Under the pieces are notes generated by a model that made no database searches, had not been told where the DNA came from, and saw only the letters and a program-made list of their open reading frames with translations. A program made the position numbers and the translations under genes. Shown here piece by piece: positions 1 through 54,748 of a DNA stretch of 54,748 nucleotides; position 1 is the stretch's first letter; each line of letters opens with the position of its first letter. This stretch comes from Candidatus Moranbacteria bacterium GW2011_GWC2_40_12 (GTDB lineage: Bacteria > Patescibacteriota > Minisyncoccia > Moranbacterales > UBA11712), in assembly GCA_000995965.1 (NCBI GenBank), contig LBYD01000005.1, forward strand, positions 1-54,748, given 5' to 3'.

Positions 1-789
1 CGTTCTGGTTAGCATCCATTTATGGGGATCGCTATGACTGCCCACGGGCTCTGCTATGCTTATCGAAAGCGCGGTGTCACCGCTGTTGCCGAATTCCCAC
101 TCCTGCCAGCTTGGATTTCCGGCAATAGGAGAAATCATCAAGGTCCAAGTTCCTTCAGGTTTCTTTAACCCGAGATATACATATTCTGTATCTATTCCTA
201 ATGCGCGGTAAATGTTTGTGTTGTCCAGTGCTATGCCATAATCTTTCCAGCCGTCGGGCATTCCCACCGCCGGATCGTAGGAAAAAAGCGAACCGCCTTG
301 GAGATATTGATAAACTCGATTGTCATCCCCGATTACCGAACTAGCAACGGCCATTGGCAGGTTTCTGTCCGCCAGGATGTTCAAAGTCTTGGTCACCGGA
401 TCAAACTCCACAAAAGAAGTGTTGTTTCGGTTGGTGTAGCCGGTTGCGCCATAAAGCCTATTAAAGGTGGGGCTGTAAGCAAAGCCGCCTCCTGATCCTT
501 CTTTTGCACCAGTTATAAATGCATTTTCTCCTGTATTTAAGTTGATATAGGAAGCATACCAACCGGACTGGACATCTCCACCGAAAGTCGCCAAAAGGTG
601 TAACTGGCCGCTTGCGTCTTTCCACATATTCCTGTCACCAGAGGTTGAAACTCCCTCTGAGACGGTTCCCGCGTTGACAACCCCCGGCACCGGCGATTTG
701 AGCGTATAGGTCGTTGCGGCGGAAGCCGAAATGATCCAGCTAAAAGCTAAAGTACTGGTAATAATTATATTGATTAAATATTTTTTCAT
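1..789 (-). CDS. secreted repeat/propeller-like protein, partial (runs off window start), paralogue of the 879-3182 gene
   Basis: Not in ORF track because open-ended. Reverse frame from ATG (787-789) reads MKKYLINIIITSTLAFSWIISASAATTYTLKSPVPGVVNAGTVSEGVSTSGDRNMWKDASGQLHLLATFGG..., signal peptide and clear similarity to the next gene. Confidence 0.8.
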   Translation of the reverse strand, partial: MKKYLINIIITSTLAFSWIISASAATTYTLKSPVPGVVNAGTVSEGVSTSGDRNMWKDASGQLHLLATFGGDVQSGWYASYINLNTGENAFITGAKEGSGGGFAYSPTFNRLYGATGYTNRNNTSFVEFDPVTKTLNILADRNLPMAVASSVIGDDNRVYQYLQGGSLFSYDPAVGMPDGWKDYGIALDNTNIYRALGIDTEYVYLGLKKPEGTWTLMISPIAGNPSWQEWEFGNSGDTALSISIAEPVGSHSDPHKWMLTRT

Positions 790-878
790 TCTAAAAACAA
801 TTTCTAATTTTTCTTTGCAACTTTTCACTTTGCGCTTTTTCAGCCATAGGCTGATCCGCCTTTGGCGGAAACTTTAAA

Positions 879-3182
879 CTAATTATTCCAGTTGCTCATC
901 ATGATCCCGACGTCTTTCACGGTCGCCTGCCCGTCGCCGTCAATGTCGGATTTGGGATTGGTGAGACTTGCGGCGAGCTTTTGAAAATCGAGTTTGAAAA
1001 TATTGAAATCGGTCGCGTTGACTGAATCATCATTATTGAGATCAGCAAAAAGATATTCTATTGAAGGCGTCAGAAGATTTGAAAAAACGCTTGGACTCAC
1101 CCGGCCATAAAGCAAAAGATCTTTTTTATTTTCCGCCCAGATGAGCTTGTTTGAATCCCCGGAATCGGTCGCGATATGTTCAAAAGCGAGAGTCGTCGGA
1201 TGAACTCGGTATATTTTTTTGTCGACAAAGAGCCAGGCGTAGCCGTCGGGTCCCTTTTCCAGCTTGAACACTCGGCGGGCGGACGAGCCATCGGCGCTGC
1301 CGAAAGTCTGCCCGCTTACTCCAATCGCCTGGGGCGAAGTGATCATCGTTCGCGTGGAAGGCCGAAAGAGAAAAGCCTGGGAAGGATCGCCGTCTTTGGT
1401 GATTCCCAAAACCCGGTCATTGTCTACTTCAACCATAAAGGCCTTTTTTCCAAGATTATACGTGCCTTCAATGGTTTTGGTAAGGGCGTTGATGACTGTC
1501 AGCTTTCCGTCATTTGAGGAAACAACAACTTTTGTCCGATTGTTCGACATTGCCAGGTTGGTGTATTTGATTCCATTTCCCGTCGCCGGCGGATTCCCGC
1601 CTGTCCAGACGCCTTGGAACATTTCCCCTTTTTGCTCCGTTTCCGGATCATACCACGCCACAGAGCCATAATCGACACAACCCGCGGTCGCTCCGCACAT
1701 ATTGCCTCCCAGCCAAATTTTTCCTTCCGCGTCATAATCCGCAAAGACGCGATAGTTCATATGCTCGGGAAAAGAAAGGGCTTTGGGATTGCTGGTGCTC
1801 CAGGGCTCGGATGGATTCCAGCGCCAGAACTGGTTGGCGTAGCCGGAAATATATACTTCTTCCGTATTGAGGGGCGAAGCACTGGCCGGAACTTTCATGG
1901 AATGATACACCGAAGGAAGATTTCTCATATAAACATAGTCCTTGGTTTCATTCCCATAATTATAATCCGTGATGCTTTCGCCAATGCCGTAAAATTCGGA
2001 CTCTCCGGAATGCGGAACTACCGTATTGACCGCCAGATCGTACCAGGGGCCGGTATAATCGAGTGTCGAAGTTGAAAAGCCGGAGTCGGGATAATTCCAA
2101 GAAGAATGGGGTCCATAATATACTTTACTTTCCGTGTTTCCGGGATTTGGCATCGCATAATCCCAGTTCATGTCATAGTCATAAGCTGTATTGAAAACGG
2201 AGTAGTCACCATACCCCATTGTTACCGCGCAATTCCATTTTGCCACCCATTCTTCAGCCGCATTAGCCGACAAAACACCGCCGGATATGAAATTTGCGCC
2301 CCCGTTCTCCGGCCAGTAATTTGTTGTTCCGCTGGATGTCGTGCGGTTCAAATACCATTTCCCCGTATTTCTTTCAATGAAAAATCTCAATCCGGTAGCA
2401 GACAATCCGTCCCCAAAATCATGTTCCGACCAAGATCCGGAACCAATGGAATGAATCATCAAATGATAGTTATTGGGCGCGATATTCTGCTGCCAAGCCA
2501 CATATATATATTGGCTGTCGACATATAGTCCGGGACTGATCCCGTTGCTCGGACCGTAGAATACCCCATAATCCGTCCAACTGCTCGCACCAATTGCCGG
2601 ATCATAGGAAAAAACATGCGAACCCTGGCCATCGGCGTCCATGGGAATGAAATATATTTTGTTGTCTGCGCCCATGACCATGGAAAGCGCCGTCCACCAT
2701 TGCCCCACGCCGGTTGCAATGACTGTGTTTGTCATGGTCACCGGGTCAAACTCATTGAATGATCCTCCAAGGGTTCGATTGCAATATTCACCACTCCAGT
2801 AAAATTTATTGTGAATTGGATCATAGGCCATTTTTCCCTGTCGGCCGAATGAGCATGCACCTCCCTCAACCAGCGCGTGCGTTCCGGTAAAGGTGTTGAT
2901 ATAGTGAATATAGGCTTTTTCATTGCCTGCGACATCCGCTCCGCCGAAAGAGTTGATGATGTTTATTTGTCCTTCGTTATCGCGCCACATGATATGCTGG
3001 CCGGAATAGGATTGGCGGCCCTGGATGACATGGGAGAGACTTGCCTCTGAAGGAATGGGGGAAGAAAGATTATAAGCGGTTGCGGCGGACGCCGGAAATA
3101 GAAATGCATGCCCGTTGGTCATTCCGAGTAGGCCAAACAGGCAAAATACGTTTATCATTTTCCCCAATTTTTTCATTTTCAT
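879..3182 (-). CDS. secreted propeller-like protein with C-terminal dockerin type I-like repeats
   Basis: 767 aa, N-terminal signal peptide; C-terminus DLNNDDSVNATDFNIFKLDF...DIDGDGQATVKDVGIMMSNW matches the dockerin calcium-binding duplicated loop. Confidence 0.8.
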   Translation of the reverse strand: MKMKKLGKMINVFCLFGLLGMTNGHAFLFPASAATAYNLSSPIPSEASLSHVIQGRQSYSGQHIMWRDNEGQINIINSFGGADVAGNEKAYIHYINTFTGTHALVEGGACSFGRQGKMAYDPIHNKFYWSGEYCNRTLGGSFNEFDPVTMTNTVIATGVGQWWTALSMVMGADNKIYFIPMDADGQGSHVFSYDPAIGASSWTDYGVFYGPSNGISPGLYVDSQYIYVAWQQNIAPNNYHLMIHSIGSGSWSEHDFGDGLSATGLRFFIERNTGKWYLNRTTSSGTTNYWPENGGANFISGGVLSANAAEEWVAKWNCAVTMGYGDYSVFNTAYDYDMNWDYAMPNPGNTESKVYYGPHSSWNYPDSGFSTSTLDYTGPWYDLAVNTVVPHSGESEFYGIGESITDYNYGNETKDYVYMRNLPSVYHSMKVPASASPLNTEEVYISGYANQFWRWNPSEPWSTSNPKALSFPEHMNYRVFADYDAEGKIWLGGNMCGATAGCVDYGSVAWYDPETEQKGEMFQGVWTGGNPPATGNGIKYTNLAMSNNRTKVVVSSNDGKLTVINALTKTIEGTYNLGKKAFMVEVDNDRVLGITKDGDPSQAFLFRPSTRTMITSPQAIGVSGQTFGSADGSSARRVFKLEKGPDGYAWLFVDKKIYRVHPTTLAFEHIATDSGDSNKLIWAENKKDLLLYGRVSPSVFSNLLTPSIEYLFADLNNDDSVNATDFNIFKLDFQKLAASLTNPKSDIDGDGQATVKDVGIMMSNWNN

Positions 3183-3318
3183 TTTTTTATTTTATTTATC
3201 GCGAATATTCTCAAAAGTTCCCAACGCGCCGGCGGGTTATATACAGTAATTTTACTCCAAATTGAAAAAAACGGCAAAAGCCGCTTTTTCGTGACTGCCA
3301 AAACAATAAACCTGATAT

Positions 3319-4806
3319 TTATTTTATTCTCGGAAACAAAACGTCCGTCTTTTTTTCTTCCAAGGCCTTTTTTATCTTCTTTGCTGTCTCCGGCATGAAC
3401 AGAACAAGCAGATCTGAAATAAAATCCAAGTCTGACGCTAATTTCTGCATAACTTCTTTAAATTTATCTTCATTACTTTTAACAAGCTCCCACGGCTTGT
3501 TTTCTTCAATGTATTTGTCGTCTTGGCGAATTATCTTCCAAATATAATTCAATGCGCCATTTAGCTCAATTTTTTCAATAAAATCTGAAATTTTGTCATT
3601 TGGATTTTGAACTTGATTTGGAATTTGGAATTTGGAATTTGAAATCAATTTCACGGTACGTGAAATCAAGTTTCCCAGTCCGTTCGCAAGATCCGCGTTG
3701 TATTTTTCAATCATCCGCTCCATCGTCATATCCACATCTTCGCCAAATGTTCCGGCACTCATGAGAAGATAGCGCGTGCCGTCCGCACCGAATTTTTCGA
3801 GCATCTCATCAATTGAAATCGCGTTCCCCAATGTTTTGCTCATTTTCCTTCCGCGGGACAAAATATGCCCGTGGACAAAAATCATTTTAGGAAGCTCTAT
3901 TCCGAGATGTAAGAGCATTATCGGCCAAATGGTCGCGTGAACGCGCAGAATGTCTTTCCCGATCAGCTGCACATCCGCCGGCCAAAATTTCAAAAAGCTT
4001 GGCTTTGAGGAATTGCGAGAGCTCTGCTCTCGCAAGGGAAAAGCCGAGCTTTGGAAAAAATTCGCATCTCCGTCCCAGCCCAAACCGGTCAGATAATTCA
4101 AAAACGCGTCTGCCCAGACATAAGTCGTATGTTCCTTGTCAAAGGGAAGAGTGACGCCCCAAGAAACATTTTTTCGCGAAATGGAAACATCCCGAAGCTC
4201 CTGGCTCTCAAGAAAAGACAAAATTTCTTTTTTATATTTATGCGGAGCGATCCGAAATTCATCGCTCTTTATTTTTTCAATGATTTTTTTTTGCGCCTCT
4301 CCCGACATTTTGAGCAGATAGCATTCTTCTTTCACTTTCTCGACCACGATATCATGGTCCGGACAGCGCCCGTCAATCAAATCTTTTTCGCTTTTGAACT
4401 GCTCGCAAGCGACGCAATAATATCCTTCGTATTCTCCTTTGTATATCGCCCCTTTGTCGTATAAGGTCTGCAAAGCTTTTTGGACGGAGCTTTTGTGCTT
4501 TTCATCCGTCGTGCGGATGAAATGGTCGTATTTGATATTGAGTTTCTTCCAATAATCCTTGAACTCCTGCGAAATTTCGTCGACAAAAGTCTGCGGATCC
4601 TTTTTGGCGTCTTCGGCTTTCTTTTGGATATTTAGTCCATGCTCATCCGTTCCGGTCAGGAAATATACTTCTTCGCCCCGCGACTTGCGAAACCGCGCCA
4701 AAACATCCGCCGCGATGGTCGTATACGCATGCCCGATATGCGGTTTCGCGTTGACGTAATATATTGGGGTTGTGATATAGAATTTATTTTTCATTCTTAA
4801 GCTCAA
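3319..4806 (-). CDS. metG: methionyl-tRNA synthetase
   Basis: FYITTPIYYVNAKPHIGHAYTTIAADVLAR, FVHGHILSRGRKMSKTLGN (KMSKS-type) motifs; contains palindromic and heptamer insertions. Confidence 0.95.
   Translation of the reverse strand: MSLRMKNKFYITTPIYYVNAKPHIGHAYTTIAADVLARFRKSRGEEVYFLTGTDEHGLNIQKKAEDAKKDPQTFVDEISQEFKDYWKKLNIKYDHFIRTTDEKHKSSVQKALQTLYDKGAIYKGEYEGYYCVACEQFKSEKDLIDGRCPDHDIVVEKVKEECYLLKMSGEAQKKIIEKIKSDEFRIAPHKYKKEILSFLESQELRDVSISRKNVSWGVTLPFDKEHTTYVWADAFLNYLTGLGWDGDANFFQSSAFPLREQSSRNSSKPSFLKFWPADVQLIGKDILRVHATIWPIMLLHLGIELPKMIFVHGHILSRGRKMSKTLGNAISIDEMLEKFGADGTRYLLMSAGTFGEDVDMTMERMIEKYNADLANGLGNLISRTVKLISNSKFQIPNQVQNPNDKISDFIEKIELNGALNYIWKIIRQDDKYIEENKPWELVKSNEDKFKEVMQKLASDLDFISDLLVLFMPETAKKIKKALEEKKTDVLFPRIK
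3994..4052. repeat. palindromic element family 1, copy in metG
   Basis: AAAGCTTGGCTTTGAGGAATTGCGAGAGCTCTGCTCTCGCAAGGGAAAAGCCGAGCTTT; outer 13-bp and inner 10-bp stems. Confidence 0.9.
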
Positions 4807-5519
4807 TAAACGATTACGACAAATTCCCCTTTATTCTTATCTCTGTTATTTCTATAAAATCCCAAAATTTCACGTATATTTCCTCTTTTGATTTCCTCGA
4901 ACATCTTCGTCAGTTCCCGTCCCACAATCAGTTTAGCATCTGGTTTCAATTTTTCCAGCAGTTCGAGGTTTTTGAGAAACCGGTAGGGCGATTCGAAATA
5001 GATAACGGGATATTTCGCTTCCGCCACTCCCCGGAAAAAAGTCTCTCTTCCCTTTTTGTGCGGCGGAAATCCGAGGAAAGAAAATTTGCTCATATTTATC
5101 CCGGCGACACTCGCAATCGCCATCACAGCCGACGCCCCCGGGATGGGAATAATTTCAATCTCTTTCCTAAGATCCGATCTTAGGATTGCCGAAGATCGGA
5201 TCTTAGGATCCAAAAGCGAAGCAATCAGCTCGTTTCCAGGATCGCTGACTCCAGGCGTTCCCGCGTCGCTCACTAGCGCGAGAGTCTTTCCATTTTCGAG
5301 ATGCTCAATGATTTTTTCCACCCTTGAGAGCTTCGAATGATGGTGATATGATAAAAGAGGTTTTTGAATTTCATACCGGTCCAATAGTTTTTTCGTGACC
5401 CGCGTGTCCTCGCACAAAATGAGGTTGGCTTCTTTGAGAATACGAAGAGCCCGAAGAGTGATGTCTTCCAAGTTGCCGATAGGGGTGGCCACGATATATA
5501 ATTTTCCGGATTTATCCAT
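4803..5519 (-). CDS. rsmI: 16S rRNA (cytidine1402-2'-O)-methyltransferase
   Basis: LYIVATPIGNLEDITLRAL, LCEDTRVTKKLL, LVSDAGTPGVSDPG, PIPGASA motifs. Confidence 0.93.
   Translation of the reverse strand: MDKSGKLYIVATPIGNLEDITLRALRILKEANLILCEDTRVTKKLLDRYEIQKPLLSYHHHSKLSRVEKIIEHLENGKTLALVSDAGTPGVSDPGNELIASLLDPKIRSSAILRSDLRKEIEIIPIPGASAVMAIASVAGINMSKFSFLGFPPHKKGRETFFRGVAEAKYPVIYFESPYRFLKNLELLEKLKPDAKLIVGRELTKMFEEIKRGNIREILGFYRNNRDKNKGEFVVIVY
5166..5207. repeat. palindromic element family 2, copy in rsmI
   Basis: CCTAAGATCCGATCTT-AGGATTGCCG-AAGATCGGATCTTAGG perfect 16-bp inverted repeat. Confidence 0.88.
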
Positions 5520-5524
5520 AAAAT

Positions 5525-6880
5525 TTATCCTCTCGAAACAATGGGGAGCCTCAAGGTGAAGGTTGTTTCTTTTTGAGGCACGGACACGAAAAAGATTTTT
5601 CCCCGATGTCTTTTCGCAATGATGTTTGCCAGATACAAACCCAGGCCGCTGCGATTCGTATCGGTTTTCAGCGCCTTTTCAGTTCTGAAAAATGGAAAAA
5701 ATATTTTCTGTCTATCACCGGCTGATATTCCGGGGCCTGAGTTAGTAAATGAAATTTCGGAAAAATCATCTGCTCGGGTGATCGCTACTCTTACCTCTGA
5801 ATTTGGATTGCCATAAACAATCGCATTCTCAAGAATCATTTCGCAAGCGGTTAGAAGAAGTTCCCTGTCTCCTTCCACTTCGCTTGCCATATTATCACTC
5901 TTCTCCAAAAAGGACAGCTTTATTCCTTTTTTTGAAGCTTGGATCGCAAGCGCTGAAACAGCCTCTTTAATCATGCCATTGAGCTGGATAATATCTTTTT
6001 CCAGATAAACCTTTTTCGATTCAAGATCTTTTATTTTCACCAGGCGATCAACAAGCGCCAAAATGCGTTCTACTGATAAATCCGCCTCCAAAAGCAATTT
6101 CTGGTTTGATTCTGAAGATATTTCTTTTGACTCGGAAAAAGAAGACAAAGCCAGCTTGATATGCGTGAGCGGAGTTCGCAGCTGATGCGTGAGAATGGTG
6201 ATAAACCGCGACCTGATTTCTTCGGTTTTTTTCGTCTCGCGAAACTTTTCATCTTTTTCGGAAATTAGTCTGTCTTCCTGTATCCTTCTAAGCCGCGAAA
6301 GATATCCGATAAAAAGAGCGGTCGTGAAAAGAGCCATTGAAACAGTAAAGGCGTTCACGGCAACCACATCGAAAGAATTGTGAATCGCCAGATTTGAAAA
6401 ATTGTAACGGGAATAAGCATTGATTACTTGAAAATATTCAGAAAAAATCAAAACGTCATAAAGGAATATAGCCGCAAGGGAAATAAAAAAGATCTTTTTT
6501 TGATCATAAACAAAACTCGAGGCAACGATGACAAAAAAATAGAAAATAAAGGAAATACTCTCTATCCCTCCAGCAAAATGAATTATGGTTGTTATTATAG
6601 CCAGATCCAGCAAATATTGAATAAAGGTTATTCTATATATGGTCTTTGCCTTTTTATCGTTTTTCTCCGGACTAAACCAGTGAAAGAGATACCAGAAAGA
6701 ATTACTCGCCACTGATATGCAAAAAAGTGCGACGATAAGTTGCATAGGAAACATGACATTTGAAACTCCTGAAATTTTCGTGATGATGCCTATGGCGAAA
6801 ACAAGCGCAATATAAATCCAACGGGCTTGGGTTGCTGTATGATTGGCCTCAAAAATTTTTCTCGTTTTCAGATCTGCCAT
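5525..6880 (-). CDS. membrane sensor histidine kinase (orphan)
   Basis: N-terminal TM helices, H-box THQLRTPLTHIK, HATPase motifs GPGISAGDRQKIF and SGLGLYLANIIAKRHRG; no response regulator adjacent. Confidence 0.88.
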   Translation of the reverse strand: MADLKTRKIFEANHTATQARWIYIALVFAIGIITKISGVSNVMFPMQLIVALFCISVASNSFWYLFHWFSPEKNDKKAKTIYRITFIQYLLDLAIITTIIHFAGGIESISFIFYFFVIVASSFVYDQKKIFFISLAAIFLYDVLIFSEYFQVINAYSRYNFSNLAIHNSFDVVAVNAFTVSMALFTTALFIGYLSRLRRIQEDRLISEKDEKFRETKKTEEIRSRFITILTHQLRTPLTHIKLALSSFSESKEISSESNQKLLLEADLSVERILALVDRLVKIKDLESKKVYLEKDIIQLNGMIKEAVSALAIQASKKGIKLSFLEKSDNMASEVEGDRELLLTACEMILENAIVYGNPNSEVRVAITRADDFSEISFTNSGPGISAGDRQKIFFPFFRTEKALKTDTNRSGLGLYLANIIAKRHRGKIFFVSVPQKETTFTLRLPIVSRG

Positions 6881-6939
6881 AAAGTGTTGCGATGATTCAT
6901 TGTTTGCCTGCTTCTTTTATAAATGGTAAATTTTACAAT

Positions 6940-7410
6940 ATGATTCTCACAACTCACATCCTTTCCGGCGCGGCTCTGGGCGCGAATATCCAAAATCCCT
7001 ACGCAGTTGCGGCGCTCTCGATTGTTCTGCATTTTCTCCTGGACATTCTTCCCCACGGCGATTATCTGAATAAAAAATCCCGTCTTTGGGAATTCTGGAA
7101 AGTGGCCGTTGATCTGGCGTTTGGCTTCGCTCTCATTGGCGGAATTATTTTTTTCAGGAGTATAACAGACGAAAGCACGCTGCGAAACATCTCTGTTGGA
7201 ATTTTTTTCTCCCTGCTTCCGGACGGGACAACATTTTTATACTTCTGGATGAAAATGAAATTCCTCAAACCCATAAAAAATTTCCATGAAAAACTGCACT
7301 GCTACAAGAACGGAGCCCCCGAGCGCGAATTCCGGCTTGAAAACAATCTTTTTGATATCTTTTTCACTTTAGCTTCCCTCTTGCTTTTGCTCTTTTGGCG
7401 CATGAGTTAG
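6940..7410 (+). CDS. small integral membrane protein of unknown function
   Basis: Hydrophobic ORF with MILTTHILSGAALG start; track start 6892 possible. Confidence 0.55.
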   Translation: MILTTHILSGAALGANIQNPYAVAALSIVLHFLLDILPHGDYLNKKSRLWEFWKVAVDLAFGFALIGGIIFFRSITDESTLRNISVGIFFSLLPDGTTFLYFWMKMKFLKPIKNFHEKLHCYKNGAPEREFRLENNLFDIFFTLASLLLLLFWRMS

Positions 7411-8406
7411 GTCATTCACAATTTCGCCAGCCACCGTCGCCACCGGAACTGCGACGATTATCCCCATCATCCCCCCGAGCTTTGCTCCAATGAGAAGTGC
7501 AAGAATGACGACTACCGGATTGAGTCCGACGGCTTTTTTCATGACGAGCGGAGTGAACACGTAACCTTCAAGTTGCTGGACCAAGACGAATAGGCTCAAA
7601 ACCAGAAATCCCGTAAGCGGGCCATGAAGAAAGCTGATCGCGACGGCGATAACGGCCGAAATTATCGGCCCGATATAGGGAACGATTTCCAAAATTCCAG
7701 CGACGAGCGCCAGAACCAGCGCATAAGGCGCGCCGATAAGGAGAAGCCCGACATAATCAAGCACGAAAATGATGAACATAAGAAAAATCTGCCCCTGAAG
7801 CCAGCGACCCATTTTGAATTGGATCCGGTCAACCAGTCCCGAAGTGTAATCGCGATGTTCCTCCGGCATCAGAGAGGCAAAAAATTTCTTGATTCCTTTT
7901 TCCTGAACAGACATATAGAAAGCAATCGAAAGAACGACCACAAATCCAAAAATTCCCCCGATGAACGACACCGTTCCGCTAAACAAGCTTGATCCGGCTT
8001 GCGACAATTTTTCAGAAATATTTCCCGTAAAGTTCGCAATTTGCTGTTGAAGATTGTGCGAGGTTACATAGTCTCGGATAATCCTGAAATACCCGGAAAA
8101 CTTTTCGGCCAGCACCGGAAAATTTTCTCCGAGTCCGCGGATTTCACTTGTTAGCGGAGGAATCAAAAGTCCGATTGCCAGCCCTAAAACGGAGAGGAAA
8201 AGAACATAAACCACAAGCACTGTGAGAGCGCGAGGCACCTTCCTTCCCTGGAACCAGTCAACAATCGGGTCAATGGCGGAAACTATTATGACGGAAATAA
8301 AAACCAAGAAAACAATGTCGCGGACGAGGAAAAGAAACCAGAGCAGAAGCAGGATGAAAATCGTGCGAAGAATTGTTCCTGATGAAATTTCGATGGTTCT
8401 GTTCAT
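7369..8406 (-). CDS. AI-2E family transporter / PerM-like permease
   Basis: Polytopic, VLALVAGILEIVPYIGPIISAV motif typical of the family. Confidence 0.85.
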   Translation of the reverse strand: MNRTIEISSGTILRTIFILLLLWFLFLVRDIVFLVFISVIIVSAIDPIVDWFQGRKVPRALTVLVVYVLFLSVLGLAIGLLIPPLTSEIRGLGENFPVLAEKFSGYFRIIRDYVTSHNLQQQIANFTGNISEKLSQAGSSLFSGTVSFIGGIFGFVVVLSIAFYMSVQEKGIKKFFASLMPEEHRDYTSGLVDRIQFKMGRWLQGQIFLMFIIFVLDYVGLLLIGAPYALVLALVAGILEIVPYIGPIISAVIAVAISFLHGPLTGFLVLSLFVLVQQLEGYVFTPLVMKKAVGLNPVVVILALLIGAKLGGMMGIIVAVPVATVAGEIVNDLTHAPKEQKQEGS

Positions 8407-8408
8407 GT

Positions 8409-8527
8409 GAATAGAATTGTGAATTCAGGATTTTGAATTGAGAATTGGAATATTGAATGTAAAATTCAGAATTCTTTATTCTTGATTCCTATTCACAATT
8501 CTGAATTCGTAATTCCTAATTCTAAAT
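8409..8527. repeat. degenerate period-7 tract, intergenic
   Basis: GAATAGA ATTGTGA ATTCAGG ATTTTGA ATTGAGA ATTGGAA ... TCTGAAT TCGTAAT TCCTAAT TCTAAAT, 17 heptamers. Confidence 0.75.
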
Positions 8528-9796
8528 ATATAATATTTTCTCCAAATATCTCTTGTCCTCCACCGGCCCGATAATAGCAAGATTTAATTTATCATTCACG
8601 AATATCTCCTTCGCTACTCTCATGATATCATCTGGGCTGACTTTATCAACCCGGGCGAGAATCTTATCCGGAATTTCTATTTTCTTTTTCGCAAGTTCCT
8701 GCCCCGCCAAATATCCTGCAATGTCGTCCGAAGACTCAAGCGAAAGCGCCATCTTTCCCCGAAAATTGTCTTTTGCCTTCTGGAGCTCTTTCGGGCTTAC
8801 TTTTTTATCGCGGATTTTTTTGATTTCGCCGATAATTGTCTTCACTGTTTTTTCGATTTTTTTACGGTCTGTGTCCACTCCCGCCCTGACAGCCAAATAG
8901 CCCGAGTCAGTATAGCTTTCATATGATGCATTGATATAATACGCGAGTCCCAGTCTTTCCCGCACTGAAAGAAACAGTCGGCTGCTCATCGTTCCGCCAA
9001 GAATATTGGCCAGAACCGAAAGCGCGAAGCGGTCGGGATGGAACATGTCAAAGGCCCGCGCTCCCAGCACCAGATGGCACTGGTCGGTTTTCTTTTTCTT
9101 TATTTTCACCCGCGGCGCATTCTGTTTTTCGATGACTTTTGGCTTTTTTCCATTTGCCTTTTTCGGCATTCCCGCGAAAATTTTTCCAATCTTCCTGATA
9201 GCTTTTTGCTCTTCGATGTTCCCCGCGACGCATACAACTGTGTTCGGAGCGGTATAATTTTCCCGAAGATACTTCAAAAAATCGGGCCGTTTCAAATTTT
9301 TGATATTTTCTTTCGTTCCAATGATTTCCCATCCCGCCGGCTGGTCGCCATAGAGAAGTTCTTCAAAAATATCCCCCGCTTGGATCATCGGCGTGTCTTC
9401 ATACATATTGATTTCCTGCAAGATCACTCCCCGCTCTTTTTCTATTTCTTTCTCTTCTATTTTCGAGTTGAGATAAATGTCGGATATCACGTCAAGCGCC
9501 AAATCGAAATGTCTGGCGTCAACTTTCGCGAAGTAGGCCGTCTGTTCTTTTCCCGTAAAAGCGTTGTATTCTCCCCCGACTGCGTCGAGCTCTCCCGAAA
9601 TATCTTTTGTCTTGGGACGTTTTTTCGTTCCCTTGAAAAACATATGCTCAAGGAAATGCGAAATTCCGTTCACGCTTTTCGTTTCATATTTCGAACCGGC
9701 CGCCGCCGCCACAATGACCGCCACAGTATTCGTGTCTTTCATCGGCGCCGTCACCACCCGCAGTCCGTTTTTGAGGATAGTTTTTTTGAAATGCAT
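8522..9796 (-). CDS. M16 family zinc peptidase
   Basis: HFLEHMFFKGT (HxxEH) inverted zinc motif, downstream E. Confidence 0.93.
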   Translation of the reverse strand: MHFKKTILKNGLRVVTAPMKDTNTVAVIVAAAAGSKYETKSVNGISHFLEHMFFKGTKKRPKTKDISGELDAVGGEYNAFTGKEQTAYFAKVDARHFDLALDVISDIYLNSKIEEKEIEKERGVILQEINMYEDTPMIQAGDIFEELLYGDQPAGWEIIGTKENIKNLKRPDFLKYLRENYTAPNTVVCVAGNIEEQKAIRKIGKIFAGMPKKANGKKPKVIEKQNAPRVKIKKKKTDQCHLVLGARAFDMFHPDRFALSVLANILGGTMSSRLFLSVRERLGLAYYINASYESYTDSGYLAVRAGVDTDRKKIEKTVKTIIGEIKKIRDKKVSPKELQKAKDNFRGKMALSLESSDDIAGYLAGQELAKKKIEIPDKILARVDKVSPDDIMRVAKEIFVNDKLNLAIIGPVEDKRYLEKILYI

Positions 9797-9802
9797 GTAT
9801 TT

Positions 9803-9896
9803 CTTTACGAATTACTAATCCGCTTCGCTCTACGAATATACGAATGTACGAATTTTCTGTATTCGTATATTCGTACAAGATTCGTAATTCGTAAAG
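9803..9896. repeat. nested inverted repeat built from TACGAAT heptamers
   Basis: CTTTACGAATTAC/GTAATTCGTAAAG and TACGAATATACGAAT/ATTCGTATATTCGTA perfect arms. Confidence 0.9.
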
Positions 9897-9897
9897 A

Positions 9898-11298
9898 CTA
9901 CAGCTCCTCCAAAATCTTCACCAAAAGCCTCACTCCCACTCCCGACGCGCCTTTTGAGAGAAGCTCGTCCGGATTCACCGTGTCGCGGGGGCCAATGTCA
10001 ATGTGCGCCCACTCTGAAAATTTTTCCGCGAATTCCAAAAGAAACATCGCCGCGTGAATCGCGCCTCCATAACGGGGATCCCCCACCGAACGAAGATTGG
10101 CAACATCTCCAAAATTTCCTTTGATGTCGTTTTTATATTCTTCCCAAAGGGGCATCGGCCAAACCGGATCACCCGCAACTTCAGCCAATTCGAAAATTCT
10201 GTCGCTTAATTTTTTTTCTTTCGAAAACAAAGCCGAGGCTCTTTCGCCCAAAGCCACTCCGGCCGCTCCAGTGAGAGTCGCGATGTTCACGACGAGGCGC
10301 GGATTATATCTTTCGGCGTATCCATGCGCGTCCGCCAGGATTATCCTTCCTTCCGCGTCGGTGTTCGCCACTTCAATGGTTTTTCCGGAAATAGTTTTCA
10401 AAATATCTCCGGGACGATAACTTTGCCCTGATGGCATATTTTCGACAGCCGGAATGAGCCCGACGATTTTTTTCCTCGCTCCAAACTTCGCCGCCGCAAC
10501 CATCGCGTGCGCCACCGCCGCTCCGCCGGTCATATCGAGATGCATATCGCTCATATAATTTTCCGGCTTGACATTCAGCCCGCCCGTGTCAAAAGTGATC
10601 CCTTTGCCGATAAGAACAATCGGCTTTTCTTTTTGGGACATCATATACTCAAGGATAATAAATTTCGGTTTCTCCGCAGAACCTCGCGAAACGCCTAATA
10701 TCCCGCCCATCCCCAGTTTTTTCATTTCCGCTTCTTCGAGCATTTTCATTTTTATACCGGTGCCCTGAATTGCCTTTTTTATTTCATCCGCCAATACTTT
10801 TGGGGTCATATCTCCACCGGGTGTATTCCCAAGATTTCGGCATGCGTTCACTTCCTGTCCGATAATCTGCCCCTTTTTGATTCCTTTTTCTATATTTTTT
10901 TCGTTCTGATTCTCGGCGATAACTTTTACCTCTTCCACAAAATTCCAACCCTCCTTGGGTTTATTTTTATAACGGACAAATTCATAATTCGCCATTTCAA
11001 AATTTTCCGCCGCAATTTCAGAGATTTCTTCTGTTTTTTTTCCAGCTGATTTCAAATTGAGATCCGAAAAATCAACCGCGATTTTTTTCGCCCGGTGTTT
11101 TTTCGCCTCCTGGATAATCTGGCGGCAAAGCAGAATGAACTTCCGGCGGTTGATATCTTTTTTTTCCGGTGATTTGATAACCAGCGTTTCCTCACCATTT
11201 TTCCCAACCGCAAAACGGCTTTCGGGAACTTTCGGATCAAAAGCAATTTTCACAAAATCTTTCGGCAATTCTTTTTTCCCGCTAACTTCTATTTTCAT
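9898..11298 (-). CDS. M17 leucyl aminopeptidase
   Basis: IGKGITFDTGGLNVKP and NTDAEGRIILADA signatures. Confidence 0.92.
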   Translation of the reverse strand: MKIEVSGKKELPKDFVKIAFDPKVPESRFAVGKNGEETLVIKSPEKKDINRRKFILLCRQIIQEAKKHRAKKIAVDFSDLNLKSAGKKTEEISEIAAENFEMANYEFVRYKNKPKEGWNFVEEVKVIAENQNEKNIEKGIKKGQIIGQEVNACRNLGNTPGGDMTPKVLADEIKKAIQGTGIKMKMLEEAEMKKLGMGGILGVSRGSAEKPKFIILEYMMSQKEKPIVLIGKGITFDTGGLNVKPENYMSDMHLDMTGGAAVAHAMVAAAKFGARKKIVGLIPAVENMPSGQSYRPGDILKTISGKTIEVANTDAEGRIILADAHGYAERYNPRLVVNIATLTGAAGVALGERASALFSKEKKLSDRIFELAEVAGDPVWPMPLWEEYKNDIKGNFGDVANLRSVGDPRYGGAIHAAMFLLEFAEKFSEWAHIDIGPRDTVNPDELLSKGASGVGVRLLVKILEEL

Positions 11299-11355
11299 AA
11301 TGTATTTTCATCAACATCTTACTACCATATATCGTAGTAAATTTATATCATGGAT

Positions 11356-11381
11356 TTTCGCTACAACTAATTGTAGTGAAA
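11356..11381. repeat. palindrome family 4, copy 1
   Basis: TTTCGCTACAACTAATTGTAGTGAAA. Confidence 0.75.
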
Positions 11382-11441
11382 CTTTTCAAGCGCTTTTCGA
11401 GAGGGGCAAGGATAAATTGCCCCGAAGTTTTTTCTCCCCCT

Positions 11442-11693
11442 TTATTCCGAAATTTTCAGATCAAATTCCTTTTCATAATCCCCACAATCCACGATTAATT
11501 CCAGCGAGCTTTCTTTTATCATCTCCCTTACCCAGCGATTAATTTCCTCCTCTCCTGTTGGAATTTCCAGTCCGTTTAAATCGTCTTTACCAAAAGAAAA
11601 GAACCAGTTGACTTTCAGCACTCTTCTATCAGACAGATGCGCCAACAGCACTGAGTCACTGCCTTCAATATTTATAACTATAGCCCCAGCCAT
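11442..11693 (-). CDS. hypothetical small protein
   Basis: 84-aa ORF between two copies of a 26-bp palindrome. Confidence 0.4.
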   Translation of the reverse strand: MAGAIVINIEGSDSVLLAHLSDRRVLKVNWFFSFGKDDLNGLEIPTGEEEINRWVREMIKESSLELIVDCGDYEKEFDLKISE

Positions 11694-11806
11694 GACAGAA
11701 TACCCCCTTCGTATTTTTTCTCTCCCTAAAAACGCTCAAATTTTTCAAGAACAAAAAATCAAATACTCTTCACTTTCATATATGCATACGTGAAAGTGTG
11801 TGTATT

Positions 11807-11832
11807 TTTCACTACAACTAGTTGTAGTGAAA
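11807..11832. repeat. palindrome family 4, copy 2 (perfect 26-bp palindrome)
   Basis: TTTCACTACAACTAGTTGTAGTGAAA. Confidence 0.9.
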
Positions 11833-13224
11833 TTATCTCCCGTATCTCCCCTGTTCCTCAAACTTTCCTTTCAAATAATCCGCCAATTCCTCAATCTTCA
11901 CCCGTTCCTGTTCCATAGTGTCGCGGTCGCGGACGGTGACGGCGTTGTCATTCAACGTCTCAAAATCCACCGTCACGCAAAAGGGCGTCCCGATTTCATC
12001 CTGCCGGCGGTATCGTTTTCCGATGGACTGCGTTTCGTCATATTCCGAGACAAACTGTGTTTTGAGATCATCAAATATTTTCTTGGCGGGAGCAACCAGT
12101 TCCTCCTTTTTGGAAAGCGGCAGAATCGCCACGTGGACGGGGGCGATAATTTTGGGAAATTTCATCATGACCCTTGTTTCCCCTTTCACTTCTTCTTCGT
12201 GATAGGCAGCGAGAAGCGCCGCCAGCACGCTCCTTTCCACTCCGAAAGTCGGCTCAAGAACGTGCGGAACATAGCGCTTGTTTTTTTCCGCGTCAAAATA
12301 TTCAAGTTTCTCTCCTGACATTTTGCTGTGTTGAGTCAAGTCAAAATCACCCCGATGGGCTATTCCATAAAGCTCTTTCACGCCGAAGGGAAAATTATAC
12401 ATCGTGTCGATTGTTTTTTTCGAATAATGGGAAAGCTTATCCTTGGGATGCTCATATCTAGAAATATCCTCTTTTTTGCAGCCGATTTCAAGCGCGAATT
12501 CCTCCTGAAGATCGAGCCATTTATTAAATAAAGTTTCCCAGTCCGCGTCCGGCTCGATGAAATATTCGATTTCCATCTGTTCGAATTCACGCAGGCGGAA
12601 AATGAAGTTTCCGGCCACGATTTCATTTCGGAACGCTTTTCCGATTTGCGCGATTCCGAAAGGAACTTTGACGCGCATTGAATCGAGGATATTTTTGAAG
12701 TCGACGAAAATCGCTCCCGCCGTTTCCGGACGAAGATATACTTTTCCTTCGAAGCTGTTCATTTGCGTCTCAAACATCATGTTGAAATTGCGGGCATCGG
12801 TCCAATCGGACTCGCCGCAATTCGGGCATTTCGCCTTGAGTTCACGGAGTGTCTTCGTCATATCTTCCAGTCTCCCTTCCATATCCTCCCCTGTGAGTTC
12901 CTCAACCAGATGGTCGGCCCGAAATCTTTTTTTGCATTTTTTGCAGTCCACCATCGCGTCGTTGAATCCGGCCACATGCCCCGACGCCTCCCACAGTTTC
13001 GGATGAAGCAGAATCGGCCCGTCAATGCCGACGATATCCTCGCGCGCGTGCACGAATTTTTTCCACCAAAGCCTTTTGATATTGTTTTTGAGCTCCGCGC
13101 CGTACGGCCCGAAAGAATAGGCGTTCGCGAATCCCCCGTATATTTCACAAGCCGGAAAGACAAATCCCCGCCTTTTGCAAAGGGACACAATTTTTTCCAT
13201 AAGTTGCTCATCTTTCGCGCTCAT
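11833..13224 (-). CDS. glyQS: glycyl-tRNA synthetase (class II, alpha2 type)
   Basis: FNMMFETQMNSFEGKVYLRPETAGAIFVDFKNI, CNRPSS-like class II motifs, C-terminal anticodon domain; start reassigned to MSAKDEQLM. Confidence 0.93.
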   Translation of the reverse strand: MSAKDEQLMEKIVSLCKRRGFVFPACEIYGGFANAYSFGPYGAELKNNIKRLWWKKFVHAREDIVGIDGPILLHPKLWEASGHVAGFNDAMVDCKKCKKRFRADHLVEELTGEDMEGRLEDMTKTLRELKAKCPNCGESDWTDARNFNMMFETQMNSFEGKVYLRPETAGAIFVDFKNILDSMRVKVPFGIAQIGKAFRNEIVAGNFIFRLREFEQMEIEYFIEPDADWETLFNKWLDLQEEFALEIGCKKEDISRYEHPKDKLSHYSKKTIDTMYNFPFGVKELYGIAHRGDFDLTQHSKMSGEKLEYFDAEKNKRYVPHVLEPTFGVERSVLAALLAAYHEEEVKGETRVMMKFPKIIAPVHVAILPLSKKEELVAPAKKIFDDLKTQFVSEYDETQSIGKRYRRQDEIGTPFCVTVDFETLNDNAVTVRDRDTMEQERVKIEELADYLKGKFEEQGRYGR

Positions 13225-13359
13225 ATATTTTTGAATATTAATGATTTTTATGCACAATTTAAGAATAGTAAAAAATATCAGAAAAACTTTTCTTAGTCAA
13301 GAATAACATAAAAAAAGCCAGCAAACCAGCGCTGGCGGCAAATATCTGAAAGTACCGAA

Positions 13360-14103
13360 TTATTTTTTTCCATGCCCCAACACGTAAAGAGTATGAACAA
13401 CTTCGCACTGGTTGACCGCCGCTTTTAAAAAATCAAGGACTTCCTGATCAACCGCCTTTTTTTCCTCGAAAACAAGAAAGGCTTTTTCTTCGTAGGGCTT
13501 TGACCCGGCGGACGGCAAAACACAAAGATTCTGCTTGTTGCAAAGATCTTTGTTTTGAGCCATATCCATTATCTCCCGATTGCCTATTTTGAAATCATTT
13601 TCTTTCGATTTTGAAGAATTTGCCCGGTGCTCGGCAACCGTCTGCATGTTTTCCGTGTTTATTATCCTCACGGTCATCCAATCCTTCCGGCTGATCGTGA
13701 TTGCCATATGCAAAATGTCATCCAGATACTTCTTCATTTCGCTGCGGTCCTTCGGAGTTTTTATTTTCTTCATGAAATCCTTGATGAGAGATATCTGTAC
13801 GTTTATTTTTCCAAGATAGGTGAACGTTTCCAGGAGCTCTTTCTCTCTTTTTTGATATTCCCCCTCAAGTTTTTTAATCTCTTCTTCCCTCGCGGCAACC
13901 GCTTTTTCATAAAGCCGGAAGATATTCCAGGCAAGGGACACTTGGGCCAAAAGAAAAATCGCTTCCCATGTTTCCTCCTCAAAAAAAGAAAAGTCTTCTT
14001 TCACAAGAAGGGGCGTGGATATGATTGTCACAACCAAAACCAAAAAAACAAGAAGAAAAATATTCCTAAATTGCTCTATTCGAGGACGGGGGATGAAAGC
14101 CAT
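13360..14103 (-). CDS. membrane protein with coiled coil, unknown function
   Basis: two N-terminal TM segments then KLEGEYQKREKELLETF coiled coil. Confidence 0.6.
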   Translation of the reverse strand: MAFIPRPRIEQFRNIFLLVFLVLVVTIISTPLLVKEDFSFFEEETWEAIFLLAQVSLAWNIFRLYEKAVAAREEEIKKLEGEYQKREKELLETFTYLGKINVQISLIKDFMKKIKTPKDRSEMKKYLDDILHMAITISRKDWMTVRIINTENMQTVAEHRANSSKSKENDFKIGNREIMDMAQNKDLCNKQNLCVLPSAGSKPYEEKAFLVFEEKKAVDQEVLDFLKAAVNQCEVVHTLYVLGHGKK

Positions 14104-14186
14104 ACATCAAAAATATTTTTTATTTCGGATTTTGCCTCATGATGCCTGAATCCCGGGCCGCCACCAAAGATCTATTTTCTATAATA

Positions 14187-14888
14187 TTATTTGAGCTGGA
14201 AGCTCCCAACGATTTTTTCGACAAGATCGCAACTCGCTTTTGTCTCCTTGGAACAGTCATCTGACTTTGTATACGCCCAAACCGATCCGTCTTTTTCATT
14301 TATTTTCGTGCCAGCCCCCTCACAGTAAATGAGATTCCCTTTGCCGCAGCCTTTTTCAAGCTCATCCCATTCATCGGATGAGTATTTCCTAATCGTCAAA
14401 ACGTCTTTATAGCGATCATCAAAACTGGCTGATTTTCCAGAAGGCTTGGCGTCAACATATATTTTCACGAATGGATTGGCGAGAGTGTCATCCGTGAGCC
14501 CTTTGACCGATCCGACCCGATATATCCACTGTCCAAACTGGGCAGGAATGGCCAGATTGAATTCAAGAGCGGGATCATTGAGAAACTTATTATTTTCTGA
14601 ATAATTTACGCTTGTGGGACCGACCTTCACAGTTGCATTTTTTGATATTTGGCCGGAAGAGCTCATAAACGCCTCTCCCGTATTAGTCAGGGAAAAAAGA
14701 AGAAGATATGTGGAAATTGAGATCATCGCGATCAAGTACACCAAAGAAATATTGAAGCGGAGATCCTGCTCCGTCTTTTTCCCGGTTGCCTGAAACTTCT
14801 TGCCGGATACAATTTTTTTGCTCTTTTTTGTTTTCCTTGGCATATCATTTGATTGCCCCGCATCTTTGCCGCGTTTTTGAAAAAACAT
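14187..14888 (-). CDS. hypothetical single-TM exported protein
   Basis: Basic N-terminus, one TM (LVYLIAMISISTYLLLFSL). Confidence 0.55.
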   Translation of the reverse strand: MFFQKRGKDAGQSNDMPRKTKKSKKIVSGKKFQATGKKTEQDLRFNISLVYLIAMISISTYLLLFSLTNTGEAFMSSSGQISKNATVKVGPTSVNYSENNKFLNDPALEFNLAIPAQFGQWIYRVGSVKGLTDDTLANPFVKIYVDAKPSGKSASFDDRYKDVLTIRKYSSDEWDELEKGCGKGNLIYCEGAGTKINEKDGSVWAYTKSDDCSKETKASCDLVEKIVGSFQLK

Positions 14889-14945
14889 GGCAAACCTGGG
14901 AAGGCAAGTTTTATTTTTGTTAGCTATGCTTATTTTACAATAAAC

Positions 14946-16949
14946 TCAAATTATTGACAAGACGTTGTCCTCGCTCAAAGTTCCTCTCTGCCAAGATTTG
15001 CCCACTTTCAGCTTATAACCGACCACTGCCCCATAATTGCCTTTCGCCCATTTGCGGAATTTCAAGTTCACTGCGATTATCGTTGTATCGCCTGAATTTT
15101 TCACTCGCAAAACTTTCGCTTTTTTTCCGCCAATTCTCACTGTGGCATGTTTTTTCTTTTTAATACCAAGATTTTCCATGGAAAGGTTGATTCTCCTTGT
15201 CGATCCCTTTTTTCTTTCATTATATTCTAGAGATGTCACGTCCGCGGAAATTTCAGCCTGCTCCGCAACAACTTCTTCGCAGGGGCTGGCTTGATCAAGC
15301 TCAACTGCCCGGAGCGCTTTTTGAACTTCGGCGCATGTGGCGCTTTCTGCGCCGTATAGATCGGAGCAGGCGGTATTGAGCACGTTGTAAGCATCCTCAA
15401 AGGTGGAGCTTGCTCCTAGATAGAAATTCAGCGCCCGGTAGTATATCTGCCCCATCGCCCCAGTCCCCACTCCCGTGATTGACTGGCCGTTATAGACGCC
15501 GCCGACGGCCGCAAGATAAGCCCCGTGGCTGAAAACGGTGCTGTTTTGATGAACACCGCCATAATCTTCATCACCGCAATAGTAGCCCGAATCGCTCATT
15601 TTCCCCGGAGCAGGTCCAAACCCCATGTTGATACTGCCAGGATCAGCCAGGCTGCGAGAAACTCCCGAGGCTGAATTTTCTCCTATTTTCCAATCATTGC
15701 CTCCTTCGATGGAATTTTCAATGAGTTCGCCAAAGAGATCGGCGTAGCCCTCATCCATCGCGCCTGATTCCCCCTCATAGTCAAATCCCCACGGCCAGGT
15801 GTAGTAAAGTATCGAGTGATAGGTGACACCATGCCCGTATTCATGCCCCAAAATATCTGCCGTCATCTCTCCAGAACAGAATTTGATAGAGTAATAATCA
15901 TACCAGGCATTGGGGCAGGGATAAACTTTATCCGGATTGTTATCTATGCGGACATAAGCATCCGTATCGGTGTATAGATTGGCATGGCTGTTGCCCATCC
16001 CGCCCCGCTTGTTGCCGCCCTCCCGGCCAAAATTGGTTTGGAAATAACTGTGCGCTCCAAGAAGATATTCATAGGCAATGTCAATATCCGCCACGCCCGT
16101 TGCTCCCTGCCCTTCAGAACGGGAAAGGACATAGGCTCCCGAATTTCCGTCAAAGATATGGCGGCTGAGGCCTCGCGTCCCTGGAAGATGATAGACAAAG
16201 CTTCCGTCCGAAGCATCAATGAAAAAATATTCGTGTTCTCCTTTTTCCTTGTTCCCAAGCTCCACTAGCCAGACCAAGCGAAATAAATTGCTTTTTTTGT
16301 TTTCAACGAGCCCTTTGTTGAAAATAAGAAGTCTTGGCTTTATTTCTTCCGGGTTTCCTGTGTTGCCCCAGTCTCTCCAATATTTTTCAGCTTCCTTCAC
16401 TGCCCGCTTTGAAGAAATTTTCGGCCGCGTCGCGGAAACAATGCTGGGCAAAAATTTTGCGCTGGCGCTGCTCACTGAATTGTCCTCCTTGAGATGGACA
16501 ATCCCGTATGTTCCAAAAACAGGAATTCCCTCATATTTTTGGACATAGGCCACATGGTTCATTTTTTGGTCATCGCTTTTTATCCCGGCATAAAGCAGCT
16601 CTCTCGCTGGTTTCGCGAGGCCGAAATACTTTCCATACTCCTGCATGAAATATTTTGCTGCCACCGTTGGTTCGACTGAAACGAGTTTTTCAAGAGGAAG
16701 AGGAATTTTGTTTTTACCGGCAGCTATGAAAACAAGCGCACCGGTATTGCTGTTCACTGAATAATCGATTCCTGGTCCAATTTTTTTCTCAAACTCTTCG
16801 ATATGCGCGCTCAAATTTTTTGTTTGCTCCCCCGCCACCTCTCCTTTTTCAGAAAAAAAAGTTTGGCGGAAAAACACCAAACCCAAAACAAAGAAAAACA
16901 CAGCTAAACTCGCCCGAATTATTTTTTTTCTTTTCATTTTTCTTGCCAC
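14946..16949 (-). CDS. secreted thermolysin-like M4 metallopeptidase with basic C-terminal domain
   Basis: FTP-like propeptide, HEYGHGVTYHS (HExxH) with GAMDEGYADLFGE. Confidence 0.9.
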   Translation of the reverse strand: MARKMKRKKIIRASLAVFFFVLGLVFFRQTFFSEKGEVAGEQTKNLSAHIEEFEKKIGPGIDYSVNSNTGALVFIAAGKNKIPLPLEKLVSVEPTVAAKYFMQEYGKYFGLAKPARELLYAGIKSDDQKMNHVAYVQKYEGIPVFGTYGIVHLKEDNSVSSASAKFLPSIVSATRPKISSKRAVKEAEKYWRDWGNTGNPEEIKPRLLIFNKGLVENKKSNLFRLVWLVELGNKEKGEHEYFFIDASDGSFVYHLPGTRGLSRHIFDGNSGAYVLSRSEGQGATGVADIDIAYEYLLGAHSYFQTNFGREGGNKRGGMGNSHANLYTDTDAYVRIDNNPDKVYPCPNAWYDYYSIKFCSGEMTADILGHEYGHGVTYHSILYYTWPWGFDYEGESGAMDEGYADLFGELIENSIEGGNDWKIGENSASGVSRSLADPGSINMGFGPAPGKMSDSGYYCGDEDYGGVHQNSTVFSHGAYLAAVGGVYNGQSITGVGTGAMGQIYYRALNFYLGASSTFEDAYNVLNTACSDLYGAESATCAEVQKALRAVELDQASPCEEVVAEQAEISADVTSLEYNERKKGSTRRINLSMENLGIKKKKHATVRIGGKKAKVLRVKNSGDTTIIAVNLKFRKWAKGNYGAVVGYKLKVGKSWQRGTLSEDNVLSII

Positions 16950-16968
16950 CCCCGATATGTTCCTAATT

Positions 16969-18306
16969 CTATCTCATTATTCGCTTTTTCCCAAGCCCCA
17001 GTTTTTTCCTTATCATCGAATTTTCCGAATAAGCGCGGCTGAAACGGAAAAAAAAGGGCTGTTTTCCCCCGCCGTGGGCAGATAAGATTTTTTCTCCGTT
17101 GATATTTCTTATTTCCAAAACTTTGTCCGGATGCGCCCCACCCGGCGTGACTATTTCAATTTTTGCATTTTGCCTAATGGCATTATGAACCCTCAGCTTG
17201 TTGAATCCCCTGATTTTTTCGGAAACCCCACTCTGAAGCGATCTGGATCGGAGAATCTCCCCGACAAATTGCCACGAGTTTTCCCGCTGGGATTTTTCAA
17301 AATCATTTTCCCATTTGTCTCTCCCGAACAAAAATCCGGTTGAATAGCCGCGATTTGCCAATTTCATAAGCTCTTTTTTCGCTGCTGAAGACAATTTTTT
17401 GATTTCGGCCCGGCTTTTTCCCCAATTTATTGCGTCCAATACCCTCCGATAGGATCCTGCGGCGCAAGCGACATAATAGGCGCTCTTCGTCCTTCCCTCG
17501 ATTTTGAAAGAATCGATCCCCGCCTTGGCCAGCTCGCCTAAATACTCAATCAAACAAATATCCTTGGAATTCAAAAAATATGTCCCATGCTCATCTTCTT
17601 CGATATTTGTTATCTTTGAGCCATCCGCATTCAAACTGTCCGTCCCGCTTTGAAGAACACCATGATTTTTATTTTTTATTTTTGATTTTTGACTTAGCTT
17701 ATACCTCCACCGGCACGGCTGGACGCAATCTCCTAAATTCGCACTGCGATCCTTGAACCATCGGGACAGCAGGCATCTTCCGGAATAACTCATGCACATC
17801 GCCCCATGGACAAAATATTCCAGCTCAATCCCGGGACAAATTTTCTTTATTCTTTTTATTTCCTGAAGCGTCACCTCCCGCGCGAGGATTATTCTTGAAA
17901 CCCCCTGTTTTTGCCAAAATTTGACTGCCTCGGAATTTGTCGCGTTGGCTTGAGTCGACAAATGGATTTTTATTTGCGGTGCTATTTTTTTCACCAGGCC
18001 AATGATACCGGGATCGCTTGCGATCACTGCGTCCGGTTTCACTTTTTTTATGAATTTCAAATGTTTTTTCAGTTCCGGCAGATGGCTTTCATGGGCATAA
18101 ATGTTCAAGGTGAAATATATTCTTTTGCCGAGTTTTCGCGCCACAGCTGCTGCTTTTCTCAAATTCGCCTCGCTGAAATCATTCAGCCTTGCCCTAAGAG
18201 AAAAATTCGGATGCCCGACATAAACGGCATCCGCCCCAAAATGATACGCGTATTCCATTTTCTCCAAGCTTCCGCCAGGAGCAACAAGTTCCAATTTCTT
18301 TTTCAT
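16969..18306 (-). CDS. peptidase U32 family protein
   Basis: LVAPGGSLEKMEYAYHFGADAVYVG, EYFVHGAMCMSYSGRCLLS, FKIEGRTKSAYYVA. Confidence 0.93.
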   Translation of the reverse strand: MKKKLELVAPGGSLEKMEYAYHFGADAVYVGHPNFSLRARLNDFSEANLRKAAAVARKLGKRIYFTLNIYAHESHLPELKKHLKFIKKVKPDAVIASDPGIIGLVKKIAPQIKIHLSTQANATNSEAVKFWQKQGVSRIILAREVTLQEIKRIKKICPGIELEYFVHGAMCMSYSGRCLLSRWFKDRSANLGDCVQPCRWRYKLSQKSKIKNKNHGVLQSGTDSLNADGSKITNIEEDEHGTYFLNSKDICLIEYLGELAKAGIDSFKIEGRTKSAYYVACAAGSYRRVLDAINWGKSRAEIKKLSSAAKKELMKLANRGYSTGFLFGRDKWENDFEKSQRENSWQFVGEILRSRSLQSGVSEKIRGFNKLRVHNAIRQNAKIEIVTPGGAHPDKVLEIRNINGEKILSAHGGGKQPFFFRFSRAYSENSMIRKKLGLGKKRIMR

Positions 18307-18313
18307 GACTGCG

Positions 18314-18338
18314 CTGACAAAAGCCCGGCTCCTGTCAG
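18314..18338. repeat. palindromic element family 3, copy between U32 and dehydrogenase genes
   Basis: CTGACAAAAGCCCGGCTCCTGTCAG. Confidence 0.65.
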
Positions 18339-19144
18339 TTATTCTTTCTTATTCTTTCGTTGTTCTCGAGAACCGCTTTTATGAAGAGAGGGTCGTATCC
18401 CGCTTTTTCGCTGGCCCGCGCGATCGCGTTCACGTCTTTGGGGAGGCATTTCCCGGCAAACCCGCGCGCGTCAGGAAAAACCGCCGAAAACATCCTTCCC
18501 ATTCGCTCGTCAAGAAGCCAAAGCTCGCGAAGTTCCTTGTAATCCACCCCGATTTTTTCGGCGATGTTATAGAATTCGTTGCAAAAAGTGACTTTGGTAG
18601 CGATAAAAGCATTCTCCATATATTTCACGAGTTCCGCCGTCTTTGAATCAGTTATATGAAACCTGGCTTCCGGCCCCATAACCCGGACAAAAAAATCTGC
18701 GACGCGCGAGGCTGTTTCTTTTTCGCCTCCAATAATCTGGAAGCTGTGCTTTTTCATGTCTTTTGGATCAGCGTATTTCCAGAACGGGACAAAATAACCG
18801 CCCTCGCCCATGTATTCGGGAGAAAAGCAGATTTTTTTGCCTGTTTTCTCGCAAAGATTTTTTGTCGTGCCGGGAGGAATCGTGCTTTTGATCAGAATGA
18901 GCGGTGTTTCCAGCCAGCCCAAAACATCTTCAATTATCGAAAGGTCGCAGGAGCCATCTTTTCCCATCGGCGTGGGAACACAAATCACGCCCAAATCGCA
19001 TTTGTTCATTTCTTCTTTCGGCGCCGACCCCTGAATGTTGGGATCAAAAAAGATTGCTTCAAAATTGTCTTTGAAAAAATTATATACTCCCTTTCCGACG
19101 TAGCCATAACCAATCACTGCGACTTTTTTCTTTTCTTTTCCCAT
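18335..19144 (-). CDS. UDP-glucose/GDP-mannose dehydrogenase family protein (short)
   Basis: VAVIGYGYVGKGVYNFF Rossmann; KSTIPPGTTKNL; GFAGKCLPKDVNAI active site Cys. Confidence 0.85.
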   Translation of the reverse strand: MGKEKKKVAVIGYGYVGKGVYNFFKDNFEAIFFDPNIQGSAPKEEMNKCDLGVICVPTPMGKDGSCDLSIIEDVLGWLETPLILIKSTIPPGTTKNLCEKTGKKICFSPEYMGEGGYFVPFWKYADPKDMKKHSFQIIGGEKETASRVADFFVRVMGPEARFHITDSKTAELVKYMENAFIATKVTFCNEFYNIAEKIGVDYKELRELWLLDERMGRMFSAVFPDARGFAGKCLPKDVNAIARASEKAGYDPLFIKAVLENNERIRKNN

Positions 19145-19194
19145 AAAAATAAATTAACTCTTAACAAAATATTGTTCAATACAATGCTATCAGC

Positions 19195-20421
<1,227 letters not shown>

Positions 20422-20437
20422 CTAAATGTTATGCGGA

Positions 20438-22381
20438 TTATTGATCGACTTTTCCCGAGCTGCCCACACTCAAGTCCTCCAAAAGATTGGTGTCCTTCTC
20501 GCCAAGCTTTGTCTCCAAATTTTGTCCAGTGAAAACGTCTTTTGCCGAAAAAACAGTGCTTATGAGAAGTTTGGGGTATTGACCGACCATATTTACCGAC
20601 GGGTTTAGGCCAACCTGGAAAACAATTTCTTTCGGGTCAGTAATAGTTCCCACGCCTGCTGGGAGAGATCCAATGTTCCAGACTGCCACGCCCGTCCGGT
20701 TATTATATTCAACATCCGCGTCTTTTGGCAAAAAATTTTCTTTCCAGGAAACATTGGGGGCCAATGTCACGATAATTTTCCCGTCAGTGACATCGTTGGA
20801 AATATTTTCCGCTTTGAGGTGGATTGAAAAAGTTGTCTCTTCACCCACCTTGGGAGGAATTGGACCGGTATTTGCGATCTCCGAATCATTATAATAGCCT
20901 TCTTGCCTGATAATCAGCTTCGAATTGAGCTTTACCGCGATTCCATTTCCTGAGATAGTTTTGTTTTCTCCCTCGGGAGTGGGAATATCGGGACTGTCGA
21001 TCCGGCAGAGGGCCGTGAAAGAAAAATTTTTATCCTTCGTGCTTGAAACTGGTATAATATCTTTCAATTTTACCGAAAATTCAAGTTCTCCTTCTTCTCC
21101 CGGATTCAGCACTCCCAATTTTTTAAGTCCCGGTGCTTTCCAGGCGACAGTCCCCTTGTTTGAATCCAGCGTTCCTCGAGCCTCTCCGAATTCCCGATAG
21201 GAGGCATAGTCTATTATTGGGCTTGATATTTCCTCCGTCAGAATAAGATCTCTGAGCGCCGTATCGCTTACGTTTTTGAATTTGACCCTGAAAGACAAAG
21301 TGTCGCCGGAGTTCACAAATAGGGCGTCCTTTTTCTCGTTTATTGTCTGCAGAATCGTAATGGCCGCGCCGATGACTTTGACACTTTTTGAGACATCGTT
21401 GTAGGCGACAAAGGCATCGTTGTTGCCAATCTCTCCGAGAGAAAATTTGAATTTTTTTTCTTCCTGCAGCCGGCCGGAAAGCACGCCCGAAATTTTTATT
21501 TCCCCGCTTTCTCCTCCTCCCAAATCTCCAATATACCAGATATCACCGCCGCCCGATGCCGGAAGAGGTTCCGAGGTAGTCACAGAAAAATCAGCCGGCA
21601 GATCGGCTTTCATTTTGAGATCTCGAATAACTTGCTGGCCTGAATTTTTATATTTCACAAAAAAAGTGGCTGCTCCTCCGGAAGAAACCTGCTGCGGCCC
21701 ATTTACTTCAACTTCAAGCGGACTTGAGGAAATCAAAATACCATGTTTTGCCTCGGTTGTGAATTGGGAGCTGAAATTCGACGAGCTGTATTCAAGCTTG
21801 ACATTGACATAAGTCAGGAGCCCTTTCGTTCCGAAAAATTTTCCGCGAAGCTCAATTTTCCCTTCTGATTTTCCTCCGATTGTCCCGATATTATAACGGC
21901 TTGAGTTTGGTCCTTCCGGCTCCAGGTTGAGATTATCAAGCGGTTTGAAATTTTCGGAATAGATAATATGGACCACGGCATTTCTGAGGCTGGACCGGTT
22001 TTCATTTTTATAATCAATCTCAAGAAGCACTACGTCCCCGCTCTGGATTTCTCCTGGCCCGGAAACAGAAATTGCCACCATATCCTCCACAAAGGAACTT
22101 TTTCTCACGTACAAAGCACCCCAGACTGCTCCGGAAAGCAAAATCAGGGCTGAAAGCGACACCATGACAATTCTCAATGCCTTTTTTTTCTTGGCTTTCT
22201 TTTCTTCCTCTTCCTTTATCCAGATACTGTCTTTTTTTCCTTCCTCGGCTTTGAAAAAAGTCGGCGCGAACGGGTTTTCTGTTTTTTCAGCCGGATTGGA
22301 ATGGCCCAAAGAGCCGTACTTTCCTTCCGGATCATCCTCTCCCCGTTTATAAATTTTCCTTTCGATTTCCTTGAGAGACAT
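20438..22381 (-). CDS. membrane-anchored protein with repeated DUF11/Ig-like domains
   Basis: single TM near N-terminus followed by repeated GDVVLLEIDYKN / GDTLSFRVKFKN modules. Confidence 0.75.
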   Translation of the reverse strand: MSLKEIERKIYKRGEDDPEGKYGSLGHSNPAEKTENPFAPTFFKAEEGKKDSIWIKEEEEKKAKKKKALRIVMVSLSALILLSGAVWGALYVRKSSFVEDMVAISVSGPGEIQSGDVVLLEIDYKNENRSSLRNAVVHIIYSENFKPLDNLNLEPEGPNSSRYNIGTIGGKSEGKIELRGKFFGTKGLLTYVNVKLEYSSSNFSSQFTTEAKHGILISSSPLEVEVNGPQQVSSGGAATFFVKYKNSGQQVIRDLKMKADLPADFSVTTSEPLPASGGGDIWYIGDLGGGESGEIKISGVLSGRLQEEKKFKFSLGEIGNNDAFVAYNDVSKSVKVIGAAITILQTINEKKDALFVNSGDTLSFRVKFKNVSDTALRDLILTEEISSPIIDYASYREFGEARGTLDSNKGTVAWKAPGLKKLGVLNPGEEGELEFSVKLKDIIPVSSTKDKNFSFTALCRIDSPDIPTPEGENKTISGNGIAVKLNSKLIIRQEGYYNDSEIANTGPIPPKVGEETTFSIHLKAENISNDVTDGKIIVTLAPNVSWKENFLPKDADVEYNNRTGVAVWNIGSLPAGVGTITDPKEIVFQVGLNPSVNMVGQYPKLLISTVFSAKDVFTGQNLETKLGEKDTNLLEDLSVGSSGKVDQ

Positions 22382-22424
22382 TGCTTATATTTTACAATAA
22401 AAAGGACAAAGGCGCAAAAATATT

Positions 22425-23132
22425 TCAGACGAAATGGTATCTGGCATAAATCTCCCTTATTTTAGCAAGTTTTGCCAGTTCAGCCCCGCTCACTTTCACT
22501 TTCGCTGTTTTTTCAAGCGAATTTCCCCAGAAAATACGCAAAAGTTTGATTTGATTGTCGCTGATCGAAATCAGCTCCTTGAAATTTGGACCGCAACCGG
22601 AGCAGATTATTCCTCCTTTCTCAATGCTGAAAAATTTTTTTGATTTTTCAGCGAGTTTTTCTTTGCATGCGACGCACTTCATCACTTCAGGCCGGTTTCC
22701 CAATATGTCAAAAAGCTTCCACCAGAAGGATTCGACTATTATCCGCAAGCACTCGGCGCTTGCAAAATTCAATGTTCCCAAAAAATCATGCAATAAATCA
22801 AAAACTTTCTTGTCCCCTACTCCTTCGCTGAAATTTTTCAAGAAAAAAAGAAAGATTTTCAGAGCTTCGGTCAGTTTTTCAAAATCTTTTTTGATGTTTT
22901 CAAAATTTTCAAGCGTAATGGCGCCAGTAATCTGCCCCATTCCCCGCGAGCGGGCGACATAAATTTCAGTCAGCGTTCCCGGTTCGAGATGGCCGGCGAG
23001 CTTAGCGGCTGGCTTTCGCACGCCTTTGGCCACCGCTTTCACGAGGCCTTGCTCGAGCGTGTATATTATGTATAGCCGATTCACTTCGTTCGCGTCGCGC
23101 GAAGCCAAAATAATCGCCGTATATTTTTGCAT
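22425..23132 (-). CDS. recO: DNA repair protein RecO
   Basis: YTAIILASRDANEVNRLYIIYTLEQGLVKAVAKGVRK OB-fold start, C-terminal CxxC zinc site. Confidence 0.85.
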   Translation of the reverse strand: MQKYTAIILASRDANEVNRLYIIYTLEQGLVKAVAKGVRKPAAKLAGHLEPGTLTEIYVARSRGMGQITGAITLENFENIKKDFEKLTEALKIFLFFLKNFSEGVGDKKVFDLLHDFLGTLNFASAECLRIIVESFWWKLFDILGNRPEVMKCVACKEKLAEKSKKFFSIEKGGIICSGCGPNFKELISISDNQIKLLRIFWGNSLEKTAKVKVSGAELAKLAKIREIYARYHFV

Positions 23133-23226
23133 GGCTTGATTATATCAGAATTCGGAAAAAATTAAACCGCTGGTCGGAGCATATACCGTCCAGCGGTTTC
23201 GGATAATCGAAGGAGTATGAAGAAGG

Positions 23227-23610
23227 CTAGATATCCTTCGAAAAGTATTGCGAGGACATTGGCCTCAACCTTCTGAAAAACCTCTTGCAATCGGGACAAA
23301 AAAAATGCACCCAGAAAAAAACGCTGTTCAGAGAAGTTATTCCCACCGGCTTGTATTCGCGGCTCCCGCAATCACAGCTGTCGGAGAAGATGTTCAGGAT
23401 TTTTTCGTCCCAACCTCGCCGATGGGCAGCGTCAAAGAGGATCCACAACATGACGATTCCCAATGCCGCCGCAAGCGCTCCGATTTGATAATCGCCATAG
23501 TGGTATTCACTGGCGAAAATTCCGCCTATGGCAATCGCCAGCGCCAGAACAGCAAAAAGCCAATCCGAAATTTTCAATCTTTCCATTGTCCCTCTCCTCC
23601 TCATCGACAA
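23227..23610 (-). CDS. hypothetical membrane protein with zinc-ribbon-like Cys
   Basis: Two TMs, CDCGSREYKP...CPDCKRFF. Confidence 0.5.
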   Translation of the reverse strand: MSMRRRGTMERLKISDWLFAVLALAIAIGGIFASEYHYGDYQIGALAAALGIVMLWILFDAAHRRGWDEKILNIFSDSCDCGSREYKPVGITSLNSVFFWVHFFCPDCKRFFRRLRPMSSQYFSKDI

Positions 23611-23628
23611 TGTCAGCGGTTAAACAAC

Positions 23629-24039
23629 TTATGGAAAACCATAGCGGCTTTCCAATTTTTCTTTTGGCCCCGAACAGCGCCGGCACCAAAAAAAGATAGT
23701 TATTTTCTTCTGATATTTCCACGTTGCCCCGAAAAACGCCATAAACACGACCAGTGAAGATTTCATACAGCTTTGATAATCCAATGAATATCTTTTGAGA
23801 AATTCAAAGGTGAAAACTTCCCGCAGAAAAACGATCAAAGATAAGCCAAGAATGACGGCCACCACTGGAAAAACAAAACAGTATAAATTGTGCAGTTTGT
23901 CTTCGCATCGAGGATCGCATTCTTCCCCGAAAGGCAAAGGCCACAAAAACCATTTTTTCGAAGACATGGCTCTTATTTCTCCTTTTTTTAAAGAATCTTT
24001 CCGCGCTGCGGAGGAATTATACAAAAAAATAACTTCCAA
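23629..24039 (-). CDS. hypothetical membrane protein
   Basis: ORF with TM segments, follows ileS on same strand. Confidence 0.4.
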   Translation of the reverse strand: MEVIFLYNSSAARKDSLKKGEIRAMSSKKWFLWPLPFGEECDPRCEDKLHNLYCFVFPVVAVILGLSLIVFLREVFTFEFLKRYSLDYQSCMKSSLVVFMAFFGATWKYQKKITIFFWCRRCSGPKEKLESRYGFP

Positions 24040-24065
24040 ATCTTTTATCTCTTATATCTCGTTTC

Positions 24066-26987
24066 TTATATTCTTTTCAGCCAGATTTTTACCGGCGCCG
24101 TCTCAAGTTCAAAAAATTCCTCAATGTCAAAGTCAGTCCCCTCGCTTTCAATGGCTCCGGTAGCCAGCGTCTCGCGGGCAATCATATCCCCGAATTTCTC
24201 GAATATCTTCGACCCCCCTTGATAGCAGATCATAATCCGGTTGTCAACTTCATAACCAGCTTTTTTCCGAAGTTCCTGGATGCGCCGGACCAGTTCACGG
24301 GCCTCACCTTCAAGGCGCAAATCATCAGAAATTACGATGTTGAGGCCTGCCATCGAATTTCCCTCTTCTTCAATGAATATGCCTGGATTTTTTTCAATCG
24401 AGCCATAAAAACCGATCTTTTTCACGTTTACCTCTTCTTTCAAAAGTTCCAGCAGTTTGTCGTCAATGATTTCATTGACCATCAGCTCCGAAAGCGGCTG
24501 GCGGACTTTGATGCCGGCTTTCGCCCTCGCGGCAAGTCCCATTTTCACAAACCGCCGCACCATTTGCATTTGTTTGTTGAGATCATCGTCAATCAATTTT
24601 TTATTTGCCTTTGGAAAATCGGAAAGATGCACGGATTCCTCTCCGGTTATATTTTTGTATATCTCCTCACTCACAAAAGGCGAGAACGGCGCCATCAACT
24701 TTGCCAGCTCAGCCAGCACAAAATATAAAGTCTCGTAGGCCCTTCTTTTGTCCTCGTCATTTTCAGATTTCCAAAACCTTTTCCTCGACCGGCGGATATA
24801 CCAATTGGAAAGATTGTCAATAAAATCCGGAAACAGCCGCGCAGTCCTTGAAATTTCATATGCTTCCATGTGATTATTCACGTTCTTTATCAAAGAATTA
24901 AGCTCGGATACGATCCACTTGTCGAGCAGGTTCGTTCCGGGTTCCGGGTTCCGGGTTCCGGGTTCAAACTTATCGATATTCGCGTATAAAACAAAAAACG
25001 AATAGCTGTTCCAAAGCATGCGAAACATGCCCTTGAAAATATCCTTGAGTTCTTCATCGTTGAAATTCAGATTCTCCCCCTCCATCAGGGGCGACTGCAT
25101 GAGATAAAAACGGAAAGCGTCGGCCCCGTAACGGTTGATGAGAATATTGGGGTCGGTGAAATTTCCGAGGGACTTCGAAAGTTTTTTGCCGTCCGCTCCG
25201 GTGATTGTCCCTGTTGTCACCGCGTTCAAGAAGCCCGGCTTTCCAAAAAGTCCGACGGAAAGTACGTGAAGGGTATAGAACCATCCACGTGTCTGGGCGA
25301 TATATTCAGAAATGAACTGGGCCGGAAATCTTTCCTCAAATTCCTCCTTGTTTTCAAATGGATAATGGAATTCGGCGAAAGGCATCGACCCCGACTCCAC
25401 CCAGCAGTCGAAAACATCGGGAATTCTTTTCATCCCGCCGCCGCATTTATCGCACTTAAACGTGATTTCATCAATCATCGGCCGGTGATAATCCTCCAGT
25501 TTCTTCCCAGACAATTCCTCGAGCTCCCCAAACGACCCGATAATTTTCAAATTATCACATTCCTTCTCTTTTCTATCTTCTTTCTTATTTCTTATTTTCC
25601 CTCCGCATTCCCAGATCGGCATCGGGTTTCCCCAATATCTTGACCGGGAAACATTCCAGTCAGGCGCAGTCTCGAGGCCATGGCCGAACCGCCCTTTTTG
25701 GAGATGCTTCGGATGCCAGCAGATTTTTTCGTTCTCCGCGAGCAATTTTTCTTTGAGCTCTGAAACTTTGATAAACCAGGCCGGCTGGGACATATAGATG
25801 AGCTTCGTATCGCAGCGGTGGCAGAACGGATAAGCATGGCTCACATTTTCTTTTTTGTAGACGAAACCTTTTTCGGATATTTCTTTCAAAATCTTGAAAT
25901 TGGCTTCCCAGACATTTTCGCCCGTCCAGTCTCCTTTGGTGAATCTTCCTTCGTCGTCCACGTTTTCGATTATGGGAAGATTGTTTTCCTTCCTGGTCCG
26001 AAAATCGTCTTCTCCGAAAGCCGGCGCGATGTGGACAATCCCCGTTCCATCATCGAGACTCACGAAATCACCGGCTACGACCCGGTATCCGTTTTTTATT
26101 TCGTGGGAAAAAACAGGCTCATATTCGATTCCCAGCAATTCCTTCCCATCCATTTCCTTTTCAACCTCGTATTCTTCCCCAAGCGTTTTGAGGCGATCTT
26201 TGGCCAAGATATATTTTTCTTTCCCCTGCCTCGCAATCACGTATTTTGCATTCGGATTCACGGCGATGGCGACATTCGCCAGAAGCGTCCAGGGCGTTGT
26301 CGTCCAAACAAGGAAAAAAATATCCGCGAAATCCTGGCCCTTCGCTTTCAATTTGAAAAAAACCGACGCGTCTTTCACCTCTTTATAGCTCGAATCCATG
26401 GCCACCTCGAAATTGGAAAGCGGCGTCGAACAGCGCGGGCAAAAAAGGGATATTCTTGAATCCTTGTAAACCAGCCCATTTTTGTGAAGCTCCGAAAACC
26501 CCCACCAGACAGACTCCATGAAAGAGCTGTCCATCGTTTTGTAGGAATTGTCGAAATCCACCCAGCGGCCAATCCGGCGCACCGTTTTTTTCCACTCGTC
26601 CGCGAACTGCAAGACGGTTTTTTTGGCTTCTTCATTGAACTTTCCGATGTTTTTTTCGATATCCCGCTTTCCTTTGTAGCTGAATTTTTTTTCGACAATG
26701 TTCTCGATGGGAAGCCCATGGGTGTCCCATCCCCACCGGCGCGGAACATGAAAACCTTTCATGGTGAAAAACCGCGGAACTACGTCCTTTGAGGTCGAGG
26801 CCAGGAGATGACCGTGATGGGGCAGGCCGGTCGCAAACGGCGGACCGTCATAAAAAGAATAAAGCTTTGCATCTTTGCGAAGCTCTAAAGATTTTTCGAA
26901 TATTTTTTCCTTCTCCCAAAATTCGAGGATTTTTTCCTCCATTTCGGGAAGAGATTGTTTCGGATTAACTGGCTTAAACATTTTCAT
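24066..26987 (-). CDS. ileS: isoleucyl-tRNA synthetase
   Basis: DGPPFATGLPHHGHLLAST (HIGH), KKLSKSLGN (KMSKS); start reassigned to MKMFKPVNPKQ with GGAGG upstream instead of the track start at 27242. Confidence 0.94.
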   Translation of the reverse strand: MKMFKPVNPKQSLPEMEEKILEFWEKEKIFEKSLELRKDAKLYSFYDGPPFATGLPHHGHLLASTSKDVVPRFFTMKGFHVPRRWGWDTHGLPIENIVEKKFSYKGKRDIEKNIGKFNEEAKKTVLQFADEWKKTVRRIGRWVDFDNSYKTMDSSFMESVWWGFSELHKNGLVYKDSRISLFCPRCSTPLSNFEVAMDSSYKEVKDASVFFKLKAKGQDFADIFFLVWTTTPWTLLANVAIAVNPNAKYVIARQGKEKYILAKDRLKTLGEEYEVEKEMDGKELLGIEYEPVFSHEIKNGYRVVAGDFVSLDDGTGIVHIAPAFGEDDFRTRKENNLPIIENVDDEGRFTKGDWTGENVWEANFKILKEISEKGFVYKKENVSHAYPFCHRCDTKLIYMSQPAWFIKVSELKEKLLAENEKICWHPKHLQKGRFGHGLETAPDWNVSRSRYWGNPMPIWECGGKIRNKKEDRKEKECDNLKIIGSFGELEELSGKKLEDYHRPMIDEITFKCDKCGGGMKRIPDVFDCWVESGSMPFAEFHYPFENKEEFEERFPAQFISEYIAQTRGWFYTLHVLSVGLFGKPGFLNAVTTGTITGADGKKLSKSLGNFTDPNILINRYGADAFRFYLMQSPLMEGENLNFNDEELKDIFKGMFRMLWNSYSFFVLYANIDKFEPGTRNPEPGTNLLDKWIVSELNSLIKNVNNHMEAYEISRTARLFPDFIDNLSNWYIRRSRKRFWKSENDEDKRRAYETLYFVLAELAKLMAPFSPFVSEEIYKNITGEESVHLSDFPKANKKLIDDDLNKQMQMVRRFVKMGLAARAKAGIKVRQPLSELMVNEIIDDKLLELLKEEVNVKKIGFYGSIEKNPGIFIEEEGNSMAGLNIVISDDLRLEGEARELVRRIQELRKKAGYEVDNRIMICYQGGSKIFEKFGDMIARETLATGAIESEGTDFDIEEFFELETAPVKIWLKRI

Positions 26988-28122
26988 ATACCTCCAAAGT
27001 TTCCCGGGCGCATTTTTCCCAGCTGAATTTTTTGGCTTGCTCTTTGCCTTTTTTGACAAGTTCATCGCGCAAATTTTTGTCTCCGGCCAGCTTCTCCATT
27101 GCGTTCCCGATGCCTTCCGTGTCATGCGGATTGACATAGAGCGCCGCATCGCCCGCGATTTCAGGAATAGAAGCCACGCGTGAAACCAGGCATGGCGTCC
27201 CGCAGGCCATCGCTTCAACGATCGTCTGGCCAAAGCCTTCATAGAGGGACGGCATCACGAAAAATTCCGCGTGTGAATAGAGCGGCTTCAAATCATCCCC
27301 GCCAACATAACCGGTGAAGATAACGTCGTTATTGATCCCAAGGTCTTCCGCCTGCTGGAAATATTCCTTGAACAGCCAGCCGCGTTTTCCCGCGACGACC
27401 AATTGGTGGTCGAATTGCCCTCGAAAAGAGTTTTTGAACCGGGAAAATCCCTCGAGAACCCGCGTAAGATTTTTTCTCGGCTCGAGAGTTCCCAGAAAAA
27501 GAATATATTTGCCGCTTATCCCGTAATCTTTTCTTATTTTCTCCGCAGGAATGGAGCAAGCTTCAAAAAATCTTTTGTCAATGCCGTTATAAACCACGCT
27601 AATATTTTTTTCCGGAAAACCAAGAATCTCTTTCGCGTCTTTTTTGGTCGATTCGGAAACGGCAATGATTCGATCCGACTTTTTAGCCATGAACTTATAA
27701 AGCGCTTTGATCCTGGCGGTGGAAATTTTGGGAAAAAGTTCGGAAACGCGATAAGGCGCGAAGTCGTAGAAAGTCGTTATGATTTTCCCGCGGTAGGTTG
27801 CTGGAACCCGATAGAGCGGCGACGTGACGTGCAATACGTCCAATTTTTCCCGCGCATAAGTCGCAAGTCCCAGAATTTCCGAATAGGCTCCAGGCATATA
27901 TTTTTTGTAGTCGGAAAATGGGAAAAACTTGATTTTCACATTCGGCCGCGCGAATTTCTTGACGTCTTTGTCCCGGACTTTGAAATCAAAAAAAAGAACA
28001 TACTGGTTTTCACTGTCTATTTCGAGAATATTCTTCACGAGATGCCAAACATAATGAGCCACCCCGCTTGGGGCGGACTTTTCAGGATTCAGGATTGCTC
28101 TTGCGTCAATTCCAATGCGCAT
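26974..28122 (-). CDS. GT4-family glycosyltransferase
   Basis: ILFLGTLEPRKNLTRVLEGF, MPSLYEGFGQTIVEAMACGTPCLVS. Confidence 0.92.
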   Translation of the reverse strand: MRIGIDARAILNPEKSAPSGVAHYVWHLVKNILEIDSENQYVLFFDFKVRDKDVKKFARPNVKIKFFPFSDYKKYMPGAYSEILGLATYAREKLDVLHVTSPLYRVPATYRGKIITTFYDFAPYRVSELFPKISTARIKALYKFMAKKSDRIIAVSESTKKDAKEILGFPEKNISVVYNGIDKRFFEACSIPAEKIRKDYGISGKYILFLGTLEPRKNLTRVLEGFSRFKNSFRGQFDHQLVVAGKRGWLFKEYFQQAEDLGINNDVIFTGYVGGDDLKPLYSHAEFFVMPSLYEGFGQTIVEAMACGTPCLVSRVASIPEIAGDAALYVNPHDTEGIGNAMEKLAGDKNLRDELVKKGKEQAKKFSWEKCARETLEVYENV

Positions 28123-28216
28123 ATATATTGTATTACTGCTGAATCCAATATACTATTTCCTTGCCATAAAATCAACTTTCTTGTAATTTGCCTCAGCGTC
28201 ATATAAAATATACTCA

Positions 28217-29524
28217 ATGCCAAGAAAAAACTTTTCAAAAAAATTATTGTTCCTGTTCGCTGCTGTTCTTTTTTTTGCGGGGCAGGTTTCTTTTGCTCCC
28301 GCTTACGTTTCGGCCATAGCAATGGAGAAAAAAAGCATCGTCCCGGAAAAAAATAATCATTGGAATTTTGCAGAATATGAAGCCGTCGTGAAAATTGCCT
28401 GCGCCGGCTGCCTTGATTCTATTGAGGAAAAATATGATGTCTCTCTTTCGCCTCTTGGCGGCGAAGGCAACGAGAATTTTTATCTCGCCGAAAGCCTTTC
28501 GCAGAAATCAACTCGGAAATTGGTAAAGTCTCTTGAAAAAGACCGGGATATCGAACTGGTCCAGCCGAATTTCAGATATAAGCCGCTCGCACGCGTGGCA
28601 AATGATGCTTATTATTCTGAAGAGTGGTGGCTTTTCAACTCTGCCGAAAATGCCGGCGGAGTAAACACGGCTTCAGCTTGGGATCTTGAATCAAAGAACC
28701 AGCGCAACGTGGCAGTGGCCGTCATCGACAGCGGAGCCAACCACAAGCACAAAGACCTCAAAAATAATTTGACCAAAGGTTCGGCTAAAGGAAAAAATTT
28801 TGAACACCCGAAGAGAAAGCCGACTGATGACGACGGGCACGGGAGTTTTCTGGCCGGAATAATCGCCGCGAAAACGAACAACCGCCGCGGCGTGTCCGGA
28901 GCGAGTTTTTATGAAAATCTGAAAGTGATGCCGCTCCGTTTTGACTTCACCACGTCCCAGGCGATTGAAGCCCTGAATTACGCCAAATCAAAAAATGTGA
29001 TGGTCGTGAACGCCAGCTGGGGAAGCTATGGCGAGGAAGGATTGGATCTCGCTCTCAAAGACGCTATTTCGCAGTATTCCGGCGTTTTCGTCACCGCTTC
29101 CGGAAACGAAAGCTACAATCACGAAAGCGGAAACGCGGATCAAAAAATGTATCCTTGCGATTTTGAGCTTGCGAACATCCTCTGCGTCGGCGCAACGGGC
29201 CATGATGGAAATTTGGCCGATTATTCCGATTATGGCGCGACTTTTGTCGATGTGGCCGCTCCCGGCGGGAGTGACGGGCATCCCCTGATCGGCCTCTCCG
29301 GTTCGAAAAGCGGATACGACGAGGCGGAAGGCAGCTCGCTCTCGACCGCGTTCGTGAGCGCCGAAGCCGGACTCCTTTTTTCGAAATTCCCGAATCTCTC
29401 CGGCGCGCAAGTGATCGAAATCATCAAAAATTCCGTCGACACGAACGCCAGCCTTGCCGGAAAAGTGTCGAGCGGCGGAAAAGTGAATTTCTTGAAAGCT
29501 GTGCAAACAGCAGCGGGTTACTAA
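28217..29524 (+). CDS. secreted subtilisin-like S8 serine protease
   Basis: VAVIDSGANHKHKDL (Asp), DDDGHGSFLAGIIAA (His), GSSLSTAFVSAEAGLL (Ser). Confidence 0.92.
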   Translation: MPRKNFSKKLLFLFAAVLFFAGQVSFAPAYVSAIAMEKKSIVPEKNNHWNFAEYEAVVKIACAGCLDSIEEKYDVSLSPLGGEGNENFYLAESLSQKSTRKLVKSLEKDRDIELVQPNFRYKPLARVANDAYYSEEWWLFNSAENAGGVNTASAWDLESKNQRNVAVAVIDSGANHKHKDLKNNLTKGSAKGKNFEHPKRKPTDDDGHGSFLAGIIAAKTNNRRGVSGASFYENLKVMPLRFDFTTSQAIEALNYAKSKNVMVVNASWGSYGEEGLDLALKDAISQYSGVFVTASGNESYNHESGNADQKMYPCDFELANILCVGATGHDGNLADYSDYGATFVDVAAPGGSDGHPLIGLSGSKSGYDEAEGSSLSTAFVSAEAGLLFSKFPNLSGAQVIEIIKNSVDTNASLAGKVSSGGKVNFLKAVQTAAGY

Positions 29525-29529
29525 AAAAA

Positions 29530-29553
29530 TTCACTACAATTAGTTGTAGTGAA
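29530..29553. repeat. palindrome family 4, copy 3
   Basis: TTCACTACAATTAGTTGTAGTGAA. Confidence 0.85.
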
Positions 29554-29712
29554 AAGCTTTAGTAATCTAATATACTGAAGTGTTTTTATAATTTATAAAT
29601 TAGTCAAAAATATGCATATGCATAAAAATGACTAATTTGATAGAAATAAAAATATCCGGCACAAGCCGGATACTAAATACAATATACTAATTACCAGATA
29701 CCAGATACTAAA

Positions 29713-31032
29713 TCAATACGCTCCTTCAATCTTCACCCCCGTATAATAATACTTCAAAACCCATTCATAAGATTTTCCATCTTTCACCCATCCCCGCGCG
29801 CCATTAGCGGAAAGGCCATACATATGGTTCCCGTTTTCTCCCGGATCAAGGCCGGCTTTTTTTCCGTCCGGGTGGTCTTTCACTGATTTGAGGTATTGAT
29901 AGCCGTTCATGTCCCGTGTTTTTCCGTCCGTCCAAGAACAATACGGCGTGAGTGCAGTTTTGCCTTTGTAGGTGACTGTTTTCCCGCGCGTTTCTTGAGT
30001 CGCCTTTTTCATGTCCGGAATACGCTCTTCAATGACATAGCCTTTGTATATCTGGTCAGAGGAGGTGTCAGTAAGAAAAAAATTCTCTCCTTTGTGCTTG
30101 GTGCGTTTTTCTGAATGATAAAAGGCATAAGTCCGGAAAATAACCGAAAAAAGTTTCAGATAATCGTTGTCGAGACCGTTTCCGATTTCCCCCGTCCCCC
30201 AGGTATATTGCTCCATCGGAAGAACACTGATTGCCCAAGGCACGCCGTCTTCATTGAAAGAGAGTTCCAGTTTTCCACGGAATTTATTGTATTCAACAGA
30301 ACCAGAGGCGTAGCATCCGTTCGGATCGCTTTTCTTTTCGTTTGAGTCCTGATGCTTACAGTCCACAATTTCGATCACGCCTCCCCCGAGAGCCTCGATG
30401 GTGAGAAAGTTTCCTGAATCAACGTATGTATCGGGATCGCCTTCAATTCTTCCTTTTATACTGAAATCGCGATTTGCCCAGTCCGCCTTGATTCTATTCT
30501 TCACGTTCGGCGCGACTGACTTGAGAACCGTCCCGCTTTTATCTTTTATTTCAAGTCCGCTTTCCGACCGCACTTCTATTCTTTTGCTGTTTCCTTCCGA
30601 AAGTTTGAAAAGTCCAACCTTCATCTCCGGCCCCAGCGAGCCGCTGGATATCTGCCCCAATTTTTTGAGGGCTTTCTTCACTTTTTTGTATTCTCCCCGG
30701 CTCACTTTCGGCTTGTATTTTGCCCAAAGAGATTCCGGCACCCCGTTTTTTTCAAGAAGCTTCTGCCATTTGGTCGCTTTGGATTTTTTGGCTGCCTGAG
30801 AAACAGTTTTCTTTGTCACCATCAGGTATTCGCCTCTTGTCACCTTCGGCTTGTATTTCTCCCAGAGCTCTTCCGGAATTTTATTCTTTTCGAGAAGTTT
30901 TTGCCATTTGGTTTTCGCGGCCGCTTCGGCCCGGGGAACGCTTGAAGAAAAATAAAAGCCTCCTCCTGACAGAAATACTGCCGAAATCAGAAGAGGCAAA
31001 AGGATTGTTTTTAGTCTGATTTTTATATTCAT
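29713..31032 (-). CDS. SpoIID/LytB-domain secreted protein
   Basis: VLPMEQYTWGTGEIGNG, SCSWTDGKTRD-like core; two tandem N-terminal ~35-aa repeats. Confidence 0.82.
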   Translation of the reverse strand: MNIKIRLKTILLPLLISAVFLSGGGFYFSSSVPRAEAAAKTKWQKLLEKNKIPEELWEKYKPKVTRGEYLMVTKKTVSQAAKKSKATKWQKLLEKNGVPESLWAKYKPKVSRGEYKKVKKALKKLGQISSGSLGPEMKVGLFKLSEGNSKRIEVRSESGLEIKDKSGTVLKSVAPNVKNRIKADWANRDFSIKGRIEGDPDTYVDSGNFLTIEALGGGVIEIVDCKHQDSNEKKSDPNGCYASGSVEYNKFRGKLELSFNEDGVPWAISVLPMEQYTWGTGEIGNGLDNDYLKLFSVIFRTYAFYHSEKRTKHKGENFFLTDTSSDQIYKGYVIEERIPDMKKATQETRGKTVTYKGKTALTPYCSWTDGKTRDMNGYQYLKSVKDHPDGKKAGLDPGENGNHMYGLSANGARGWVKDGKSYEWVLKYYYTGVKIEGAY

Positions 31033-31167
31033 TTATACCCGGAAATCAGCTTTTTACGAGTATATAACAGTTTAGCATATTTTCCGGAGAAAGTCCAATC
31101 TTGCCAAATAGGGAAATTTGAAATATAATCTCAACGTGGTTCTTTGGAAATACAATATTCCCGGGTA

Positions 31168-31472
31168 CCCGCCCGCCGTGCAAGACTTGCTTGCAAGGCG
31201 TTGCGGGCGGGGCTCAATAAAAAATGTATTATACATACGTAATAAAAAGTGAAAGAGACAAGAATCTTTATGTTGGTTTCACGAAAGATTTGAAAAAAAG
31301 ATTCGAGGAGCACAACTCGGGATTAGTCGATGCAACGAAAGACAGAACACCGTTCTTATTGGTCTATTATGAAGCTTGTCGGGATCGCAAAAAAGCGATA
31401 CGGCGAGAAAAATATTTTAAGACCGGATTTGGACGAAGGTTCCTAAAAAATAGAATATAATATTCCCGGGTA
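31168..31472 (+). mobile_element. candidate ~305-bp GIY-YIG insertion unit at the tRNA-Asn 5' end
   Basis: Flanked by aatacaatattcccgggta (31149-31167) and aatataatattcccgggta (31454-31472), 18/19 identical; contains GC-rich hairpin and GIY-YIG ORF. Confidence 0.55.
31224..31460 (+). CDS. GIY-YIG nuclease superfamily single-domain protein
   Basis: MYYTYVIKSERDKNLYVGFTKDLKKRFEEHNSG...REKYFKTGFGRRFL. Confidence 0.9.
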   Translation: MYYTYVIKSERDKNLYVGFTKDLKKRFEEHNSGLVDATKDRTPFLLVYYEACRDRKKAIRREKYFKTGFGRRFLKNRI

Positions 31473-31535
31473 GCTCAATGGTAGAGCAGTTGACTGTTAA
31501 TCAATTGGTTACAGGTTCGAATCCTGTCCCGGGAG
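31464..31535 (+). tRNA. tRNA-Asn (anticodon GTT)
   Basis: Acceptor TCCCGGG/CCCGGGA, D-arm GCTCAATGGTAGAGC, anticodon loop CTGTTAA, T-arm ACAGGTTCGAATCCTGT, discriminator G. Confidence 0.95.
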
Positions 31536-32999
31536 CAGTAAGGGATCATGAGCGTGCTCAAGGATCGTATTGAAGGGAGATTTTAGCTCAAATAAAAGGT
31601 TTTTGCCTGAAAGACGGCAGTTCTGAAGTAGGAAACTCAAGAGCTGCCGTTTTTCGTTGGCTTCAGAACTTTCAAAGATTTTCAATGCCCGGTTAGTCAA
31701 AGAAAATACCATAGATGCGGCAATATGGAAGTTTTCATCGGCCTTTGTATAATCCTCAAGCCGGATGTTTATGTCGTACTGCTTTTCTTTGTATTCTTTC
31801 AGCTTTGTGTCATATATATCCCGAGTAATACTGCTTTCGACGAGGAGATCCAAAAGTCTGTCGGTATTTTGCTGGATCTTGTCATACTCTGCCCTAAGCT
31901 GTTTTATGGCTAGCTCGTGAAACTGGTTTTTGTTTTCGTTTATCTTTTTCAATCGCGCGACGACTTTATCAACCTTTTCCTGCGGCATTTGAATATCTCG
32001 GAGCATTTTTTTGATCGGAGCAAGCAACTTTTCCTCGCGAATCCATGTGCGCTCGCAATTTCCCTTGAAGTTCGAACAACTGTAATAGACGTAGCGGCCC
32101 TTTTTGAGTTCCGGGGTGATCGTGCATCCGCATTTTTCGCAATGCACCAGTCCGCGCAAGGCAAAGGGCTTGGCGGCGTATTTTATCGTTTTCTTGTTAT
32201 AGCTGGCTAGAATGTCCTGAACGTCCTCAAAAAGCCGTTTAGGAACGATTGTGGCGTATTTGTGGGGGTATTCTCGGCCCTTCGAGGTCATAATGCCTAT
32301 ATAGAATTTATCCTTGAGAGCCGTGTGAATCATGCTCGGGCTGATTAACTTTCCGTTTCGGCTTCTAAGGCCCAACTTGTATATTTCCGTCGCTAGCGTC
32401 TTTACGGAGTAGTTTTTCGTCGCGTATAGCTCAAACATCTTGCGGACGAGCTCGGCTCGCTGTGGATCAAGCACATAGTCCGTTTTGCCGTCTTCGACGA
32501 CGCGAAGATAGCCGAGGCGTTCCTGCCCGATCCATTCCCCGTTTCGAAGTTTCTGCTCCAGCGCGCGCCTTGTGTTGTCGCTCACTGCATCCGAATAGTA
32601 TTTTGCCAAATTCAAGCCTATGCCAAACATAAACTTTTCGTTGGCTGAAATGCCGGAATTCACGACAAGGCTATCGGATGCGAAATGAAGCTCGATTTTG
32701 TCCTGCATGGCGAGCTCGTATAGCATGGGGACGCGCTTGTCAAAAACATTACGGCTGAACCGATCCACTTTGTCGAAACATACGGCGCATTGCTCCTTGC
32801 TTCCCTTGATAAATTCAAGGGCTTGATCGAACTCGTCGCGCTTTTGCTTATACGCGCTTTCGTCAAAGCTGAATTTTTTGGCAACGGCAAAACCTTTTCG
32901 CTTGCAGTATTCTTCAAGGCGATGAATTTGAGCGGGCAATGAATTGCCAGCCTCTTTTTGTTCTTCAGTTGAAACTCTTGCGAGGATTATTGCTTTCAT
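31509..32999 (-). CDS. large serine recombinase/integrase
   Basis: [37 protein letters not shown], Zn ribbon CEKCGCTITPEL..CSNFKGNC; C-terminus PGQDSNL encoded across the tRNA. Confidence 0.93.
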   Translation of the reverse strand: MKAIILARVSTEEQKEAGNSLPAQIHRLEEYCKRKGFAVAKKFSFDESAYKQKRDEFDQALEFIKGSKEQCAVCFDKVDRFSRNVFDKRVPMLYELAMQDKIELHFASDSLVVNSGISANEKFMFGIGLNLAKYYSDAVSDNTRRALEQKLRNGEWIGQERLGYLRVVEDGKTDYVLDPQRAELVRKMFELYATKNYSVKTLATEIYKLGLRSRNGKLISPSMIHTALKDKFYIGIMTSKGREYPHKYATIVPKRLFEDVQDILASYNKKTIKYAAKPFALRGLVHCEKCGCTITPELKKGRYVYYSCSNFKGNCERTWIREEKLLAPIKKMLRDIQMPQEKVDKVVARLKKINENKNQFHELAIKQLRAEYDKIQQNTDRLLDLLVESSITRDIYDTKLKEYKEKQYDINIRLEDYTKADENFHIAASMVFSLTNRALKIFESSEANEKRQLLSFLLQNCRLSGKNLLFELKSPFNTILEHAHDPLLLPGQDSNL

Positions 33000-33399
33000 T
33001 TTTTATCCAACTCAATATTTTATTTAGGGTTATCATAGTATTTTTTTCAAGCTGACATTCCCAAATTGTCATAACTGACCATTTTTTTTGCTTCAAACAT
33101 TTTATGCTCTTTTTATCCCTTAATTTATTTGATTTTATTTTTCTTTTCCAAAAATCTGTATTGGTTTTAGGAATTTTAGAATTTTTGCAGGAATGGCCGT
33201 GCCAGAAACAACCGTTAATAAATATTGCTTTCCTTTTCTTCACAAAGACAATATCCGGTTTGCCCTGTATCGGGTAGTGGATTCTGTATCTTAATCCTTT
33301 TTTGAACAGAAAATTTCTTACTGTCATTTCCGGGGAAGTATCCACTGATCTGATCCGGGACATATTATGACTTCTTTTTTCTTTTGACACTATGTCCAT
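32965..33399 (-). CDS. vsr: very short patch repair endonuclease
   Basis: [56 protein letters not shown]. Confidence 0.95.
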
Positions 33400-34372
33400 A
33401 GACGTTTACAGTCTTTAGCACCTGTTTTGCGAGAGCTTCGATAACGGGAACAACAACGGCATTGCCAAATTGTCTGTAGGCCTGTGTATCCGATACCGGT
33501 ATATAAAAATCGTCGTTGAATCCCATAAGTCGCGCACATTCTCTAGGTGTAAGTCTGCGGGGGTTTTTACCATCCTGCTTTATAAGTATTTCTGATCCAT
33601 CCTTATGATATCTCGCACTCAATGTGCGCGTAGTAAGGTCCTTGTCTGGATCAATCAGCCCGTATCCGAATCCATTACCTTTCTCTCTGTGTTTTTGTGC
33701 GTATTTTTGCAAGTAATCCCAAAGTTTATCCGAAAGGGTATATTTCTTATCCACCTTTTTTTCCAGTATGCCTTTTAATTCCCATTTTCTTTTCTCGGGT
33801 TTTTCGGGAAATGTAAAATCTATGTCTGAATATTCGTCAACCCGGAAGCCAATAATAAAAATACGCTCTCTGTGCTGCGGCACGTAATATCTTGCATCTA
33901 TAACCTGTGAAAATATTTTATAGCCCAAGTCAGTCAGTGTCTTCTCAATGACTTTGTAGGTGTTTCCCTTATCGTGAGACTTGAGATTTTTGACATTTTC
34001 CAAAAATAAAATTTTGGGCTTTCTTTTTTTTATGATTCTGGCAATGTCAAAAAACAAGTTTCCTTGCTTCTTATCATCGAATCCGTGTGCTCTTCCCAAA
34101 CTTATTTTTTTCGATACTCCGGCCAAAGAAAAAGGTTGGCAAGGAAAGCCAGCAAGCAATACATCGTGCCTCGGAATTATTTCCTCGCTGATATTCTTGA
34201 TATCTCCGGAAGCGGATTCCCCATGATTCAATCTGTATGTCATCTGACAGTATTTATCATATTCTGATGTGAAAACACACTCACCTCCCATACTCTGGAA
34301 TGGGATTCTTATCCCTCCGATGCCAGCAAACAAATCGATAAATTTAAATTTTGATTTTTTCATTTTATTCAA
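33365..34372 (-). CDS. dcm: DNA (cytosine-5-)-methyltransferase, Dcm/EcoRII-like
   Basis: [27 protein letters not shown] (PCQ), FLENVKN (ENV), [21 protein letters not shown]. Confidence 0.95.
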
Positions 34373-35450
34373 TAAATTTCTCTTCTATTTTTTCACTAAA
34401 TTCTTGAGCTGTCTTTTTTATTTCTTCCGGCATATTGCCAATAATTTTAAGATTGTCTTCAGAGATAGTATCTTCGGTAAAATCCCTAAAGCGGTCATAA
34501 TGCAGCTTTACTGTTTGAGTGTTTTGCCCTCCCATTCCTCGACCACCGGCCTGTAAGTTCCAGCCAGAAGCCATAATAATGTCGCTTAAGGTGATATATT
34601 TCCATCCTTGAAAAACTCCTGCCTCATTAAGTTCTCTTATGAGATATATGGCATTTGCGTCATTTGGCAAACACAATCGAAGCATCATCATAATCCTACC
34701 CGCATCAATGCCGAAGAATTTACTTGAAGAATTTTCTGTTGCAGCAAATTTTTCTTTAATCTCCATCGGAAATATATGCTTTTGAGACAAGCTTATGGCA
34801 AACTGATCAACATCGTAGGGATCATTAACGGGTTTTTTGAGCAGTGCTTTCAAAAACCCTGTGTAAAAGAGCTCATTCAGTAATGCCGTCTTCAAAATTT
34901 CCTGATCCAGATTGTTGATGCCTTCCTTTATGTTTTCTTCCCAATCCATTCTTCCGTACGAAGGGCGACCTCTGTTTCCCGGCCACTTATCAAAAAAATT
35001 ATTGATGTTTTTTTCTTCAAATTGTCCATTTTCCAGAACAAACAAACGCCAAGAGAGATTTTCATAATTATCTTCCCCCAATTCTTCTACGGGCAATTCC
35101 CCAGTCGGAGTGTGAGCAACCGCGTATGCAACTCCCAATCCTGCATTATTCATAAACTCTGATATAGCGTGAAGCGGTCTGAAAAAATCTCCCAGTAATG
35201 ATCTTGGATTACAGGCTAGCGAAGTTTTGACAGCTTCCGGATGAATAAAAAAGGCAAAGCGAAATTTATAATAATCTGGATTCTTGGGTGATAATAGCCA
35301 GCATCCCGGGAATATTTTTTCGTTAGCTGAAGAACCAAACTTATTACGTTTTATTTCGTCAGCTAGGATTATTTGAGCTAGCAATCCCTTAGCTTTATTT
35401 TTGGGCCAGTAGTGCTGCAACAGATTAACGAGTTTTTCTCTATTTGCCAT
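34365..35450 (-). CDS. putative type II restriction endonuclease partner of the methylase
   Basis: Overlaps dcm by 8 bp in same operon; [25 protein letters not shown] fits a D...ExK PD-(D/E)XK-like core; no clear family recognised; start reassigned to MANREKL. Confidence 0.6.
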
Positions 35451-35634
35451 AATTTTTTGCCTTCGATTTATTAAGAAATTTAACAAATTCCGATCTTTCA
35501 ATCCGAAATTCTTTTCCTATTTTGTAGGCTTTCAATTTTCCAGCGTCAATATAACGATAAATCGTCATTATGTTAAGCCGCAGTTTATCGGCTAATTCTC
35601 GCGCCGTGTAAAATTCTTTCTCGCTTTCAGTCAT
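35440..35634 (-). CDS. excisionase/MerR-like HTH_17 DNA-binding protein
   Basis: YTARELADKLRLNIMTIYRYIDAGKLKAYKIGKEFRIERSEFVKFL. Confidence 0.82.
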   Translation of the reverse strand: MTESEKEFYTARELADKLRLNIMTIYRYIDAGKLKAYKIGKEFRIERSEFVKFLNKSKAKNYGK

Positions 35635-36154
35635 AAAGATTTTTATAATTATTTTTTTCAAGTTTTTCTTCGTGCATAGCAAATAAAATCTTATCTACTT
35701 CTCGCGGGGTAATTTTATTTTCTTTGGCAATTTTCCTAATTGCTTTCAGAAATTCATACCAGCCCTCTTTTGATATGGTTTTATTGATAGACTTTAATCC
35801 AATTGCGCGAATCATATCAATACACCTTATATCTATGATAGCGTATTTATCTGGATAAACTGCTGTTAGGATTGCAGATGCCGTTGGGATGCCAACGCCT
35901 TCAAGACGAAGAAGCCAATCAATTTTTGATTTTTCATTTACTTGCTTGAAAGCAAATTTTGTAATACGTTCAACATCAAGTTTCTTATTTTTTAAGTATC
36001 TGTTTTTTTGCCTTCTTGATTTCCACATGCAAATGGTGTAGAGGTCATTAAAGTCTAGATAGCCTCTATCTCTCGTTCTTTTTCCGATAATGTCAAATAT
36101 ATATTTTTCTTTATCGTAAAGATCTAAGTATTTGTTAATATGTTTAATTTTCAT
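35627..36154 (-). CDS. HhH-GPD DNA glycosylase-like protein
   Basis: LLRLEGVGIPTASAILTAVYPDKYAIIDIRCIDMI matches HhH hairpin followed by the conserved Asp; no FeS cysteines. Confidence 0.6.
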   Translation of the reverse strand: MKIKHINKYLDLYDKEKYIFDIIGKRTRDRGYLDFNDLYTICMWKSRRQKNRYLKNKKLDVERITKFAFKQVNEKSKIDWLLRLEGVGIPTASAILTAVYPDKYAIIDIRCIDMIRAIGLKSINKTISKEGWYEFLKAIRKIAKENKITPREVDKILFAMHEEKLEKNNYKNLYD

Positions 36155-36174
36155 ATTTCTATTATACTTTACTT

Positions 36175-37293
36175 TTATTTACATAGCAAGTCGTCAATTT
36201 TCAGGGGTTGAAAGCTCTCCATTTGCTCCCGAATTTGCTTGATCCAGCCGTGGCAATGAGCCGGGTTTTGAATAGCGTTGAGCTTTTTCATATCTTTTGC
36301 GATTCTATACCAAGTCCGGCGCGTGGCCTGTTTTTCAAGCATTCCGCGAAGTTCCCTTATGCCGTCCCCGTCTTTGCATAGCTGGTCAAGCCCGACGAGA
36401 TAGGCGGCTTCTTTAGGCTTTATGACCGGATAGCTTTTTGTAAGATTTTTCATTGTTTGCTTCGGGCCGGGAGAAAGGCCGAAAAGAAAAAGGTTTTCCT
36501 TGACGACCATTTCATCCCAATAGCTCTCGACTATCTTTTTGCATACGCTTTCCTTGAATATATCCTCGAATGTCGGATTTTTGCAAAACCCGTTTTTTTC
36601 AAGGACGGCGTTCATTTTTCTTTTGTTGGCCAGCCTTGCCTCAATTCTCAAGACTTCCGGCAGGCGACCTTGTTTTTTGAATTGCTGAAACAATGATAAC
36701 TGCATCGGCGTTTTGTCTTTGTCCTCGGCCCGGCCTTTCGGCTTGGTCAGATCGGGTATTTTGTCATATACGACAAGCTCGTGGGAATTGGCGTGAAGAT
36801 GAAGGGAATGGCCATCGTTCTTGAAGCTGTCCCGGGTCAAGTCCATTTTCTGCGTAAGGTTTATTTTTTTCAATTCTTTGATAACGCCGCTTGCCGTGTA
36901 GCTGTCCGTCAGCAAAATATTTTTCGAAGGATGAAAAACCGAAACGCTGGCTTTTCTTAGAATAGGCTCGAACAACCAAATTCCAAGATCGCGCAATCGT
37001 GCCTGAAGTGTTTGCAGGACAATGTCAAAATCTTTTTCACAAACTTCATCAACATTGTTGCCGAATATCAGTTTTGGAATGGAAAATTCAAGCTGAAGCA
37101 GGCCCGTTCCTTCCCGGTTCGCAAATCGCGGCCGGGGCCGGTATATACCGTCCTGTTTTTGTCGCGCCGACTGATTTTTCACATATTTTCTATATCCGCG
37201 GCTGGTATTTTGAAGATCCCAGCCCGCGCCGAAAAGTTCGCTTTCGGAAACATATTTTTGCGGCTGAATAGAGAGAACGACAGTATCAACCAT
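36175..37293 (-). CDS. phage/plasmid replication protein (gene II/X-like)
   Basis: MVDTVVLSI start, HELVVYDKIPDL and EVLRIEARLANKRKM resemble filamentous phage G2P family blocks. Confidence 0.65.
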   Translation of the reverse strand: MVDTVVLSIQPQKYVSESELFGAGWDLQNTSRGYRKYVKNQSARQKQDGIYRPRPRFANREGTGLLQLEFSIPKLIFGNNVDEVCEKDFDIVLQTLQARLRDLGIWLFEPILRKASVSVFHPSKNILLTDSYTASGVIKELKKINLTQKMDLTRDSFKNDGHSLHLHANSHELVVYDKIPDLTKPKGRAEDKDKTPMQLSLFQQFKKQGRLPEVLRIEARLANKRKMNAVLEKNGFCKNPTFEDIFKESVCKKIVESYWDEMVVKENLFLFGLSPGPKQTMKNLTKSYPVIKPKEAAYLVGLDQLCKDGDGIRELRGMLEKQATRRTWYRIAKDMKKLNAIQNPAHCHGWIKQIREQMESFQPLKIDDLLCK

Positions 37294-38394
37294 TTTTTTG
37301 CTGCTTATAATTATCCGGGTTTACTCGCATATCTATTTTTAAAAGCAAATCATAAAAGCCGACAAGATTATCCAAATCCCGCTCTTCATTTTCTTTTCCT
37401 GTTTGTAATATTTCTTCTTTTTCCAACATAAAAACGGCTATTGATAGCCGTCTTTTGAAATAATTTTTTGTGTGCAGAATTGGTAATCACCCTACAATAA
37501 ATGAAGCAATTGCAAAAAGCAAAAAACTCACATTTCTTTTCCACTGTAGAGTTTAAGATAAGCCTAAAAAGGCGTCTATCAAAATTACCAATTCCACGCA
37601 TTCATTCGCCCCGTATCCCTGTTTCGTGCCTTCTCCGCGGACTTGCAGCCGCTTGGCGCACTCGACATGTTTCCAAATGTTTGATGATTACCTAGAGCCA
37701 TTATAGAGATAGGATTAAATGCATTAATTGGATTTCCTTCTAGGGTTCTGTTCGTCAGCTCCTGACCGAATAACTGTTTGGGTAATCGCCTACTCGACTT
37801 TCGCCTAAAAGGTTTGACGATTTTTAAATTACTGATGTTATTTTAAATCAATGTCAAGAAAAGTCAAGAGATATAGGGAAAGAAAAAGAACGCGAGGGGA
37901 TCAAAAAAACTCAATTCATATAACTGGCAGGAATGTTTTTATTGACCCTCTGACAACCCGCCGTTGTTGCGACATTTCTTTTTTTCTAAAGTTTTTGCCT
38001 CCAAGCTTTCGGCTCAAAATTTGAAAAAAATGAAACATCGCAAAACGGGTTGTTGTCAGACATTCTTTTTCCCGCTATTTATACAACCCCCTGCCCCCTT
38101 TGAAGGGGGAAAGCCTTTCTTTCGCATCGAGCGTGCAGAAAGGCGTTATACGGGCGCGCTCGCTTCGCTACGCCTTGAGCTTCACTCAAGCCCCGCTATC
38201 GCGGGGACGCCCGGGAGTTTTGCGAATTTTCGATCCCCGGAAAATGGATTATTAATTGAAATGAAATATAAGCCTTGTTTAAAGCATATTATAGATAAAG
38301 AGCTTTTGCAGGCTCTGTAATTGGTATTTGGAAATTTATGACAATGATATTTCTCAAAGAACCAACTCAATGCCACCTTTGGAAAGAAGAAAAT

Positions 38395-38868
38395 ATGCCA
38401 TCAAATGATAAGGAAATGGCGGATAATTTTGATGATGTTCGCGCCTTTGAAGATCTTGATGAACCGGATGTTGATCGGCTTGTTTGCAAATGCAACCAAT
38501 GCGGCCAGACTTATTTTTATGAAATTCTTAATATGTGGAATGGCTCTGTCTATGTCAATATTATTCCCGTAGAAAATGAAAAGGAGGCCGAGAAAATGAA
38601 AAATCTTTCAAGATATGACATTTTAAAATATGTTCCGCGAATAGAAGATGGTGCTTCTGTGGGCGAGAAACGAACAGGATATCGCTGGCTTAAGCGTGAA
38701 CATCGAACAGATGCTGAATGGGATGCGACGGCAGATGATATTGATAAGCGCATAAAAATTGTTAAAGGTCTTTATGTAAAAGCTAAAGCAGATTTCGAAG
38801 ATCGAATTGCGGGGGAAAAACAGAGTACGAATCAATCAGCTTTTGCGAAATCAGATTTGAATTGCTAA
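38395..38868 (+). CDS. hypothetical small zinc-ribbon protein
   Basis: CKCNQCGQTYFYEI; acidic 158 aa; track start 38338 also possible. Confidence 0.45.
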   Translation: MPSNDKEMADNFDDVRAFEDLDEPDVDRLVCKCNQCGQTYFYEILNMWNGSVYVNIIPVENEKEAEKMKNLSRYDILKYVPRIEDGASVGEKRTGYRWLKREHRTDAEWDATADDIDKRIKIVKGLYVKAKADFEDRIAGEKQSTNQSAFAKSDLNC

Positions 38869-38872
38869 ATTA

Positions 38873-38945
38873 TTTTGAAAAAGCATAAATTGCTGCTTTA
38901 TTCTTCCCCAATCCAAAGTTCCAAGTTTGTCAGCTAGGGGGAGCC
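38873..38945 (+). repeat. ~73-nt cassette-boundary motif M, copy 1
   Basis: TTTTGAAAAA...CCCAATCCAAAGTTCCAAGTTTGTCAGCTAGGGGGAGCC. Confidence 0.85.
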
Positions 38946-39251
38946 TACAAATATAGCCCTTATTTACAGGGTTATTTTTATACCAGAATGGGACGTTAGA
39001 ACTTTTTGTGATAAAATTAGAGAAAAGAAGTTTATGATTTGGATGTATCAAATAGCTATCTGACCGATGGATTATACTTCTAACTTTGTCCACTTTGTAA
39101 GACAATATCATTTTAAGGCTTTTTTAAGCCTTATTTTTTTGTGCTTATAATCTTGACAAATCAGTATATTTAGGATAAACTGTAGTGAAACTAGATCGGC
39201 TAGTTTCAGATATTGCTGACAATCAATCTTTAAAATCAAGGAGACGCAGCT

Positions 39252-39848
39252 ATGAAATTAGGGAGTAGTGCGTTTTACACGGATCCGGCGGCTAATTTTT
39301 TGTATGCCGTCGAAAAAAGATGGGAGCGCCAGCCGGACAAAATTGAGTTATGTTTCGCCGCTGCCCGCATCTACCAGCCCCAGAGCCAGTATCAATTCCT
39401 TACCTGGCTAAAAGAGCTTCTGCCTCATTATCGGCTGGTTTCAAACGGGCAGAAAAGCCCCATCCAGGCAAAAATCAATGGGGTGAGTATTCCTTGGCCG
39501 TTTACGGCCGAGGTAGTTCTCCCGGCTGCGACACCAATAGAGCTGGAGGAAGACACGACCCGGCTCCAGAAAGACTTCAATGACGCTCTCCAGGGCGTTA
39601 CCAATCATCGTCTTCTGGCAGAAGTACTTTATATCATGGCGTATAGGCACATGCTCAAAGGAGACAAACATTATTGGCAAAAATGGGCTATGGCTTGTCA
39701 GGACCAGATGCGGGAATGCACTTTTAAAACGTATGAAGACTGCGTCCCCATTCACGGCCCGATGGCTTACGGCGTACCCCTGCCCAACTGGTTTACCCCC
39801 GAAACGGCCCTGCCCCGTCTGGGACTCTCACCCGCACCTTCGGCGTAA
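39252..39848 (+). CDS. hypothetical protein in cassette-like unit
   Basis: Promoter TTGACA-17-TAAACT, SD AAGGAGA, hairpin terminator AAGCCCTTGGCACCACGCCCAGGGCTT-cgaTTTTTTT. Confidence 0.65.
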   Translation: MKLGSSAFYTDPAANFLYAVEKRWERQPDKIELCFAAARIYQPQSQYQFLTWLKELLPHYRLVSNGQKSPIQAKINGVSIPWPFTAEVVLPAATPIELEEDTTRLQKDFNDALQGVTNHRLLAEVLYIMAYRHMLKGDKHYWQKWAMACQDQMRECTFKTYEDCVPIHGPMAYGVPLPNWFTPETALPRLGLSPAPSA

Positions 39849-39999
39849 TACGCCTCAAACGCAACCGCAACACGCATGCTGATCAGAAGCCCTTGGCACC
39901 ACGCCCAGGGCTTCGACTTTTTTTAGGAAGAATTGACAAATTACCGGATTAGTGATAATATCAATTGCTTTCAAATTTGCGAGCTTAAAGGAGGAGGAC

Positions 40000-40392
40000 T
40001 TGGAAACCCAAGAAACCTTAGTTTTAATCAAACCCGATGCGTTTGCGAAAGGGATATGGCATAAAATTGCTCTAGACTTCAGAAAACATCATCTGAAGAT
40101 CATAGGGGCAAAATTCATCCAACCCAATCGCCAATTAATGGATAAGTTGTACCAAGAGCATCGGGAAAAACCGTTCTTTGGCGGATTAATTGACTTTATG
40201 ACTAGCGGACTCATTCTGGCGCTCTGCCTACAAGGCGGAAGTGCTGTGAAAAGAGTGCGCGAAATCAACGAAGCGACTCGAAAAGTCCACGCCTCTCACG
40301 ATCATCTGTCGGCGAACGTGGTCCATGGTTCGGACTCACAGGAGAGCGCCGCGAGGGAAATCGAGATTTTTTTCGGCGCCAACCACAACTAG
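40000..40392 (+). CDS. divergent nucleoside diphosphate kinase-like protein (TTG start)
   Basis: ETLVLIKPDAF, KPFFGGLIDFMTSG, ANVVHGSDSQESAAREI retains active-site His; AAAGGAGGAGG upstream of TTG; shorter than canonical in the Kpn-loop/IRGD region. Confidence 0.75.
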   Translation: METQETLVLIKPDAFAKGIWHKIALDFRKHHLKIIGAKFIQPNRQLMDKLYQEHREKPFFGGLIDFMTSGLILALCLQGGSAVKRVREINEATRKVHASHDHLSANVVHGSDSQESAAREIEIFFGANHN

Positions 40393-40440
40393 GAGCTTAT
40401 AGCCAAACATTTGCTACATTGCAAATCGGCTATGAGCTCT
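40391..40440 (+). terminator. hairpin terminator after NDK-like gene
   Basis: GAGCTTATAGCC...GGCTATGAGCTCTTTTATTT. Confidence 0.7.
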
Positions 40441-40520
40441 TTTATTTATAATATAATTCCAAATTATTTAATAGTAAAGATAATTTGCTAACTGATTTTT
40501 CCCATTAAATCACTATACAC

Positions 40521-40592
40521 TTTTGAAAAATAACTAATTTTTGCCTGATCAGTCCCAATCCAAAGTTCCAAGTTTGTCAGCTAGGGAGAGCC
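40521..40592 (+). repeat. motif M, copy 2
   Basis: 33-nt core identical to copy 1. Confidence 0.85.
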
Positions 40593-40714
40593 ATTTTATT
40601 TTAAGGCATTTACAAGCCTTTTTAGTTTATTTAAATTTGACAAAACCTATGTGATAATTTATCTTGAAATGTCTCTGAATTGAATGAAAAAATCCTTGAG
40701 GAGGAACCATAAAG

Positions 40715-41497
40715 ATGGATTGGCAAGAATTTTCGTTGCAGTATGTCGTTGAGCCGAAGGAGGAAGAATGTTTCCACCTTGGGGTTCACATAAGTTCTTT
40801 ATATCTTCCCGATATTACCTCGGGACTGTTCAAGGGTGCGCCTCACATTAGGTGGATTTCCAACAGGTTTGGGATTTCTCATCCCGCTGGAATTTACTGC
40901 CCCAAGGATGTCATTGAAGTTTTCATCTGCCAAAAAGGGTGGGCTCAAATTGAAATGCATTCCAAGGAGCGTTGCGGGGTGGTTGTGCTCAACGCCGAGG
41001 AAAACAAGGGGCTCATCGTGAATTGGGAAATCCATCGTTCCTTGACGATTTCCAACGGCGGCACGCTGATGATTTTGTCCTCGGACAATTTTGACTACAA
41101 CATCCGGGAAGCCGTTAAGATGTCCTTCAAATGTCATTGTAGCGAATCTGGCCCGGATGGATTGATGAGTCCCGAAAAAGTGGCTATCATTTTGAAACCG
41201 CTTCATCAGGCCATTTTGAAATGCCGCAGCTCCCGGGATTTAGAAAATTGGGTACACAAACTGGATATTCCCGGCGTTGCCATTCCGCAAACCTGGCGGG
41301 AGCGTTGGAGTTCATACCTATGGTCTGCAGGTATGGCAGTTGCCCAATTTCCGGACCAAAACGCGTATTATCCCGAGGGCGATCGGCTTGAAATCCTCAA
41401 AGAAATCGAGCAGTTCCTACTTACTGGGATAATCCCCACGGAAGGATTGCAGCTCGATGGTAGCTGGTATGCCATCGGCGACAAGGCCGCGGGCTAA
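40715..41497 (+). CDS. WxcM/QdtA-like cupin domain protein (tentative)
   Basis: VFICQKGWAQIEM...VVVLNAEENKGLIVNWEIHRSLTISNGGTLMILSSDNFD resembles sugar 3,4-ketoisomerase cupin block. Confidence 0.45.
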   Translation: MDWQEFSLQYVVEPKEEECFHLGVHISSLYLPDITSGLFKGAPHIRWISNRFGISHPAGIYCPKDVIEVFICQKGWAQIEMHSKERCGVVVLNAEENKGLIVNWEIHRSLTISNGGTLMILSSDNFDYNIREAVKMSFKCHCSESGPDGLMSPEKVAIILKPLHQAILKCRSSRDLENWVHKLDIPGVAIPQTWRERWSSYLWSAGMAVAQFPDQNAYYPEGDRLEILKEIEQFLLTGIIPTEGLQLDGSWYAIGDKAAG

Positions 41498-41589
41498 AAG
41501 CAAGTATAATCATAACCCTACCAAACAGAGGCGGCCATCCGGTCGCCTTTCAAATTTTATGAGATATATGTTGGCTAATAGACAAAGTC

Positions 41590-41662
41590 TTTTGAAAAAT
41601 AGCCAATTCTTGCCCTATAGCATCCCAATCTAGAGTTCTAAATATGTTCTTAATCGGGAGCC
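41590..41662 (+). repeat. motif M, copy 3 (diverged)
   Basis: TTTTGAAAAATAGCCAATTCTTGCC...CCCAATCTAGAGTTCTAAATATGTTCTTAATCGGGAGCC, same length and context. Confidence 0.65.
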
Positions 41663-41808
41663 ACGTTTTTCAGGCTTATAAAAAGCCTGATTTTTGTTAA
41701 CCATTGACTCATTGGTTAACATAGATTATTTTCCGAAAGAAAAAAATTTTAAAAGGGATAGCCTGGAACTCTTTCCGGGTTATCCCTTTTAAGTTAAGTC
41801 GCCTGACG

Positions 41809-42289
41809 TCAAGGTTGATATCCAACAACCTCGATGACAAATTTTCTCTTTTGCAGGTCATTGATCTTTTCGGCAATTTCTCGCCCTTGATCTCCTAAAC
41901 CGGCAAAAATGTCGATGTGCCGTCCTTTCACGGCGCTTCCGGTATCATGGACCGTGAAAATTATTCTATTCGCCGGACGGGGAGAATCGATTCCTAAAGC
42001 AATGCCCAAATCCGGAATCCGAATTCTTGTTTTCTTGGGAAGGACACGTCAATCGGCGGCGATTGTCCCGATACCCGGTGCGTCGCCAGAGCGAGTAATC
42101 TTACCCGACCCGTTCATCCGGACATCCTTTTATAACTTCCGAGAACATATTTTCTCTGTCCGGAACGAGGACCGTAATAGGCTGTTACGCGCACCTCCAT
42201 TTCTTTAAGAACAATTGCCTTTTTATCCCCGCGATCCGATTCTGAACCAGATGGGCAATCGGGCAAACGGTCCTCGACAAAAATTATTC
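41809..42289 (-). pseudogene. 3D (Asp-Asp-Asp) domain protein, disrupted
   Basis: Reverse frames read EMEVRVTAYYGPRSGQRKYVLGSYK / (frameshift at AAAA) DVRMNGSGKITRSGDAPGIGTIAAD-[TGA]-RVLPKKTRIRIPDLGIALGIDS...VHDTGSAVKGRHIDIFAG. Confidence 0.75.
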
Positions 42290-43525
42290 CACAAAAGTCA
42301 GCGCTTTGCCTTTTTTGGTCCCCCGTCCGGTGCGGCCGATGCGGTGGATATAATCGTCATAAGTCGCGGGAAGGTCATAGTTGATGACATGAGAAACGCT
42401 GTCAATATCGAGACCCCGGGCCGCCACGTCAGTCGCGACCAGCACCTGGGACTGATTTTCTTTGAAGCGCTTGAGCGCGCGCTGGCGCTGGCCGTGGGAC
42501 TTGTTTCCGTGAATTGATTCGGCCTTGAACCCCCGGCTCAAGAGTTTTTTGGAAAGTTTTTCGACTCCGTGCTTGGTCCGGCCGAAAACAAGAACTTTTT
42601 TGAACTCGGGATCGTTCAAAATATTGTGGAGCATTTCCACCTTGTCGAGGCCGCGGACTTTGACGATGTCCTGTTCGACATTTTTTGAAGTGTCCTGGGT
42701 TTTCACAGAAATCGTGATTGGATTGTTGAGAAAATTTTGGATGAGGCCCTCGATGGTCCGCGACATTGTTGCCGCAAAGCAAAGCGTGTGCCTTTCCTTC
42801 GGAACATGCGTCATAATGAGGCGGATGTCGTTGATGAATCCCATGTCGAGCATCTGGTCGGCTTCATCGAGAACCACAGTGGCTATTTCACCAAGACGCA
42901 AACATTTCCGATTGATAAGGTCGATCGTTCTTCCCGGCGTGCCGATAATGAGATTATTGAAATATCGAAGTTCCCGAATTTGGGTGTTGATATTGGCTCC
43001 GCCGACGCAGACAACGGAATAGAGGCCGAGACCCCTTGAAAAAATTCGGAATTCCTGGTCGATTTGAAGCGCCAACTCGCGAGTCGGAGTCAAAATAAGC
43101 GCTTGTTTATCCTTGGCCGCGACAAATCTTTGGATCAATGGCAAGAGAAAAGCGGCCGTTTTTCCGGTTCCGGTGTTGGCAAGACCCACCACATCCCGGC
43201 CATTCAGAATGTGCGGAATTATTTTGTCCTGAATCGGGGTCGGCTGCTGATATCCATTTTTTTCGAGGGTGCGAATGATTCTGGCATCGATTTTGAAATC
43301 GGAAAACTGGTGTTCCGGGACAAAATGCTCCACTTTTTCCGTGATGATTGCGGCTTTGTTGATGAAAGAAGATATATCGAGCGGAGATAATTTCGGCCCG
43401 CCTCTTCCTTGATATCGGCTCCTGCCGCCCGGCCGTCCGCCTCCCCCGCTATTTCTCCGGCGGCCCGGTGAAAAATTCCGGCGCGAATAGTGTTTTGAAT
43501 TATTTTTTCTCATGCAATAAAGCAA
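42284..43525 (-). CDS. DEAD-box RNA helicase
   Basis: ANTGTGKTAAFLLP, VLDEADQML, AATMS, HRIGRTGRG. Confidence 0.95.
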   Translation of the reverse strand: MLYCMRKNNSKHYSRRNFSPGRRRNSGGGGRPGGRSRYQGRGGPKLSPLDISSFINKAAIITEKVEHFVPEHQFSDFKIDARIIRTLEKNGYQQPTPIQDKIIPHILNGRDVVGLANTGTGKTAAFLLPLIQRFVAAKDKQALILTPTRELALQIDQEFRIFSRGLGLYSVVCVGGANINTQIRELRYFNNLIIGTPGRTIDLINRKCLRLGEIATVVLDEADQMLDMGFINDIRLIMTHVPKERHTLCFAATMSRTIEGLIQNFLNNPITISVKTQDTSKNVEQDIVKVRGLDKVEMLHNILNDPEFKKVLVFGRTKHGVEKLSKKLLSRGFKAESIHGNKSHGQRQRALKRFKENQSQVLVATDVAARGLDIDSVSHVINYDLPATYDDYIHRIGRTGRGTKKGKALTFVE

Positions 43526-43644
43526 TAATAAATGTTATTTTGATAGTTTGTTGATTATATACCAATTATTTATTCTTGTAAAGGTTACGCCGGGGAGGAC
43601 TCAATGAGGAATATGCAAAAAAAGGAGTCAAAGCATTTGATGGT

Positions 43645-45156
43645 CTAGCGCTTGAATGACCCCGAACTTTTCACTTTCCAGGTGTATTTTTTTCCGCGGC
43701 TGAAGCGGGTGGTGAATTTGTTTCTGGAAAGATTGGCTGTGATGCTCACAGACGTGTGCTTTTTCTTTATCTTGATCCTCACTCTTTTCGTCACCGCCAC
43801 TTCGCTTCCCCGCACTCTGGCAAGAGTGATATAGGCTTTTTTTGAAATCAGGCCGACAGCGATAATTTCGTGCCAGTCATCGGAAAAATAATTGAGGTCG
43901 GTGTGCTGGACGGTTGTCATTTCATCGGGGAAAATATCATAATCATTCCCGTTTATATAGAATGACCGGCTGCCCTCAGAAATATCAGCCGGATCGCTTG
44001 CGTTCGAAACATAACCCCCGGGCGCTGAAAAGGAACAGGCTTGTGTCGTTGTGTTTGCGTCTCCCAACTCGTCCTTATCAATGTCACGGTAATAGGTTTG
44101 ATTTTGGGAAATCGAGCTGTCGGCATCGTTGCAATCACTTCCCGAAGGCGAGCCGTCATTATCATAGTCATTATCATTTTGGTCGCTAGCGTTCGTCACA
44201 TATCCCGCCGGCGGGGTGAGCAAGCAAAAAGAAGTTGCAACGTTTGTGCCAAACCCATCTCCATCGGCATCGCGGTAATAGTTTTGATTGGCTGAAATTG
44301 AAGGGTCATAATCGTTGCAGTCCGAATTATAATTCACGCCGTCCGAGTCAGCGTCAAGGCAAGTGATTGGATAATTTTCATATTTCACAATTGGCCCTGG
44401 AGATCCGCCGTTGTCGATCGCAAGATATAAGTCTGCCGAACGGGACATGCAATTCGTTTTAATGGCGATGCCTTCTTGCTGGGCAGAGTCCGGAAGAGAA
44501 TAACACTCGACTATTTCATTAGCCGCGTTCAACTCTATTAGCGCGTTATCCGAGTCAAAGATCGCATACGTGATTCCGGTGTTTGAGCTATAGTCTATTC
44601 CGGAAATATCATCATCATAAATTGCATACGGCGTTAATGTTTCAATATGCTCAACATCTCCGCTAGAATTCAGATTCACGTCAAAAACATAAATTTTTCC
44701 GTCTTCCTGCAAGCCAGCGAGAAAATGTCCGTTCCGGTAGGCCAGACCCTCAAGTCCCTGGTTAGGGTCCGCACTCGACATCCAAGGCGTGAGATCCCAT
44801 GATTTTCCGGTCAATTCCCCCGACCCGGATTGAAGGTCGAATTCCACTATGCTGTCCGGATTCTCAATACCGATGTATAAATACCGGTCATTTTCGGCAA
44901 GCGTGATTCCCTCGAAATCTCCGGCCAATGGCCAAGTATTCAGCGTCGCTCCCAGAGTGCTGATTTCCTTGAGTGTCCCGCCATCCTCAACGACAAAAAG
45001 TGTCTGCCTCCCCTCATGCCAAACTATCCCGCTGGGTTCGGATAAAGCCGCAATCATCGTCCCTTCTCCTCCCGGCCAGGCATCAATAGCAAAACAGCCG
45101 AAGGTAAAGGCGGCAAAAAAGCCAAAAGAAAAAAGGATTGTAAAAAAAAATTTCAT
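43645..45156 (-). CDS. secreted SdiA-regulated-like/propeller protein with MopE-like Asp-rich repeats and basic C-terminus
   Basis: signal peptide MKFFFTILFSFGFF; CLDADSDGVNYNSDCNDYDPSISANQNYYRDADGDGFG repeats. Confidence 0.75.
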   Translation of the reverse strand: MKFFFTILFSFGFFAAFTFGCFAIDAWPGGEGTMIAALSEPSGIVWHEGRQTLFVVEDGGTLKEISTLGATLNTWPLAGDFEGITLAENDRYLYIGIENPDSIVEFDLQSGSGELTGKSWDLTPWMSSADPNQGLEGLAYRNGHFLAGLQEDGKIYVFDVNLNSSGDVEHIETLTPYAIYDDDISGIDYSSNTGITYAIFDSDNALIELNAANEIVECYSLPDSAQQEGIAIKTNCMSRSADLYLAIDNGGSPGPIVKYENYPITCLDADSDGVNYNSDCNDYDPSISANQNYYRDADGDGFGTNVATSFCLLTPPAGYVTNASDQNDNDYDNDGSPSGSDCNDADSSISQNQTYYRDIDKDELGDANTTTQACSFSAPGGYVSNASDPADISEGSRSFYINGNDYDIFPDEMTTVQHTDLNYFSDDWHEIIAVGLISKKAYITLARVRGSEVAVTKRVRIKIKKKHTSVSITANLSRNKFTTRFSRGKKYTWKVKSSGSFKR

Positions 45157-45169
45157 TATCGAAGATGGT

Positions 45170-45589
45170 CTATTGCATGCTTGGATTGCTTTCCTCCGGA
45201 GACGGGAACTCATTTTGCAGGTCTTCCGGATTGGGCATGCTTTTGCGGAAATCCTCTGATTTCTTTTCCCATTCTTCCGCTTCCTTGTTCCATTTGTCAG
45301 CGTTCTCTTTCATCTGCTCCAAATTCGGCGTATATTTTTCGAGTTCTTTCTTCGCTTTTCTGGCTCCCCAAAATCCCAAAGCAGCCATCGCAACAACACC
45401 GATGATCACAATTCCGAGACATCCTCCCAAAATCCATGCCCAGGTATAATTTTTTTTCTTCGGAGGTCCGGCTTCCTCCGATGCTGTCTGCGCCGGGGAA
45501 GGCGCTGGTGCAACTGACTGAACGGGAGGCGGGGTTTGGGCTTGAGATTGATTTTGCGTCTCTATGGGTTGATCCATATTCCTCTTCAT
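45170..45589 (-). CDS. hypothetical Pro/Gln-rich single-TM protein
   Basis: QTPPPVQSVAPAPSPAQ then TM WAWILGGCLGIVIIGVVAMAALGFW. Confidence 0.55.
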   Translation of the reverse strand: MKRNMDQPIETQNQSQAQTPPPVQSVAPAPSPAQTASEEAGPPKKKNYTWAWILGGCLGIVIIGVVAMAALGFWGARKAKKELEKYTPNLEQMKENADKWNKEAEEWEKKSEDFRKSMPNPEDLQNEFPSPEESNPSMQ

Positions 45590-45686
45590 GGTTAATGATT
45601 ACTCTTATAGTAATTATACCACGCTTGCTGATATATGCTAAGAAAAAAATTTTTTTGACAGTATCACGCTCAAAAAGCTTTTTTTG

Positions 45687-45714
45687 TTGACAAATTCTGC
45701 GAAAATGCTATAAT
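45687..45714 (+). promoter_or_regulatory. cspA promoter TTGACA-16-TATAAT with ~80-nt 5'UTR
   Basis: exact -35 (45687-45692) and -10 (45709-45714) upstream of cold-shock gene. Confidence 0.75.
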
Positions 45715-45801
45715 AGTAAACGTTATGGAGCGAGCAATTGTAGCGTAGTCGAACTTATCTTTTTGCATCGCGACCAATTTAAATAATCTCTACACACCAA
45801 A

Positions 45802-46002
45802 ATGGCACAAGGAACTATCAAGCGGCTCACAGACCGCGGATTCGGATTCATCGCCCAAGAAGGCAGTGATAAGGATCTTTTCTTCCACTCCAACGAACTC
45901 CAAGGTGTTGAGTTCAATGATCTGAAAGAAGGAGACAAAGTTGAATTTGAAGTCAGCGAAAGCCCCAAAGGGCCGAACGCGACTCAAGTGAAACGAGTCT
46001 AG
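45802..46002 (+). CDS. cspA: cold-shock protein
   Basis: GTIKRLTDRGFGFIAQEGSDKDLFFHSNEL. Confidence 0.95.
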   Translation: MAQGTIKRLTDRGFGFIAQEGSDKDLFFHSNELQGVEFNDLKEGDKVEFEVSESPKGPNATQVKRV

Positions 46003-46010
46003 TCAAATTG

Positions 46011-46041
46011 ACCCCGCCCTCCTCTGAGGGCGGGGTTTTTT
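46011..46041 (+). terminator. Rho-independent terminator after cspA
   Basis: GACCCCGCCCTC-CTCT-GAGGGCGGGGTTTTTTT. Confidence 0.9.
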
Positions 46042-46132
46042 TGACAAAACATCTCTTTTCGTGTATAGAAGGATATACAATAATATTTTGAAGTGGATAA
46101 ATATTTCTGCTCGCGAAGCAGATTTTGTTTTT

Positions 46133-47932
46133 ATGGAAATTCGAAACATCGCCATCATTGCCCATGTCGACCACGGCAAAACGACCATCACCGACGCCAT
46201 CATGCGCCAGACCGGAATGGAAAAAGATGAAGCCGCGACTATGGACAGCAACGCTCTTGAAAAAGAGCGCGGCATCACAATTTATTCCAAGAACACTTCT
46301 GTGTTCTATAAAGATACAAAAATCAACATTGTGGACACCCCAGGCCACGCTGATTTTGGTTCGGAAGTGGAACGGGTTTTGCGCTCGATTGACAGCGTTC
46401 TTCTGGTCGTTGACGCGCAGGAAGGTCCGATGCCCCAGACAAGATTCGTGCTCAAAAAATCCCTTGAGCTGGGCCTGAAGCCGATTGTCGTGATCAACAA
46501 AATAGACAAGCCCGCCGCCGACCCGGAGATGGCGCAGGAAAAAGTTTTTGAACTTTTTTTGGATCTTGGCGCGACTGACGAACAGCTTGATTTTGAAACC
46601 GTGTATGCGATTGGCCGCGATGGCATCGCTAAAATCCATTTGGACGACGATTCAAAGGACCTTTCGCCGCTGCTTGATATAATTCTCAAAAAAGTCCCGC
46701 CCGCCTCCCGAAATACCAGTGCCCCTTTCCGCTTCCAGCCTTTCAGTCTTGGTTATGATAATTTTCTCGGAAGGCTCGCCATCGGCCGAGTGCATGAAGG
46801 AACCATCAGGAACGGCGAAGTTTTTGTGAGAAAACCCGACGGAGAAACCCGCAAGGGAAAAATCATCAAAATGTTCACTTTCGAAGGGCTCGAAAAAACA
46901 GAAGTGGGTGAAGCTTTGGCCGGCGATATTGTGATGGTCGCGGGCCTGCCGGACATTGACATCGGAGAGACTATTTGCGAGAAGGAAAGCCAGGAACCGC
47001 TTCCGGCCATCAAAATTGACGAACCGACTATTTCGCTAAATTTTCTGGTCAATGACTCTCCCTTTGCCGGTCGCGAGGGAAAATTCGTGACGACAAAACA
47101 AATTCGCGAGCGCCTTGAGAAAGAACTGGAAGTGAATGTCGGGCTCAAAATTGATTTTAATCCGCCGGCCGGCGGACCGGAACACTGGAAAGTATTCGGA
47201 CGGGGAGAGCTTCATATCGCCATTCTTCTTGAAAATATGCGCCGTGAAGGATATGAGCTCCAGGTTTCTCAGCCGCAGGTGATCGTGAAAGAAGAGAATG
47301 GAAAGAAACTCGAGCCGTTTGAAGAAGTGACGATTGACGTTCCGGAAAAATCTTCGGGTGTCGTGATTGAAACTTTGGGAAAAAGAAAAGGAGTTATGTC
47401 CCAAATGGAGCAGCGCGGAAATCAAGTCAGGATGATTTTTGAAGTGCCGACTCGAGGCATCCTGGGATACCGGGGACAATTTTTGATAGACACCCGCGGG
47501 GAAGGGATATTTTCCAGCCGCTTTCTTGAGTTTCGGCCTTTCACGGGTGAAATTTCAAAGCGCGATACAGGATCGATGGTCTCGATGGCCACGGGAAAAG
47601 CGCTTGGTTTTTCACTGGCTAACCTGCAGGAGCGCGGGTCCTTGTATATCGAGCCGACCACCGAAGTTTATGAGGGAATGGTCATTGGAAATGTCTCCAA
47701 AGGCCACGATATGGCAGTGAACCCGATCAAAGGAAAACAGCTCACCAATATGCGCGCCTCCGGAGCGGACGAAGCCATCAGCCTTACTCCTCCGCTGAAA
47801 CTCACCATCGAACGGGGACTCGAAATTATGGGCGAGGATGAATATCTGGAGATAACCCCCGAAAGCGTGAGACTGCGCAAGCAATTCCTCACCGAAAATG
47901 AAAGAATCCAAGCCGGACGGAAAAAGAAATAA
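46133..47932 (+). CDS. typA: translational GTPase TypA/BipA
   Basis: [50 protein letters not shown]. Confidence 0.95.
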
Positions 47933-47933
47933 T

Positions 47934-47960
47934 TCTTTCCTAAGATCCGATCTTAGGAAA
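47934..47960. repeat. palindromic element family 2, intergenic copy after typA
   Basis: TCTTTCCTAAGATCCGATCTTAGGA 25 bp identical to 5161-5185. Confidence 0.85.
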
Positions 47961-48135
47961 GCTGCGGCTATCTCGATATCCGTCGAGGCAGTTTTTTTTT
48001 GAGGCGGAGGTAAGTATTTAAATACGTATTTAAACAAGATATATCTCCATTTTGCGTTTTCTTGCCAACATCTCGGATTACTTGTAAAGTAAGATGGTAT
48101 TTGACCCAGATATATAAACTTTAACAAAAAAACAA

Positions 48136-49161
48136 ATGGCAATGTTTCGGAAAATTTTTCAAAAGAGATGGTTCAAATTTTTGGCGGCGGCGGTTTTGAT
48201 AGTTGTCGCGGTGGGAGGATATTTCGCCTGGAAGACCGGCTACACGCTAAATAAGATCTCCGGATCGGAAAATTCTGCCTTAGGAAGTCTCTTGGGAAGC
48301 GGCGCGACCCCCGATGAGCAAGACGGGCGGATCAATGTCCTTCTGCTCGGGATGCGGGGCGCAAATATGCCCGGCGGAGGACTCCTTGCCGATTCGATCA
48401 TGGTCGCTTCCCTCGACACAAAGAATAACAGGGTCGGCCTGATTTCTGTCCCGCGCGATCTTTGGGTTCAGATTCCCGGCACAAACGAACGCGGCAAAAT
48501 CAACTCGGTCTATTCTCACTGGGAAAGCGGCGGACGCGGCCAAGGTATCGAAAAAATGAAAGAAATGATGGGGACAATCACGGGCCTCAAGATCAACAAG
48601 GCGGTGGCCATCAATTTTGAAGGATTCCGGCAGCTTATCGACGCTGTTGGAGGTATTGACGTCAGATTGCCGAAAGGTTTTTCCGAACCGCTGCAATTCG
48701 TGGAGGGCAATGAATGCGGAGGAGTGTTCACTCTGCCTGCCGGCACGAACCATCTCAACGGTGAGAAAGCCCTTTGTTATGCCCGTTCTCGCGTCACTAC
48801 CAACGATTTCGACCGCTCCAAGCGCCAGCAGATCATTCTTCAGGCGTTGAAGGATAAGATGATTTCTCTCGGAACACTCGCTGATTTCACAAAAATCAAC
48901 AAAATTCTCGATATAGCCGGAGCGAACGTCAAAACTGATCTCACGCCGGAAGAAATGAAAGGCTTTTATGACCAATACGGACAAATGAAAGAAGCCGATA
49001 TCGTCCAGCTCTTCTTCGAAAATTCCGAAAAGGGGCTACTCAGAGTTCCCGAAGCAGGCACGGGCCTCGGCTATGTCCTCGTTCCGATTGCAGGGCAGGA
49101 CAACTATACCCAGCTTCAGGACGCCAGCCGGAATGTATTCAGCAGTGAAACGCAGAAATAG
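48136..49161 (+). CDS. LytR-CpsA-Psr family protein
   Basis: INVLLLGMRGANMPGGGLLADSIMVASLDTKNNRVGLISVPRDLWV, GEKALCYARSR. Confidence 0.92.
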   Translation: MAMFRKIFQKRWFKFLAAAVLIVVAVGGYFAWKTGYTLNKISGSENSALGSLLGSGATPDEQDGRINVLLLGMRGANMPGGGLLADSIMVASLDTKNNRVGLISVPRDLWVQIPGTNERGKINSVYSHWESGGRGQGIEKMKEMMGTITGLKINKAVAINFEGFRQLIDAVGGIDVRLPKGFSEPLQFVEGNECGGVFTLPAGTNHLNGEKALCYARSRVTTNDFDRSKRQQIILQALKDKMISLGTLADFTKINKILDIAGANVKTDLTPEEMKGFYDQYGQMKEADIVQLFFENSEKGLLRVPEAGTGLGYVLVPIAGQDNYTQLQDASRNVFSSETQK

Positions 49162-49187
49162 GATTTTTTATCAAAAAAACTTTAGAC

Positions 49188-49215
49188 GAAAACCGCCTCA
49201 TGAGGGCGGTTTTCT
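49188..49215 (+). terminator. Rho-independent terminator after LCP gene
   Basis: AAAACCGCCTCATGAGGGCGGTTTTCTTTTTT. Confidence 0.85.
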
Positions 49216-49311
49216 TTTTTTCCTTGGAGAGGAATCAGCAGATCGGCTTGCTTTTCTGCGTCAGATTCTCAAGGCAACTTCCGGATCAGCAATCCGACTC
49301 GGTTTCTTGCC

Positions 49312-50343
49312 CTATCTGATCCTGACCGCGTTTTCCCGAGCAGCATCCCCCACTCCGTCAATCGAAATCGTCAAGGGATAATATCCAGTTTGTGAAAAAT
49401 CACTCATATTGAAAGTGCAGGTTGCTTTTTTCCCATTTCTGGAAACTTTTACTTTTATTGCTTCGTAGAATCCCAAAGTGCAAGTGGTAGGAGCGCTGGA
49501 ACTTCTGAAACCGGTCCCTTTCGCTTTGATCTTGAAAGTGCGCTTCCGCGCCTTGTATTTCACTTTTCGGTTGTTGTTCCATTTTATCCTCATTGCGCTC
49601 ACGCTGCTTCCTCTTCCAACCGCCCGGAACGAGCTGAAATGCTGCGCATTGAAAATGAGCGTTCCAGCGGCTGCATCATAAACAGCCCCCAGGTCGGAAG
49701 AGTCGGCTAGCACTCCATCCACGTATATGTCCGGTGTCGCGTCAAAATCCAGATTATACATCGTCAGCACCGCCCCGTAATTCGCGAGTTCCGGCACCAT
49801 TTCCGCATTGAGGCTGATATAGCCATTCTGGAAAGTGAGAAGATTCGGCAAATTCTGCATGAAAACCTGGAACCGATAGGACATAAAATCCAGCGTCCGG
49901 TCGAAATATATTTTTCCTTCACCCGCGCTCTGGAAATAAAGATTGTTCACATTGTGCCAGTCATCCATATCCCAGATATTCGAAGTTTTGCCGTATTGCT
50001 CCATGCTCGTTCGCATTATTTCGAAGCCTTCGTCAAAGTTCTCGCATGTGTTGTAGTATCCCGAAGTCAGAGACGCCACCTGGGCCGGATCTCCGCTCCA
50101 AACTTCTCCGGAAACATCCTGCCCCGCTTCTCTTCTTTTTTCCACATCGTAAGTCCATAGTTCCCCGGTCGCGGCGAGCTCATCAATTTTCGCTTTGCAG
50201 CCGTCAACATCGTTTGGATTGTCCATCGCGGCGAGTGTATCCCAAAAAATATCGTCCTCGTCCGGATTGTCAAAGGCCAGCGCATTTCCCGCAAAACCAA
50301 GCGCCAGAAAAAAAACCAGCGCTCCCACAATTTTTGCTTTCAT
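49312..50343 (-). CDS. secreted protein of unknown function with Lys/Arg-rich Ig-like C-terminus
   Basis: signal peptide MKAKIVGALVFFLALGFAGNALA. Confidence 0.7.
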   Translation of the reverse strand: MKAKIVGALVFFLALGFAGNALAFDNPDEDDIFWDTLAAMDNPNDVDGCKAKIDELAATGELWTYDVEKRREAGQDVSGEVWSGDPAQVASLTSGYYNTCENFDEGFEIMRTSMEQYGKTSNIWDMDDWHNVNNLYFQSAGEGKIYFDRTLDFMSYRFQVFMQNLPNLLTFQNGYISLNAEMVPELANYGAVLTMYNLDFDATPDIYVDGVLADSSDLGAVYDAAAGTLIFNAQHFSSFRAVGRGSSVSAMRIKWNNNRKVKYKARKRTFKIKAKGTGFRSSSAPTTCTLGFYEAIKVKVSRNGKKATCTFNMSDFSQTGYYPLTISIDGVGDAARENAVRIR

Positions 50344-50413
50344 TTTTTTGTTTTTTTAAATTTTTAATTTTTAAGATAAAAGGGTTGCCTCTAGACTAAT
50401 TAAAATTAAAAAT

Positions 50414-50700
50414 GATTATATTGTCAAGTCAACCTTTTTCAGGCAATTCGCGCCAGAAAATAAAACGACCCAACATTCAAGGCCAGGGGCAATGTTGGAG
50501 ATCTTTTACTCGAAATCCACAGCCTTTCCTGAAAAAATTTGATCGTCCTTTGCGAGGCCATGCCAGAGTTTTTTCTGATATTATGATCATCTCCCGCGTA
50601 CTCAAAAAGTTTGACGGATTTGCCCGATTTTTTCAGTTCTTCATCGAGACGCCGGGATAGTTCGACCCATTGGCGAGAGCCTCTTCAATCGTGAAATCCC
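50414..50700 (-). pseudogene. C-terminal remnant of S9/alpha-beta hydrolase
   Basis: reverse frame ...QWVELSRRLDEELKKSGKSVKLFEYAGDDHNIRKNSGMASQRTIKFFQERL... carries the typical DDH catalytic His block but no N-terminal hydrolase domain. Confidence 0.5.
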
Positions 50701-50887
50701 TCCCGGCTATCCGATTCCGGCCGACTAAGTGATAATATCGCGATTGCCAATCCGATAACGGAAAAAATGGAACGACAATTTTGGCAGTTCTGTTCATATC
50801 CCAAAATTTATCATGAATTATATTTTTGAGAAATAATCCGAGCTGGTCAAGTGTATAAAAAAACGAGTGGAACCTGAATCAAATCTC

Positions 50888-51712
50888 ATGAATCCTCCGG
50901 AACAACAAGAAAAATCCGCCGCCAGTTGCTGCGATTATCCGGTTTTTGGCATCTATTCATGGCTCATCGGCCTTGCCGTGTTGCTGGTGATCGTGGGAGG
51001 CTATATCGCTTTGCGAAATGGCAGTCCTGCTTCCGAGCAAACGGCGCCGGATGTTGCCAAAGAGGATGGCGCGGCGGGTGAAGCGAGGATTTTGAGTTTT
51101 GAAAATCCAAAAAAATCAGCGCACTACGAAAGCAACACGCCCGGTCACGGCACGACACTTGCCGGGGTCCCGATCAACATTACTATTGATTTCAATTTTG
51201 ATCTCGCGCCGCCTTCCGACATATCCGTAAAAATGGACGGGAAAGAATATGGCGCCGGAAACACTCTGATTGACGCAAACAAACTGGCTATGAGAAGAAA
51301 TATGGAGCCCGGCTCTCCCGACGGATTTTATGATGTTTTTTATAACGCTTGCTGGCCGGACGGGTCGTGCCACGACGGCAAGTTCCAGTTTGCGGTCAAC
51401 CGAACACTGGCGGAAAATTTCACCGACCGGCGAAATCAACCTGAAGTGACAGTCAAAATGAAGGATATCGCTTTTGATCCCAAAGAAATTCGCGTGAGCC
51501 GGGGCGCCAGGATTACCTGGATCCAGGAAGACAGCGCCGAACATTTCGTGAATACGGAAACTCATCCGGCCCACACCTATTTTCCGCCGCAAAATTCCCG
51601 GGGACTGAAATTGGGAGACACTTTCTCAGTTGTTTTCGACCGGCCTGGAATATATCCTTATCACTGCAGCGCCCACGCGAGCGTGATGACGGGAGCAATT
51701 TTGGTGGAGTAG
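50888..51712 (+). CDS. membrane-anchored cupredoxin/plastocyanin-like protein with CopC/Ig-like domain
   Basis: KDIAFDPKEIRVSRGARITWIQEDSAEHFVNTE...FDRPGIYPYHCSAHASVMTGAILVE copper ligands H..C..H..M. Confidence 0.87.
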   Translation: MNPPEQQEKSAASCCDYPVFGIYSWLIGLAVLLVIVGGYIALRNGSPASEQTAPDVAKEDGAAGEARILSFENPKKSAHYESNTPGHGTTLAGVPINITIDFNFDLAPPSDISVKMDGKEYGAGNTLIDANKLAMRRNMEPGSPDGFYDVFYNACWPDGSCHDGKFQFAVNRTLAENFTDRRNQPEVTVKMKDIAFDPKEIRVSRGARITWIQEDSAEHFVNTETHPAHTYFPPQNSRGLKLGDTFSVVFDRPGIYPYHCSAHASVMTGAILVE

Positions 51713-52023
51713 GCAGTCAAAATTTTAATATATTTCATTTATCTCTCAAATAGAAAACGCCTTCCGGTGGCGGTTTTTCTCCTTTGCCCTCCCACGTTTT
51801 TTTGGCCTGGCGGTTATTTGGATAAATATCTGAATAAACTTCCTTACATAAACATAACATCTGATAGGATAGGTCAAAAAATCCAGGAAAGAGTGAAGAG
51901 CATCCAAATATTCAATGTTGGGATCGTATACTGTGATATGCTATAATTTTAGAAGATATTGAAACAAACTAATTGATTTAAACACAAATGAATGGCCTGT
52001 AATCGCAAACTTCAAAAGCGGCT

Positions 52024-52434
52024 TTGCGGCAAGCCACTCATTTTGAAAATTTTATGCTAGAGTATTCCGATCCAAATTTCAGAATTAGCCATCCAAAACG
52101 ATACCCCCCGAAAGATGTAACTAAAGAAAATCCGCTGGAAGAATCGACGGCGGTATTGGATGATATTAAGAAGTTGGGCGCGCAGTTGCGCGAGACAAAG
52201 ATAAATTTGAACGGACTCTTGGAAAAGCAAAAAGAATTTTGTGTGCGATTTGGGGAAGATATGAGCGAAGAAGAGTTTGCGAGACTCGCCAGCGCGATAA
52301 ACGAAATACGCGGAAACATTTCCTGCCTGAGGCAAATGCACAAAGATATAATAATCGCCATGGAGACTGTGCTGTATGTGGATCAAATATATAAAGAAAA
52401 CCTGGATAATTTTGAGGGAAAAACAGAAAATTAA
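52024..52434 (+). CDS. hypothetical protein
   Basis: 136-aa ORF, helical. Confidence 0.4.
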   Translation: MRQATHFENFMLEYSDPNFRISHPKRYPPKDVTKENPLEESTAVLDDIKKLGAQLRETKINLNGLLEKQKEFCVRFGEDMSEEEFARLASAINEIRGNISCLRQMHKDIIIAMETVLYVDQIYKENLDNFEGKTEN

Positions 52435-52580
52435 GATACAAAAAGTGTTACAAAGTTTTTGAATTTCGCAAAGGCTAATCACTCCTAAAGCTCAACTTTC
52501 GGAGTAAAAAATATCAATTTATGAAATTAATAAAAACCGTTGACACGTATACCGCCGCCGCGCCAAAAGATGCGTAAATT

Positions 52581-53897
52581 CTAGACCACCTCTCCCACAA
52601 ACATCGGAATGGCCAGGCGCTTGCGTTTTGTTTCTCCTCTCGCGAGGAGATTTTTTCTTTGCGGAGCGTCTCCCCTGTCTCCAAGATGCTGGGAAAACTT
52701 GTTGGCCGCGAAACTGGAACCCAGATATATCGTATGCTTTCCGAATTTGTCGTTCACTTCATCCACGCCTTTGAAAAGCCGCTTCATCTCTTCGGATCTC
52801 ACGGCTTCGCCAAACAGATCAAGCTGTTTGTTTTTGTCCTCTTCGAGCTTCGAAAGCGTCACGCCGGTGGCGCGATAGAGCGTTCTGGAATTATACATCT
52901 CGTCAAAGTGAATTCTCGCGATGTTCACAATATCATTCGGCACCGAGGTAAGGCGGGAAAATTTCACTTCAATTCCCGAATAGCGGAAATTTTGGAGTTT
53001 CAGGAAAAACGAGCCGCTTTTGGCCGAAAGACTGTACCGCCGCAATTTAATGCAGGCATTCTCGATATTTTTTGAAAGCTGGGAAAAGATGAAGCCGCGG
53101 TCCCGCGAGGGCGGGGTGAAAGTCCTCACTTTCTGGATGGAGGCGTAACTTTCTTTCGATTCCGTTTCAAGCTCGAACACAAATTGGCCGTTGAGCTCCC
53201 GCCAGGTCTCCTGAATGGGTTTGGTGAATTTTTCCCTGACCCATTCTTCGTTTTTGCGCGCGAGTTCCAGAGCCGTATTGACTTTTTCTTTCTTGAGATA
53301 GGCGCTCGTCTGCGGTCCAATCCCCCAAATATCTTCGGTGTATTTTTTGGCGAGATAGCGGTGGATGGAATAGCCCGGAATGATGGTGAGACCGGAGGGT
53401 TTTTTCCATTTTGAGCCGACTTTGGCGATGGTCTTGTTGGGGCCAAGCCCGGCTGAAAAAGTGAAGCCAAGCTCCGCGTCTAAATCCGCTTTTATCTTCC
53501 CGGCGATCCTGGAATAATTCATCCGGAGGGGCCTCCGGAGTCCCGTAATGTCAGCGAAACATTCGTCGATGGAATATTCCTCGACATCGGACGTGTAGCG
53601 CCGCACGATTTCATAAAATCTTTTGGAAAGAAGACTGTAGGTTTCATAATCCGAAGGGAGAAAAACCGCGTCCGGGCAGATTTTTTTGATATCCGAAAGA
53701 CGCATGGCGCGCGTGACCCCCCGGGCTTTGGCTTCATAACTCATGGAAGCCGCGATGCCCCTTTCTTTTCCCGTGATGACGGGCTTGCCTTTGAGACGCG
53801 GATCGCGGGACTGCTCGCAGGAAGCAAAAAAGGCGTCTCCGTCAATGTGCAGGATGGCTCGAGGAAAAGAATTGATGGAAAGCGGCTGGTCTTGCAT
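52581..53897 (-). CDS. Y-family DNA polymerase (Pol IV/V)
   Basis: ILHIDGDAFFASCEQSRDPRLKGKPV, YSIDECFADITGL, AGLGPNKTIAKVGS. Confidence 0.93.
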   Translation of the reverse strand: MQDQPLSINSFPRAILHIDGDAFFASCEQSRDPRLKGKPVITGKERGIAASMSYEAKARGVTRAMRLSDIKKICPDAVFLPSDYETYSLLSKRFYEIVRRYTSDVEEYSIDECFADITGLRRPLRMNYSRIAGKIKADLDAELGFTFSAGLGPNKTIAKVGSKWKKPSGLTIIPGYSIHRYLAKKYTEDIWGIGPQTSAYLKKEKVNTALELARKNEEWVREKFTKPIQETWRELNGQFVFELETESKESYASIQKVRTFTPPSRDRGFIFSQLSKNIENACIKLRRYSLSAKSGSFFLKLQNFRYSGIEVKFSRLTSVPNDIVNIARIHFDEMYNSRTLYRATGVTLSKLEEDKNKQLDLFGEAVRSEEMKRLFKGVDEVNDKFGKHTIYLGSSFAANKFSQHLGDRGDAPQRKNLLARGETKRKRLAIPMFVGEVV

Positions 53898-53938
53898 AAC
53901 TACAAAAAGAATTTATTTTTTATCTTTTTTCTGTTTTA

Positions 53939-54502
53939 TTAGTATTTTCTCACGACCGCCGTCACGACGGCAGCGATATTGAGTTCATCTTCGGGAACAA
54001 TCGGTTTGAATTTTTTGTTGCCGGGCGCCAGCGTTATCTGTCTGCCGGACTTGCGGAGATATTTCATTGTCCAGTTCCCATCCACTTCCGCGATCACGAT
54101 ATCTCCGTTTTTGGGAGGCTTGTTTCGCTCCACCAGCACGATGTCGCCGGGTTTTATTCCGGCGTCAATCATCGAGTCTCCGCTGACTTTCAGCATATAA
54201 GTGGCTTCTTTGTTTTTGATGAGATATTCATCGAGCGTGATCGTATCGATGAGCTCTTCCTCGGCGGGAGAAGGAAAGCCGGCTTCCACCGTTCCCAAAA
54301 CCCTGGTTTCGCCGAAAATCCTTTTCGGGATAATTTTTCCGCTTGAGTCCTTGGCGACCAAGCCCGCTTCCACCATCTTGACCACCAGCTTGTAGGCCGC
54401 ATTCTTGGACTTGAATCCCAGGAGCCGGGCAATTTCACCGTAACTTGGCATCCTTTTAGCTTTGCGATAAAAAGCGATAATTTTGGCGTGGTATTTTTTC
54501 AT
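53939..54502 (-). CDS. lexA: LexA/UmuD-type autocleaving repressor
   Basis: wHTH, cleavage LGTVEAGFP (Ala-Gly), SGDSMI Ser, MKYL Lys. Confidence 0.9.
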   Translation of the reverse strand: MKKYHAKIIAFYRKAKRMPSYGEIARLLGFKSKNAAYKLVVKMVEAGLVAKDSSGKIIPKRIFGETRVLGTVEAGFPSPAEEELIDTITLDEYLIKNKEATYMLKVSGDSMIDAGIKPGDIVLVERNKPPKNGDIVIAEVDGNWTMKYLRKSGRQITLAPGNKKFKPIVPEDELNIAAVVTAVVRKY

Positions 54503-54534
54503 AACACTTGTAGCATTAGCAGTTTGGCAATATC

Positions 54535-54564
54535 ATTATAGGTGAACCATCGTTCACTTGTCAA
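54535..54564 (-). promoter_or_regulatory. lexA promoter with embedded SOS box
   Basis: reverse strand TTGACA-AGTGAACGATGGTTCACC-TATAAT; palindrome GTGAACCATCGTTCAC (54542-54557) fills the spacer. Confidence 0.9.
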
Positions 54565-54748
54565 CCCCGGATGGAAGTACGGGCGTAAAACAATTTTCTT
54601 GAAAAAAAATTCGCTGGCGATTGTATGAATATAAAGGAATGCATAAATAATTAGGAGTTAGTCTAGAACACGATTAGAGCTACTTAACAATTTCCTGATA
54701 ATTAAGCCTAAATTCTGCTGTCTGTAATTGAAACGAAATTCCATCTCC

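Follow-up and report, generated by a model that had tools for sequence, protein, structure and literature searches.

Within the 54,748-nt stretch of DNA that was analyzed (hereafter, the window), a 59-bp palindromic element is embedded in metG, with a related copy residing in tgt. The genes and features concerned are the following:

3319..4806, minus strand: metG, methionine--tRNA ligase, host gene (TIGR00398, E 4e-131)
3994..4052, plus strand: 59-bp palindromic element within metG, adding 20 residues to the protein
3994..4006, plus strand: left outer arm of the element, AAAGCTTGGCTTT, a small palindrome on its own, REP-like
4013..4035, plus strand: inner hairpin, TTGCGAGAGC TCT GCTCTCGCAA
4040..4052, plus strand: right outer arm, AAAGCCGAGCTTT, repeating the left arm in inverted orientation
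19195..20409, minus strand: tgt, tRNA-guanine transglycosylase, host gene (TIGR00430, E 4e-144)
19753..19811, plus strand: second copy of the element in the window, within tgt, adding ~20 residues to Tgt

The metG element is a two-level palindrome, in which the outer arms surround an inner stem, and both the arms and the inner stem were located as described in the original prediction, which had proposed a stem-loop at this position. Its predicted RNA fold (-31 kcal/mol) is far more stable than the shuffle mean of -15.2 (z = -5.8), with 0 of 200 shuffles scoring as well. Relative to metG, the element is on the non-coding strand, and it is translated in frame with its host. The 17-nt start of the element occurs exactly twice in the window, in metG and in tgt, and the tgt copy has the same orientation and codon phase as the one in metG; a copy in tgt in the same reading frame had been proposed originally. 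Judged by the family models, both host genes are intact. Alignment of MetG with seven relatives having an empty site delimits an insert of exactly 20 residues; three further relatives carry different inserts, so that the peptide is not a common property of MetG orthologues and the extra in-frame peptide claimed in the original prediction is indeed an addition. The position of the insert coincides with a break in the alignment to the solved methionyl-tRNA synthetase (MetRS) of A. aeolicus (2csx chain A, residues 241/248), and this 241-248 break is a length-variable site of MetRS. Similarly, the Tgt insert falls within a gap of the alignment to a solved Tgt homologue. Tgt contains a second insert as well (20045-20110), at a loop where relatives have other inserts of varied length.

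A covariance model built from 21 copies detects ~33 copies of the element in the 1.14-Mb source genome, in agreement with the expectation that metG and tgt are not its only hosts; plain BLAST yields 20 matches at E < 1e-5. Two-sided changes are found in 17 of the 23 base pairs, and both helices covary strongly between copies (59 covarying cells vs 15 in shuffles, with 0/500 shuffles as high). The outer arm exists in several versions, namely, AAAGCTYGGCTTT, AAAGTCCGGCTTT, AAGGTTCGACCTT, AAGGTTTGGCCTT and AAAGCTAAGCTTT, and the opposite arm always compensates. Since the arms are near-palindromes in their own right, some of the covariation between them could stem from symmetry within each arm; however, AAGGTTTGGCCTT and AAAGTCCGGCTTT retain complete long-range pairing despite mismatches in the self-hairpin.

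The element is present in all 9 genomes of the family to which the source organism belongs, with greatly differing copy numbers, and in 19 of the 133 genomes of the order. Among 389 genomes sampled across the phylum, nothing convincing turned up outside the order, only weak short matches in three genomes. When 85,488 species were scanned for the exact 21-mer AAAGCTTGGCTTTGAGGAATT, it was recovered in 27 contigs and was absent from every Rickettsia genome in the collection. The carriers with specific names are Candidatus Moranbacteria or Moraniibacteriota, a lineage of Patescibacteria, which bears out the guess of a CPR host made from the sequence; the other contigs are labelled merely bacterium, uncultured bacterium or Patescibacteria. 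No match to the element was obtained in viral contigs or in phage and plasmid collections, and Rfam contained no relevant match.

To characterize the genomic locations of the element, 148 copies (30 from the source genome and 118 from relatives) were classified as in-gene, that is, within an ORF of 200 aa or longer and 25 or more residues away from both of its ends, or as intergenic-like, with no spanning ORF of at least 110 aa. By these definitions, 88 copies reside in genes and 24 are intergenic-like. In the source genome, the hosts assigned by family models comprise, apart from MetG and Tgt, CCA transferase, TrmD, LigA, UvrA, ArgS, MiaB, XseA, an Elp3-like protein, TsaD (two copies), TatD, TsaE, PcrA/UvrD and MnmA; LeuS, LepA, MurB, MurE, MiaA, GlmM and CopA were named by eye from sequence among the hosts in relatives. 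By raw counts with no matched background, at least 12 of the ~29 recognisable hosts act on tRNA and 5 function in DNA repair. Overall, the dispersed family is real and well supported, and it resides within genes to an unusual degree.

Five of the six frames of the element are usually open, as base composition predicts. The in-gene copies have on average 4.34 open frames vs 4.28 in shuffles, and stop-codon avoidance as a special design was accordingly rejected. The canonical lengths of the element are 59 and 56 bp, for net insertions of 60 and 57 bp, and lengths of the form 3n+2 are found in 74 of the 88 in-gene and 18 of the 24 intergenic copies, with no clear difference; a frame-neutral length is thus a property of the family. 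The choice of frame is non-uniform: the six frames are used 2, 18, 10, 25, 2 and 31 times in genes, against 2, 11, 19, 22, 20 and 14 expected from the intergenic copies (chi-square p 3e-8, calculated on copies that are not independent of one another). The avoided frame, open in 121 copies and used in 2 of 88, is the sole frame with a positive mean hydropathy.

Sites that are empty in relatives were identified for MetG, CCA, TatD, GT2, UvrA, ArgS and others, and the same loop can be found among relatives in three states: empty, occupied by a copy of the element or occupied by an unrelated repeat. Copies at a shared loop often differ in orientation, frame or arm version, indicating independent insertion. 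At the glycosyltransferase site LSDNKGVGELLEAF^WKLLLGGFG, for instance, three genomes have a copy in the same orientation, a fourth has one in the opposite orientation, and four are empty. In the CCA gene of one relative (G002), a full element is located between both arms of an older one, and similar nesting was observed in MetG and TatD of another relative (G005) and in TrmD of the source genome. The combination of empty sites, mixed states and nesting points to repeated insertion filtered by protein tolerance. Other recurrent peptides, including AFAKASAGKDG, KYQIPNTKYQI-like and LEKGE...FLKGE sequences, were encountered as inserts in MetG and other host loops of relatives (L086, L092, L089, L099-L113), which suggests that these genomes harbor several more protein-coding repeat families.

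Additional dispersed palindromes, distinct from the element, are located in the window:

4803-5519, minus strand: rsmI, host of two CCTAAGATCSGATCTTAGG palindromes
5161..5208, plus strand: two adjacent single CCTAAGATCSGATCTTAGG palindromes, of another REP family, in frame in rsmI
47934-47958: single CCTAAGATCSGATCTTAGG palindrome, immediately following the stop codon of the ORF that ends at 47932
11355-11381, 11806-11832 and 29528-29554: TTTTCACTACAACTAGTTGTAGTGAAA palindromes

The source genome contains 12 copies of CCTAAGATCSGATCTTAGG, with 0 in the reversed control, and in one relative (G003) this palindrome flanks a gene for a REP-associated tyrosine transposase (RAYT). Seven copies of TTTTCACTACAACTAGTTGTAGTGAAA were found in the source genome, located close to the ends of ORFs and, in one case, within ArgS (G000:C4:64656).

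Six RAYT-type Y1 transposases of ~215-225 aa, which match PF01797 and contain the motif NPNHYHF, are encoded in the source genome. They display the features expected of RAYTs, namely, the Y1 fold, the HUH-like motif and an organization as single genes between palindromes. Two of the six were checked against NF047646, the NCBIfam model of REP-associated tyrosine transposases, and matched it weakly (28 bits vs a cut-off of 80), so that these proteins are divergent members of the group; PADLOC gave no defence assignment for the RAYT. In the source genome and its relatives, the RAYT genes are usually bracketed by a gene-specific palindrome of 17-25 bp, which directly precedes the start and directly follows the stop; an automatic test found such matching flanks in 25 of the first 42 RAYT-type loci.

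Exact arms of the element are present in the flanks of 5 of 56 RAYTs, which corresponds to a 5.6-fold enrichment relative to the remainder of these loci (p 2.7e-4). In the relative G019, a RAYT gene has AAAGCCGAGCTTT, identical to the right arm of the metG element, on one side and AAAGCTCGGCTTT on the other, and two RAYT genes of G005 are flanked by AAGGTTCGACCTT and AAGGTTCGGCCTT, the arm types of the element copies in G005 itself. An arm is also found at a RAYT gene in G495 (AAGGTTGAACCTT) and in G002 (AAAGTCGAACTTT). In addition, Y1 genes are present in 18 of 19 genomes carrying the element vs 57 of 114 non-carriers (Fisher p 2.5e-4), an association that is partly confounded by kinship. The arms of the main subfamily do not recur in identical form in the palindromes beside any of the six RAYT genes in the source genome. 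Two carriers depart from the overall pattern: G008 has 2-4 copies of the element and no Y1 match, and G004 has 2 copies and IS200-type matches only; in both cases, the copies could be relics. In G007 (C12, 8496-12151; L195, L284), two RAYT genes adjoin apparent duplicated fragments of the ligA start, with a copy of the element between them.

In-frame palindromes are best known from Rickettsia, and the original prediction envisaged a new selfish family with similar behavior. As summarised in the review PMC10969869 (Ogata et al. 2000, 2002), Rickettsia palindromic elements (RPEs) are dispersed palindromes of about 150 bp located both in and outside genes, many of them in frame in housekeeping genes, whose products appear to be still functional. 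The element described here is likewise a dispersed palindrome that resides in frame in protein genes as well as in non-coding DNA. It differs from the RPEs, at least as that summary describes them, in the host phylum and in a length of ~60 bp, as well as in the presence of RAYT genes with matching palindromes; the exact 21-mer scan points to a different sequence as well. The family is new and RPE-like in its behavior, as predicted, and its selfish spread is a probable interpretation of these patterns. In-frame palindromes are not unique to Rickettsia: this kind of insertion was already known, given that intragenic REPs have been reported in many bacteria (PMC3733652). Because the open-access RPE literature that we surveyed names no mover or transposase, the best-supported relationship of the element is with the RAYT/REP systems rather than with RPEs.

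A REPIN is an inverted doublet of REP palindromes that is able to form one hairpin and was defined in extragenic space (Bertels and Rainey 2011, PMC3116915). The element resembles REPINs in consisting of two inverted REP-like sequences with a spacer, foldable into one hairpin, and the RAYT genes are flanked by palindromes in a REPtron-like layout, with several RAYTs per genome, each having its own palindrome. However, with 88 of 148 copies in genes, its location is not extragenic, and the GT[AG]G tetranucleotide at the hairpin foot of canonical REPs is absent from the consensus of 21 copies, although GTAG...CTAC is present in some of the RAYT palindromes in these genomes. For these two reasons, we do not file the element as a REPIN. 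Arms matching a RAYT flank within the same genome were found for some relatives only, such as G005, and not for the main subfamily of the source genome. REPs in frame within transposase genes have been described, along with REP-like structures that, in some subclasses, lack GTAG (Quentin et al. 2018, PMC6006769). A further precedent comes from Di Nocera et al. 2013 (PMC3733652), who reported intragenic GTAG and CGTC REPs, encoding 20-30 residues, in many bacteria; uvrA, uvrD and the genes for DNA ligase and tRNA synthetases are among the hosts, and they recur here. Unlike those REPs, most of which are intergenic, more than half of the copies of the element are in genes, and it carries no GTAG or CGTC tag. 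The element also shares with MITEs a short, non-autonomous structure with terminal inverted repeats, but the net insertion in MetG is 60 bp for a 59-bp unit, with no obvious constant duplication in the flanks by eye, and a non-exhaustive search for a parent insertion sequence with the ends of the element found none. Searches of an open-access library, which lacks most subscription journals and preprints, turned up no description of such elements in Patescibacteria. What is new is the family, its host group and the link to RAYTs; the principle, that of intragenic REPs and RPEs, is known.

We consider it probable (roughly 0.6) that the element is a non-autonomous, REPIN-like mobile palindrome moved by RAYT-like Y1 transposases. 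Under this scenario, the element, which consists of two inverted REP-type 13-mers flanking a third hairpin, would be copied or moved as folded single-stranded DNA by transposases encoded elsewhere in the genome. Copies landing in surface or linker loops may persist as mostly hydrophilic inserts of ~20 residues, and harmful ones would be purged by selection; survival in loops is expected because a net addition of ~60 or 57 bp keeps the frame and five of the six frames are usually open. Neither population-level polymorphism nor a transposition intermediate of the element was seen. A less likely alternative is that the palindrome is mobilized by other means, for example, by hairpin-templated copying during replication or repair or by an insertion sequence since lost, with the RAYT palindromes resembling the arms merely because both are short palindromes. 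Such a history would agree with the lack of exact main arms at the RAYTs of the source genome, with the copies in G008, where no Y1 gene was detected, and with arms and hairpins that diverge and yet stay paired, as hairpin-templated correction would produce. It is at odds with the enrichment of exact 13-mer arms in the immediate flanks of five RAYT genes and with Y1 presence tracking that of the element.

Explanations that dispense with mobility or selfishness appear much weaker. A selected function of the inserts, as peptide modules or RNA structures shared by tRNA and DNA-repair genes, could be read from the conserved structure and from the tRNA-acting hosts, a raw count of at least 12 of ~29 with no measured background. 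We regard this as quite improbable, given that different frames and both orientations at one site yield unrelated peptides, that close relatives lack the insert or have a different one and that many copies are intergenic. Even less credible is the possibility that the copies are ancient low-complexity insertions passed on vertically, or else assembly artefacts. Some sites are indeed common to members of the genus in the same frame (CCA and the Elp3-like gene in the source genome and G002), but subfamilies and orientations differ and copies nest at the same sites, the assemblies are independent and come from many projects, and conserved 21-mers occur in unrelated contigs.

Returning to RAYT-mediated movement, the mechanism is testable because the candidate transposases carry the same 13-mer arms beside their genes. 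More tentatively, and at somewhat less than even odds, the order that includes Moranbacteria might host a RAYT-driven palindrome whose lengths have been tuned by life in genes and which is disseminated among essential housekeeping genes in the form of frame-neutral peptide inserts. If so, protein-coding palindromes of the RPE type could be accounted for by a transposase, and new protein loops would have a standing source. Since 2000, the in-frame palindromes of Rickettsia have stood as a curiosity; the element is an independent example from a distant lineage with reduced genomes. Core tRNA and DNA-repair enzymes can accommodate 20-residue insertions at the same loops time and again, a tolerance that bears on the annotation and phylogenetics of these genomes and on the origin of new protein loops.
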